Positions 1-64,000 of a stretch of DNA of 64,000 nucleotides are shown here, one piece after another. The stretch lies in the NCBI GenBank assembly GCA_034190875.2, contig CM067344.1, forward strand, positions 67,846,527 to 67,910,526. The letters are read 5' to 3'. The position numbers and the translations under genes were made by a program. The DNA is from Urechis unicinctus. Its lineage: Eukaryota; Annelida; Polychaeta; Xenopneusta; Urechidae. The notes beneath the pieces are model-generated. The model saw only the letters and a list, made by a program, of their open reading frames with translations, was not told where the DNA came from and made no database searches. Numbering within the stretch: position 1 is the first letter of the stretch; each line of letters begins with the position of its first letter.

Positions 1-843
1 CTGTTTTATAGCAATCTATGCAAAAGTCTTAACTATCCGATGCCAATAATGTAGTATATCCTATACCATGATGAAAGATGCAAAACGTGAGGCTTGTCAA
101 TAAGTTGATGCTACAGGTATTAATTCATTAGCTGAAGGCTCAACCAAAACTAACGGAAAGCAAATAAGGGTAAGAGTATGCAATTTGTGCATTACTGAGA
201 TACCTGTGAGATCTTAAGTGGTATATGCACAAACGAAGCATTGTATACCTGCGGAGATGGGTGAGCGACATTATGAACAAAGCAGCCAAAAATATTAACT
301 ATTGGTGAGGAGTTATCCGGTGTCTCCATGCGTCTGACTGACCCTCTGCCGAGTGCCATCTAGTTTTATTGTGTGTCAATACTCGAGGTTAAATGGGTTC
401 CATGTTATAATGTTTGAATAATGTGGATCCTGGGGCAAATACATTGGTGCAAGAAAGCGCTAGTTCTTCCTAGAAAAATAAATGGAAATGGACGAATTGG
501 TCGACTACTGTCCGCAGGGCTTTGGTTCACCGTAGTTGAGACAAGGGTCGCTGCACTTCATTTGGTGATTGAACAATCCCCGATGAACAGACGGTGTAGA
601 AAAGTAAATTGGAATGCCAATCAAGCCAGGCTAAAGAGGAATTTCTTCATTGCATATTCATTGACACGTTTAAGTTGCTTTCAGAGGAACAATATTGCTG
701 TATTCCTATAAGGGTGAGTCTGATTGTTTGTACGACTACAACAATACGAATTGGCTAACTCTTAATGCACGAAAAAAATGCTAATTTCATACAGATGGCG
801 GGAATGCGCAACCCACCTGATAAAGATCTAATCTCAATCATAT
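1..843 (+). repeat. Diverged direct repeat, copy 1
   Basis: This segment aligns by eye, with many indels, to 58050-58862 in the same orientation. The best-conserved core is 300-540 against 58320-58560, where both copies share the stretch around the BamHI-like site GTGGATCCTG and the phrase GCCATCTAGTTTTATTGTG. The 96-codon open frame at 421-711 is not kept in the other copy, so I do not call a gene. The segment may extend left of the window. Confidence 0.75.
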
Positions 844-2828
844 ATATAATCTCAATTAGTCCAACCGCTCTACCGTCAGTATCTCTATTGTGTCAGCACC
901 AAACAGCGTTATAACTCATCCGAAAATCGTTGACTAATCATACACTGCAGGAGGTAAGATATATAAATCTTGCATGCATGCTCTATTATTAATCGAGAAT
1001 AACAGCCGGCATCAATTAATGGAATCTTATGCACATCAATAAGAAACAATCCGTCATTCAATTCCTGCATCCATCTTTACGTCAGCAGACATACTGTCGC
1101 TGAGACACCACTCCCTCGCTGGTGACCACAGACTCTACAGCTTAACTTTTGAAGCATCTTGAACGGTACAATTTATTGATATATAAAAGATGAACAAAGT
1201 TCCTCTAAAATCTCAAGTACGGTGTTCGTTGAGTAAAAGATAAGATACGGAACACATATCGCGGTTAGAAAAACTCTTCTTCTGATGATTATTACGTGTA
1301 CAGTGACTTTCATTGGTACAATTCTCATTAGTTTGCAAACTGCGCATTAAAATAATGCTTTACTGTATGAGTTGCTTCTGATTGATAAGTGTGGTATATT
1401 TGCTATGCCTTGACAATGTAGACAGATGACAACTTATCATCAATAGAATCAAATTCTGCACTAAGCTCCTGTTATGCAATTTGCGCTTAGGTAAAAGTAC
1501 ATAAGTCGGATGCAGATATCATACTCCGATGGCATGTAGGGAGTTTTACGAGATATATTAACCTAGTACACTACCTGATAAAGAACTCTGCGATGTGTAT
1601 AGTCTGTGATCTCCTGTTTTGTACTTAACGCCAATGCGCCATAAAAGAATAATTCCGTTCATAGACGTCTGCATAGATGTATGTGCTATTTGGACATAGC
1701 TACGAATGCTGACTTACATGCAGACAGCATATATGCTCAGCGGTAAGCTACAATTCAATATTACAACAATTTGGTCTATGCACGAGATTTGGATCTATAT
1801 TGAGCTACTCGATGAAATACAAACCCAACTATACTGCATCATAGAAAGAAAAGGATTATTTTGACCGTTACTAAGATTCGTGCCAGTATACATACCGATT
1901 GGTTAGAATAACGATATTCTTGACATTACATTTAAACAATTCTGAATACGGTTTAACCAAATGGTCAATTCCATTACACTGTCGAGTGGTTAGTAGTTCT
2001 GTAGCAAGTAATCATCAGTTCTATTGGTTGAAACACAATTCTTCCAGAAATTTGCAAAGAATTAGGCTGCAAGTCAGTATTTTGAAACCAATAAACGACG
2101 GCCGTTGTTGTTGTAAATTGCGGTATACTGCACAGAGATCAAATGTAAATCATCTTCGAACAACCAGTTGACCATAAGGCAATGTTAATGACGACATGTC
2201 ATTAACCCTAAGTGAAGTCAGCACCAAGACGTCGTGAATTATCGACGCTCAACTCAACCTATGCATACATATGGTCAACTCATGGGATCTCGCATATGTA
2301 ATATTCCAGCAAACGTACCAACAGTCCATACCATTCGCTAATCTGAAGATATGGCAGTAAATGTTGAAGCAATTTATATTATACCATATAGAAGACTGTG
2401 GTTCATTTGCATTGACCAATTCACTGTTTATGTCATTTCGCTGTTTCGACACCTGTCAAATACTATCAAATACTCTCTAGTTATTATTTTACTGTGCTGC
2501 TTGTCCCTTTTTCGTGTACTTAAAGCCGAAGTAAACTTTATTGATTGATATCTCGTCGAACATGGCTATTAGCTTTCTGATTAGTTTTCGCTGTTTAACA
2601 GTGGTATACATTTCCTTCGACAGAATACGAAAACCATACAACTTACAAATTACATAGGGGAAAATGTGGAGGGCTATCATTATTTAGAGCGCCAAATTGG
2701 CCGTATGATTATGCTTTTAACCAGCTTCTAGCTTTCATCTCATTAGAAAAAAGAGCACATCTATGTATCCATTGTTTAATTTCATCACTGTCATGTGCGA
2801 CCCAAATAGAGATAGCTCATTCAACAAA
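844..2828. other. No recognisable feature
   Basis: AT-rich sequence with only short chance frames of up to 90 codons. The frames at 2249-2680 lie beyond the last recognisable part of transposase relict C. They could be eroded element sequence, but I cannot match them to any part of the transposase or the ballast-domain gene. Confidence 0.5.
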
Positions 2829-4275
2829 AATGAAGTTGGTCAAATATACTATCATAATAATCGGCAAGCCTATGAATAGTTTCATGTAATTGATAGTGGT
2901 TGTGTGCCTAGCAGAAAACCATATGCACAATATCGCCCATCCGTGAGCATGGTCTTATTTTCCAGGCATGCCGCCTGAACAAGTGTATGTCATTGACAGC
3001 ATTGTTCCCTTTGTAGTTTTGTCACACTAACGGATCTGACTGCCACAAGTCTGACATATTCTGAGAAAAAAAGTCCAAGTTGTTGTCCAACACCAAATGC
3101 TTGGGCTGTAGAAGAACCGACAAAGTGCCTTTCCCTCCACCTTTCTTAAATCAGACTAACCCTTCACCATCAGACACACTGGAATCTCGCTCAGATGCCT
3201 GGCAGGTAGGATCATCAACATCAAGATCAATATCATCATAACAAACAAAACTGTCCACACTGGGTTTTAGCTTAGGAGTGTTGAACTGAACAAAGGGACA
3301 GGGGGCTCAATTCGTGCAGATGTACTACTTAGAGCGTAGTCATGTCCCTGTAGTGATAGATCTTCCCAATTCACACATGTGTCTTTGATCTTAACAGTTA
3401 TATTCACATAGCAATGATCGGATATTATGACATGTTCAGTCTTTATCCAGGCTATGCGTGAACCGATCTGGGGGGCAAAGTCATTCTCCTGTGGGACAGG
3501 GCAAGTGGTATCCATAACCAGGCTGGATTCATGATGCTCTTCATCAGGGGGTCGCGAATCCAGTAGGATTTCCTGTAAAAGCTGTAACCACAGGTCGAAG
3601 ATAGATTTAGTTCAAATGTGATTTAATTTCAATCAGGCTCACTTAACATTAACCACATTCTGGGACTACTCCTATCAGTGGACATCCACCATGATAACAC
3701 ACAAGATGTGTGCCAACAATTGAAAAGGTCTTAAAATATACAATATTCTTCAAGCCAGAAAAATAACCGATAAATTGCTTACAAGGAAATATCAAGAAAG
3801 CATAAATGGTATTACGTGATACTGATCTTAAAAGAAATTTATGGCTTTTTATATGGGGAATCATTTATATCAATCAAAAATAGAATATTTTAATATAATA
3901 ATAGAATATATAGAACCCTATCGCAAAATGTCCGACTTGGATATGTATAGTCTACTCGCCATTGCTAGGAAGTTTCCCGAAGAGCTTGGAAAATATAAAC
4001 ACTGTAGGGAATGCACTTTTCCTCCTTCAAGAATTTACACTTTGTCTCTTGACTTTCTTGAAATCTGTTGCGGCTTGCATATCGTGTTCAAAACAATCGG
4101 TGGTAAAGTGGTCAGTACAAACGCGGACATTATCGCTGTTCGGGGGATTTTGTCTTTTTAATTTCGATAACCACTAGAATCGAAGCTGGGCGTTTTTAGG
4201 CAACCCGAAGAAGCTAATTGCTCTCTTCAAATCTATACTATGGTTCTTGCACCCAAAAGCAATGCAACGCACCAT
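2829..4275 (-). pseudogene. Relict C: broken THAP-domain Kolobok transposase
   Basis: Read on the - strand from ATG 4275-4273, the first exon encodes a THAP zinc-finger DNA-binding domain. It has C4, C9, C53 and H56 (C2CH), a tryptophan after the first stop, and an AFPTVF motif at residues 88-93. It carries two in-frame stops: TAG at 4176-4174 and TGA at 4029-4027. A second exon probably starts after the acceptor at 3574-3573 and is open to 3267, followed by a frame change. Near 3112-3031 the reading PKHLVLDNNL followed by CQTCG matches the position of the Cys-rich motif of the intact transposase at 42615-45689. It continues to about 2829 through TAG and TAA stops. The catalytic residues are not found. 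What is seen is a THAP exon plus pre-catalytic fragments. Assignment to Kolobok is inferred from likeness to the intact copy. Confidence 0.75.
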
Positions 4276-5968
4276 ATTGCTGAGCGAAATTCAGAAAAAA
4301 CTACGACGACAGTTTATTGCTTTCTCGGCAAGCGCAGAGTAATCAGGAAAACAGCCAGACACGGAGCCTTGCGCGGTTGATCCAAATGCATCAACAAAAA
4401 TGCGCACCAACATGGCCGCGTACAGGGGATAACTTTCCCAAAGTCAATGTTTTATTTTAGCTAGACTATAGTGAAAAATCGGGTTTATTTAATTAGAACC
4501 GACTATTCTTCGATAGCTTTATCACATAATGCCAAATGATTATTCACTGGACTATCACTTTAATATAGTCAGTCATTCGGATAAGTCTAAAATTCATGGC
4601 ACGCTTGCATTTTTATCAAAACGATAACAACGTTCCCTCTTTACGAGACATCACGTTCATGGGCTAGAATTGGTATCAATCAATTGTTAGTCGTATTTCA
4701 ACGATATTTCACGACGAGCGATTTAGGCAGTCTGACAAAATAATTACCTCTTCACTCTATTATGCTACATCTATATATCGTTACAAAAATACTTTTGCTT
4801 GGCTAAATATGTATCTTACATCAAAAGAGCTTCCTGGACATTGATCAGTTTAGTGACTCACACACCACAGAGCAGAATACATGATTCTCTTTTGCTGTGC
4901 ATAGGTTTTAGATTTTTAACCACAGATAAATGCAACCATAGAAGGATAAGATGACTGAAAAATAATAGCGTGATTCTTGTTTTCTGACAGACTGGACGCT
5001 AGTGCACAATCGACAGAATCAAAACCATTTGCAATCGGTACCATCCTTCTTATTCTTAAATTGGACAGTTTATAACGCCTGGTGGGTGTCAACTATTTGT
5101 AAGTCGATTACATTTTTAGTTTCACTGGCCGGCACTGGTGGCTTTTTTGTTGAGTTATGCCAATTCTTATAAAACGAACAAAATTGCCAATATTGCTAAC
5201 GAACACCATGATGGTGAATTCAGGGGGAGCGTAGTGCGCGTCACCAAATAATAGTCGGAAATGCTCTGTATACATGAGGTTCAAATTTAGATTCACTGCA
5301 AGATGCTTAGTGCTCTGGCAGTGTATGACACACCCCATATCAACGACTGACCAAATCATTCAATCGGATTTACGCTGAGTTCAAGACGTCATTGAATCAT
5401 GCCACTAAAATCGAGCCTTTAAACATCTATGAAGAATATTTAATAAAACAATGACATCAACGTACGTAAATCGAAACTAGAATCTACTCCAATCCCTCAA
5501 GAATATTGTGTAATCGGTGCGATCGAAAATTACTTGACAGTTATATGATAGCCTTGCTCGAGTTATCTGTGAAGATCACCCAACGGTGGGCTATGACAGA
5601 ATTTACTTCACGGTGTAATAACTATGTGAATAATGACACTACAGCATGAACACGCATTGCGTTCCCAGTAGGTCATCAGTTTAGGCCACAGTAAATTTTG
5701 ATATAGGTAAGTTATCGCTGCGTGTTTCCAAATGACCGGAAAATGTTGTAGACCTCACGAATGCCTTTCCCACGAGGTGCGCATGTGGTAATAGTAACAG
5801 CTCGTTTACGATCTCTGTCAGTCAGTCGGCTTTCCCATTGCAGGAAAATAAATAGAATAACTGATGATACATCCCATTATAAAGTAAAACACGGCATATG
5901 TGCTGTTGAACATGATGAAACACATGGATATAGATAAACCTACACATACATACACAGCAACACACAAC
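4276..5968. other. Upstream part of relict C, then unrecognised sequence
   Basis: The first 200 bases are probably the promoter side of relict C. A TTAA at 4487-4490 followed inward on the - strand by an A/T-rich stretch ending in CGATTTTT could be its eroded end. No partner end was found on the left, so the boundary is a guess. From about 4500 to 5968 I see nothing I can name. Confidence 0.35.
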
Positions 5969-6001
5969 TATATATATATATACATATGTATATATATATA
6001 C

Positions 6002-6072
<71 letters not shown>

Positions 6073-6150
6073 TATGTAAATATATATATATATACATATA
6101 TATATGTCATATATATATATGTGTCATATATATATATCATACATGTATAT

Positions 6151-6203
<53 letters not shown>

Positions 6204-6271
6204 CATATATATATATATATATATGTCATACGTATATATATATATGTCATATGTATATATATATATATGTA

Positions 6272-6327
<56 letters not shown>

Positions 6328-6343
6328 ATAATAATATATATAA
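5969..6343. repeat. (TA)n microsatellite
   Basis: About 375 bp of TA dinucleotides interrupted by CATA, GTCATA and ATAATA variants, ending in a short TAA run. The open frames read across it (all Tyr/Ile) are artefacts of the repeat. Confidence 0.97.
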
Positions 6344-7618
6344 TTGTATATGCAAACGTTCATTTCCTTTAGAAGTTCTATTCGGTCCTACAGTGAGCTT
6401 ATCATTTCAGTAGTCCCTACCTTCTATGTCTAGATAATTTGAACGTAATGTGTTTTATTCGTCAGAGAATCAGAATTTCATTTCATACTTCGGGGTTAGT
6501 GAAGCATGTGTCAAGATATAGCCTACTCAGGCAATATAAGCTGTAGTCTGCCCAAGCTGTATGATCCTAAAAGCGGGTCACGGTTGCTACAGGTAATGAA
6601 TGTAGACATGCATTTCAATGAAGGTAATCTACTGTGGGCCAATATGCAATGTTGAACGGCAATAATGCATTGTTGATATAAATATATGGTTTCCATGTAT
6701 GCATAGTAAACACGTAAGTCACATAGAACTATCGTACGCCTAAGTCATGAAATAATACTCAGCCGCGTAGTCGGAACGAGGCAATAACGAAGGGTTGATG
6801 TTAGGGTATTGTTGCGACGTGCGGGGCATGTGGAGCTACACTCTCCTAGTGTAGAATGCATATTTCTGGCGGATAATCAAGTTGCACATTACAGTGCTTG
6901 CTTACGTTTAATCCAGTAATCTATAAAAGCCGACAGAACATGAATTCCTGAATTAGCTGTGTTTCCGTTCTGATACCAGTCCAGCTAATCCTTGCATTAT
7001 AAACTTATATGCAAGCCATCAGTACCAGATCAACTAGTGAGCAAGGCTCGATAAGAATGATTGTCTTATTCTTTACGCAGAAAAATTCATTTGCTAAAGC
7101 TGTCATAGCCAACCATAAAATGTTCATAAAACAGACTTACAGTCCAAAACTAAGAATATGGTAAAATGAGAAAGCAAAAATTGGTGTTTTCAAACGGAAC
7201 ACGTTCGTTTACTAAGCAAAATAATTTAATCAACAAAGGATGACAGAGTGCATTAAAGTGTTCAGTTTGCTTTATTGTATAGTTTCGCTTATTATGGCAC
7301 ATATTGGTGCAAGCATAATCGAGTCAATAACAAAAGTTACACATCGGACTAAGCTTTGTAACAATATTGAATTTGCCATAACCACTGCCATGACGCCAAG
7401 TGTAAGAAACTGGAATATAATGGTTGTTTTCCTCTTATTTACTTAAGAGCTTGCTATTGCATATTACCAAAACATATCTTATTTTGCTTAATTGACATTA
7501 CATGTTCATCTCTCATGCTGCTCACGTGTTAAATCTTTATCCTTCATGCTGCTCACCCGATAACGTTCCTAGTCGAATGAGGACAGCGTTTTAATTTAAT
7601 TTGAATTTCCAATACATA

Positions 7619-7640
7619 TAGGGTTAGGGTGAGGGTTAGA
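7619..7640 (+). repeat. Short telomere-like GGTTAG repeats
   Basis: Two perfect TTAGGG-type units and one degenerate unit in a row. It is too short to be more than a chance or repair-derived interstitial telomere motif. Confidence 0.5.
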
Positions 7641-9999
7641 ACGCATATTATTAAAGCACCGTTCTGCGTTTAGGCGTACGCAATTGATAAAATACATCCA
7701 TAGTGAATTGCAGATTTAATTTATCGCTTGCAGAGGTTGATCATTGATTATCCAAGTATTTGATAGACTTTTCCCTTGCCGTTCGTCAAAAGGGATTACC
7801 TCTATACAAGAATTTACAATGGTTAACTATTTCAGCATTTATTGATTGACTAATATTATTCTTGCCTGTCTTTAAAGCTGTCAACAAACTCCTGGTCGAA
7901 TGAAATTACCCGTTTTAAAACCCGGAACGCTTAAAACTAATGTTGCACATTGCACAACGGCTTTAATGATGAGCTTGAAAAGGACATTACGTCAACTGAA
8001 GTCAACACATTGTATAATGTAATTATTGCGAATGTCACATGAATTATATGGTGACGCAATATTGCGTTATTACTTGTACTGTTCGAGGACACACTATTCT
8101 TACGTCGTTGAAGTTTACGGGGGATACTTAATTTCTCGAACCGTGTTTTGTGTAGGAGTTGTGTTATAATTGGTTCGAAGCTCAAGATACAATAGGAGAT
8201 AACATCAACCTTATCTAGGCATGAATTCAATGTTTATTGGTCAAACTAGGCATACAAAAGAACCACTCGACCTCGCTGATTACGTAAACACCCATCATCT
8301 CATACCAAAATTCGTGTTCCATAATATAGAAAAAATCAACTTAATAGGAACCGGTTCTGAAACATATGTAAATAGTGTAACGTGACACCAAAAGCAGTTT
8401 GTCTTAGCCAATAGCAAAAACCATGCGTGATTTGTTAACCATCCTCTGTCCAGGTTATATATTACCCCTAGAGTCAGCAAAATATGCATTTAAACCATTA
8501 AGGCACAACGTTTGCGGTTGATTATGCATCACCTTTTTACACGATGCTGAAGTGCTGAATGAAAAATCGGGCAAGGTTATGGTCATGCTGATGGTCGTCC
8601 GGTATTCATTCATTTGAGATCCTAACAACTTTCACGAAAACTGCGCAGCGTGACGATAAGATGAACAACTGAAGTTCATGAATACCCAACATATCTCAAT
8701 TTGCGAATTCTTATAATGTACAGTGTAGCAGTCAGCAATCTTCTACAGGATACCTCTTGCATTGAATTAAAGGGAGACATGCACTACAATAAGTGATTTC
8801 GAAACGCGTAGTACCTTAAACCGAAAAGTAGACGAACAAATTGTATTTACGAAGATTCAATAAGGCCCACAAACAAATAATAATCTAAATAGCGCTGTAC
8901 CATTAAATAGTTTTAATGCTTTTCGTTGAGTTAAAAGCACCCAAAGTGAGAAGTAATTATGGTTAGGTGCTATATTTCGCTCTTTTGACTCCGTCGTTTT
9001 TCATATGATCTCACAAGAACAGCGAAACAATATATCATTTCAGAAATAAAAGATATACTCTTAGTTACCTTAACTTAACTATAAATTTATTGTCTCATAA
9101 GCGTGCTCATTTCTTCCATCGTTGATATTCTAGTATCAGATGGCTCATCACATTCTGTCGACAAAAACAACTCTCTCAACAGATGACTATGCCAAACATG
9201 CAAAGCGCTTGAAACATAATCGTTGCTTTCCATCCAATACAGGTTTTACTGCCACAAGCCTAAAACTGAATGATTTGCAGGAAATTAACCAAAGAGGCAT
9301 TTTGCTCGGTGATACTGCCATGAACGCCTTTGTTACACAGCGTCGCAAGCAGAGCAATCCATTATGAGCACTTTGTTAAGCTCTCCTGCTATAGATAACA
9401 TAATGACTAGACCAGATACCAGGCTGGTTGGAAATGTTTATACTCGAGAAAACTATAACGTTGGCGAAGTTTCAGGGGTTAATTAAGATCGATCATATTC
9501 ATCCCTAACGCGTGCAATCAGTCCCTGAATGGTTAATATTGATAGATGCTGGCAAAGTTTAACGTTTGAATATTAGTGAAAATCAAATTATATGGAGAAA
9601 AACATGGCTGTTAAGAATTACCCTGCTGTGCCACACCCTAAATGATAGCACATCGATTACGGAATAATGATATACACGTATGTAAAGAGGTAATAATAGT
9701 GGTACTGATATATAACGTATGTGATGAAACCAAATGTGCGCTGAACATTGCAGACAGCAAGTCATTGGAAATAATGGTGATACAAAATCCGTCTACACTG
9801 GTCATTCTCAAAAGCCTGCCGAAGTTTAGAAGTTGGATCAATGACGGGAACACCTTCAATGCTCGATCAAAGTAGGGCATACCAGTATCTAGTTCGCCTG
9901 ACTTGATACGATACTTGTATATACATCAGTTGATTTTTGGAACGAGAGGAATGCACCTATCATTTGTATGCCTTGTTAACCAAGCGCATGAGGTGTTTA

Positions 10000-10620
10000 A
10001 ATGACAGCCTCGTTCGATCCGGTTTGGGAGCCGTATAAGTCTTGTTGCTAAATGGCCATGGGCTCAAATTAGCTCATCCACCCATAAGATGGACACTGGA
10101 TTTAGTTCTCTCCGGGTGTTTAGCTACTCTCCGCGCCAAAGTTGAGGACTTGGGTGGGGTAACAGTTAAGCCGCCGATGGTCTACGGAGTTTACCAGTGG
10201 TATACGCAAAACAGTTCTGACTGGACCTACAAAACCTGGGAAGGTTGGTAAAAGACGCGGCCATTGTTGGCCTGAGCCCCGACCTACCCGGTATGTTATG
10301 GTTTTCGGCTATGTTATCATGTGTATCAGTAGGAGTTAAGTTGGTGGTCTATATCTCCTCTCCAGGTATGGTAAGCCGATGGGATTCCTCCGCGATTTAA
10401 CAGGGTTGGTTTTTAGTTCTAAAGGGTGTCCACACACCCTCCTTACCTGCCAATTAAGGTGAGGGGAGCCGGTTTAGTCGCCAACCATCTGAATATGGAA
10501 CAGATGGTACTGGTTTACATATTTCATGTAGCAGAACAGCAACCTAACCTGACACTGGTTAGTACGGTTATACTACCAGTGTTACGCAGTACGTCTATCA
10601 ATTATACCTAACATTACCTG
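10000..10620. other. GC-richer patch, possible element remnant
   Basis: Base composition is visibly richer in G and C than the flanks. The patch holds frames at 10042-10251 and 10426-10611 separated by stops. The first encodes several Trp and Tyr residues near its end, but I recognise no family. It is probably a decayed transposable element or exon debris, with no termini visible. Confidence 0.3.
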
Positions 10621-12054
10621 CAGCTTCTCGGATGCTCAGTTGAAGTGTTGACATGTTGCTGTACACCATCTATCAATAATTATAATGACCTTATTTTTAC
10701 TGATACAAAGCACTGGAACCTGCCATCTGGTAGCTCAAGATTTGATCCAAACAAAGAGCGGGCGGATTTGCAGTTTGGTTTTGTGTATGGTGTATTTTAC
10801 TTAATCGATTACAATCAACGCAATTTATTGATAAACATCGTGTTCATTCAATCACTCTCCTGTAGTATATCCACACGGCTGTTTTTATATAGAGGACATC
10901 ACTTGGCTTTGACTTGTGTCTTGTGTATTCATATCGCATGACAAAACCATCGGGTAATTAGTGCGTCACAAAATCTGCCCAGGTATTCTTCCCCTCATCA
11001 GTCTATTCCGTCTGTAATTAAGAAAAGACGTTTATGTTTCGCATGCGATGTTTAAACTCCACAAGATCGGAGTAAAGGAAATTATAAATTAGCCTCTAAC
11101 AGGTTGCAGTTATGGTGATAACAAGGCACGTTGTCTGCGCATGGTTTATTGAGTCGTCTTGGTGCATCAGAAGCAACGTCATGGTTGGCAGGAAAAGCTG
11201 TTCCAGGCACCGAATTAATCAAAGTATAATACCCAAGGCGGACCTATTTGTCCTAGTTATTTTTCTCTTTCGTTTGTTCTTCATAATAAATTCGAATGCT
11301 TGTAACATTCACCGATGACAATCGCTTCTATATAAAAGCCGAGTGACAATTTTGTGAACATAAGCCGTGCATTATCGATTATTTATCATCCATTCACCGC
11401 TGTATTATCTAGTAAATAGCGATGCACGATTAACCGCGAACCTTGAACATTATAGTGTGGTTACGAACACCTCACTGGACGGCATAAAAGTTGCGAATAG
11501 CATAGAAGAACTCTCGATGACAATAATGCATTAGATCCAAGTTTTAATCCTCATACTTGTGAAAACACGTCTCCTGCCATAGAAGCCTGATGGTATACGC
11601 TTTATGGTATTGAGTTTGATTGAACCCATGTGTCCAATGGAACGTTCGCCTTCAATAAATACCGACAATCAATGAAGCATCGACATTGTAAGGTATAGCG
11701 GGGATAACCGTTTTGAATCACAGCAGTTAAGTTTTAATTACAATATATGTGCCTCAATGCCTTTGTCTTGACCCGACTCGAATACATTCAAACTATATTG
11801 TGGTAATCTAGCCAACTTATGTAAATAATATCAGTTTTCTATATACCAGGTATTATAAGAGCAACATTTTATTGAAGCAATTGATCTATTGGGTGATAAT
11901 GTATTCTGTTTCAACTTTTAGTGCAATCCATTCCGCTTTCAATCCATTTGATATTTTAAATACCCTACATATTACGATGCCGTAACGGAAATGTATTCTT
12001 ATTCAATGACAGCCACTATGGCTGTTTACCTATGTCTGTTCATCACCCAAACTA

Positions 12055-12058
12055 TTAA
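12055..12058. repeat. Left TTAA target-site duplication of element A
   Basis: TTAA directly outside the left terminal inverted repeat, matched by TTAA at 15696-15699. Confidence 0.85.
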
Positions 12059-12078
12059 AGGTCAACTACAAAGATTTT
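12059..12078 (+). repeat. Left terminal inverted repeat of element A
   Basis: Reads AGGTCAACTACAAAGATTTT. The reverse complement of the right end reads AGGTCAACTTCAACGATTTT, with two mismatches. Confidence 0.85.
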
Positions 12079-12241
12079 TTTTATTCCATTTTTCAAAAGT
12101 TCTATGTTTTAAAAGGGTATCGTAACCAAAATAAGGTGACTGCGCGCTTTTTTTCTTTTAGAAAAATGATTTTTAAATGTACATTTTCCACGTCGAATCT
12201 GACAAGATACCGCTCGGTAAAATTCGTGAATTTCCGGACAG

Positions 12242-12249
12242 TGACGTCA
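12242..12249. promoter_or_regulatory. Full CRE/ATF site upstream of transposase A
   Basis: The palindrome TGACGTCA lies about 110 bp before the transposase start codon. The same octamer lies in the opposite promoter of this element (15482) and in element B (46773). CREB/ATF binding is known for this octamer; use by the transposon is inferred. Confidence 0.5.
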
Positions 12250-12358
12250 TTCAGGTTGTTCGCGAATATTCCTCGCCATCTTCAGCCTTCACGGTTGGTT
12301 GACAGCGTGTGACTTACTCGTCTTTCTTCACGGTCTGGTGCGTTTCTTGTTGTGGATT

Positions 12359-14379
12359 ATGCCTTATTGTTGTGCGTTTGGTTGTCGGAACAATGAGAAG
12401 TCAGGCGTGAGTTTTTTTCTGTTTCCAAAAGACAGCAAAATGCGCCGCATATGGGTGTCGAAAGTCAAACGTAAACACTGGAGTCCTACACTCACGACGG
12501 TTCTATGTTCTGATCATTTCGAGAATGGTGCTTATGATACTGACCCAGAGCTGCTCAAAAGTCTAGGATTTCGTAAAAAACCTAGGCTCCGAAAAGAGGC
12601 CATGCCAACTCTCTTTAGCCACGTTGGAGTTGATGACAGTCAAAGTAAGCGACGGAGTGCCTCGGAGAAAAGGCAGCGACAACAGGTGAGATCTGTTGGC
12701 TTGAACCTTTAGGCTAGTCCTGCTATGTTGACGTATACTTATTTAGATGTTAATGAATTTATCACCAAGTTGCCAGTATATCAATCTAGCTGTTTCTTGT
12801 CATGCAGGTAGTAAATGAAATGGTATTGGCAGCTGAGCAGAAACATAAATCAAGTGACAGTGGTGAACCACAGACAGGTTTCACACCCAAGCACTGCCGA
12901 CCTAGGCGAAGGAACTTCGCTTCTGACAGCATCCACGTTGTGTGCTACACCAGGGGCGAGTGCCTTGCCGTCTGCAGAACATGAAGCTTGCTCTCACTTG
13001 TCATTTGGGGTGCAGGCAAATGTTTCCGTGAGTGTCTCAAGGCAACTGCATTATTATATTTGATGAAATGCATTGGCAGGGATAACTTCTGTTGAATGTA
13101 TCCATGTGTCTTTTCAGAGTCAATTTGTAAACATTTACATCCTGTAAGGGTATGATGAATGAAATTGTAGCATACTTATTGTATTGATACCACAGATGGC
13201 TGACAAGTCCCTGCAGACACAGAGTTCCTTCTTTCCTGGAATAAAGAAATATTCCAGAGGTACCCAAGTTAGCCCATCTCAGCACTGCATCGGGACACAG
13301 TGCAATTTGCTGATCCAAATGCAGGTCTGGTCAGAGCCAAGTGGCTCTCTGTCACTAGGCATGTCGTCAATGAGCACGCGGGGCATGGGGATCTGTACCC
13401 AGAATGTGAGCATGCACTACTAGAGGACAGGAAGTGGATACTGAAGGGTCAGTGTTAGTTTTTAATCATATAAGTTTACATAGAAATATTTACTTCAGTT
13501 GTAGTGTAATTAAATGAGTCATAAAGTTAAAATCCATGTCCTTGTGGTACTACTTTACCAAAGAAATGTAATCTGTATTGATATATGTGTTAACCATAAA
13601 TAGGATCAATAGGATGGCTTTCCCCATCAGAGCAGACATCAAGCCTAGAATCGTATCACAAAGTGGTCACATTCTTCGCACCAAAGAGTGTTCACTATCC
13701 CTATGCCACCATGGAGGCCAGGTAATACCAATGAAATTCGGTTGTGTATATTTGTTGTATGGAAGTTTAGCACATTTGTATACTGGCAGCTGTAATGTTC
13801 TTTGTATAATTATGTGCTCAAGTTTCAATTCTTACTTAGCAATATGTTATCAACCTGCTATATATATATATATCCAGATTGCTCCTAGCAGTAATTCACT
13901 TCAATGAAAACTCGAACAGAGCTCAAGCCATCACTGAAGGAGGTCAGTCACAATGGAGTGTGTCTTATCCCAAAGCCAGACAGGGAGACCCAGTTGTCAA
14001 GCCGGTCAAAGTACCAATTACTTTTGGTGTGTAGGTGCATTAATCTAAAATGAAACACATGTTATTTTGACATTTATTACCGGAACCTAAATAAGTTTCA
14101 TATGCACAAACATTGTAACCCTATTCAAATGGGCATATTTTATAACTAACTTGTTTTATGACTATCATAAAATATGAATATCATTGATTTCCTTCAGACT
14201 ATGTACATCAGTTCATTGCTGAGGTGCTTGATCTCAGGCAAAAATACCCAAGCTACAGACTTGCTGATGTCCTTGCAGAGGAAAGGAATCTTCCACCTCC
14301 TATTGCCTCCCAGTACGCGAAACCTGCAAAGGATCTTCTCGTAGGTGCTCACAGGTGTAGATTTAACCTGACCAAGTAA
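12359..14379 (+). pseudogene. Transposase relict A: THAP exon plus C-terminus, core deleted
   Basis: Proposed exons are 12359-12685, 12808-13027, 13196-13447, 13604-13721, 13878-14026 and 14198-14379, all GT-AG. Exon 1 gives a clean THAP domain: C4 or C5, C9, C50, H53, W32 and AMPTLF at 81-86. In the exon 1 frame, exon 2 stops at 12982-12984. The following linker reads on in the +1 frame into exon 3 (GTQVSPSQ, GTQCN). Near 13290-13310 the linker passes abruptly into the region matching the KWLS exon of transposase B, one frame off. Everything between is absent, including the first Cys cluster, GGD, DRHP and DIWH motifs. From there to the TAA the reading stays open and the splice phases (1, 2, 1) equal those of B. 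The LESYH glutamate and HFNEN motif remain. The start codon is the one beside the first zinc ligand. A 168-residue THAP-only product is possible. Confidence 0.8.
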
Positions 14380-15380
14380 TCTTCCACTCCTGCCAGCACT
14401 TTTCTGTTTCTTTTGCCCAGTCTGTGCCATATCCATAATGTAAACTGGCGGTAGGCTAGATACCTGAATTATCTGAAGCAATATGTCAATAAGTTGTCTA
14501 TGGTTTTGAAATAAGTTGCATAGTTAAAAAAACAATTGTCATTTGTCAACCATTCCCTCACTTTGTAATTGTAAGCTCTGCCTCTGGATTTCATGTTAAT
14601 GGTTTTATTTATTATTTGGCTATGTGAAATATATTGTAGTTTATCAATATGAACACTGAATGTTTTACACAGCTGGATTGATGTTCCCTTAGTAATAAAT
14701 ATGATTGTTCAACCTCAAACCGTCCTTTTTGGTAGCAATAATGGCTAACTTACTCATTGTAGAGACCTCATCTCCAACAGGTCCATTCATTTGAATAGAT
14801 TCAAATTTGGAAGCTTCCAGCACATTTTATTCAGGCAGTTTGCCAGGAATCTTGGCTGCTTGGTGATGCATGTCCATTCCTCTGTTATAGCCATCACTCT
14901 CTCCAAACCTCTGATGCACACTCTGGCTTCGTCCATTGGGATGCAGTGCTGACTGAATATAACAGGAAAATACTTTATATACTGCATGTAATCATCTGTC
15001 AAAAATGTTTAATGTGCTGACGGTACAATGGCAAAGCTACATTCACTAGCCAAGTTCTATCTGTTGTAATAGTTACATCTGTCAACATACCATCCTCAAC
15101 TTACAGAATGTGTAAATCTATTGGGTAATTGATACTAAAGATTATTTTTTACCAGTTAACGTAGTTCAATAAAGCTGGGGAAGGGTATTCTTAAACTCAC
15201 CATTCGTCGAAATCTTTTGTGGATTCTTCATCCGAAGCGAGTTAGAGCTCCCGGTGTCATTTCGAAGTGTGACTTGGATTTTTCAACTCCCGTCCGTATT
15301 GTCTCAAATAAATAGTCATGGACATAATTTGCCCCAATTTTATGCTATGGGGCCTCGTTATTTTCATCAGAAGACGACAT
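14349..15380 (-). pseudogene. Ballast-domain (P2X7-tail-like) relict of element A
   Basis: Read on the - strand. Exon 1 runs from ATG 15380 to a donor at 15200-15199. It has an in-frame TAG and a frame change, but ends in an acidic run before the same split codon (TG, GTGAGT) seen in the intact gene. Exon 2 starts at 14952 and encodes CQHCIPM, then RVC, ITKQPRF and NCLN in the spacing of the intact protein at 45679-46726, ending at a TGA at 14789-14787. A third exon from the acceptor at 14457-14456 encodes AYRQF, a Trp-rich helix and LGKRNRKV, then TGA at 14351-14349. The last exon lies antisense to the transposase terminal exon. The order and motifs are seen directly. The frame breaks show it is no longer a full gene. 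Confidence 0.7.
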
Positions 15381-15481
15381 GGCTTCATTTAATAACAGTG
15401 TAATACTAAAATCCAAACAATCGCTTTTCGCTTCGCTCGCTCGATCGCTGTCAAATTCTTTCTGAGGCCTCGCAGCAGGAA

Positions 15482-15489
15482 TGACGTCA
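15482..15489. promoter_or_regulatory. Full CRE/ATF site upstream of ballast relict A
   Basis: TGACGTCA about 100 bp before the - strand ATG at 15380, close to a CTAGCGGCC stretch. It mirrors the site in the opposite promoter of the element. Confidence 0.5.
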
Positions 15490-15675
15490 CGCAACCTGCC
15501 CCTAGCGGCCAACTGAGGCAAAATGGCATCGAGAAGATGGCTTCGTATTTTCTTCCGAGTGGAACCTTATCGGTGGATTTTTAGTAGTTATGCATAGCGG
15601 TGCAATGAATTATGAGTACCCGTTGGTTAATGAGTTATTAATCTTCATTTTGAAACACAAAATAAAGAAATGATG

Positions 15676-15695
15676 AAAATCGTTGAAGTTGACCT
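15676..15695 (-). repeat. Right terminal inverted repeat of element A
   Basis: Inverted partner of 12059-12078, matching at 18 of 20 positions, immediately followed by TTAA. Confidence 0.85.
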
Positions 15696-15699
15696 TTAA
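15696..15699. repeat. Right TTAA target-site duplication of element A
   Basis: Second copy of the TTAA at 12055-12058. Confidence 0.85.
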
Positions 15700-17519
15700 G
15701 TTTAAGCCGGGTACTATTATTAATATGAAATTGAATGGTTGGATGATACGCCCACAAAGCACTCTCTAAGACAAAACCAACCAAATATGTTGCATTTAGC
15801 AGTACCAGTGCAGTAGGAATCCATGGCGTGCTACGCTGAGATTAGCGCCAATAAAAATGGTCGTCGTGGGAGAGGACATGGTAAAATTTATCTCTTATTA
15901 AGTCAAACCAAATTGAAAGGAAGAAAATCCATTTATATATGTTCGAAAATAACAGACAAGCAAACTTCTATGGTGAAATTACTAAATTCAATACCACTTG
16001 AAAGGCTACTCAGGTCGCCGTCTTGCGTAGTCTATACGCAACAGCCCTGAAATTGTGCTGGCGCCAGGTCTTAATGCTTCTGCATTACTGCCTTGGTTTG
16101 ATTAAGAGGGGTCGCATGCGTAATCATGAATACAAAACGGCCCGTACCAAATCCCATGAAAATTGAAACACATTTGTAAGCTTCCAGTCAGTCTCATTTG
16201 TTTCAATTATCTCCCCAAAATAATATGTTGCTTCAGTAGAAGAAGAAAAAGCCAAAGAGTAATTTTGACCCAATGGGCGTAATTATAGTCACTCGCTGTA
16301 TGCGATTTACGATTGAATTAGCCCCAACAAATATTTCCCGACTGTGAGTTAATAACATTATCAATATATGAAAGATGCACATGATTTGCGGGCGAACTGT
16401 TATTTGCGTCAAGATAGATCGGTTTCTTACAACCGGCTTTACTTGAATCGGAGAGGTTTTTATGCAGTTGTTCGCTTACAATTTTTTATCCAGCGATAGC
16501 ACAATTGTGTCTATGTCATTTATGGCTATGGCATACGGCTAAAATATTAACCATGTTAATCTGTAATTAACTGCTCATAATAAACGAGCTGATGATCGAT
16601 ATATACGTCGCTTTGCAGCTATGATGGATAATATTGCATTATCATGGATTGCAGCTACATCATTGACCTTCATCTTCAGATTTGATCATTCAATCATGAA
16701 CGCATTAAATGTATTGTAAATAATAACAACGGCTTCATAAAACTGACTGGGTTATAATGCAGCGTTGTAGTGGATGGCTTATCTTGCCTGTTAATCTGAT
16801 TCGTCATGTTCGACATTATACAAATGAAAAACATCCATCGCCATTCCCACAGCCATGGCAGTCACTCAAGTGTAGCACCCCACTCCTTACCAAGAACCAT
16901 GATTAAATACACTATCTTATATATTTCCCTATATTATGTGCTCGATTCATCCGAAGTCGGCCGAGGAATGAGCACCCCGTCCTAACTAACTTCGGCTTAA
17001 CGTGATGATGCTGTACATATCTGCTGGATATTAACCAACTGAACTGGTAGTCCACCTAGTACATTAGGTCAACGTCAGGTTTGATTAAGTAACAATGGAT
17101 GTTGGATCATGAGTTGGTTGTGCATATTGCCATCTGCAATCATGATTCTACTCATTACCATTTTCTCTATTCATGCAGTTATAGTGTATCGACCACGAAG
17201 TCGGTTATATACATGAACTGAACAGCATATGCGTGTCATGGAATCCTATCTTCGATTGTTCATTATATTGTAGTATTCGATAAAGATGTTATGTCAATTT
17301 GATCATACCAAATCATTCATTGTCATAGTCAATGATTATGATACCAACCAACCACGCGGTTGTATGTATACAAAAGATGATAGTTCGTCACAATATAAAC
17401 AACGCCTTCAGGAATTATCTAAGAAAACAACTTTTCCTTCTTGATATGTCAGCATCAGAGCCTTCCAGGTTATTCCATTATGGGTTTGTAAATTACGAAG
17501 CGATAACTGTAGGTGGGTA
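15700..17519. other. No recognisable feature
   Basis: Frames at 15823-16050 and 17332-17526 are short and match no family I know. There is no repeat structure I could see. Confidence 0.5.
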
Positions 17520-20500
17520 TGCATGAATTCTGGTTAATATCTTGAATAATTTGTTTAGGGTATTATGCGCAAGATAAATGACGCTTGCGTTGCAGCGGGC
17601 TCTTTAATTCCAACAGGAGTAATAATCAATATTATTAGGTGCAAATATAACACGTAATACCCTTTTGGCCAGAAATCGTTCAATTGCTAACCGAAAAATG
17701 TGATCTATTCAGGAAAAAATCAGATTTTAAGTTTCTGAAATTAAGCTATGGATAATTTCATTCAATGAGTACTGTAATCTATGTTTATGACCTGCAGGGT
17801 ACGTCGATTAAGGCCAAACAAAACAGCTGTAAGTTGTCTCGTTGTGTGACTGATGTCACAACCTTACCCTCTACCAAATAGTATTCACAGATAATGGGCG
17901 TTCCCTTTTTATATGCCATATAGGTAATGGATGTTATGCCATAACATTGTAGCTACTGCGTTAAAATAGTGTTAAAAGAATATCATATGCATTGAAAAGC
18001 TATAACAACTCCCCCTGCTTAATGGTTTGTCTACATAAAATGACTGGTAAGAATCACTTTATTCCAAATTATTAGTGATTTATTACCGACTTCAGCGCTT
18101 AGCTTGAATTGCAAACACCATTATGCCACTAAACCTCTCTTAACATGATGTCATTGATACGTTCGTATACCATCTGAAAACGAGTTTATGGTTCTGCGAA
18201 GAAGCTATGTGGATGCCAGTTACGTATATAAACTACCTTGCCTCCCATCAATATCGATAAGGAAATACACGCGATCATGTGTCAGCTCCTGGGGTGGACT
18301 ATAAGCTATCTATAACTGCAAACTGTCACCTGGAAATAGACAGTGATAAATGGCTGCTGCTTGCAACGACAGTAATCTATATTGACGACCTATAGGCGAC
18401 TCAATGTCGTCCATCTTTCATGCAATAAGTGCCAGCATTTTAGTGTAAGGATAGTGAGACCGTCTGGTTGTCAGCTCCGAAATGTTGTGTCTCTCGTTTC
18501 GATGCATTATGAATGACAAATTTACACTTGACGAATTTTTAGCAGACCACCAGTAATGTTATCTTTGACTCTCTATGCATTACAAATATCTGTGATAATC
18601 TGACTGCCTTTAATATTATCATCTCCTTGCATTTTGCCTAACCTGCAAAAGGTAGGCTTTGGTTGGTCACCAGGTTATTTTTGTGCAATTGGAAACCTTA
18701 AAACAAAATCCAAGGCAAATTGTTTCCTGAGGCGCTCGATAATCTCTAATTCTGATTTCGATGAACGGCCTGATATCTCTTAATTTTGATAAATGCAAGT
18801 GGTAACCTCCATCATTATCAGCTACAACTAAGCAGCTTAGGGTTGATGACATGTGGGTCACGGGCACAAACACTACTGTTAAATCCCATCTCATCTCCAC
18901 CCCTCCCGACTTCTACAAAATAAATCCAGTCAGCAGGAAAATCGTTCAGCTCTTCGACACAGATTGACAACAGAAATCTCAAAAGTCAAAAGCTATTTTG
19001 CATAAAAAATATGACTTTGGTTCGAATATATGAGCTCACAACTTCTGCAACTTATCAATGTTTGTACAATAGTACACTGATATTTGTCATTCAACGATTA
19101 TGTCCATACTAGATTCAAAAGGCCTTTGTATCTGGATGTTCTCATTCTGGCGTTAGAAACTCACATTGGAGAAACGGGCTTCCAAATAATATTGTTTCTA
19201 ACGGAATTGTAGACAAACACAGTCGAGTCGGGCTTGTGAAAAGTGTGCGTAACATTTTTTTTAAGATATGGCGTAATAACCCAGTAGCTCCAGCGTGCAA
19301 GGTACTTTTTCTGCTTTACAAGGTGCAGTGGAAAGCATTGTCAGTCTGTTTATTATGTTCAGTTTTAATTTGCTCAGCTTTATCTGCCAGTTAATAATAG
19401 GCTTCTCAATTCCACTATTGTTTCATATCTCTTTGAAATCATATAGTATCTTTTCCCATCTTATCCTCGGAATTATAATCCGTATATCGCCAAATACATA
19501 TGAATGTTCTTCATTGCATCCGCTATAGCCTATTGATAAGTTACCTAACATATGCTCGCTGATCAGATTGATGCTATTAGGCTTTTGATATTATTCAATC
19601 ACTCCCCTGTTTATGGATATATCCGCAGTCAATGTGATGATACAAGTAGTTATATATATTTCATGATAACCACCATGCATTGACCAGGATATATTTTCGT
19701 TTATCAACAATTATAATGACCCTCGCCCCCCAACGATCTATAACGCTTATATTGTGATCACCACTGTGTATTTTTAGGGGAATTCCACCTTAAGCATGAC
19801 GACCTAAATGAACTTCTGAATGATATGCCGCATTATACTCCTGCAATAGATGTATGACACGAAACCACGCATATTTTCTTACAGCAACATATATATTGTA
19901 GTTTTCACTACGCCTAATGCCATCTGCACTATAAGACAAACTTGTGTGTGGCTTTTCAAGTTTCGCCGATTGCACTCGTTGGATCAGGGGTCGAATAAAA
20001 GCGGTCACCGCGGCCATGAACATGGGTGGATACCAACAAAAACTTGCTACCTCGAATGTTGTGGTGTGCTTGAAGTTTAATCAGATGGAGAATGCAATAT
20101 ACGATTTATAGCGTTTAGCAGCTTCAGTTTATTGTTAGTTTCATACGGGTTATATATGTTTACAGGTCCTTGATTATATATTAAGAGATCTCTGGATTAA
20201 GTGAGTTTATCTCTAATTCTATGAATTAAATGTGAACCTTGTGTGGTTTGTAAATTTTAAGATTTGCAAATGTCATTGCCGTGGCACACCGTGTACCGCG
20301 CTGATCAGGGAGCTCAGATGGTCCACTACCGCTCTATCTAATCTTCCTCATTCTGCAACAGACCTGGCGTTGTTAGGAGTTCGTTCACTCGAAGCAGATA
20401 ATAAGCGCTCATTCCCGGTCTTTGTTTAACTTCCATCCCATTGGCGCAATCTAGTGCCGATAACTGTTCTGTTTGAGAGTATAATGGCACTAAAGGGATG

Positions 20501-21580
20501 CTGTCTAGCATTTCAATCATCGCCTGCCTTCGCAACATCACCTCGTTCACTTGGCAAAATATTTCGCCGTGTTATGTTTGCCAGGCTTTGATTTTTGCAC
20601 TTGCTTTCAAAGCAATTACCTTAAACGACGAACAAGAGGTATTTTTTAACAAGACCTCAAAGTAAGGTCTAGCACGTGACTGATAACATTTAATACTAAC
20701 AGAATATGTCACCTTATTCTTTTACAATTATATGTACTTATAAATTATTTATATGTCTCTGAAATATAACCAAGTCGATTTTGATGTCTCACAGGAGTGG
20801 GGGGGGGGGGGGGGTGGTATTTAGCCTGAAATGGTTGCCAATCATCACATTGTTCACAACCATAGTCTGACAACGAAAGGCTGCGTACTAGCGGGACACC
20901 ACTATGCGTTTACTCAGCTCCACACCTCACAATCACAATCAACATACTAAAAGCACTTCGCAATAGCCAAAGAAATCACTAATATATTTTAGCACCTTTC
21001 TCAGATTAATGCTAAACAGATTAAATATCAAATCTTCTCCTTCTACTCAGACCACTGGAAATATCTTGCTTAAGGTTGCTAATATACCACAAAGCAGATG
21101 CATTTTGTTTGCATTGATAGATGCTTTGCCGAATGATTGGTACCTATGAGTCTATTCTTCCTATCTTGTTGCTCCCATCAGTCTTACACTGCATCTGGCA
21201 AAACACCATTCAAGTCGGTTACTTAATTGCATCTATGTTTCTAAAGCGTGGTTTCATTTGCCCCTTGCCAATATATGCAATATATATGACTGTTTGCTAG
21301 TTACTCCGACATATAATGGCTAGCAATTTAGTCTAGAGCTGTTTCATTGCTGGATAATCAAGTTGCAGCAAATTTTAACCACACAATGGGGATTTTAGAC
21401 TGACCGTTCTCGATTCGACACCATAATCACGTTGCTTTTGTGGTAGCACATAGCGAATAGCATACATCCTTTACGCTATCTGCATCGTTATATTTTCATA
21501 TGTTGGACCACAGAGTGGCCTCCTTGAGCGGCAACATAATGCCCATAATGATGTAGCATTGCATAAATGTTCCCGACCAG
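17520..21580 (+). repeat. Long diverged direct duplication, copy 1
   Basis: Aligns by eye with 60556-64000, same orientation and same order, from a GAATTCTGG start to TGATGTAGCATTG, where the window ends for copy 2. Examples of shared landmarks are GTGTCAGCTCCTGGGGTGGA, the stretch around 19800-19860, and 20890-21000. This copy holds about 480 bp at 18503-18985 that the other lacks. No gene is evident. The two frames shared with the other copy (near 19790-20023 and 20232-20429) are discussed under rejected items. Confidence 0.85.
20799..20814 (+). repeat. Poly-G run
   Basis: Sixteen consecutive G residues inside the duplicated block. The other copy (near 63260) has six, so the run has expanded or contracted since duplication. 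Confidence 0.95.
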
Positions 21581-24500
21581 CGGGTACCATTCGAACGTGT
21601 ATATGAGGAGACCAACAAAGAGGATTTTGCAAGCTCTATTGGACCCGTTTCACGGCTGGCCGTTCCAGTGATTGCTTATATATTATTGCTGTCGTGACAT
21701 TGATATTTCCCTGTCTACATGTGAAATGTCGAGACAGCTGTCGGGGCTAGAGGATCGAGGAAGTAGGTTAAAAAGTAAAGTTGATTGTATCTCAAAGCGG
21801 AATTTGTTTCTTCAACTCAACCTGATCCCGTTACACGTGATCATTTCATTATTCTTACATAGCCAAGCTTTTCTTTAAGGTCATCTACCTTGGCAATGTA
21901 ATTCAGACCATTTAAAATGACTCAGACCCGCGGGACACAGACGGAAATATTAAATGCCATGGTGTTAATTATAATAAAAGAATAAATGCCACACGAAATA
22001 TATAATTAGCACCAATAAAATTCTACTTTTGTTTAGTCAAGAGAAGAAACGACGATGACGATGAGGAAGATGCAAATCATAAGCTTAATACATTGAACGT
22101 AATGTAAAACCCCACTCTTATGATTTCCGTTGTTGCGGACGATATTTTGCCGATGTAGATGCATGTAACGTTGCTACATTATAATTAGTGACATATTTGC
22201 GATAATTGTTTGCGACATGTTTACATTCTAAACCAACTTTAATGCAAGACATTATGAAGCTATTAAAATGTACATTGAAATGCTACCCCGTCAACGCAAA
22301 GGACGAAGAAGGTACTGATGGTAGTAGCTATAGTGACAATAAATTGCTTCTTTGCCGAAGAAGTATAGATGCCTTGCCAAAAACCTGTATTTAGTTGTGA
22401 TAGTTGTCACTTCTGCAGGTAAACTGTGCGCAAGGACGATTGCTTAAACTTACGCTTCTTAATTTGTACACCGCAGCCAGAAATGATGGATGTGTTACAA
22501 ATCGACATTTTGTGCATTTTTAATTATGTCGGATTAGCCAATTATGCGCCGGGTCTTAAGGTGATATATTCATAGTTATTTGCCTTGACTGATTGAAATG
22601 GGTGTTAGTGTACCGTGCAATGAAGCTCACCCCTTAACCTAAATTATTCACTTGTTATGCTGCCGTTCGCGTTGTTAACAAGTAAACTTACTTGAATCAT
22701 ATGCTGAATGCAATCTTAATATATAATACGTAAAGCAATGCGCAGCAAATAAATCAGGTTTGTTTTCTGTCTGCCGAATATGCATAAGAATATGCGTGAG
22801 GAATGTGCGCAATTAAGGTTCAAATAGCAGTTAAAATACGGTTAATATATTTGGTAATCACTGGGGCGAATCATCGCCTATCAGGTAAAGGTATGAGCGA
22901 ATTTACAACCTTTAGTGATTGAAAACCAATTTGTCAACTGGTTTTCATACCACAATGAATGCAATGAGTTAGGATCCGAGTAACAGGTTAAATATCACGA
23001 CAAAGATTCAATATCACTCCTCATCTATAACCACCACAATATGAGACAAATACACGCTTATATATGTTGGTAACGTATGACTGCTATAGATGCTCAATAA
23101 TTCGTCGGTTGACCCATCAATACGCATGATATATGTAATAGTGATTAGTGTGGCCTTTTTCACGGCGTGAAAACGAAGTCAAGACGATTTGCTGGTTCCA
23201 TGTTATCTTCTTATTGCTGTTTTTGCTTTTGTTTCGATGGTGAGCTTATTATGCTGGAAAGCTGACTTTGCGAGCCATTGTGGAAACCATAACAACCACC
23301 ATATGGACAATTAAATGCACAGTATGATTGGTAGCTGATGCTGCTTAAGGTCGGTAGCTTGTATTGTTACTGGATGCATAAAGATGAATTCAGGGAGATA
23401 TCATCTGCGTATTAAACACTATACTATCGCAGATGGGAGTGTGTTTAGATAGAGTGAGATATTATGACTCAACATTTGTCAGATCATACTATGATTCAAG
23501 TGTTTTTGGAACGCAGTCTGAAACACAAGAGTAGTGTCTAAAATAATGACAAATGGTGAAGTTACGAGTGTATTTGGAAGTCACGCACCCAAAATGTTGT
23601 GACTCCCAGATAGAGAGAAAGCCCGATAAATATTTGTTTTAGCTCTGCGCTGAACGAGACAAAGCAAATGCGTGAATAGATGTCACTTATTTATCCATCT
23701 TAAATTAATCTTCTTAGTGGCGTTGCACACAGTCAGGCTTTTGATCTTGCTATCTGTATTCAAAATACGAATTTGAACTACCTCCATTCGCCAAAACAGG
23801 GAAATGAAGCTATAGGATTCTTGACATCTCATAGTGCTACATCAAGAGGTGAAGTACTGTAGATCTCCACACGCCACCGAGGATCATCAATAATACACCC
23901 CAATAATATGCTTACAGAGTTTATAAGCACAGATCACAAGATAACCAAAATTGCTAATCTGATTTGCGTTTCCCTACTTTAGCAAGTGCAATAACTAATG
24001 TAATGCGTCCATAACGTCTAGGTTTGCCACATATGCACACATTTGTAATTTTGATACAGTGCTAAAGCCCTTGAATAAAACTAACGTTAGTGGCGTTGGC
24101 TGCAAAAGGTGATCCCTACAGATTCTATCCACTAAATACAAATAACTGTTGAATACTTGTCATTTCACCCCAAATATCGGAAACATATTTGAACAAGTTT
24201 TATGCGAATGAACCTCAGATGGGTAGCAGTGTAGCATCGGACATTCGAACTCATCCATGCAATCTACCATACTAATCAAACAAATGCAAACACCACGAAC
24301 AGTCCCGTATTCATTTCATCAATGCGTACAACAAAAACACAATATTAATGCACGTGACGATAAACTAGGCTAGTATTACTCCTCAGAATCATTCACTTTA
24401 CCGAGATATTTGAGTTTTCTGTAAATAAAGTGATTATTTTGCGCAGTCTATTTTGCCACATGACACTCAAGTTGGGCCTTATCGTAATCCATAAGGAAGT

Positions 24501-25035
24501 GACATATGACTTCCTTGGAAATACGACACTTAACATAATTAATTATTTATGGAGCTGGATACATAAAGCAAGGCAGTAAATGTCTGACATTGACAGCTGC
24601 AATCATGTGAAGTCGTGTGGGGTTTTGAAGACTGATTCATATATTTTGTGTTCATGAGCACAGCAAACTCATTCTTCAACATTAACTCATTGCTTCCTGT
24701 GGCTTATCTAGGACTCCAATGGCGCCATATTACCATGCTCTTTTTTCGCCAGATAGGTTCATGATAAGATTTATCTTTCATCGCATTTGCCCAAATGAGG
24801 CAACAAACGATCGACTGTAGTCACGACAAAGGGCTGAATGTAATTATACTCCGTTGTTAGTCTGCACGCGTCTATATCGACAAATGATAAACTCATATAG
24901 TGCTTATTCACACTCGTAATGACACAATATTGCTTTCAATTTACAGCAAGAAATGAGACCATTATATTTTGTACGGATGTGTAGTACATGTTTGCTTTAT
25001 GCATTTGGATGGTTGTGTCAATGAGTGCATAGTTT
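21581..25035. other. No recognisable feature
   Basis: AT-rich sequence with frames under 70 codons. The first part may continue the duplicated block, because copy 2 runs off the window end, but this cannot be tested here. Confidence 0.5.
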
Positions 25036-25750
25036 CGCTAAGAGGGTGGCTCCGCGGTGCTCGCTTCGCCAATTATAATACACTGTAGTCGCTAGGTGGC
25101 CCTATCGTGATATAAAAAGGCACTTGGGAATACTGGGCTGACGTCACAACATTGATTAGAGCGGGGAAAATGTCGTTCTGCATAGCCATTCCGCTGTCAA
25201 AGCACTTCAGACACAGGCTTAAAAATCGCGAAAATAACAACTACTATATGAAATAATGTTAACTTGATAAATTGCCCGGGTAGACTTAACGAAAACAGTT
25301 CGCCTCTCACAGCGTCCGCGCCGCTTACTATTCTCGATCTTTATTGTCCGCGCTGTAGAGTGGATATTAGATTGTCAACAATCACCAAGAGCGAGGGAAC
25401 TGGCCGGGGGTAGACTTTAACATTTGTTGGCGCGTCAGAGACATGTGATGATTTTAAGCATATAGCGTTTATAGCTTCGCTAATCTGTGTGGGTATCATG
25501 ATATTACATGATATACAATACGACGATACTATGAAATCAACAAAAGCATATGGGATTATTGATTCAACGTCTCGGGGTCGGCGTCTGTAAAAAAACATGG
25601 AGTCATCTGATTGGTCGAGGCTTCATCGGCTCCGAATTATTCAGAGAATTCCATTTGGTTATAAGGGACGCTTTGACATAGCAACGCACGGCCCCTAACA
25701 TGTTAAATCGGACTAAGGCATAAGCGAGCGCCCTAAGCGAAGCGCTACAC
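25036..25750. other. GC-richer island, possible transposon remnant
   Basis: Contains a TGACGTCA site at 25139-25146, a CGCTAGGTGGCC stretch, CTGTCAAAG, and GCTCGCTTCGC at the left edge with a loosely inverted AAGCGAGCGCCC at the right edge. Element A's ballast-side end has comparable words in the same order: CTAGCGGCC, TGACGTCA, TTTGACAGC and GCTTCGCTCGC. This makes a decayed relative of such elements plausible. No TTAA-flanked ends were found. Confidence 0.3.
25341..25598 (-). CDS. Possible terminal exon, unknown protein
   Basis: An 85-codon frame on the - strand inside the GC-richer island. Just inside its ATG lies a T-rich stretch ending in ACAG, which could be a splice acceptor. Its stop codon overlaps AATAAA, a polyadenylation signal. 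I recognise no domain. A CISCNIMIPT stretch vaguely recalls the CxxC...MPT start of the ballast domain, but the rest does not follow. It could be a chance frame. Confidence 0.2.
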   Translation of the reverse strand: MFFYRRRPRDVESIIPYAFVDFIVSSYCISCNIMIPTQISEAINAICLKSSHVSDAPTNVKVYPRPVPSLLVIVDNLISTLQRGQ

Positions 25751-25957
25751 TCTTTGGTTGTGTTATCTTTTAAATAGCGCCATGAGCAAATATTTGGACT
25801 TATTTAAAAGGAGGGTGATTTGATTTAAGCTATTTTTGTAGCGTTTGCGAATAACTCTATATACATACATTTTCCGACTGGACAAAGTAAAATTTGACAC
25901 AAAAATTCATGGAAAACAGATGCATGATGATGTTGTTCAAATGCAACATGACACTAA

Positions 25958-26085
25958 TTCTCTCTCTCTCTCTCACTCTCTCTCTCTCTCTCTACATATA
26001 TATATATATATATATTTATATATACATATATATATATAAATATTTATATATCAATATACATATTTATATATATATATTTATATAA

Positions 26086-26177
<92 letters not shown>

Positions 26178-26264
26178 ATCTATATATCTATATCTCTATA
26201 TATATCTCTATCTATATATATATCTATCTCTATATCTCTCTCTCTATATCTCTCTATATATATA

Positions 26265-26300
<36 letters not shown>
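25958..26300. repeat. (CT)n followed by (TA)n microsatellite
   Basis: About 36 bp of CT repeats, then about 300 bp of TA repeats with TATC and TTTA variants. Frames across it are artefacts. Confidence 0.97.
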
Positions 26301-26301
<1 letters not shown>

Positions 26302-29300
26302 TTCTGAACTCCATGCACTTTATTGGGGGAAAGCTGGTGCTCACTTTAATGCCCTTCCTCTTCAGGAAGAGCATTTCAATAACATGTTTATTAATAAGCA
26401 TACTGCAATGTCTTATGGCGTGGTGCTACAATATGAACTTTCTAATAACACAATAAAGGCGATGGTAATAGTCAGTCAGCATAAAGAGTTTGAAATCTAT
26501 CTTGCTCTGTGTACCAGTGGGATCATTTATAGTTATCTACAAGTAGTAAGTACGTGAGGTATTACCTTCGTTTAAGTAGTCCTTTATCAATATCGTTATC
26601 AATAAATCAGGTATCGGCGTTCGTAAGTATATTTCTCATGGAATATCTGAGATTCGATCAACTTAAGAATCTGACCCGAAGTGTACGTTTCACTTTGACC
26701 TGACAACCAGATAAACAGAAAATATGTTAACATGGTGGCTAACTTGGCACGGATGCTACTCGATCCATAACATAGGCTATTATATCGATTGAATGTATAT
26801 TACATCATTACTTCAATAGTTGCAAGACATAATATCGTCTGATCACTCGCACACTTAACCTTACATGTGATCCTTGGCAATATACCAGACGTTGACAAGA
26901 GCATCCATGTAAGCTTAGTCTTTCATAACACTAGATTGATTTTCAGTATAGAGATCGATATCAACAATCAAGGTATGATATGTCACGATTCGTAGCAATA
27001 GCAATGTCTTGAGTGCTGAAGCTCATTGGGCTTTCACATGGCGATTATTGTTATTCTGATAAATTCAGGTAACAGTGCGGGGGACTATACTATATTTCTA
27101 GGGGCATTGTGATAATGGAATGATATTCTCTCTATGTTATCACCAAAAGTATAAACGCTATGATTAATACGTATATATACATGCAGTCATCAACCATCAA
27201 ACATTTGATCTGGAGCAATCTCCCAACAATTAATTCGAATTGACACTAATACCGGGTGTCTACTATCCAATTACACTGGACACGGTTGGAATTGTCTCAG
27301 TTTGCTAATCTACAGATGCCGCCCGTTTTCCACCTGGCTTCTTCCCCTCACTAACTCTCCAACCAGGTGACCAGTCGTGACCAATGACGATAGTCCATGC
27401 GTCAGGTTTGGAAGATTGGTTGAGTTCCAGGGCGGACATGGGATGCATGAGAGGAGAAGTTTGCGAGGAGAGACGAAGACTGCACTAGAGGCAATAAACC
27501 GATATAAGCTACACTATATAAGACTTCAGGTTTTCACATTATCAAGCTTCCTGAAGGAAAACAGCTTCTTAGAATTTACACAAATACTCTTAGAACAACT
27601 GATGCGAGAATTCGGGTACTTTACATGACATCATGACTAGAGCATATCGACAACTAGAACGTAATGGAAATTGTGTCTGAGACATTTATATTCCATTTTG
27701 AATACGCCTTCGGAGATGACCAATGTTTTAATTGGATAAACATGTAACCTTATTCACACACGGATCAGGTTTCTTACTTGATGCCACCAACACTGATAGC
27801 TTTTGTTCTCCGGTCACAAAGGACTACCATCATTAAATTGGTCGGCAGGCGTCCAATTATTTCAGCTGTTGCACATCTCTGTTGAATCCAATTTGCGCTA
27901 GCTGTTCGGTTGCATATGTGCAGGACCTGGTCTTTACATAATCTATCGGTGAATCTATGAGTAAATGTAATGCTGTATTTCCAGTAGTGCAAATTGTGGA
28001 CAATGCATTGGGATCCTATTATCTGATGCGTATGACATTTTAACCGCTCAAGGATCGCAGATAATTGCTATTGCCTAGAAGAATAAAGACTGGATTTAAA
28101 AGCTCTATCCAGTGAAATAGTACAAAACACCTTGTGGTTTGTACTTGCAATCATAGTATTATTCTGTCATTGCCTTTAACACGAAAAGGGGAGGATTGAT
28201 TAATTTAAATGCTGCGTCATTTATGATCTACTATACTGCTTCTCGCACATAGTTAATGAAAAATCGAAATAGTCGTTGTCCTATGGTATATATAGCTAAA
28301 AGTCAATTAGCAACGGAATATTGGTTCTGTTCGTTCCTCAGCGGCTGCCCTTATCTCGTCGAGCAGGCAATCTCTATGGTCTATTCGGTTATTGAAAAAC
28401 CCAAATCGCCTTCAGATTGAATATATGCTTGATTGCTGATGGCAGTATATTTGAATCTTGCTCATTCGCGATTGAGGCATTTCTAGGTAACTATGGATTT
28501 GAGTGGCAATCGGCAGCGGACTACTGTTTTGATGGCCATATTTTGGCAACTTGCTATACATTAAGTTGGATTATTCAGTTGCTTACGACAATGAATCCAT
28601 TACTGGAAGGGCGATTGCTATCATCTACTACCATCAAATTTAATTGCTGGAGCTTGAATGAGAAGTTGCCTAGCTGCAGTCAATGATTCACTATTTATAT
28701 TGTCTCTGTAAGTGGCTAGTCTTTCTCTATAGGTTAGTATGTTCCTCCTCTATAAAAATCCTGCAACCGATTTCCTATAACAAATAATTGCAATTGCCGT
28801 AGTTGGATGATCAACTAGTTAAGTATTAATGTTCAATGTTCATGGACCATATCTTTCATGTGGATGATTTTCGTCTGATCGAGTTAGTGGCCTAGTGCCC
28901 ATGAGCTGTACCTTCATTTGTAAATATAGACTTCAACCAAATCAAACGTGTGAGCATAGCATTGCAACCAGAGAGACGTACACACCATTTTCACGAATGG
29001 TCTTAATTCGACTAGTAACATAACATAACATATAGTACAGAGACAGATTTATACCTTTTCTACCTGTTCTTGCATTCCTTGTTAAATTACTAGCAACACC
29101 GTAACGTCCATTGTAATTATTTTGTTCACAAGGCGGCTGCGGTGAAACGATTCGTGGTGTTGATAATGTCATGTTTTTTTTATTGATGAACATACCACAT
29201 TGTCACTATCCATTCATCAGAGTGTTTGTCAACATAATCTAGTGACTAGTGTGCGTTTATAATTTACATTATGGTAGCTGCGAAAGTGTGTGTTATATTT

Positions 29301-32300
29301 AACCATAGCAATGTCAACAAAAGGGATAACATGTACTTTGGTAGTGCAACCGAGCCTTAATCCAACATTATGACCTATCAACTTGATAAACCATAGACAT
29401 TCATATTTTTTTTTATCTATGGGGATAGATTGTCACTTTGCGACCCCATTCTTGTTTCTGCAAGGATGTAAACTACGCAAGGAATCATTAATGTATCGAA
29501 CATATCTGAACCTATCCACACGATTTTGTTATTATTGGATACAAATATTCTACTACCTGCAACTAAAACGAAGTGATAAGAGCTGTTCACTGCACCATGG
29601 AACACGAATTAATCAGTAGTAAAAATTCTTGTAACCGTAACAAAAAGCACGTCATTCTTAATCCAGTTAAATATTTTGAATTAATTATAAATATAACGAA
29701 ATAATGAGGCAGCTTTGCATATCAGGGTAACTTATATGATATGCTCAGGAAACCTGCTTGTCAATCGTGAATAGTAGAAGCAGCACATATTGAGCGGCAT
29801 TGTTCTGGTATTCCTGGGCAAACTTAGGGGAAATGACCGAGATCAAGCTAATATTCAAGGGATTTTGGTGCCATGATTGGTTGGCTCAATCGATCATCGA
29901 CATTAATGTTCGCTCAACTTAAAGAACTGTCTAGATTGGCATCGTGTCTAGAAACACATTGATATATTTTGGAGCACTTCGACACTGTCCATACACACAT
30001 TAAATGGATTGACAATCATCCGTTGAATCTGTGCAATTTTTTAAATTTTAAGTCATGGTTCCTTACACGCAGATTTATACGAAATTATAAACAATTTATT
30101 TGCTAGGTTTATAAAGCTACCACTGCGTTTCTTAATCACATGCTTATATGATTTGACCTGTTTATCAAACAGATCATGGCCATCTCATTTGCAGCATAGT
30201 TTAAGCAATTGCTACACATCTATCTATCCGTGATCCATGATCCATATTTACGTGATCAATCCATGAACAACTATTGTCTCCCCGTTGTTACGGGTTTCGA
30301 CTATATTTTTGACAAACTAAGCAACGGTTTAAGTACGTATACTACATGAATGTATAATATTTGCTAAAGGTTGGCACAAGGTCCAAGCAACGATTAGTCA
30401 TATGCTGACTGTATGTATGCCTTTTCTGATCTTTACCAAGCTTCAATAAACTTCGTATTGTAGCACTGACAATTCAACACAAACCGATAAGTTGAAAGTC
30501 TCATCAACTATTGTATGCCTATAGCACTTGTTCGACAATATTTGATATTTTGTGTTCAATATATGCTATAATGACAACCATAATTCTCAAATGTTGATAA
30601 AGCCATGCCAAACGATGCTTGGCTCCGTGCTAGTGAAAGAAGTGTGAAGACTGCCCTGGCCCAAGGGCCAATTCTCTGTCCTGGTCCATGTGCCAAGACT
30701 CTGCACTTAAGTCGCCCCAAACCCTCATCGTGACAAATACAAACTCCCGATCGACAGAAACTGACAAAGCTTTGTCATGTGACTAGACATCGGAAATGTG
30801 CTTGAGTATGTTATGATTGTCGTAAATGGGGTTTTTGTGTTCACAAACTTTAGACAAAACTCGTTAAAATAAAGGACACGAGAGTTTGCCGATCTCTTAC
30901 TGCTATATACGTGTGCCTCACAATGCAGCCATTCATAATGATTTCTTAGAGAAAGAAAGTCCCATGAAGCGTCACCTCACATCTTTAGTCCCGCTAATTC
31001 TCTAAAAATGGGGCGTCTGACGTGCTGGTACATCACGTCATTGCGTCCATCAATAGCAAATGAGCCTCGTTGAGTGTCAAACGGTTCAATAAGATTTAAC
31101 GTTTCCGTAAGGTTATTGTGAATGGCGCCTACTCTTAGGATAGATGGCTTAATTGACAAAAACGGCAAACACAGATACCTGCAAACTGATCATTCTTATG
31201 TCACGCTTTGGAGTTACTGTAAATACAATATTATGCGTTGGGGGTGTATAATTCATAGACGTCGTTCTAAAGCATGTTGAATGGTTATAATACCCGCGAA
31301 TTATTGAGCATATGTGTTGGAGCACGTTCCTAAATTGCGCTTGCTGTTTGAGAGGCTCTAGGAAGCCTAGTTATTTTGTCAAACAGAAGTTGTTAATCTG
31401 CATCTCCTTGTGTGTAACAGAAAAAGTTGTTTCAGTTGATGCGAATGTACAACACATTTTAACTTCCCAATACCTCTCAACAGGAATCGCCCTCAGAGAC
31501 GTCTTGGCAGGGCCGGGTGTTGTGGAATATTTTGTAAGATTTATTACAATGCCATTACTCCTCTGCCTGCTGTGGCAATGAAGAACAAATACATGTAGAC
31601 CATTGCTTGTCATTCGGTTTTGAAAACTCGTGTTTTTGTAAAAGCATTCTAGTCAGCCTTTACAGTAAGTGACTGTTGAACAAATGCATTTTCTCACAGT
31701 GTTTCAATTGCCATCTGCGGTTAATTTGCAGCAATGCGCATTGTATATGTCTACTCTTGTCAGCCTGCTTTTGTTTGTTCTAATCATTATCGCTTAGTAT
31801 GCGTAGTATACTTACTGAACAACAGGAGAATATACAATTGTATTTTCATCTTAAAAGAGTGGGACTTGGAGGCACATTCGCGGATTGATGATTTATTTCA
31901 AGACGCTTTGTAACGTGATATGCAAGAATGGCATCGTTTGGAGGATTGTTTCTCGGTCAGGCGTGTTACAACTGTTATTCATGGGATTACCATTCAGATT
32001 GGGATTGACTGTTTCATTGGATTGTGTGCAGTTACCACGAACATTGGATATATCATGTGTCGCGGAACTACCAATTCGTTTAGCCAAAAGCTGACCATAG
32101 TGTAACATTCCCAGATGAATTTGCATGCCATCAATGATATTCTTATTCAAGCAATTCGTATTATAAAATTGTTCCTAATACTTTGTTAGATGTTGGCTTA
32201 AGTATACCATAATTTACGTTCAAATAAAATAAAGATACCCGAATCTGTTTGGTATTAAATATGCCTCTTGGAATTACAGCATTATACGCAGCAACACAAT

Positions 32301-35300
32301 CAGCTGCTCACGCTGATTCCTGACTTTGCTTCTATGTTATTTGGCGGCACATGGACAGTCGATATCGCAGTGGACGCAAAGCAGAAGGCCGGTTAGATTT
32401 TTATACCACACCCCTTTTTGTGATGTCAATTTTCAGACGCAATTGAAGAGCGCTCACCTGTGGTCCTGCTGCATACAAGGGATGGATTTAATCAGCACGT
32501 AATTTCCAAAGCTAGATAGAATTAACAATGTCAGGAAATAATGCCCTTAAATGCGACCTAGCAATTGCGTTAAGTTGTTTATTATAACAGAACGAGTATT
32601 TCCAGCAACTGCAGTATCCAAGGAGAAAGTACGATTACTATTATACGTGTTGTAAAACATAATGTTGCCCAAAAGCAACCAAAGCCTTAATATTGTCAGT
32701 TTAAGGCAGTTTCTGAACAAAATATTTAGCGTTGTTAGGCTTAAATAGTAAGAGAAATTGGTTACTGGGGAGCCAACTGTCGTTATAACTGAATCTCCAC
32801 TGCATGAACAATTTGTACCCAATAGCGTTAAGGCACATCACTTACATCTAAATATGGCATTGTGGGTGCCCCTGGTGTTGTTATTTAGCCCTCATTGGGG
32901 AAATTACATATTGACTAATATATTTTGTGACAAAAGAGTGTTTGTCTAGCTCCAGCGATAGAATTATATCAGGGTGAAATGATTAAGGTGCAATACAGTA
33001 GGCAGGATACTTTTAGTAGAGGCGGGAAGCAAGAACTGTAAGAAAGCATAATGGATTATATTGATGTGCTATTAACATAGTACATCAGTGAATCACATCA
33101 ATGAATAGGTTGTAAGCACATAGATAGTGAGCTTGACCTATCTTAACTCGATTGAGTGCTATCCCAAAAGCATTTAAAGCACTTGGAAGCTATTTACTGA
33201 TTACTTTGATATGACATACATTTATATTCAATCTATGACAAATTCGATATAACTAATTGGATGTAACTCAACTTAGGTAGCCTTTCGATACACTACAAGT
33301 AAATAATTAAATACTAAGCGGTGTTTATCAAAAGCAGACGTTTCTTTGCTGAGTGCGATTTAATTTTTCCCAATAATACGCTGTTATGTTTTCTTGTTAC
33401 GAGCTGAAGGTACCGGTAAAGGTAATAACAAGACAGTGTTGCTCTTTTAACAGACACCTTGCCCTGGTAATTTCTGTTTTGAATATGGCACAGGAAAAAT
33501 TACAAGATACGGCGTTGGACATCTCATAGATGTATTTTTAACAATCGAGAAGTTGCTTAACCTTAATCAATTGACAGCTCCGAGTCTTAACTGCCTCTAT
33601 GCACAGCTAATTGTCGTAGTACAGTAACAGAAAATTGGCATAGGTTCCCTGCTTCAACATGTTCATAATAAACAGAGCAAGGATTAACACATAAAGCGAG
33701 AGGCGCCCAGTTGATCGGCTCTAAATCCTCAGGTTAATATGAGTTAAAGATTCGGTTTTATGGGACAGTAGACATTTTGATGCAATTGACAATATATGTA
33801 TATCTATGAAACGACCCTGACATTGAAATAATCCTAATGGATGGTCTATTACTTGACTTTGCTAGCAAATGCATATTATGTGTTTTGCCATATTCATCGC
33901 CAATCTGACCAGGGACTTACTAGCATTAAAAGTGAGGAACAATGTTTATTTGCAGGTCTGTGGTGATAAATATATCAAATATTTAATTATTCGATTGAAA
34001 TTCTTGTAGCGCCCATAGCGAACACACAGTTGAACTATTTGTAGACGTTCCTACGCGCCATGATAACAACTAACTGCAAGATCTATAGGTATAGTTGTTG
34101 GACTCAATGAGGAGAATCAAGTAACTGCCATCCCCATACTCCATCTCTTTACGTGTTTAACTGTTTTTGTAAACAATGGCCTACAATCTTTGGTAAAACA
34201 GCCATATTAAACATCACTAAGGTTGTAAGTTTTTGATATATCAACTTTCTCCTTTTGCGTTACAATGATCGTATGCCTCATTCATCCAAAAGCAGTGAAG
34301 CCGTCGCGGTTTGATAATCTAGGTACATTTGCAAGCTGCTAAAGCTGTCAACCTCTGGTCTTCTCATTATGACCTAATAGATGTACGACCTTGAGTATCA
34401 GGCACTCCAAACCACGCTTCCTGTTTCTCCTGATCTCCAGACACCCCCAAGGTCGTGGTGTTACCCAGAATGAAGGATTAAGCATGAAAACCACAATGCA
34501 TATCACAGTTGTATGAAAGTGAATATTGGGACGCAAAATACCCTATTTTACAACGTCGCCCATGCTATTCATGCAAACATTATCGCGAATCAAAGTTATT
34601 TGCAATGTTGCATGGGACGCAAAGTTGTGTTAATGGTATTCATATTGCTACTAAAATAATTATAGTAGCCTATGTCAAGCACTATGTAACGAACATCTGT
34701 ATTCCCCTACTTGAGTATTCTAGAGGTAACACATGACAACTCTACGCTATTCGCCGATGATATGCCTACCACCGAGTCTACTCAGATATTCTCCCTATGA
34801 TCAGCAGTTAACAAGTACGAATGACGCATGTGTATGTGTTTTGTAATTTTATGTGCCAGCTTTCATACCCGCATGATTATAGTAAATACCGACGTTTTAT
34901 AAGTAGTGTCTATACTTACAGTCTGCAGCAGATGGTTGTAATAATGCAAGGTGACGATGCGTGATTTATCGGAATGTTATCGTATGATTTTAGACCATCC
35001 AAAGCGACACTTCACAATTCATTCGCTCACTGCCGACAATGTTAGCCAACTTGAACCGATATACATCAGAACCATGAGGCAATGAGGCAACTATTATACG
35101 AATGAGCAAGTATGTAAGTAATCAAAGAATATTGAATGCAGTATTCAATTTGCAGCTCTTAATAATCCACTTTAACGCCAGACGTTCGAATATTGACCCT
35201 ATGAATAATACTGTTAAGAGATTAGAGCTCTAGTTAAAATGTGGAAGAACGATCATATCTAGAGCAACTGCAATATCGATGGCTATACACTGGACTCTAC

Positions 35301-35821
35301 ACTCCAAAGAAATCTTTGGATGACAAATGATCTACACAACGTATGGGCAAAACTAACTCATTGCAGGAACCATCTGACACCATAGATTTATCTCTAAACG
35401 GTTAAGCGATTCAAATGGTAAAGCAAAACAAATTAAGTTGGAATGAACACATTTTACTGATAGCAACTTAAATAATATATTTGCTCAATACCGAACAAAA
35501 GAAATATCACCAATATGAAACCGAGAGGCGATTGCGGGTTGCGCTAAAACTGCTTCCTTCACCTTCTCCTTTTAGCGTTTACTTTTCAAACCCCATCCTG
35601 AACACTATACATTAATGAAATTGTAGGCTTCGGGGATGGAGAAATGATATCATGAGCACAGGCGGCAATATGGTTACCATATGCCGATTTAGTTGTTAAG
35701 TAAATACATCTCTGTTTCTATGGTCACGAAGTCATAGGATGCATAAAATAATCGAAATTCTACGACACCAAGTGAGTAAATACGCAAACGGGTCTACACT
35801 GGCGTGCTGCGATTATAAAAT
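26301..35821. other. No recognisable gene
   Basis: About 9.5 kb of AT-rich sequence with only frames under 92 codons. I found no transposase, reverse transcriptase or repeat structure here by reading. Confidence 0.5.
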
Positions 35822-36289
35822 ATGGAATTCAAAATTATTAGACTTCTTGCGTCAATACAGAGACCAGTGTTATCAAATAGTGGTACTGTAATAACATTTG
35901 TTTTATGTCAAATACCACATATTAGACACGTTGTTATTCATCAAATATCATACATATTCCAAGTGTCGGAAACGGTGACATCTCGATCTATGGATGTTGG
36001 AAAACCCATGAAAGATCCTTTGACTCATTATGTAGAATCTTGTATAATAATTCAAAGAATATATATTGGCCAAATCTGTATAATATTTTATTATGTTAAC
36101 AAAGTTTGCCCCAATAGCAGTAGATCATTACCACTGTGCATAGCTTTTACAGTTTTGTCATATGAGAAAGTATCGCAGTTACGTGTAACGATTACTGGTT
36201 TTTACTCCTCAATACTATCTATGATAGTACGCAATATCCACTCGGATTTTCCTGCAATCGTCACAATCCGCATGCTGTACATTGATTAA
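35822..36289 (+). CDS. Longest unassigned open frame (155 codons)
   Basis: One uninterrupted frame that begins with ATG and ends with TAA. The translation is rich in Ile, Val and Ser, with hydrophobic stretches but no clear membrane helix pattern, zinc ligands or catalytic motif. A frame of this length is only marginally unexpected by chance in 64 kb of AT-rich DNA. It is followed in another frame by a 102-codon frame at 36309-36617. I do not recognise it. It is most likely chance or decayed repeat sequence. Confidence 0.15.
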   Translation: MEFKIIRLLASIQRPVLSNSGTVITFVLCQIPHIRHVVIHQISYIFQVSETVTSRSMDVGKPMKDPLTHYVESCIIIQRIYIGQICIIFYYVNKVCPNSSRSLPLCIAFTVLSYEKVSQLRVTITGFYSSILSMIVRNIHSDFPAIVTIRMLYID

Positions 36290-37898
36290 GGTAAAGCATC
36301 CAATGTGAATGGGTGTGCTTGCTACACAATTAAGTCAGCTAGTTTCGTGTACTCGTCCCTTGTATCTTCAACGGAGATCTCAGTTAATCAGCGGTATCTC
36401 CTTTAACTCACTGCTTAAAATTTCATCTGGAGTTCTCCCCTACGAGCGAATTCAATGTTGCATTCTTATCTTATATTTCGACCGAAAAAAACGTTGCAAA
36501 AGTGTCATTTCCATCTACGAAAATCACGTTGCTGCAAAACAAAGACCATACTTACCTCCTTTCAATGTCGGTTTTTACAATGATAATATATTGTTCCATT
36601 TTTTACAATGGCGGTGACGCGCGGATGTTCGAATGTCCGTCGCCAATAGCCATGGTTTACGGAAAATAAGGTGAGCGACCATTTAGACACAGACAGATGA
36701 TGTTAAAATAGGGTCGTTTGGACGTGAAATGTGCTTCATGTGTATTTATGTTACTGCAATAGCTCAATGAACGGCATGATGGTAACCAAGGAATTGACTA
36801 CACTTGTTTAGAACGTGCAGCATAAAAATAATGAAACGTAATTGCTTTCGCGCAGACGTTCAATTTCCAATAACTATAATTATTGGAGGTAAAGCAATGA
36901 CGATGAGGATGGTGCGGTTTCTGGCATTTAGTTGTCGTAGAAATTAGTTGGATGCAGTGACCCAGCCAATTACCACGGAAACTGCTCTTGCTTTTAGATA
37001 ACTGATGTCTATAAGGTACAATAACATAACTGCAGCATAAGTGTAAGGAATCTTACCTTCGATTCACAAAGAATTACAAGGCAAGAGCGAGTGACATCAA
37101 TTCGGCCTGCACCAAAGCAAACTAACACTTACATTGAGCATCAGAGTTGCGGCTATCATTTACAGTATTCTGTCAGGCTCTTTATAGTACCATATATGAG
37201 ACAATATATTTAGCACATGATGATCTGTACCACATTACTATACTAGGCTCTATGAAAAGTAGAATCGCTCATCTAACCAAATCTGGTAATAAACCCATAT
37301 ACGTCATTATGACATTGCTCTCAATCAAGCAATATCTAACTCCTAAATTAAATCATCTTTGTCTCGTATGATGCGCTGAGACAACATTTAACATTGCCAA
37401 GTGTCTGAAGGATTCCAGGGCGAATAAATCTACACAGACCAACCAGGTCGCTTTGAATTGCCTCTCATGGTACGAACGATGTCTGCCAAAACGCAATGAC
37501 GCAAAGCCTTCCAGTCTTTTGAACGGTAGTAACTGTTGTTTCATATACAAGGTAATAATAAATAATTCCTATCATTAATGTAACAGCGTCATATCGCTGC
37601 AGGTTTGCTTTGCTGCTAAACTCCATCGGCGAGTGTGATTAACTTGCCCCACGGCTGCATACAATGAATTCAATAATATGTGGTTATATGGCAATCCATC
37701 CCTCAAGATATATATCGGAACACGCACGGAAACCGTAGTTATTAGCAATAGTTACCATTTTACAATTTCATAAATTGTCATATAGGCAAATAACAGTACC
37801 GAATATCAGATGCATTGCTCCTGGTGTGTAAGAATATTGTGTCCGCTGGATGAGAGAGATTGCTTTGAATTTGTGTGACGCATTATAATCCGCCAGCT
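36290..37898. other. No recognisable gene; one strong antisense splice donor
   Basis: On the - strand near 36602-36555 a short ATG frame runs into a consensus donor AG/GTAAGTA, beside a GGCGGTGACGCGCGG stretch. This could be a small first exon, but nothing downstream supports it. The rest is unremarkable. Confidence 0.3.
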
Positions 37899-38235
37899 TG
37901 GGCTCCTGTAACACCGGCTGTCTGAGAGCGGCCAAGTCAAATACCATAAAGAAGCAGCATAGCTTGTGGGCATGTTCTCAAATGACTATCACTCAAGCAT
38001 ATGTTTACAATCAAGACCATGGTAAATGATAACTTTTGGGACATATTGTTGTTTGTTGTATACACAGGCGTCATTCAACGTGTTAACGTCAATCACGAGA
38101 ACGGCCATGTCATACCGATGGAAATGTCAAGACTGCCCTACACATCGTCACAGACAAGATTGGCAATACAATTACATATAAAGTATATGCACGCATATAA
38201 AGTATGTCTAGTCACATGCTTTAAATGTTGATGCT
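37899..38235 (+). repeat. Dispersed copy of the 48.3-kb repeat unit
   Basis: Matches 48339-48660 at high identity, from TTGGGCTCCTGTAACACC to TTAAATGTTGATGCT, with a few small indels. No terminal repeats or target duplication are evident. It is not coding: frames in it are interrupted differently in the two copies. Confidence 0.9.
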
Positions 38236-38815
38236 AACTCAAGTTGATGCACATCCAACTACACTCACTTCAAAACCAAGTCGTCATTATTACAATTACA
38301 TAATATTGATCATCATGCGAACTATCATTGCTTTCGTTGACCAGAGAAGATTCGAATTATTTAGCTCATGTACACTTGTCACGAACCACTGGGACTCTAT
38401 TTACCTAGACGCCAACATAGATTAACCCGTCGACATTCCAGCAAATGGATCATAATTTGCATTCCGGTTGTGTCTTGGTCATATGTTGCATCTTCCATTG
38501 TTGCCTAATAAGCTGTGACTGGCGATATATTCGTCAGGGATGCGTTCTGTTTGCGTGGTGCACACGTCCGTGGATTATCTTGTGTTTACTGCCATATTCA
38601 AACTCAAGTAGGCAACAAGTTAAAACAGAAATCATGCTTATGATATTGTTACCTCATGTATGTCTGGTATATATTTTGAATAAAGAGCACAAAATGGAGT
38701 GATCAGCCATGCATAATTGCGTTTCAAAATATGATGCAGGTCTAAAACGCTGTCGGCAGCTTTTTAGTTATCAAGGAAGAATCATTTCCACGTAGCGATA
38801 ATAATGGGTTGTGCT
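38236..38815. other. No recognisable feature
   Basis: Frames at 38225-38425 and 38445-38702 match nothing I know. Confidence 0.5.
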
Positions 38816-39245
38816 ATTCAGGATGTGAGAGTTACGTGTCACCCTCATATTCCGGACCGTATACTAAATTTACTTTGCATGACATAGAAGAAGAGTATAA
38901 GGCCTTATTTGTAGATGCTTGTTGCCATAAGAAAAACGATGGACAAAGGGTGGATGATTTTGTTTGAAGCTGCCTCTCCTCTGTAATGGCATGTTTTTCT
39001 CAGATGGCACATAGCTGTATATTGCATCTGATATGTAAAAGTTCAAACATGATTTAAAACCATCACGTTAGACTAACCATCGACAAAAGTCACTTCGGAC
39101 ACTTAATAAACGAGTATACTGTCGGCTTAACTCTCCCTGTCTGGAGTAGCGCACTATCGGGTCATTTCAATATTTATCTCTATGACAACAAGCAGTAACC
39201 AACTATTTCAGTTGCTTTTCGTATGCATAGAATTAGAACATATTC
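38816..39245 (+). repeat. Repeat copy with the unoccupied insertion site of element B
   Basis: This block aligns with the two flanks of element B: its left part with 42060-42313 and its right part (39139-39240) with 46968-47070. At the junction it has GAGTATACTGTCGGC, then one TTAA at 39127-39130, then CTCTCCC. The occupied copy has GAGTATACTGTCAGT, TTAA, element, TTAA, CTTTCCC. It therefore shows the site without the transposon. A related fragment starts near 39877 (ATTCCGGACCGTATAC is shared with 38850). Confidence 0.85.
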
Positions 39246-40470
39246 ATAACTAGTTACAAGAACAGAGAGGCCAGTTCTGTGCGTCAATCAGACACGTTCA
39301 CGTCTGGCATTTAAATCTTATTTCCAATCCTGTTTCCGGAACACAGAATTCCCACTGATTGGTCTCAGACATTAAAGCGCCACGCCCTATACAAATGGTA
39401 ATCTGTCATATGAATGACAGATTGTGACAGAATGATTGGGATTTACATGATATAAAACCCTCCCTCGTGTCACTGAATACTGCCGTTTATTTAAAAAGGC
39501 CACCTGAGAGGATATTTGATGGTCGTCACTCGGGGGAGCATCGGTTATGATACATCGATTGCATGCACGAATTAGCAGGTATTAATTTCTCGACACACAT
39601 TTATGCACAGGATATCAAGCTGTCAGCAAACATTTCAAGGGAAATATGAACGACAAAACAGTGGAAATATGAAGCATGTTCACTGAATGAGCCAGCGCAC
39701 CATGCGAGTGCATATAGCAGCGTCAACTATTTACCCTAAGATCACCCGGCATCGATTTGAACCATGTGTATATAAGCAGTCTCGACTGGCATAGAATTAT
39801 CAGTAGAAGGTCAGTTTGAATGGAACCCGAAGTGCTCATTTCTGTGTTTGGCTACAGGGGTATAGCTTAATAGAGACGACCGCATATTCCGGACCGTATA
39901 CGAAATTTTTTTTACCTTGCATGACATTGACCTTTCGCCATGCTCCGCCCACCTTAGTTACTGTTGCTATGTGGAGACAAGCTACAGCGGAAAATGTCGA
40001 CTTGCATGTATTTAGATAGGAGTTTTGTGAAAGTTTGAGAGGCAGTCGTGAATTAAATAAGTGGTGTCGTACAATAAAAACCAGGCAGATATTTATAACA
40101 AACTATGCTTAAGTGGTGAAAGGTAATTGAAGACCATATTAAACCGTAGCATAATGCGATTTCGGCGATTTTTTCGAGGCCGTGTAGGAACTTCAAGAAG
40201 CTGGTCCAAGCCGCACACGCGGGCACTGCTTCGCAACCAGTCAGAATCGAAATACTAAGGTGTGTTTGTCACAGTAAATATCTTGCATGAGCTCCTCAAC
40301 TTACCAAGTAAATAATGAAAAAAGATCTATTCAAACAAACTTTCTTTTCTAATACACATCTAAGTAGCATCATGTACAACCAAGCACGCGCTGCAACGAA
40401 AGAAGACGCAGCATCCTTCGGCGGGGGCCACCAGGGGCGAGGAATCGGTTATGTGATTTATCTCGCCGCG
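39246..40470. other. Unassigned; includes probable 3' flank of the LINE
   Basis: The part nearest 40470 (about 40300-40470) is GC-richer and probably the 3' untranslated end of the LINE read on the - strand. A 10-bp-arm palindrome (AATCTGTCAT and ATGACAGATT around ATGA) lies near 39400. Nothing else is recognised. Confidence 0.35.
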
Positions 40471-41520
40471 TCATTGATACATGAATCTCATTACTGTGGT
40501 GAATAGAGTTATCGGATTAAAATAGCAAACTATGTCGATTCCCGTGAGTTTGTCGGCATTGTTGTTGTTTTTGGCAATATCGTTGAACAATGAGGCTCTT
40601 TTATTTTGATATTTGGGGCATGTGATCATGAAATGCGTTTCGTCTTCTGTAGCTTGCATTGCGCAACACTGACATATTCTATCATTCGGATTGGAGATGG
40701 TTCCCCTCATTGATTCCATTGGGAGCTCATGCGTAGTTGTGATACTGCAGTTCTGTGGTTGATATTGTCTATATTTAGTAAGTATTCCTCGAGTCCAAAG
40801 TGTTGTTTGAAAAGTTTGTAGGTTCTCAGTTTATTTCCCCCTTGTCTCTTCCAGATAGGCTGTTAGTGTTATTGAGTTTGTTGCGCCACAATTTTTCATA
40901 GGGGGTTTTCATAGCACCTTCAGCTCTTTTCGCAAATATCTTTATTTTATTCCCAGGCACGTTAATGTTGTTGTATTGTAGAAGTATGTGCTCCAATATT
41001 GATGTTAATTTTCCAAACCATGACTTTTTCGTTTTAAGATGTTCATTTTGACTTTCTATTACAGTATTAGTGCTTCCTTGGCTAGGCTGCCTCCAGATTT
41101 TAATTTGATAGAAAGAAAGAACTTTATTGAATTAGTTATGACATGAAGACCAAGTGGGTGTTTGCCCAGTTCACCCCTGATTCCTATAATCGAGGTGTTT
41201 CTTTACGTGGACTGGGTCAGTCCAATATCATCTACTCCCCACACTTGAGAACCACACAGTAGTATGGGTTTAATGGTATGGTCGAAGATATGCATCATGG
41301 TGCATATATTATAGTTATGACCCAGGAGTTTGTTTAGTTTGTATAGGGCCTTAAGGCTTTTATGGTAAAGGGTATCAACAGAGTCCTTCAGTTTACCATT
41401 AGTGGTGAAGTTTATTCCAAGATAAGGGTAATTATCCACACACTCAAGTTGGTGGCCTGCATAAACAAAATTTTCCCTGAGATGTGTTCCTTTTTGTAGA
41501 AAGATTAGTACCAGATTTCA
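40471..41520 (-). pseudogene. LINE (non-LTR) reverse-transcriptase C-terminal relict
   Basis: Read on the - strand from about 41515, the first piece encodes GTHLRENF, YPYLGINFT, a Lys/Leu-rich helix and IKPILLCGSQVWG. These are typical of the region just after the palm of non-LTR retrotransposon reverse transcriptases. It stops at 41203. A later piece (about 41100-40880) encodes KSWFGKLTS and YEKLWRNKL, then TGA. A third piece encodes LRTYKLFKQHFGLEEYL and, at 40719-40471, a Cys/His knuckle (CQCC...EDETHF...CPKY) that ends such proteins. The upstream polymerase motifs, including the catalytic Asp pair, are absent. It is a 5'-truncated, frame-broken copy. The clade is not determined. Confidence 0.85.
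41108..41202 (-). mobile_element. Possible nested retroelement 3' end inside the LINE
   Basis: On the - strand this interval ends in AATAAAGTTCTTTCTTTCTA, a polyadenylation signal with a simple tail, placed where LINE coding sequence should continue between GSQVWG and KIWRQPS. About 90 residues expected there are missing. It may be the tail of a second truncated retroelement. No target duplication was identified. Confidence 0.35.
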
Positions 41521-42059
41521 AAACCATGTCCGAAATATTAGGAACCCTGACCCACATCTATGTGACTGATGTACACACATATCTACAAGAACCTAAGTCG
41601 TTTGCTTAGTAGTTTGCTGTGTTAGGATCAGTGTGTGGGCGGCCGCATCGTTTTATCCACTCTCGCCAACTAGCATCGTTTCATTTCGGGCGTGGGAATG
41701 GAATAAATCCTATCGGCTTGCGGTCAGATGATTGAAGCCGCTCAGGATACCGACTATCACTGTTGCATGTGCCCCATGCACACCGCTTAACCATTGTTAA
41801 GCTATATTATAACGATACGCTACAAACGAAGGCATTATGAGCGACAGCTTTCCACAGCTAACAGCGTTCGTTTGTCTCCAAGATAGCGGCGGGTTGGTTG
41901 CTAAGGTATGTTCTGAGCGCTGACTGGTGGATCAGTTGGCGGGAGGGAAAGGTCAATTGCAAGTGCAATTCGACCGTAAACGGGTATAGTAAGACGAAAC
42001 AAGATTTTCATAAATTGCACTATCATGTTTTGCGGTTAATTTTGTAAACAATTTTGTTT
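41521..42059. other. Unassigned, partly GC-rich
   Basis: Contains a GCGGCCGC site near 41640 and a GGCGGGTTGGTTGC stretch near 41890. No coding frame or element ends were recognised. Confidence 0.4.
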
Positions 42060-42313
42060 TCCATGGAATGGATCTGCTGATATATATATACTCATTGAAG
42101 AGGAGCCGAATGACTTATTTGTAGCTGCTTGTTGCCACAAATGGTGGACGACTTTGCTTAAAGCTGCCTCTCCTCTCTAAAGTATTTCACTGATGGCACG
42201 TAGCTGTATATGTTTCTCATAGAAGTTTCTTTGGTATATATACTTATACAATCATGATTTTTAATCGACAAATGACACTACGAACATGGATAACAAATGA
42301 GTATACTGTCAGT
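42060..42313 (+). repeat. Left half of the repeat split by element B
   Basis: Matches 38870-39126 (for example TTATTTGTAG, GCTTGTTGCCA, AAGCTGCCTCTCCTCT, GAGTATACTGTC). The right half resumes at 46968. Confidence 0.85.
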
Positions 42314-42317
42314 TTAA
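42314..42317. repeat. Left TTAA target-site duplication of element B
   Basis: TTAA immediately before the left terminal repeat. The unoccupied site has one TTAA at the equivalent position (39127-39130). Confidence 0.92.
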
Positions 42318-42332
42318 AGTGCCTATGACACC
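42318..42332 (+). repeat. Left terminal inverted repeat of element B
   Basis: AGTGCCTATGACACC, perfectly inverted at 46949-46963. Weaker A/T-rich similarity continues inward (AAAATGTGATTTTT against AAATTTTCATGATAATTTTT). Confidence 0.95.
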
Positions 42333-42614
42333 TAAAATGTGATTTTTGAGTATAAACTAAACAAATCGATGCGGATCGAATGGTGTTGGAGTTTTTGGCC
42401 TCCGATGAATAATAAAAGAGATATTAAACGTTCTTTGGAGCGAAGCGGCATTTCGTGCGTGAGCCGAGGTCAACCGGAAATGACGCATATAGGGGGTCCC
42501 AGTTTCAGCAGCCCAAGTCAGCTTCGATAGATGCGCTGGCGCTGTCAGAGCCTGAGTTTCTTTGCCTACCATAAAACCCACGTGAATTTATATCATGTTT
42601 AGTCTGGATCAGTC

Positions 42615-45600
42615 ATGCCAAAAAGCTGCGTGGCCGCGAATTGTTCGAACTTTTCTTCGGAAAGCGTTCGATTATACAGTTTTCCTCGGGAGGAGAAGTT
42701 GCGCAAGCAATGGATATCGCAAGTGCGGCGTACAAGGGCAGATTGGCCGGGTCCGACAACCCACTCGCGTTTGTGTAGCGAGCATTTTGGACCGGAATGT
42801 TTTGACCAGGCACTTGCAGTGAGAGAATCTCTCGGATTTGGGTACAACTGTTCCCGAAATATTCTCCCAACTGCTGTTCCTACCATATTCAAGAGAGGTT
42901 GCACGGAATCGCCACCAGTCAGAAAGTCTAAGGCAGTGGAGAAAAGGGAGCACCAAAAGGTGAGCTGACATATTGCCAAAATCTCTTAGATGTTTACTTT
43001 TTCCATAGTTTTGTTCTATAAACAAGGACTTTGTTCTAATTATCAGGCTGTGGAGACATTGTTGTTGGACTCACCTCTCCAGGAAAAAGAAAATGACTGT
43101 GGTCTTGCTCTGGTAAAGGATGCAAGCACCTCTGCAAGTATACCTCGCGCTTGCAGGACAGTGGGCACCCTATTTAAACCAAAATCCAGGGAAGCAGGTG
43201 ACTTCAGTGGAATTTCTCTTCTGTGTTCTATCACATATAAATTATGCATGATAATTTATGATGCTTTATGGCCTTTTTCTGATATATGATTAACAGTAGC
43301 AACGTGTTGTTAAAAGCTGTGCAGACTCATGTGAGCACCACAGTCACAACATCATCTCAGACCCATGAAACATCCTTCCCATGGTGGGATGAGATGGAGA
43401 ATGAGTGCAATGAACACGGGGAGAGAATGCACCAGGACACAGATCCTGACTACATCCCCTCAGACATAGAAGATGATGTGGACATCAATGACGAGAGGCC
43501 TTTGATTGAAAATGATGAAACAGATTCTTTGGACATTATTGAGGAAAGAAAGTATATAGTTTTTTGGTCTTCACTGCAGACTCTATTTGCTCTTTGTGTG
43601 TGCAGATTTTGCGGTGCCACTGGGTTAGCTGCATCCAACCGGGAGGTTGGCACATTAGTAGCTGTCACCTTGAGATGCACCAGCTGTACTAAATCTGTTG
43701 TCTGGAATAGCCAGCCCTATGTCGGTAAAATTCCAGCAGGAAACTTGCTGCTCTCAGCGGGAATCCTCTACAGCGGTGCTCTCATTTCCAAGACCATGAT
43801 GGTTCTAAAGCACATGGGTGTGGCTTGCTATTCTCTGCGTACATTCTTCCGCCACCAAAAACATATTTTAATCCAATCAGTCCGGCAAGTGTGGCAGGAG
43901 CGTCAACAATGGTTGTTTGCAGCCCTTCAGGCAGAAAACCGGGGACTTGTTCTAGGGGGTGACGGACGCGCAGACAGTCCAGGACACAGTGCCAAGTATG
44001 GGACATACACTTTGATGGAGATGGAAGCAATGGCTGTAATAGATGTAGAACTTGTACAGGTACCTCCTTTCATATGTTGGTTCTATATCTTTTATTTGCA
44101 AATGGTATAAAATGTGTAGGTGGCTCAACTAAAGGCTATCAATCGTACCAAGGTACTTGTTATCACATTTTTTCTGTAGAGTAATCAATGTGGTGGGAGC
44201 TACCACATGGAAAAGGCCGGACTCGTGCTAGGGTTGCAGAAACTAGAAGAAAACTACTTAGATGTTGAGACGCTCATAACGGACCGCCACCCGCAAATTG
44301 CTAAGTTTATCCAAGAGGAGCACCCAGGCATCACTCATCAATTTGACATTTGGCATGTTGCTAAGGGTAAATATTTCAAATTGTATTTTTGTAAAATGAT
44401 AATGAACTGTGCAATGCTATTACTTCACCCATGCTCCTACATATTTCAGGCATCAAAAAGAAATTGAAGGCAGTGGCCAGAGGTAAAGATCTAGCAGATA
44501 TTCAAGCGTGGATACCAAGTATTGTGAACCACCTGTACTGGAGTGTAGTATCAAGCCCCCCTGGAAATGGACAGCTGGTGTTGGACAAGTGGCTCTCAAT
44601 CCTTGATCACATTCAAAATATTCATTCTGGGTTTGGTGGTCTGTTCCAGTCCTGTGTTCATGGACCTTTGACTGGTCGTGAGAGACGCAAAAGGTGGATC
44701 AAGCCAGGTGATACAATATATCATTTTAGAGTTCAGACTAAAAAGACCACAAGTTCCTTAAATTTCCTTGATACACAAAAAAAAAATCTTGCAGTTAAAT
44801 TGCTCTTTACATCCTTAGATACGAGGTGTGCCACAGAATTGGAAAAAATTATCACCAACAAGAGATTGTGCAAGGACATCAAGAGACTATCAGGCAATGC
44901 CCAGACCTCCTACATAGAGGCTTTCCACAGCCTTCTGATCCAGTTTGCTCCAAAAACCTATGCTTTCAGTTACCCTGGTCTACTTTGCCGGTAAATCTTT
45001 CAACTATCCCAGTCTGCTTAGCTTAAAGTTGGAACTAGTTAGATTTTACCCTTCTTTCAAATGTAGGATTGTTGTTGACAAGTGGATCCATAAACAAAAA
45101 CAAAGTGGAATAAACAAGCCGTTTAATTTCATGAAGTATCTTTCCTCACGTCATTCATTCTAGTCCTGAATAAAGTTAATTTACTGCTGAATCCAACTTG
45201 TCACAAAACATCCAATAAATCAAAAATGAAAAGCACAAACTTATCCTATTTCAAACTGATAGAAAGGTTCATAAATTATTTCAGATCAATCATTGCAACT
45301 ATGCATTTCAATGAAAATGCTGGACGACAACAAAGAATAACAGCACAGGGTGAGGACATGTACAGCCTCCACTACCCCAAACACAAGGGAGGAGGTCACA
45401 CAGTGAGGAAAGTGCTGAATGATCCAACTTATGGTAGGGATTGTTTCTAAATTTCACTTTTATGTGAAAATTATAATCTGTAATCTCAAATGAACAACTA
45501 ACACATATATACAATACAGGCTATGTAGAAGATCTTTTGGCAATGACAGTCACCATATGCAAGACCAGTGACATAAATGATGAGGAGATGGAAGCACTGG

Positions 45601-45689
45601 AGATCCCACCCAATCTCAACTCCATCTTCGAGATCCCAGAAAAACACCAAGCAGTTGATCAGTTCCGCTCACGCTTCTCTAAGTGCTAG
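42615..45689 (+). CDS. THAP-domain Kolobok transposase, intact, 8 exons
   Basis: Exons are 42615-42959, 43047-43197, 43317-44059, 44180-44366, 44450-44707, 44819-44990, 45285-45433 and 45520-45689. All introns are GT-AG (83-294 bp), giving 724 residues. The enzyme should bind the element ends and catalyse cut-and-paste transposition in the nucleus. Residues 1-92 form a THAP zinc finger (C5, C10, W33, C54, H57, AVPTIF at 87-92). An acidic linker follows. A Cys-rich motif (C259, C261, C264, C286, C289) precedes an RNase-H-like core: GGDGRAD (D381), DRHPQ (D448), FDIWH (D469, H472) and YIEAFH (E595). The candidate catalytic acids are D381, D469 and E595, inferred from conservation. HFNEN follows near 630. 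The start lies next to the first zinc ligand. The exon 2-3 junction is least sure: the acceptor at 43316 keeps the frame, while a better-looking one at 43324 needs another donor. AATAAA lies at 45887. Confidence 0.9.
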
Positions 45690-46726
45690 TTTCATATCCC
45701 ACATAATTGTTTGACTCCTCTGGAAATGTTTTCCGTATGACTGAAGTTACACAGGATGGTATAGGTATGCGATTGTTCTTGCCAAGATAATGGTAGCACC
45801 ACCGGATAAACTGCCTGTATCCAGTGTAACGCTTCCAGCTGTAACACACAACCATACACAAACCCTTAAACATCTTTACAGTGCTGAATAAATATGGTAT
45901 TTTAACCCATACATTGATTTGATGATTGAGTCACAAAAATAGTGTTATCCTGGTATAAACTGTATTAATAATTCAGTCTGAATTGAAAACGTCATTCATT
46001 TGAGTAAAAATGACCCAGTAGTTTGTGGATTTTTTCCCAACATAAATTTATAATTTGGTGTTTGTTGTCTGTCAATACTTACTTGTTTCCCTTGTATGGA
46101 CCATGATCCTGCTTGTACATATCTTCATTAAGACATACAGCATTAAAATTTGGATTCTGCGTCACACATTTAATTTCTGGTAGATTTTCTATTTTAATCA
46201 TCACTTTCTCCTGCTCCACACAGCAGACACTTTCCCTGACAGTTGGCATGGTTAAGCAGCCTCCACATTGGCACCTGAAACCAGGGTTTCAAAAACCTAT
46301 CAAATACATACCAAACTCTGTCTAAGACATAGTCTAAGATTTTTCGCTAAGTTCGTTGGCGACTACAAACCACATTGAATAACACCAAGAAAAACGAAAA
46401 CAAATGATAAAGGTATTCTTCATTTATAATATAAAATCAAAAGAGAAAATAGTTTCGTGCAGTGATTACAATTCCATTAGGACTCACCAATCAATGTTTT
46501 GAAGACGGTTCATGTTCGGATTATCGCTTCTCGGAACACGTGAATCAGTCCTGTCACTGTCAGATTCGCTGGCGCTGTTTTCGGACAGATATGGTTCGAA
46601 TCTGTACGGCACAATACCAGCTACATCCTCTGGATTTGATTGCTCAAACATTTGAGGCTCTTCAACCCAAAACTCCATCGTCAAACCGTCCAACTCAGAT
46701 ACATCGCTCGCCGAAACATTCGCCAT
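45679..46726 (-). CDS. P2X7-ballast-domain-like protein of element B
   Basis: Three exons on the - strand: 46726-46488, 46274-46083 and 45838-45679, GT-AG introns, both junctions in phase 2, 196 residues. Residues 1-79 are acidic and Ser-rich with GIVPYRFEP at 37-45. A Cys-rich domain follows: W80, C81, C83, C86, MPT at 89-91, C97, C98, C116, C127. It ends with YRQFIRWC (151-158), LGKNNR, IPIPSC (C173), IRKTFP and YVGY. This order of motifs is that of the cytoplasmic ballast domain of P2X7 receptors and related stand-alone metazoan proteins. In P2X7 that domain binds zinc through cysteines. No P2X channel part or membrane segment is present. The promoter side holds a CRE site. The stop overlaps the transposase 3' end by 11 bp. 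A role in transposition, such as DNA or RNA binding or regulation, is inferred from its place only. Confidence 0.85.
45887..45892 (+). terminator. Polyadenylation signal for transposase B
   Basis: AATAAA 198 bp after the transposase stop codon, the nearest on the + strand. It lies opposite an intron of the antisense gene. Confidence 0.5.
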
Positions 46727-46772
46727 TGTTTACTGTGAAAACTGCGGACCTGTCAGTGACGACTCCCCCAAG

Positions 46773-46780
46773 TGACGTCA
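46773..46780. promoter_or_regulatory. Full CRE/ATF site upstream of ballast gene B
   Basis: TGACGTCA about 47 bp before the - strand start codon at 46726, in a locally GC-rich promoter that also has ATGGCGGCGGG. The same octamer is found at the equivalent end of element A. Confidence 0.55.
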
Positions 46781-46948
46781 CGGGGTGCTGGGCCGAAAAT
46801 TTGTAAAATGGCGGCGGGTGCCGAAAAATCGACTTTATATTTCAATTTACATTAGGTTCGGGTGACTTGTTCGGAAATTGAACCACAAAAACAGAGTAAA
46901 TGCAACTTTGTCTTTCATTTGGTTAAATAAAAATTATCATGAAAATTT

Positions 46949-46963
46949 GGTGTCATAGGCACT
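46949..46963 (-). repeat. Right terminal inverted repeat of element B
   Basis: GGTGTCATAGGCACT, exact inverse of 42318-42332, followed directly by TTAA. Confidence 0.95.
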
Positions 46964-46967
46964 TTAA
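46964..46967. repeat. Right TTAA target-site duplication of element B
   Basis: Second TTAA, absent as a separate copy in the unoccupied paralogue. Confidence 0.92.
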
Positions 46968-47070
46968 CTTTCCCGGTTGGGAGTTGCTGCTCATTTCAAT
47001 ACTTATCTCTATGTCAATTAATCAGTAACTAACTATTTCAGTTGCTTTTCGTACGCATAGAATGACTAAC
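46968..47070 (+). repeat. Right half of the repeat split by element B
   Basis: Matches 39131-39240 (CATTTCAATA, TTATCTCTATG, CAACTATTTCAGTTGCTTTT, GCATAGAAT with single changes). Confidence 0.85.
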
Positions 47071-47979
47071 TAACTTTCAAGGGGATCCATTTGTTTCAAC
47101 AGATTGTGTGATGTATCATGAACGGTGAGTGATTTACAAAGCAGGTACCGCCAATCAGGCATATTAAAGGAGGCCGCTTGAGAATGAATGCAAATCACAA
47201 TTATTTTAACTATGTCTATATAAATATACCAGTTGGAACCAGTTTCAAAGGAATTAAAAAATTGTGTATGTTAGTTGGCATCATTTCTTAACAAATAAAT
47301 GTGCATTGTATGTATAGTAACATCGCATACAATACAAGCCCTTCCAACAGAGTGTGCATGAGTTATCATACTGGGTAGAAAGACGATGATAAACAGAGAG
47401 TATATGCATCAACAGCAACGGCAACGGACATCATGTGACCCAATATTTCATTCGGAATAAACGCGACCAGGGAAACATTACATGGTAACAGAAAGTGACT
47501 ACAAACGACCCGATAGCCCAGGATAAAGCTTTATTCCGGCAGCCATCCCGTCAATAATTGTATTATGTTGGATAGCAATACGTGTTAAAAAGCCCTAGTT
47601 CAGAAGTGTGGTGTGCTCTTTGCATGAACTGGCCCAGTTTTTTTATCATCGGACCATCCTTGTAATAATATTGCAGTTAAAGATTTTGAATGTTATATCA
47701 AATATGATATGCGCATCATTTCTCGAATTAAAAATATTTTAAAGAATTATGTACCATGAGTATCAATATGCTTGGCAGAAAACTTACTCCTTCTCAAACT
47801 TTTATGCACACGCAATGCATTACCCAGATGAAACCATAATATCATATTTCTCAGAATTTGGAAAACAACTCGCGAAGACGGTTGCCCACAGAAGGTTATG
47901 TTCTGACATCGGTCAAACTGCCAAGCATTGCCCGCGTGAGTGATGATGTAGGGATAGTATGGCCCTATGTGTTGTTGCC
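47071..47979. other. No recognisable feature
   Basis: AT-rich. The frame at 47749-47943 is short and unrecognised. Confidence 0.5.
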
Positions 47980-48340
47980 CTGTGGGTCTTCAATGTATAT
48001 TACAGCTATCACTGAGTGTGGTTGATGACCGCTGCTTATTTCTAGATGACTGATAGCCGTTCAAGGCATGGTGCCCTTTGGCATCCATATAAGAGCACCA
48101 AAAGCTTATTGCCAATGCCAATGTCAATGCATATCAGCAGTAATGGATTTTATTGCCGTTAAACTATGTTATTATGTTTATTTCATATTAAGATTATACT
48201 CGATCAATATCCAATATTCAATTAGTAGCCGATGTACAAAGTTGTCTACAACCCAAGCACGCAGAAAGCAGCAATCGCATATAACAGAAATCGCCATTTG
48301 GACTAAAATGACGCAACGTGATTATCATTGAATAGTATTG
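47980..48340 (+). repeat. Tandem unit, part A, copy 1
   Basis: A 361-bp block repeated without indels at 48659-49019 with about four substitutions, so a very recent duplication. The shared 87-codon frame is kept only because so little has changed. Confidence 0.95.
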
Positions 48341-48658
48341 GGCTCCTGTAACACCGGCTGTCTGAGAGCGGCCAAGTCAAATACCATAAGGAGACAACAG
48401 CATAGCTTGTGGGCATGTTCTCAAATGACTATCATATGTTTACAATCAAGACCATGGTAAATGATAACCTATGGGACATATTGTTGTTTGTTGTATACAC
48501 AGGCGTGTTAGCGTCAATCACAAGAACGGCCATGTCATACCGATGGAAATGTCAAGACTGCCCTTCACATCGTCATAGACAAGATTGGCAATACAATTAC
48601 ATATAAAGTATACATATGCATATAAAGTATGTCTAGTCACATGATTTAAATGTTGATG
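48341..48658 (+). repeat. Tandem unit, part B
   Basis: Lies between the two A parts, giving A-B-A with a period of 679 bp. Part B alone also occurs at 37899-38235. Confidence 0.9.
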
Positions 48659-49019
48659 CTGTGGGTCTTCAATGTATATTACAGCTATCACTGAGTGTGG
48701 TTGATGACCGCTGCTTATTTCTAGATGACTGATAGCCGTTCAAGGCATGGTGCCCTTTGGCGTCCAAATAAGAGCACCAAAAGCTTATTGCCAATGCCAA
48801 TGTCAATGCATATCAGCAGTAATGGATTTTATTGCCGTTAAACTATGTTATTATGTTTATTTCATATTAAGATTATCCTCGATCAATATCCAATATTCAA
48901 TTAGTAGCCGATGTACAAAGTTGTCTACAACCCAAACACGCAGAAAGCAGCAATCGCATATAACAGAAATCGCCATTTGGACTAAAATGACGCAACGTGA
49001 TTATCATTGAATAGTATTG
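48659..49019 (+). repeat. Tandem unit, part A, copy 2
   Basis: Second copy of 47980-48340. The sequence after it does not continue into another B part. Confidence 0.95.
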
Positions 49020-52000
49020 ACATATCAAGACCAATAGCTTACATTGAATTGCAAACATTAGCTTAATAATGAATATGACATTAATATATAACATCACATT
49101 GTCAGAGCACTGATGTGTGTGATGATTGTATTTGGATAAACACCTGAATGGTCCCTAATGATGGCTGAAAAACAGAGGACTAAAATATATCATAATAATA
49201 AAACTGTAACATAATGCCATATCTAATTTGTTCCGAATTAGGACACATCAGTCTCAAAAGACTTCCAAGGAATCGTCAATAACTTTATTAAATCAGCATA
49301 CTATTTATAGTTATCAAGGGTGACCCCTAATCATTATGCATAATATCAACATTAGTAAGCTGGATTGGCTAAAATTGATAATGCCCATGCCCTTAACATG
49401 TCACACTTAACGCCAAGCTGTCAACAGTAAATATATCTTTCTTTCGGATATCTTTTAAGCAAACATTGTAGATGTTTATGAATGTAAAACGCTACGTAAT
49501 TATTGTCAACAGACTTGGTAAAATGCAGTAGCTCGTATTTTGGTTGAATTCAAAATAATATTGTGCTATTTTATGTTATTCGATCAATTGATAAGATCGT
49601 GCAGACACAATTACAACAGTTGCCTGATAACGTTACGTCGTGTCCTGGTTATAATGACCAGAATTATCAGATTAAGAGTATTATGTATTATGTAAGGACA
49701 ACCATCAGTATGCGTGAGTCCGGAAAGACATCATGCACACACTGTCCCTCCTTAAAGCATATATTTCGGTTATCTAGGAACCAGCTAAGTGTCTCTTTTT
49801 GTGTTTTGGTAGAACATAAATGTGCTGATTTTATATCTGACAATGCTTGGCCATTTGTTGTCATCGCATCACTCAAACATGTGCAACGTTCCCTCTTCTA
49901 AATTATCTTAGCTGCTTGCCCCCAGGAGATTATACAATGACCAACGAGAACGCTACCACATTGCCCATTCTGGGCCACCACTGGTCACTAACACCGAAAT
50001 GAGCTTTCAGCCCCAGATTGGGCTCCATAGATTAGTTTCCATGCCGAAGACTTAACCATGGTTCATATGAGGTATATAGAAGGTGTCCAAGTCGACATCA
50101 GCCATGGCACAGAACTGCTTTGGACAGGTATTAGCACATATACTCTGGGTGTGATCAGCAAATGCATTAGGTGAACTAAAGCCACCTAATCTAAATAATG
50201 TAGGCAGCATATTGGTGTTATTTCTTTAAATCAAACCAATAAATATTTGCCGTTTTCAAGTATACAGTCGTCACCACTATTCAGGTCAGTTATTTATTGG
50301 CTAAACAGATGATTGGTGCTAGAAATCCAACAGTATAATTACAATAATACATACTCATATATATTGGGAGTTTATACTCTAATGACCCTTTTTATATGTA
50401 CAGCATATTTAGTGTAGATATGGTGTGTATGGTTCCTAGTGGACTGTGCATCTCATAAAATCCTACCTGTTCGCATATCGTTTGAGCCTACCTAAAATAA
50501 AAGGTGATGCGAAGTTAAATGCAATATTTTGGGATACTTATGGAGTGCGGCGTGTGATATAAAAACCTAATCTTTTGTTCCCGTATGCTTTAAAAATATC
50601 ATATCCGTAGTAACCGCGTGATTTAATATATTATTCCCAATTCATATAGCCACATCAGCTGACATAGCAAGTTTGTTTACGAGATATACTGAGTAATCAT
50701 TCTTTCTATTGAGTATACAGACAGGAGTCGAGGGTCCTACAAGAAGTACAGGAATGCCACAGCAATCTTTTGAGGTATGTGATAGGCCATCCATGTGACA
50801 TGAATTGAAAATTAAGGGAAATCATCTACTGACAACTTGGGGTAGCTGTCGCACACACGCTTACGTGGCATGTTTAAGAAGTAAGTCTCAAGTGGCAGAG
50901 TGGAAACGGCTCCATCTTACTTCATAGGAAACATCCCCGTCCTTGGTTTCCGCGGGAGAGGGAAATTGATTAGATGTCTGTTACACATTGCTGTAGTTAT
51001 CGAGCAGGGCACGGAATGATTCCCGGAGTGGTCAAGGACACATTGCCAGTGTAACTAGGGGCTGTGGTTAAACGTCAACAGATAGCCAAGTATCCCAATA
51101 TGTTGTTGGGATAATGGCAAGGTGTTGCAATTGCCCTGTGAACTCATGATGCATGCAATGAAGCTATATAGACTCAAGTCGCATACAAAGAAACATTGTG
51201 GTCTCGTACGTATCAACCTCTTGACCCCATGTCGCACATAACGGAACCAAAGACCGCATGACACAAAGTCATTCTGGAATACAAAATACCTTATTTGAAG
51301 AAGCACACAGCTCTTGTGCATATGAAGAATAATTATACTCCCCCGTCGCATGCACAGAAAATGTACCCTAGTAGGAAACAATCATAAAACAAATATTTAC
51401 GGTGTCAATGTCAATGACTGTGGTTATAAGCGACTTCAAAGGCGTCCAATTGCGTATTCTAATATTCAACGTTACATACTGCCCCTTAGATTTGTTCTAG
51501 GCTTGGCGGACTTTCGTTCATAAACGACCGCGTTATGCATTTTCGCCAATAAGGCTTCGTCTCATGATGGAGAATGGTGAATTCGATAGAGGTCATGGTC
51601 ACAGCAATTGTCTCTGGGCATTCATTCACATATAAAAAAATGGAAACTTTGACGAAAAATGCGCTCGTTTCTGAAGGATAGGATACAGGTAATCAAATTG
51701 AAAGATCCAGGACAAGTCATGGCCGGTAGAAATCCAAACAGCGACGTGCAGTCTCTAGTTTTGAAGTGATCAATGCTGTAACTGGAATATTTCTCGGTGT
51801 TAATCATCAAGCGCTTCCACGCGTGTGCGCTGCTGCCTTTTGTAAAAAGGTAACATTCTTATAAATCGCGCCGCTCAGCTGTTAAGACCTTTGGCTGCAG
51901 GTTGCATTTATTGCGAACAGACGCGGCCCTCCACACTGGCATTGATACCTTCAGCATAACAAGACGATGCCACTTATTAACAGGCTTTCTATTCTCTGAT

Positions 52001-55000
52001 TAGGTGGGTATGATAGGTGGAACACTGCATTTGGTCGTTCGCAATTATTGCTGCCACAAATCCGGCCCTTTAATGCGATGACCTTACACCAAACTGCCAC
52101 TAATAATGCAACAAAATAAATACAATTTTCATTTTTAACATACATGTTAAAAGCGTCCACTGTGTATTCTGATACCCATGAGATTCATGTATCGAGGGAA
52201 TAATTTCTCAACTTTTCACCATTTACCTCTAAAACCCCGTGACTTCCTGACAAATAGATCCTTCACCAGCAGTATCGTTATGTTATTGTGACTACCGACT
52301 GAGAGAGACAACACAACGCATTTACAAACCAAGTGCATTATTTGGGGCTCACCGTTGTCACCAGTATTCTACTATAATGGTAGAACAGCAGATCTCTTGC
52401 CATTAGAGGTCTGCCATTGGCAACGTACCTTCATATTTCTAAACAATAAATGCCCTAAGCTTCGATTAATTTAAACACCTTATACCAAAAGCAACAATTC
52501 ATCTCTGAACAAATTTGCAATATAACTTCAGCATGAGACTCACAATCGAATACAACGAAAGCATTAAGCTAACAACTGTATACAGTACAGAACCCAAGTT
52601 GTTAATATGTACCAATATATCTGTAGGAAAAGGGTGATTTCTACTGTCGTCTCCTGTTAGAAACACAATTAAAACCACGTTGAATTTTATATGATCCATT
52701 TATAAATGAACACAAGAGGCTCCATGCTCTGACATTAAACTTTATAGTCTGCAATCATTCACGTGCGAGCAATGATTGACTGATTCTAACCAATTCTCAT
52801 GTATCTATTTATGGCAAATTCAAAGTAACCGCAATGTTTTTTAACATTCGCACATACATTCCAAAACTTTGTTTGCTTCTTCTGCATGAGAACTGAAAGT
52901 ATGATGTTTACAAGCAAATATCTTGATTAGATAGTAAGATGGGGTAATTCGTATAAAGAGTCAGTCGCCAATAATGCTGAGGCCAGGGTCGACCTTCGGT
53001 GTGCCACATGGGAATGTGTGTGTTTAATGTACAATATTCTCATACATTGCATTTAATAGTACTTTAATACTCCCATTGCGCATGGCTTACAATGGAAAAT
53101 ATTTTCATGCAACTCTAGAGAGCTCACGATATGATATTCTCTCCCAAATACCGGGGGAATATATTAAATTGTGACAAACATCTATTATGTGGTGTGAAAA
53201 CGTCAACCAAATGGTCAACCGAGCGATAATACAGGCAGTGCTAGAACACACAAGGCTGCACCTCGATTTCGTGGTTTAATGGTTAAACGTTAACGCAAAT
53301 GAAAACAGCTACGATATCAATGGGGATTTCACTCGATATTTTTGCAATAAATCGAACATAATTTCAATCAATTGCATTCTCCTTGTCAACAGATAAGTAG
53401 ATATTTATTTTATTTCAAACGTTGGCGCTGGTTTTGGGAGCTTTCAGGGATTACCTGTTACAATTAAATATACCTCTCCAGTGAGTTGTACAGAGGGACT
53501 TCTGGTCCTAAATCCAAGTTCGATGCCATATGTTTATGGCTACATATATCATAGGCCTTTAAAGAGTTCAAGGCCTTACGCTAGTTCTTTGTCTTACCTG
53601 AGATATCTTGTCCTTATTAGGTCTATATATATTACTTACTCTGTTCGTCATCATACATCACCAGTGTGAAATGACCTTTGACGTTGAAAGTCAATTTCAA
53701 CCCCAATATGTACCACTTATTTTGTATGTATGATGATAAGGAATGGTTATGTCCTTGTTCACCTGTTAACAGACAGGTAAAATGAGATGTTCGAACTTGA
53801 CTAAGCCGAAGCCAAGGCTGAAAAATAAACAGAGCTTACAAATATATCAATAGACCAACCACAAATATAGTGCTTATACATATATTATCTGTATCATTTC
53901 CTCTACATATCCTTCATAAACATACACATAATTCCTTGGGGAAAGCATGCTCACTATGTCCTGTTAGATGCGAATTATTGCAGTACTGGGCCTCACATAT
54001 TCGCACCATGATGATACAGACTGAAAGACATAAGATTAAAGTTATATGAAGCAAATATTACAGTAGGCCAGTGCTGAGCACTGGGTATCGGCCGATGATT
54101 GCCAAGGATAAGTGCAAGCTACTGTCAGGCAATCATACATCTACATATGGCAGTCTGACGAGACAGATATATATGGCATATGTGGAACTTGAACCGCCTC
54201 ACTCTGATGACTACCGGCCATGTCAATTTTGTCAACAGGCAAGTGCAAATTCTGACCACTTTCCCAAGCGGACAAGCGGTAGTGATTTATCTAAGGCTAC
54301 CGATATGTAAATGACTTATTTAATAGTCTACGAGGGAGGATTATAGCTTAAAACCTCTTTTCCATATATTACACCATAGATGAAACGCCTCGAAAGGCAG
54401 CATTCCACTGCTGTGACAATTTTCACATTTTGTTTTCAAAATCAGCACGGAAACATAACAAATGAATTCTAACTCGACTTTCATATGGGAAATGTAAGGA
54501 TGAGTATACTTACAAATTCTAAAGAAACCATGGATCAAAAAACGCTGATGAGTGTCTGTAAATTGCGACAAATTAATGCGACTGCTAGTGCGCAAATAGA
54601 AACGGCGTCCGAGGCAGCATATGATGTCACAGTGTCTTCGTTCAACTTCGGCGTGTGGTCGGGAAAGTCCCGGAATGTATTGTTGTTTTTGCTTATTTCT
54701 TGTTTACTACATGTCGGATCGAAAAAAGAACTGCAAGTTATTGATGAGAAAACCGCGTTCTAAAATTCATATTTTAGCCATTACTTGCCCTTTAACTAAA
54801 CATAACATGGATAAGGACACTGCCGTCACATTGGTGTACACATGTAGGACGGCTTCTTTAATAATGTATTTGGAAATGAGTGCTTCTTGTAATGATGATT
54901 ACTCTATAATATTCATAGTGACCATATTGAAACGCATAAGCATCATATAATTCATTTTTTAACAATTACATGTTGCTGATGCTTCTCGAAGCACTTTAGG

Positions 55001-58000
55001 AATAACCGAATTCATCATGCATTCCCGTCGTAAATGCGTACATCGATGGTTTATCACTAATCGCAGTTCAGCAGAGGATGTTGTGTTGAATATAGTATCA
55101 TTGGCTGATTGAGTTCGGCCATTCGACATGACCAAGAACAAAGATGCATATGGGCAGGTTGGGTTAATACATTATTGAAGCCAAATACCATCTCAGTATT
55201 TTGATCAGCACAGAATATTGGATTGGTTGGCTGATGAGCATATTATAAGCCTTTAATAGAGCCACAACTATTCTCAACTCTAAACGCCTTGGATAATTGT
55301 TAAGTCATCGATGTTTAACGAGTGATCATGATTCAGAAGCAATGGATCCTTTTGTGGCGCCATTCATAGGCACCTCATGCATGCCAAGCATCAAAACAGA
55401 GCGCAAGTATTGCGCAATGTGAATTACGCGATTAGCAATATGGATTAACCTACATTTGAGGGCTGTAGCTTTTACGTGATAGTATAGCAGATTATCAGAT
55501 GATTATAAGCACAAGCCCAACAAATAATGAGACATCCAGGATTTGGTTAATGCATGTTACCCTTCAGAATGACATCAACTCTGAGGCAAATTAAAGTGCA
55601 GACAGTAATCAAAGTGATGGCTCCGTTGGGTCATATCTAATTAAGCATGTCTTTACGTGCCTCCCCTTGAGCTGCTTTTGTTAATGGCAGCATCTCACTT
55701 AGCTGTATCACAAATGTCATGAAATCATCAATCCAGATTCAGCAGTGTACGCTACACGACATAACTGTAAAACTGCTTAAATAGCAGTTCCGTAACAATA
55801 TGCAGTCGACGAGGTGAGTTGCAATAATGGCATCCCAAGGCCTCATAGCAATGGGTGGCCAGGGCGAAAAGATCGTTTAACCCATAAGTGCCCTGCCTAT
55901 CGTTAAAACAATGTTCACATAATATCATTCAAGGCTCGGTTAAAAATTACTTAAAACCTTCGATCTTAAAATACACATCAAGTCGGTTATAAGAGAGATG
56001 AGTGAACTTGCTGAATCTATCTTGGCCAGTAAATTATATCGTAGGGTCACAACGTGATGGAAAAAGTTATTTCTTCCTATTACATCCTAGCCATAGGCGA
56101 TGCCAAGGTGTACGGAGTCTTCAGAGTATTGATTTCTCAGGACTTCTGCAAACCTGAACAACACTGATATCATCTAATATGTCGAACATATTGTGAACCT
56201 GAACGAGTTCCCCACGGAGACGTAGTGTTTTAAGAGTTGTCATTCCTAACAAATACAAGCTTTGTTCGTAACTTAAATCAGACATACTGGTTATGAGCTT
56301 TGTAGTCATAATCAATTTCATGTCAATATTATTATGTACAAATGCTACAGATCTTCAGTGTACAGCGATCGACTTCCTCTCTCATTGTTATGTCGTAACA
56401 TGCATGCCCCGCACAGTTAAGCTATGTGGTTCGTTATAAACTCAACACGGCGTGATTCACTGAAAGCCAGGTTAATTTGATTTAAATAACTTTAAAACAT
56501 ACACTTTGGTCGTAAATCCTGCGTATCAAGCAGGTGATTAAAGTGTATCAGTATTATTATCACGTGATAATAAAGTATTTACTGATGACGTACGTACTAC
56601 CAACTGTCAATATTCAATGTGCACTGAGCTGCGAAGACAAATGATGATGAAGTACAACTGCCACTGGTAATGACGGTAGATAGGTCATCACTGAGATGTC
56701 CTGTTTATTATTCATCGAACAGCACTACGTTTTATGCTTTGAATGTTAAACCTCTCAAAGGCGTTGTCAGCAATAAAGGCATCATTCCAGCCACAGTCAC
56801 TTTGCTGCTGGTGTATATGGCGTTTTCATTGCCACGTCGAATTCAATATGGATATTAATCTTACGGGAGGTTTTAGGACAAGACAAATAAACCTTGAGGT
56901 GCATTGCGAATTAACCGACGGTCATCGCCATTAATGTATACGGTCAGTTACAGCAGGTCGCAGTTTGTATTTGTTGCATTTGTAGCACTTCTACTTTCAT
57001 AAATGTACTCTGTAAGACAACAGTAATACGATACTCTGCTTGTACTATTACTAGTATCACACGAAAGTTCAAAAACACAGTTGCGTCAAATGTTGTTTAT
57101 AATCAAGATATATTATGTTAATTTGGTCTTGTTATATTGTACGCAATAACCAGTGTCTTAATATACTACTATATTGATGCATGCTATCAAACAAGCTTCT
57201 GCTTTATCTGTTGATCATGTCGCACTCTATTCCATTAATTATGCGATGTAATTCAATACTCGTACGACAAAATGCAAAGTCATTTTATTGATCTTTACTG
57301 TCAGTTATGTCTGACCTTAATATTTATATAGGCTAGTTCATAATGTCAATGTTCTCAACATAAATATGTAAAGCAAGATATACTAATGGGTAAATTACAC
57401 AAGGTCTTGCAAGAAATAATGCAAGAATCGATGAATCAAACCATCGTTGATATTGCATACACTTACGTTATCAAGTAATATAGCGTACCCATATTGCAAA
57501 ATGGCTGGCCCAAGGGCCATATTGCACTCTGTTTTTGCAAATTTCCCACGTAATGAGATGACCCGATGGCAAGCTGATTATTATTCGGATTGTTTATTGA
57601 TGGATATTGCTGTAAAATTGTTATTAAGAAAACAAATATTGAACTAAAATTACTAATACCAAATAGTTTCTAGGCATGAGCAGTTATCATTCATTATTGG
57701 GAGCTCTGTATGATCAAAAGGCCCTTTTAGGTGGGGTGAAATTTCATTGTACTTTCTATACTAGAAAGACGCATGGAACATTTTTCGCGACAGCTTGTTT
57801 GCTGTACAGCTGAGCAACAAGCAACTCTTTTCTTTTGTTCCGTCACGCTCATATCTTGGCTTGACAGGTACAATACTGCTTTGGACAGTCATGACCCATT
57901 TGAATCAAACTGCGACCATTCAGAAGTTACTTCAATTATTATAGTAACTAAGTGAAAATGGTATCACTGTTATCCAATTATATCTATACACTGTTGGGAT

Positions 58001-58049
58001 GTATAGTATTAGATCGAAATTAAATTTTCGAAGCTCGTGCCGATTGTTT
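49020..58049. other. No recognisable gene
   Basis: About 9 kb of AT-rich sequence. The longer frames (49563-49901 on +, 51055-51381 on -, 54485-54763 and 54621-54950 on +) match no domain I know and overlap frames on other strands. A TTAA preceded by CCCT near 54790 resembles an element end, but no partner was found. Confidence 0.5.
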
Positions 58050-58862
58050 ATTTATTAGTAATCCGTACAATGGACGTAACTAGCCGATGCGAACTATGTA
58101 GTGCATCATTAATTATACAAAACATGGTGGTTGTGAATTAATCAATAGCTGGAAGCTATGCGCTTTGGGATGAGGCGAATAAAGCTTACACAACATGGAA
58201 ATAGTAGGCAATTGATGTATAACAGAGATACCACCGTTATCACTACTGGAATATACGCAAAACGAAATAGTATGTTTCTGCAGTGATGGGTGACAGATAT
58301 TGTGATGAAAGCAGCCGAACAGATGAGGAGTTATCTATTGCCCGGTGTCTCCATGCGTCTGAATGGCCCTCGGCCGAATGCCATCTAGTTTTATTGTGTT
58401 TCAATACCCGAGGTTAATGGGGTTCCATATTAATATGTTTGAATAATGTGGATCCTGAAAAAAATGAAATGGTACAAGAAAGCTCATATTTGTTCAAATA
58501 AAAGTAAATGGAAATGGACGAGTGAATCAACTACAGGACTGCCGACAGGGAACTGGTTCAGCGTAATTGAGTGAAGGCGTGGTGCCTTTGATGTTGTGAT
58601 TGAACGATCCCCAATGAGCAGACGATGTTACCTGATAAATTAGAATGCCAATCAACCCAGGTCCAAGGGAAAATGCGTCATCACGGCATATTTACTAACG
58701 CGGTTGGAGTGTTGTAAGTGGACCAATGGTGTCCTATTCCTATATGGGCAACTCTGATTGTTTGTGTGATTTCCTTAATCGGAATAACTGAACTATGTAA
58801 ATTCCATACAGGTGACAAGAATGCCAAAACCCTCTGGTAAAGATCTAAGCAGAATCATGGTA
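58050..58862 (+). repeat. Diverged direct repeat, copy 2
   Basis: Partner of 1-843. The best match is 58320-58560. Similarity ends near AAAGATCTAA in both copies. Confidence 0.75.
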
Positions 58863-59819
58863 AAGGAAAGACATAGTGTGGTTTTAGGGTGCTTGATTCT
58901 CTCAATAGAAAAGGTGTGAGAAAAGTTTTCACAATTTTAATGTATCCAACTAGGTTACGTTGCGAGCTTCTGGTACCAGTAAACTGTACGGAACGCGATC
59001 ACTTGCTGTCGTTTGACAAAACGTGGCACCTCAGCAGACCACTGAACAGCACAACCAAATTGTACCAGTAGCGCCGGCAGTGCAAGTATACACATAACTG
59101 TTAACCTAAATGCAAAACGTGAGTTTTTCTGATACAAGCTCTTTTATTTAATTATATTTACCAATATTTGTAACTCGGCAAGCCCTCTTGATCTCGCGGG
59201 TTGCATAAACAATGAACTCATCGCTCGACACAACCAATCAATGGTGTAAAATGAGGTATTCTATACTTTGGGTTATTATTTATAGCCCACGTAAAATATA
59301 TACCAAATATCTTAGAACTAGCCAATCTCAGGCAGGAGCAACCAGTCTGGTTTCCACACCATTGGATTGAACCAACAAACTGTGGATCGAATGGCGAAAC
59401 AGTAAACCACAGCGACACGGGGACCGGCAAATACGTAAAGGGTTTTCAGTTTGCATTTTAAATTATGACAAATAGACTGTTGATATGGTATTAATATGTT
59501 TCTCCAAATTAATGAAATTCATTTAAATAAGCATCAAATATGTAAAAGGAGTCATTGTTTTGCCATATGGTTCTAATTTAAAGCAATTTTGGAAGAGTTC
59601 ACAGTTGTCAAATTCAACCAGTAATTATAGTATTGGGTGTTCATGATGAAGTTCTTAAATATACATGAATCAAATACATTAGGGTATATGAAATTATATA
59701 GCTGCAAGAGTCAGCAAAATCCGCTACTACAGCAATCGAATCTATAGCCGTCTAGCCATTGAAGCGTATTCATCCCGGTAACATAGCTTGTCAACATTAT
59801 TCATTGGCCAACGAACAGA
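58863..59819. other. No recognisable feature
   Basis: AT-rich sequence with chance frames of 60-70 codons only. Confidence 0.5.
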
Positions 59820-59821
59820 TG

Positions 59822-59886
<65 letters not shown>

Positions 59887-60160
59887 CTATATATATATAT
59901 ATGCATATATATATATACATCTATATATATATATGTATATGTGTATATAGGAGATGTATAGATATATGTATTATTATAAATATATATATAGAGGGATATA
60001 AATATATATCTATATTATATGTATATATATAGAAAGATATATATATATAGAGATATAAATATATTCATATATATATTCATATATATATACATATATATAT
60101 ATAAATATATATGTATGTTTTATATATATGCAGATATATATATATTTATATATATATATC

Positions 60161-60198
<38 letters not shown>

Positions 60199-60400
60199 AA
60201 TATATATATATATAATACATATATATATATATATATATAAATATATATATGCATATACATATATATAAATATATATATTCATATATATACATATATATAT
60301 ACACACATGCATATATATATATATATTTATATATATACATATATATAATATATATAAATGCATATATATATATATATATGTATACATATATATACATATA

Positions 60401-60431
<31 letters not shown>

Positions 60432-60466
60432 TATATATATAATATATATATGAATATACATATATA

Positions 60467-60545
<79 letters not shown>
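59820..60545. repeat. Long compound (TA)n microsatellite
   Basis: About 725 bp of TA with GTATA, TCTATA, TTCATA and AAATATA variants. All Tyr/Ile frames here are artefacts. It abuts the start of the second copy of the large duplication. Confidence 0.97.
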
Positions 60546-60548
<3 letters not shown>

Positions 60549-60555
60549 TAGGTAT

Positions 60556-63500
60556 GTATGAATTCTGGATATTATCTTGAATCATTTTGTTAGGGTGTTG
60601 TACGCAAGATAAATGACAGTTGCGTTGTAGCGGGCCCTTCATTGTAAAAAGGAGGAATAATCAAAACCGTTGTAAGTTGTCCCGTAGTATGACTGATGCC
60701 GCAACCTTACCCTCTACCAAGTTGCATTCATGGATAATGGACAATCCCTTTTTATGTGCAATACAGGTATTTGATGTTATGCCCATTACATTGTAGCTAC
60801 CGCGTTAAAACTGTGTTAAAAGAATATTCCTGAAATGCTATAGCACCTCCCCCTGATTAATGGTTTGCCTACATAATTAGTTTGGTAAGAATCACCTTAT
60901 CCAAATAGTTAGCTTGTACGTTCGCATACCAACTGAATTTAATTTAACGAATTTAATGGATCCTTTTATCGTTCTACAAAGAATCTAGGCGGATGTCAGT
61001 GACGTATGTAAGCTTCCTTGTCTCCCATTAATATTGATAAGGAAATACATGCGATCATGTGTCAGCTCCTGGGGTGGACTATAAGCTATCTTGAACTGCA
61101 AACAGTAATATGGAATTAGACAGCAGTAAATGACTGTTGCCTGCAACGACAGTAATATATATTGAAGACCTGTAGGCAACTCAAAGTCGTACGCAAATGA
61201 CATCTTTTGCGCAATAATGGCCAGCATTTTAGTGCGAGGATAATGAGCCCGTCTGGTTGTCAGCGCCGAAATGATGTTTCTCTCGCTTCTCCAAAAGCAA
61301 TTATGCATAGAAAATAAGACTTTGGTTCGTGTATATGAGCACACAACTTCTGCAACGTAGTCAATATTTGTACAATTGTACACTAATCTTTGTCATTCAA
61401 CGTTTATGTCCATACTAGATTCATAAGGTCTGTGTATCTGGATGATCTCACTATGACTAGTAGATCTATGTCTACAAACAGCACTAGCATAGATAACTGA
61501 AATCAATCCCTAACCCAATGTTAAATAATTATGAAGAAATGCATATGACCCGGTTGATGCTTAATTTGTTTATAAAAATTACTCCTACCAAGAGTTTGTT
61601 GTTGCGATGAGCTTTAGTTAAGATTTTTCTTTCCTTCTACGTCAACCTCAACCTAGTAGCCACATTGTGCAAGGTACTTGTTCTTCTGCTGTATAAGGTG
61701 AACTGTAAAGCATTGTCAGTTTGTTAAATATGATCAGTTTTAATTTGTTCAGCTTTATCTGCAAGGCTTCTCAATTCCACTTTTTGTTAAAAATATCATT
61801 GAAATCATACACTATGCTTTCCGTTCTGATCCTCGGAATTATAATCCGTATATCGCCAAATACATATGAATGTTCTTCGTTGTATCCGCTATAGGCTATT
61901 GATAAGTTACCAAACATGTTATCAGACTTTTGATATTATTGAATCACTCCATTGTTAATGTATATATCCGCAGTCAATGTGATGATACAAGTAGTTATAT
62001 TTCATGATAACTACCATGCATTGACCAGGATATATTTTCGTGTATCAACAATAATAATGACTCTCGCCCCTAACGATCTGTAACGCTAATATTGTGATCA
62101 CCACTGTGTAGCCATTATTTTTAGGTGAATTCCACCTTAAGCATGACGGCCTAAATGAACTTCTGAATGATATGCCGCATTATACTCCTGCAGTAGATGT
62201 ATGACATGAAACCACTTAAATTCAGCAACATATATATTGTATATGCCGTATGCCATCTGGAGTATAAGAGACATCCCAACTTGTGTGTGGTTTTTTAATT
62301 TGTATGGATACTGCAAGAGACGTTTTATTGCGTTCAGCATCTTCAGCTTAATGTCAGTTTCATTTCCCCAAATGAGAAAGAAATCCATAACCAAATACCC
62401 GTTTGAACAGAATGTTGTTTAATTTTTTCAGTTAGAGCATATTTATGAGGAATTTAGACAACGTTTAAAGTGTTACGGTAACAGGAGCACAATCAGACCC
62501 AAAATAATGAATATTGCAATCAATGCCCAGATCTAAAGGATGAGAAGCACACAATGCTCACACGAAAGACAGTAACACAATTCCTCTAATCCATCAAAAG
62601 GTCTTTAATCCAATCACACTTACAGTTATATGTGAATCATATAAGTTTTACATGTTTACAGGTCCTTGATTTTATATTTAGGGATCCCTGTGGTTTGTTA
62701 ATTTGAAGATTTGCAAATGTCATTGCGGTGGCACACTGTGTACCGTGGTGATCGGGGAGCTCAGATGGTCCACTTCTGTTCTATCCAATCTTCCTTATTC
62801 TGCAAAGGACCTGGCGTTGTTAAAAGTTCGTTCACTGGAAGCAGATAATAAGCGCTCATTCTCGGTCTATCTTGTGTGCCAGATCGTCAAAGGTTTCGCG
62901 TTTGACTTCCATCCCATTGGCACAATCTAATGCCGATAACTGTTCTGTTTGAGAGTAAAATAACACTAAAGGGATGCTGTCTTAGCATTTCAATCATCGC
63001 TTGCCTTCGCAACATCACCTCGTTTACTTGGCGAAATATTTTGCCGTGTTATGTTTGCCAGCCTATGATTGTGCGCTTGCTTTCAAAGCAATTACCTTAA
63101 ATGGTATTTTTTAACATGACCTCAAAGTAAGGTCTAGGTCGTGATTAACAACATTTAATACTTACAAGAATAGTTCAGCCCATTCTTTGACATTAACATG
63201 CATTTATAAATTATTTGTATGTCTCTGATATATAACCAAATTGATTTTGATGTCTCACAGGGGGGAAAATGATTTAGCCTAAAATAGTTGCCAATCTTCA
63301 TCATCTTTCAAAGCCATAGTCTGACAACGAAAGGCTGCGCTCCAGCGGGACACCACTATGCGTTTACTCAGCTCCACACCTCACAATCACAATCAACATA
63401 CTAAAAGTACTTCGCAATAGCCAAGGAAATCGCAAATATATTTTAGCACCTTTCTTAGATTAATGCTAAACAGATTAACCACAAATCATCACTTTCTTCT

Positions 63501-64000
63501 CAGACCACTGGAATATCTTGTTTCATTTTGCCTAACTATACCACAAATCAGACGCGTTTTGTTTGCATTGATAGATGCTTCGCCGAATAATTGGTATCTA
63601 CTGATCTATTCATCCTATCTTTGTGCTCCCATCAGTCATACACTTTATCTATCAAAACACCATTCAAGTCGGTTGATTAATTGCATCTATGTTTATAAAG
63701 CGTGGTAACATTTGCCCCTTGCTAATATTTGACTATTTGCTAGTTACTTCGACATATAATGGCTAGCAATTTAGTAACTGTTTCATTACTGTATAATCAA
63801 GTTGCAGCACATTTTAACCACACAAAGGGGATTATAGACTGACCGTTCTCTATTCGACACTATAATCACGTGGCTTTTGCGGTAGCACATAACGAATAGC
63901 ATAAATCCTTCACGCTATCTGCATCGTTATATTCTTATATGTGGGACCACAGAGTGGCTTCCTTGAGCGGCAACATAATGCTCATAATGATGTAGCATTG
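60556..64000 (+). repeat. Long diverged direct duplication, copy 2
   Basis: Partner of 17520-21580. It lacks the 18503-18985 interval and differs completely over about 61443-61665. It continues past the window end. Confidence 0.85.

Follow-up and report, generated by a model that had tools for sequence, protein, structure and literature searches.

Between positions 42318 and 46963 of the window, the 64,000-nucleotide stretch of Urechis unicinctus contig CM067344.1 analysed here, lies a Kolobok DNA transposon of 4,646 bp in which two convergent genes, one for a THAP-domain transposase and one for the short protein KolX, are enclosed by inverted ends (Table 1). The outermost 18 bp, composed of TTAA and 14 bp of the element (42314-42331 and 46950-46967), are inverted copies of each other without a mismatch; with up to three mismatches allowed, this motif occurs at two places in the window, against a mean of 0.07 in shuffled sequences. 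The genes are arranged tail-to-tail with 3' ends that overlap by 11 bp (45679-45689), and the splicing of both, with eight and three exons respectively, was deduced from reading frame and splice sites.

Table 1. Features of the Kolobok element, of a second, decayed element and of the empty site, in window coordinates; gene structures are predictions.
Feature	Position	Strand	Basis
Kolobok element, probable Kol0 type, termini AG...CT	42318..46963	+	TIR/TTAA ends, full-length copies in genome
TTAA target-site duplication, left	42314..42317	.	end search
TTAA target-site duplication, right	46964..46967	.	end search
Terminal inverted repeat (TIR), left	42318..42335	+	with TTAA: 22 nt, 95% complementary
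Terminal inverted repeat (TIR), right	46946..46963	-	pairs with left TIR
Transposase gene, 8 exons, 724 aa, open	42615..45689	+	exon model; splicing inferred
Transposase exons	42615-42959, 43047-43197, 43317-44059, 44180-44366, 44450-44707, 44819-44990, 45285-45433, 45520-45689	+	
KolX exon 1, acidic N-terminal part	46488..46726	-	exon model
KolX exon 2, WCxCGxC, CC and CVT cysteines	46083..46274	-	exon model, alignment
KolX exon 3, RYTGYRQF, PSC, IRKTFP	45679..45838	-	exon model, alignment
Second, decayed Kol0-like element, different family	12059..15695	+	ends match at 12/14 positions beside TTAA
THAP exon of decayed element	12368-12688	+	Pfam E 4e-18
Transposase remnants of decayed element	13318-14028	+	E 9.8e-12
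Decayed KolX of second element	14942-14367	-	pieces at E 1.9e-4 and 0.03
Single TTAA of empty-site paralogue	39127..39130	.	flank alignment

The original prediction had described a three-exon minus-strand gene for a P2X7 ballast-domain protein carried inside a Kolobok transposon, and its exons, junctions (GTGAGT/TTTCAG and GTAAGT/TTACAG) and reading frame proved exact, with a stop-free product of 196 aa. This product matches Pfam P2RX7_C with 64.0 bits (cut-off 23.5, E 2.3e-17) and no other family in the Pfam scan, the P2X channel domain being absent. A single-sequence search of the PDB (E 0.001) returned four distinct matches, every one of them P2X purinoceptor 7, the best of which (6u9v, E 1.9e-5) aligns KolX residues 77-193 with residues 473-592 of P2X7. 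All seven zinc cysteines of P2X7, under a residue numbering that we take to be the correct one, are present in a small alignment, and the ballast-domain identity of the protein was in this way borne out. What the gene model had missed is that exon 2 of the window copy has lost 21 nt in frame, which makes its product seven residues shorter than those of all 14 other open copies among the 37 fetched from the genome. The deletion takes out most of VLETAYYA, a position at which a hydrophobic stretch is also found in P2X7 and in the more distant ballast gene L050 discussed below, and the protein of this particular copy may be impaired by the loss. As to the zinc cysteines elsewhere in the genome, two are missing from copy L025, in which KolX is open, and C572 is missing from the ballast gene L052.

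The transposase begins with a THAP domain (residues 5-92, Pfam E 4.8e-15) and carries, in this order, the motifs GGDGR (379), ITDRH (446), DIWH (469) and IEAFH (594), and the region that holds these motifs is probably the DDE core. Pfam MULE matches the protein with E 9.5e-4 and 20 bits, under its cut-off of 27.6, and HIQNIHSGFGGLFQSCVH at residue 529, in the interval between DxxH and the last E where Kolobok transposases have a zinc-finger motif, resembles by eye the H2CH motif named in PMC6004289. Kolobok transposons are characterized in PMC9587614 and PMC6004289, as far as the sections drawn on here go, by TTAA target sites, 5'-RR/YY-3' termini and a DDE transposase with a C/DxxH motif. The element in the window ends in AG...CT and has DIWH as DxxH between the second D and the E, the catalytic residues having been assigned from motifs, and it encodes a KolX with seven cysteines and a predicted ballast fold, as is distinctive for the Kol0 group. 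As regards the KolobokP group, the longest direct repeat between 38000 and 52000 measures 300 nt and falls outside the element, compared with the long terminal direct repeats of about 450 or 660 bp of that group, and a His-Me nuclease was sought in the two Pfam-scanned proteins without any nuclease match at E 0.001. The element very probably is, by these sequence features, a cut-and-paste Kolobok transposon of the Kol0 lineage with its usual pair of genes, a THAP-DDE transposase and KolX, and the enclosure of the ballast gene within Kolobok ends was as originally predicted. The 300-bp direct repeat near the element (47980-48279 and 48659-48958) is 99% identical between its two units, which are 679 bp apart. 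A THAP-like fragment on the minus strand (4266-4078) is 32% identical to the N-terminus of the transposase (E 4.7e-6).

That the ballast gene moves together with the transposon, as had been proposed for this locus, is supported by the copies of the element in its own genome (1.19 Gb). Among the best 35 of 1,426 candidates, a search with the whole element gave 55 matched pieces, of which 11, the window included, cover positions 1-4646 in one piece with 98-100% identity. Exact 13-mer TIRs, each bordered externally by TTAA, were found at the two ends of 18 of 37 copies fetched via a match to KolX exon 1, a sample that over-represents KolX-bearing copies because it was chosen in this way. The exact 19-mer of TTAA and TIR occurs 325 times genome-wide (151 + 174), compared with zero for the same sequence read backwards. 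In the window itself, 38861-39281 aligns with the joined flanks of the element at 85% identity over 338 ungapped columns and has a single TTAA (39127-39130); it is a paralogue of the insertion site that lacks the element.

Intact Kolobok copies that lack the gene had been named in the original prediction as the finding that would make its presence here accidental. All of the 11 full-length matches include the gene region (35 of 1,426 candidates scored), and shorter pairs of ends exist as well. At least 18 pairs of forward and reverse TIRs less than 6 kb apart are found among the matches listed, eight of them about full length (4.5-5.9 kb) and ten shortened to about 1.1-3.3 kb; at least three of these ten (C1:46184643, C5:1047824 and C5:19284714) contain a match to KolX exon 1, and some of the shortened copies may well be devoid of KolX. 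A tandem array on C16 (about 50.19-50.23 Mb; L046 and L047) holds at least 11 matches to KolX exon 1, mostly spaced by 3.1-3.4 kb, in units that hold portions of the element's KolX side. A candidate gene fusion on C14 (L048), with a KolX exon match within an apparent open frame of 1737 aa, was dismissed, the frame being a run of N.

KolX is open from the initial Met to the stop in 15 of 38 copies (the 37 fetched and the window), and the transposase is open under the exon model of the window in three of 38, one of them with an 18-nt deletion; the two counts are not comparable, since this model is wrong for subfamily B, in which transposase exon 2 contains about 100 extra bases with splice-like ends. 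In L028, L029, L030, L034 and L042, exon 2 is longer than in the window copy by about 60-100 bases, which have GT...AG-like ends, and a possible explanation is an intron that is missing from subfamily A.

Selective constraint was estimated between nine copies of subfamily A and seven of subfamily B, selected for length among the 38. Pairwise dN/dS averaged 0.26 in KolX and 0.42 in the transposase, and per-site majority values were 0.22 (15.5 synonymous and 13.5 nonsynonymous changes) and 0.40. The binomial P lies between 7e-5 and 3e-4 for KolX and is 7e-4 for the transposase, whose tally is unreliable for subfamily B on account of the approximately 100 intron-like bases in exon 2. Differences in KolX are about twice as frequent at codon position 3 as at positions 1 and 2. 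The dS of KolX (0.131), however, exceeds the divergence of its introns (0.076 and 0.082), and against these introns a dN of 0.035 gives a ratio of about 0.44, weaker than 0.22-0.26, while the transposase, with a dN of 0.023 against an intron divergence of 0.050, arrives at about 0.46. In our reading, KolX is probably constrained about as strongly as the transposase. Other KolX ratios range widely, with 0.41 among copies of A, 0.81 among those of B and 0.29 to 1.0 when four older single copies serve as reference, values to be expected where few changes or dead copies prevail. The identification of the element and its genes keeps its confidence after the weaker estimate, because it rests mainly on identity and layout. 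Along the element, A-B divergence is uneven, the left end and the KolX side differing more than the transposase, perhaps through exchange between copies.

A reading of the KolX frame as a product of chance or as a pseudogene could invoke the window copy, which is short of seven residues that 14 other intact copies possess. The match to P2RX7_C at E 2.3e-17, the open frame in 15 of 38 copies and the constraint just described speak against it, so that its probability is virtually nil and, for the KolX family, it can be regarded as refuted.

The same layout is found a second time in the window, in a decayed element of a different family (12059-15695) with KolX and transposase in convergent arrangement as in 42318-46963. 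Beyond these two, screening the genome with Pfam P2RX7_C gave at least 150 matches (150 of 2,591 candidates scored), all of those listed above the cut-off of the family, a number that is not a count of genes because some genes give two pieces and the split-exon KolX of the window is not among them. The top matches are single-exon genes, of which those fetched share about 30-33% identity with the KolX of the window. Five ballast loci beyond the family (L049-L053) were retrieved with their surroundings. At L050 and L051, 99% alike over the ballast domain, a convergent Kolobok transposase lies downstream (E 3e-24 and 6e-21), and at L049 a downstream match is weak (E 3e-6). L052, which belongs to the L050 family, has no transposase match within 5.6 kb, and neither has the outer ballast ORF of L053 (387-1019) in the 5 kb fetched, of which about 1.3 kb lie past an insertion. 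This insertion, into the 3' end of the outer ORF, is a 2.7-kb element (1001-3701) with perfect 14-bp TIRs beside TTAA and a decayed ballast gene inside, such that one ballast gene is nested in another. In sum, a transposase accompanies three of the five loci, one of them weakly, and at a fourth, transposon ends surround one of two genes; the suggestion that stand-alone ballast genes sit near transposases held at L050, L051 and weakly at L049, and found no support in the fetched stretches at L052 or at the outer ORF of L053. TIRs were sought in the fetched DNA of L049-L052 and none were found, and the ends may fall outside these stretches, as they start some 0.8-1 kb ahead of the ballast ORF. 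The ballast ORF of L049 (831-1370) matches P2X7 with E 4.2e-18, better than the KolX of the window, and carries the R546-H547 pair. Side matches of ballast and transposase ORFs to GAAD, Penaeidin, PH_fung_RdRP, Stereocilin, Mutator and DUF7573 all remained under their cut-offs and were discarded.

The single-exon ballast ORFs of other types, together with L052 and the outer ORF of L053 without a transposase in the fetched stretch, are what one would expect if a host ballast gene had been picked up as a passenger by one transposon family, in which it plays no part in transposition. A passenger would hardly recur tail-to-tail with a transposase at L050 and L051, where KolX is only about 31% identical, and again in the decayed element, nor would it be constrained between subfamilies, and KolX is, in the portions of Kojima and Bao (2022; PMC9587614) used here, the second protein of the Kol0 lineage generally; we consider this reading highly improbable.

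Neither the link between KolX and the ballast domain nor the idea of a capture by P2X7, whose possible novelty had been raised for this locus, is new, since both were published by Kojima and Bao (2022; PMC9587614), who reported similarity of KolX to P2X7 residues 476-595, a ballast fold with seven cysteines, and who proposed a fusion between KolX and a P2X4-like gene as the origin of P2X7, and domestication of a KolX as that of zebrafish Nanor; the function of KolX is left unassigned in the sections of that paper drawn on here. In the genome of U. unicinctus, 15 exon matches to the P2X domain (all 25 candidates scored) form about four clusters on contig C15, and none of the ballast matches listed lies within 0.9 Mb of them, so that, among these matches, a P2X7-like fusion is not seen. 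The KolX of the window is 30-33% identical to three P2X7 tails, and the other ballast types of the genome are 29-38% identical. In a small unrooted FastTree phylogeny, P2X7 stands apart from all sampled ballast types, and in the unrooted iqtree consensus it groups with L049/L053 at 48%.

The opposite direction, in which an old host domain of NANOR or P2X7 type was captured by Kolobok and transposons were not its source, can draw on these trees, which do not place P2X7, and on the linkage of stand-alone zinc-coordinating ZCD genes to two markers across invertebrates, read as ancestral synteny by Rump et al. (2020; PMC7016195, as far as drawn on here). Yet ballast lineages within this single genome are as distant from one another (30-40% identity) as from P2X7 (29-38%), the at least 150 matches are spread genome-wide with a transposase downstream at three of five loci (one weak), and the P2X genes have no ballast domain nearby among the matches listed. 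We regard this direction as unlikely. In the parts of PMC7016195 drawn on here, the R546-H547 pair is recorded outside P2X7 in deuterostomes only.

The sequence establishes the anatomy, the insertion at TTAA, the copies throughout the genome, the conserved zinc cysteines and the constraint on KolX. By analogy with other cut-and-paste elements, the THAP domain of the transposase would bind the element ends and its DDE core would cut and join DNA, and KolX might help transposition through pairing of the ends, stability of the complex or regulation. For KolX as such an accessory factor the chances appear about even, and this role would account for the retention of KolX by the elements. A more specific proposal departs from the P element, whose transposase requires GTP for end pairing (PMC7776569, in the part used), and from the GTP/GDP- and zinc-binding sites described for the P2X7 ballast in the abstract of PMC9859053: KolX could be the separate-protein counterpart of the P element GTP module and, dependent on guanine nucleotide, help the THAP transposase to pair and position its ends. 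If this were true, the P2X7 ballast would have kept its GTP/GDP site as a remnant of the biochemistry of transposition. A simple conservation of that site is opposed by the small alignment, in which R546, Y550 and R578 are retained in the KolX of the window and H547, R574 and K583 are replaced by Y, T and E, such that, of five GDP residues given in Rump et al. (2020; PMC7016195, which in the part used also defines the cysteine clusters), only R546 and R578 are kept. We consider the proposal a long shot; an earlier formulation of it was not found in a literature search that covered mostly titles and abstract openings and some passages.

What the present analysis contributes to the published link are near-identical TTAA-flanked copies, an empty site, a test of constraint on KolX, a second, decayed element, a view of how many and how varied the ballast genes of a single genome are and a function of KolX that can be put to the test, and it independently confirms, in a 1.19-Gb genome, the P2X7 ballast fold as a transposon gene. 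It also suggests, from one genome, that some animal genes annotated as 'P2X purinoreceptor 7 intracellular domain' are Kolobok transposons and not receptors or immune genes.

Compared with known systems, the element is closest to Kol0 transposons of the Kolobok-1_XT type, with which it shares TTAA duplication, 5'-RR/YY-3' termini, a DDE transposase with DxxH and a KolX with predicted ballast fold, and from which no difference in kind was found with respect to the features given in the consulted sections of PMC9587614. The P2X7 ballast (473-592, PDB 6u9v) is homologous to KolX and has the seven zinc cysteines, R546, Y550 and R578 in common with it, whereas the KolX of the window has no channel domain and differs at H547, R574 and K583. 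NANOR and other stand-alone ZCD proteins are likewise short soluble proteins with the ZCD/ballast domain at the end, but in the portions of PMC7016195 at hand they number one or a few (<10) per species without large expansion, as opposed to at least 150 matches, some genes maybe counted twice, in this genome. The P element and THAP9 also combine a THAP domain with a DDE-type transposase. To our knowledge, the P element has no KolX gene. Unlike in the arrangement proposed here, its GTP-binding domain is located, according to the part of PMC7776569 used, within the transposase chain itself.
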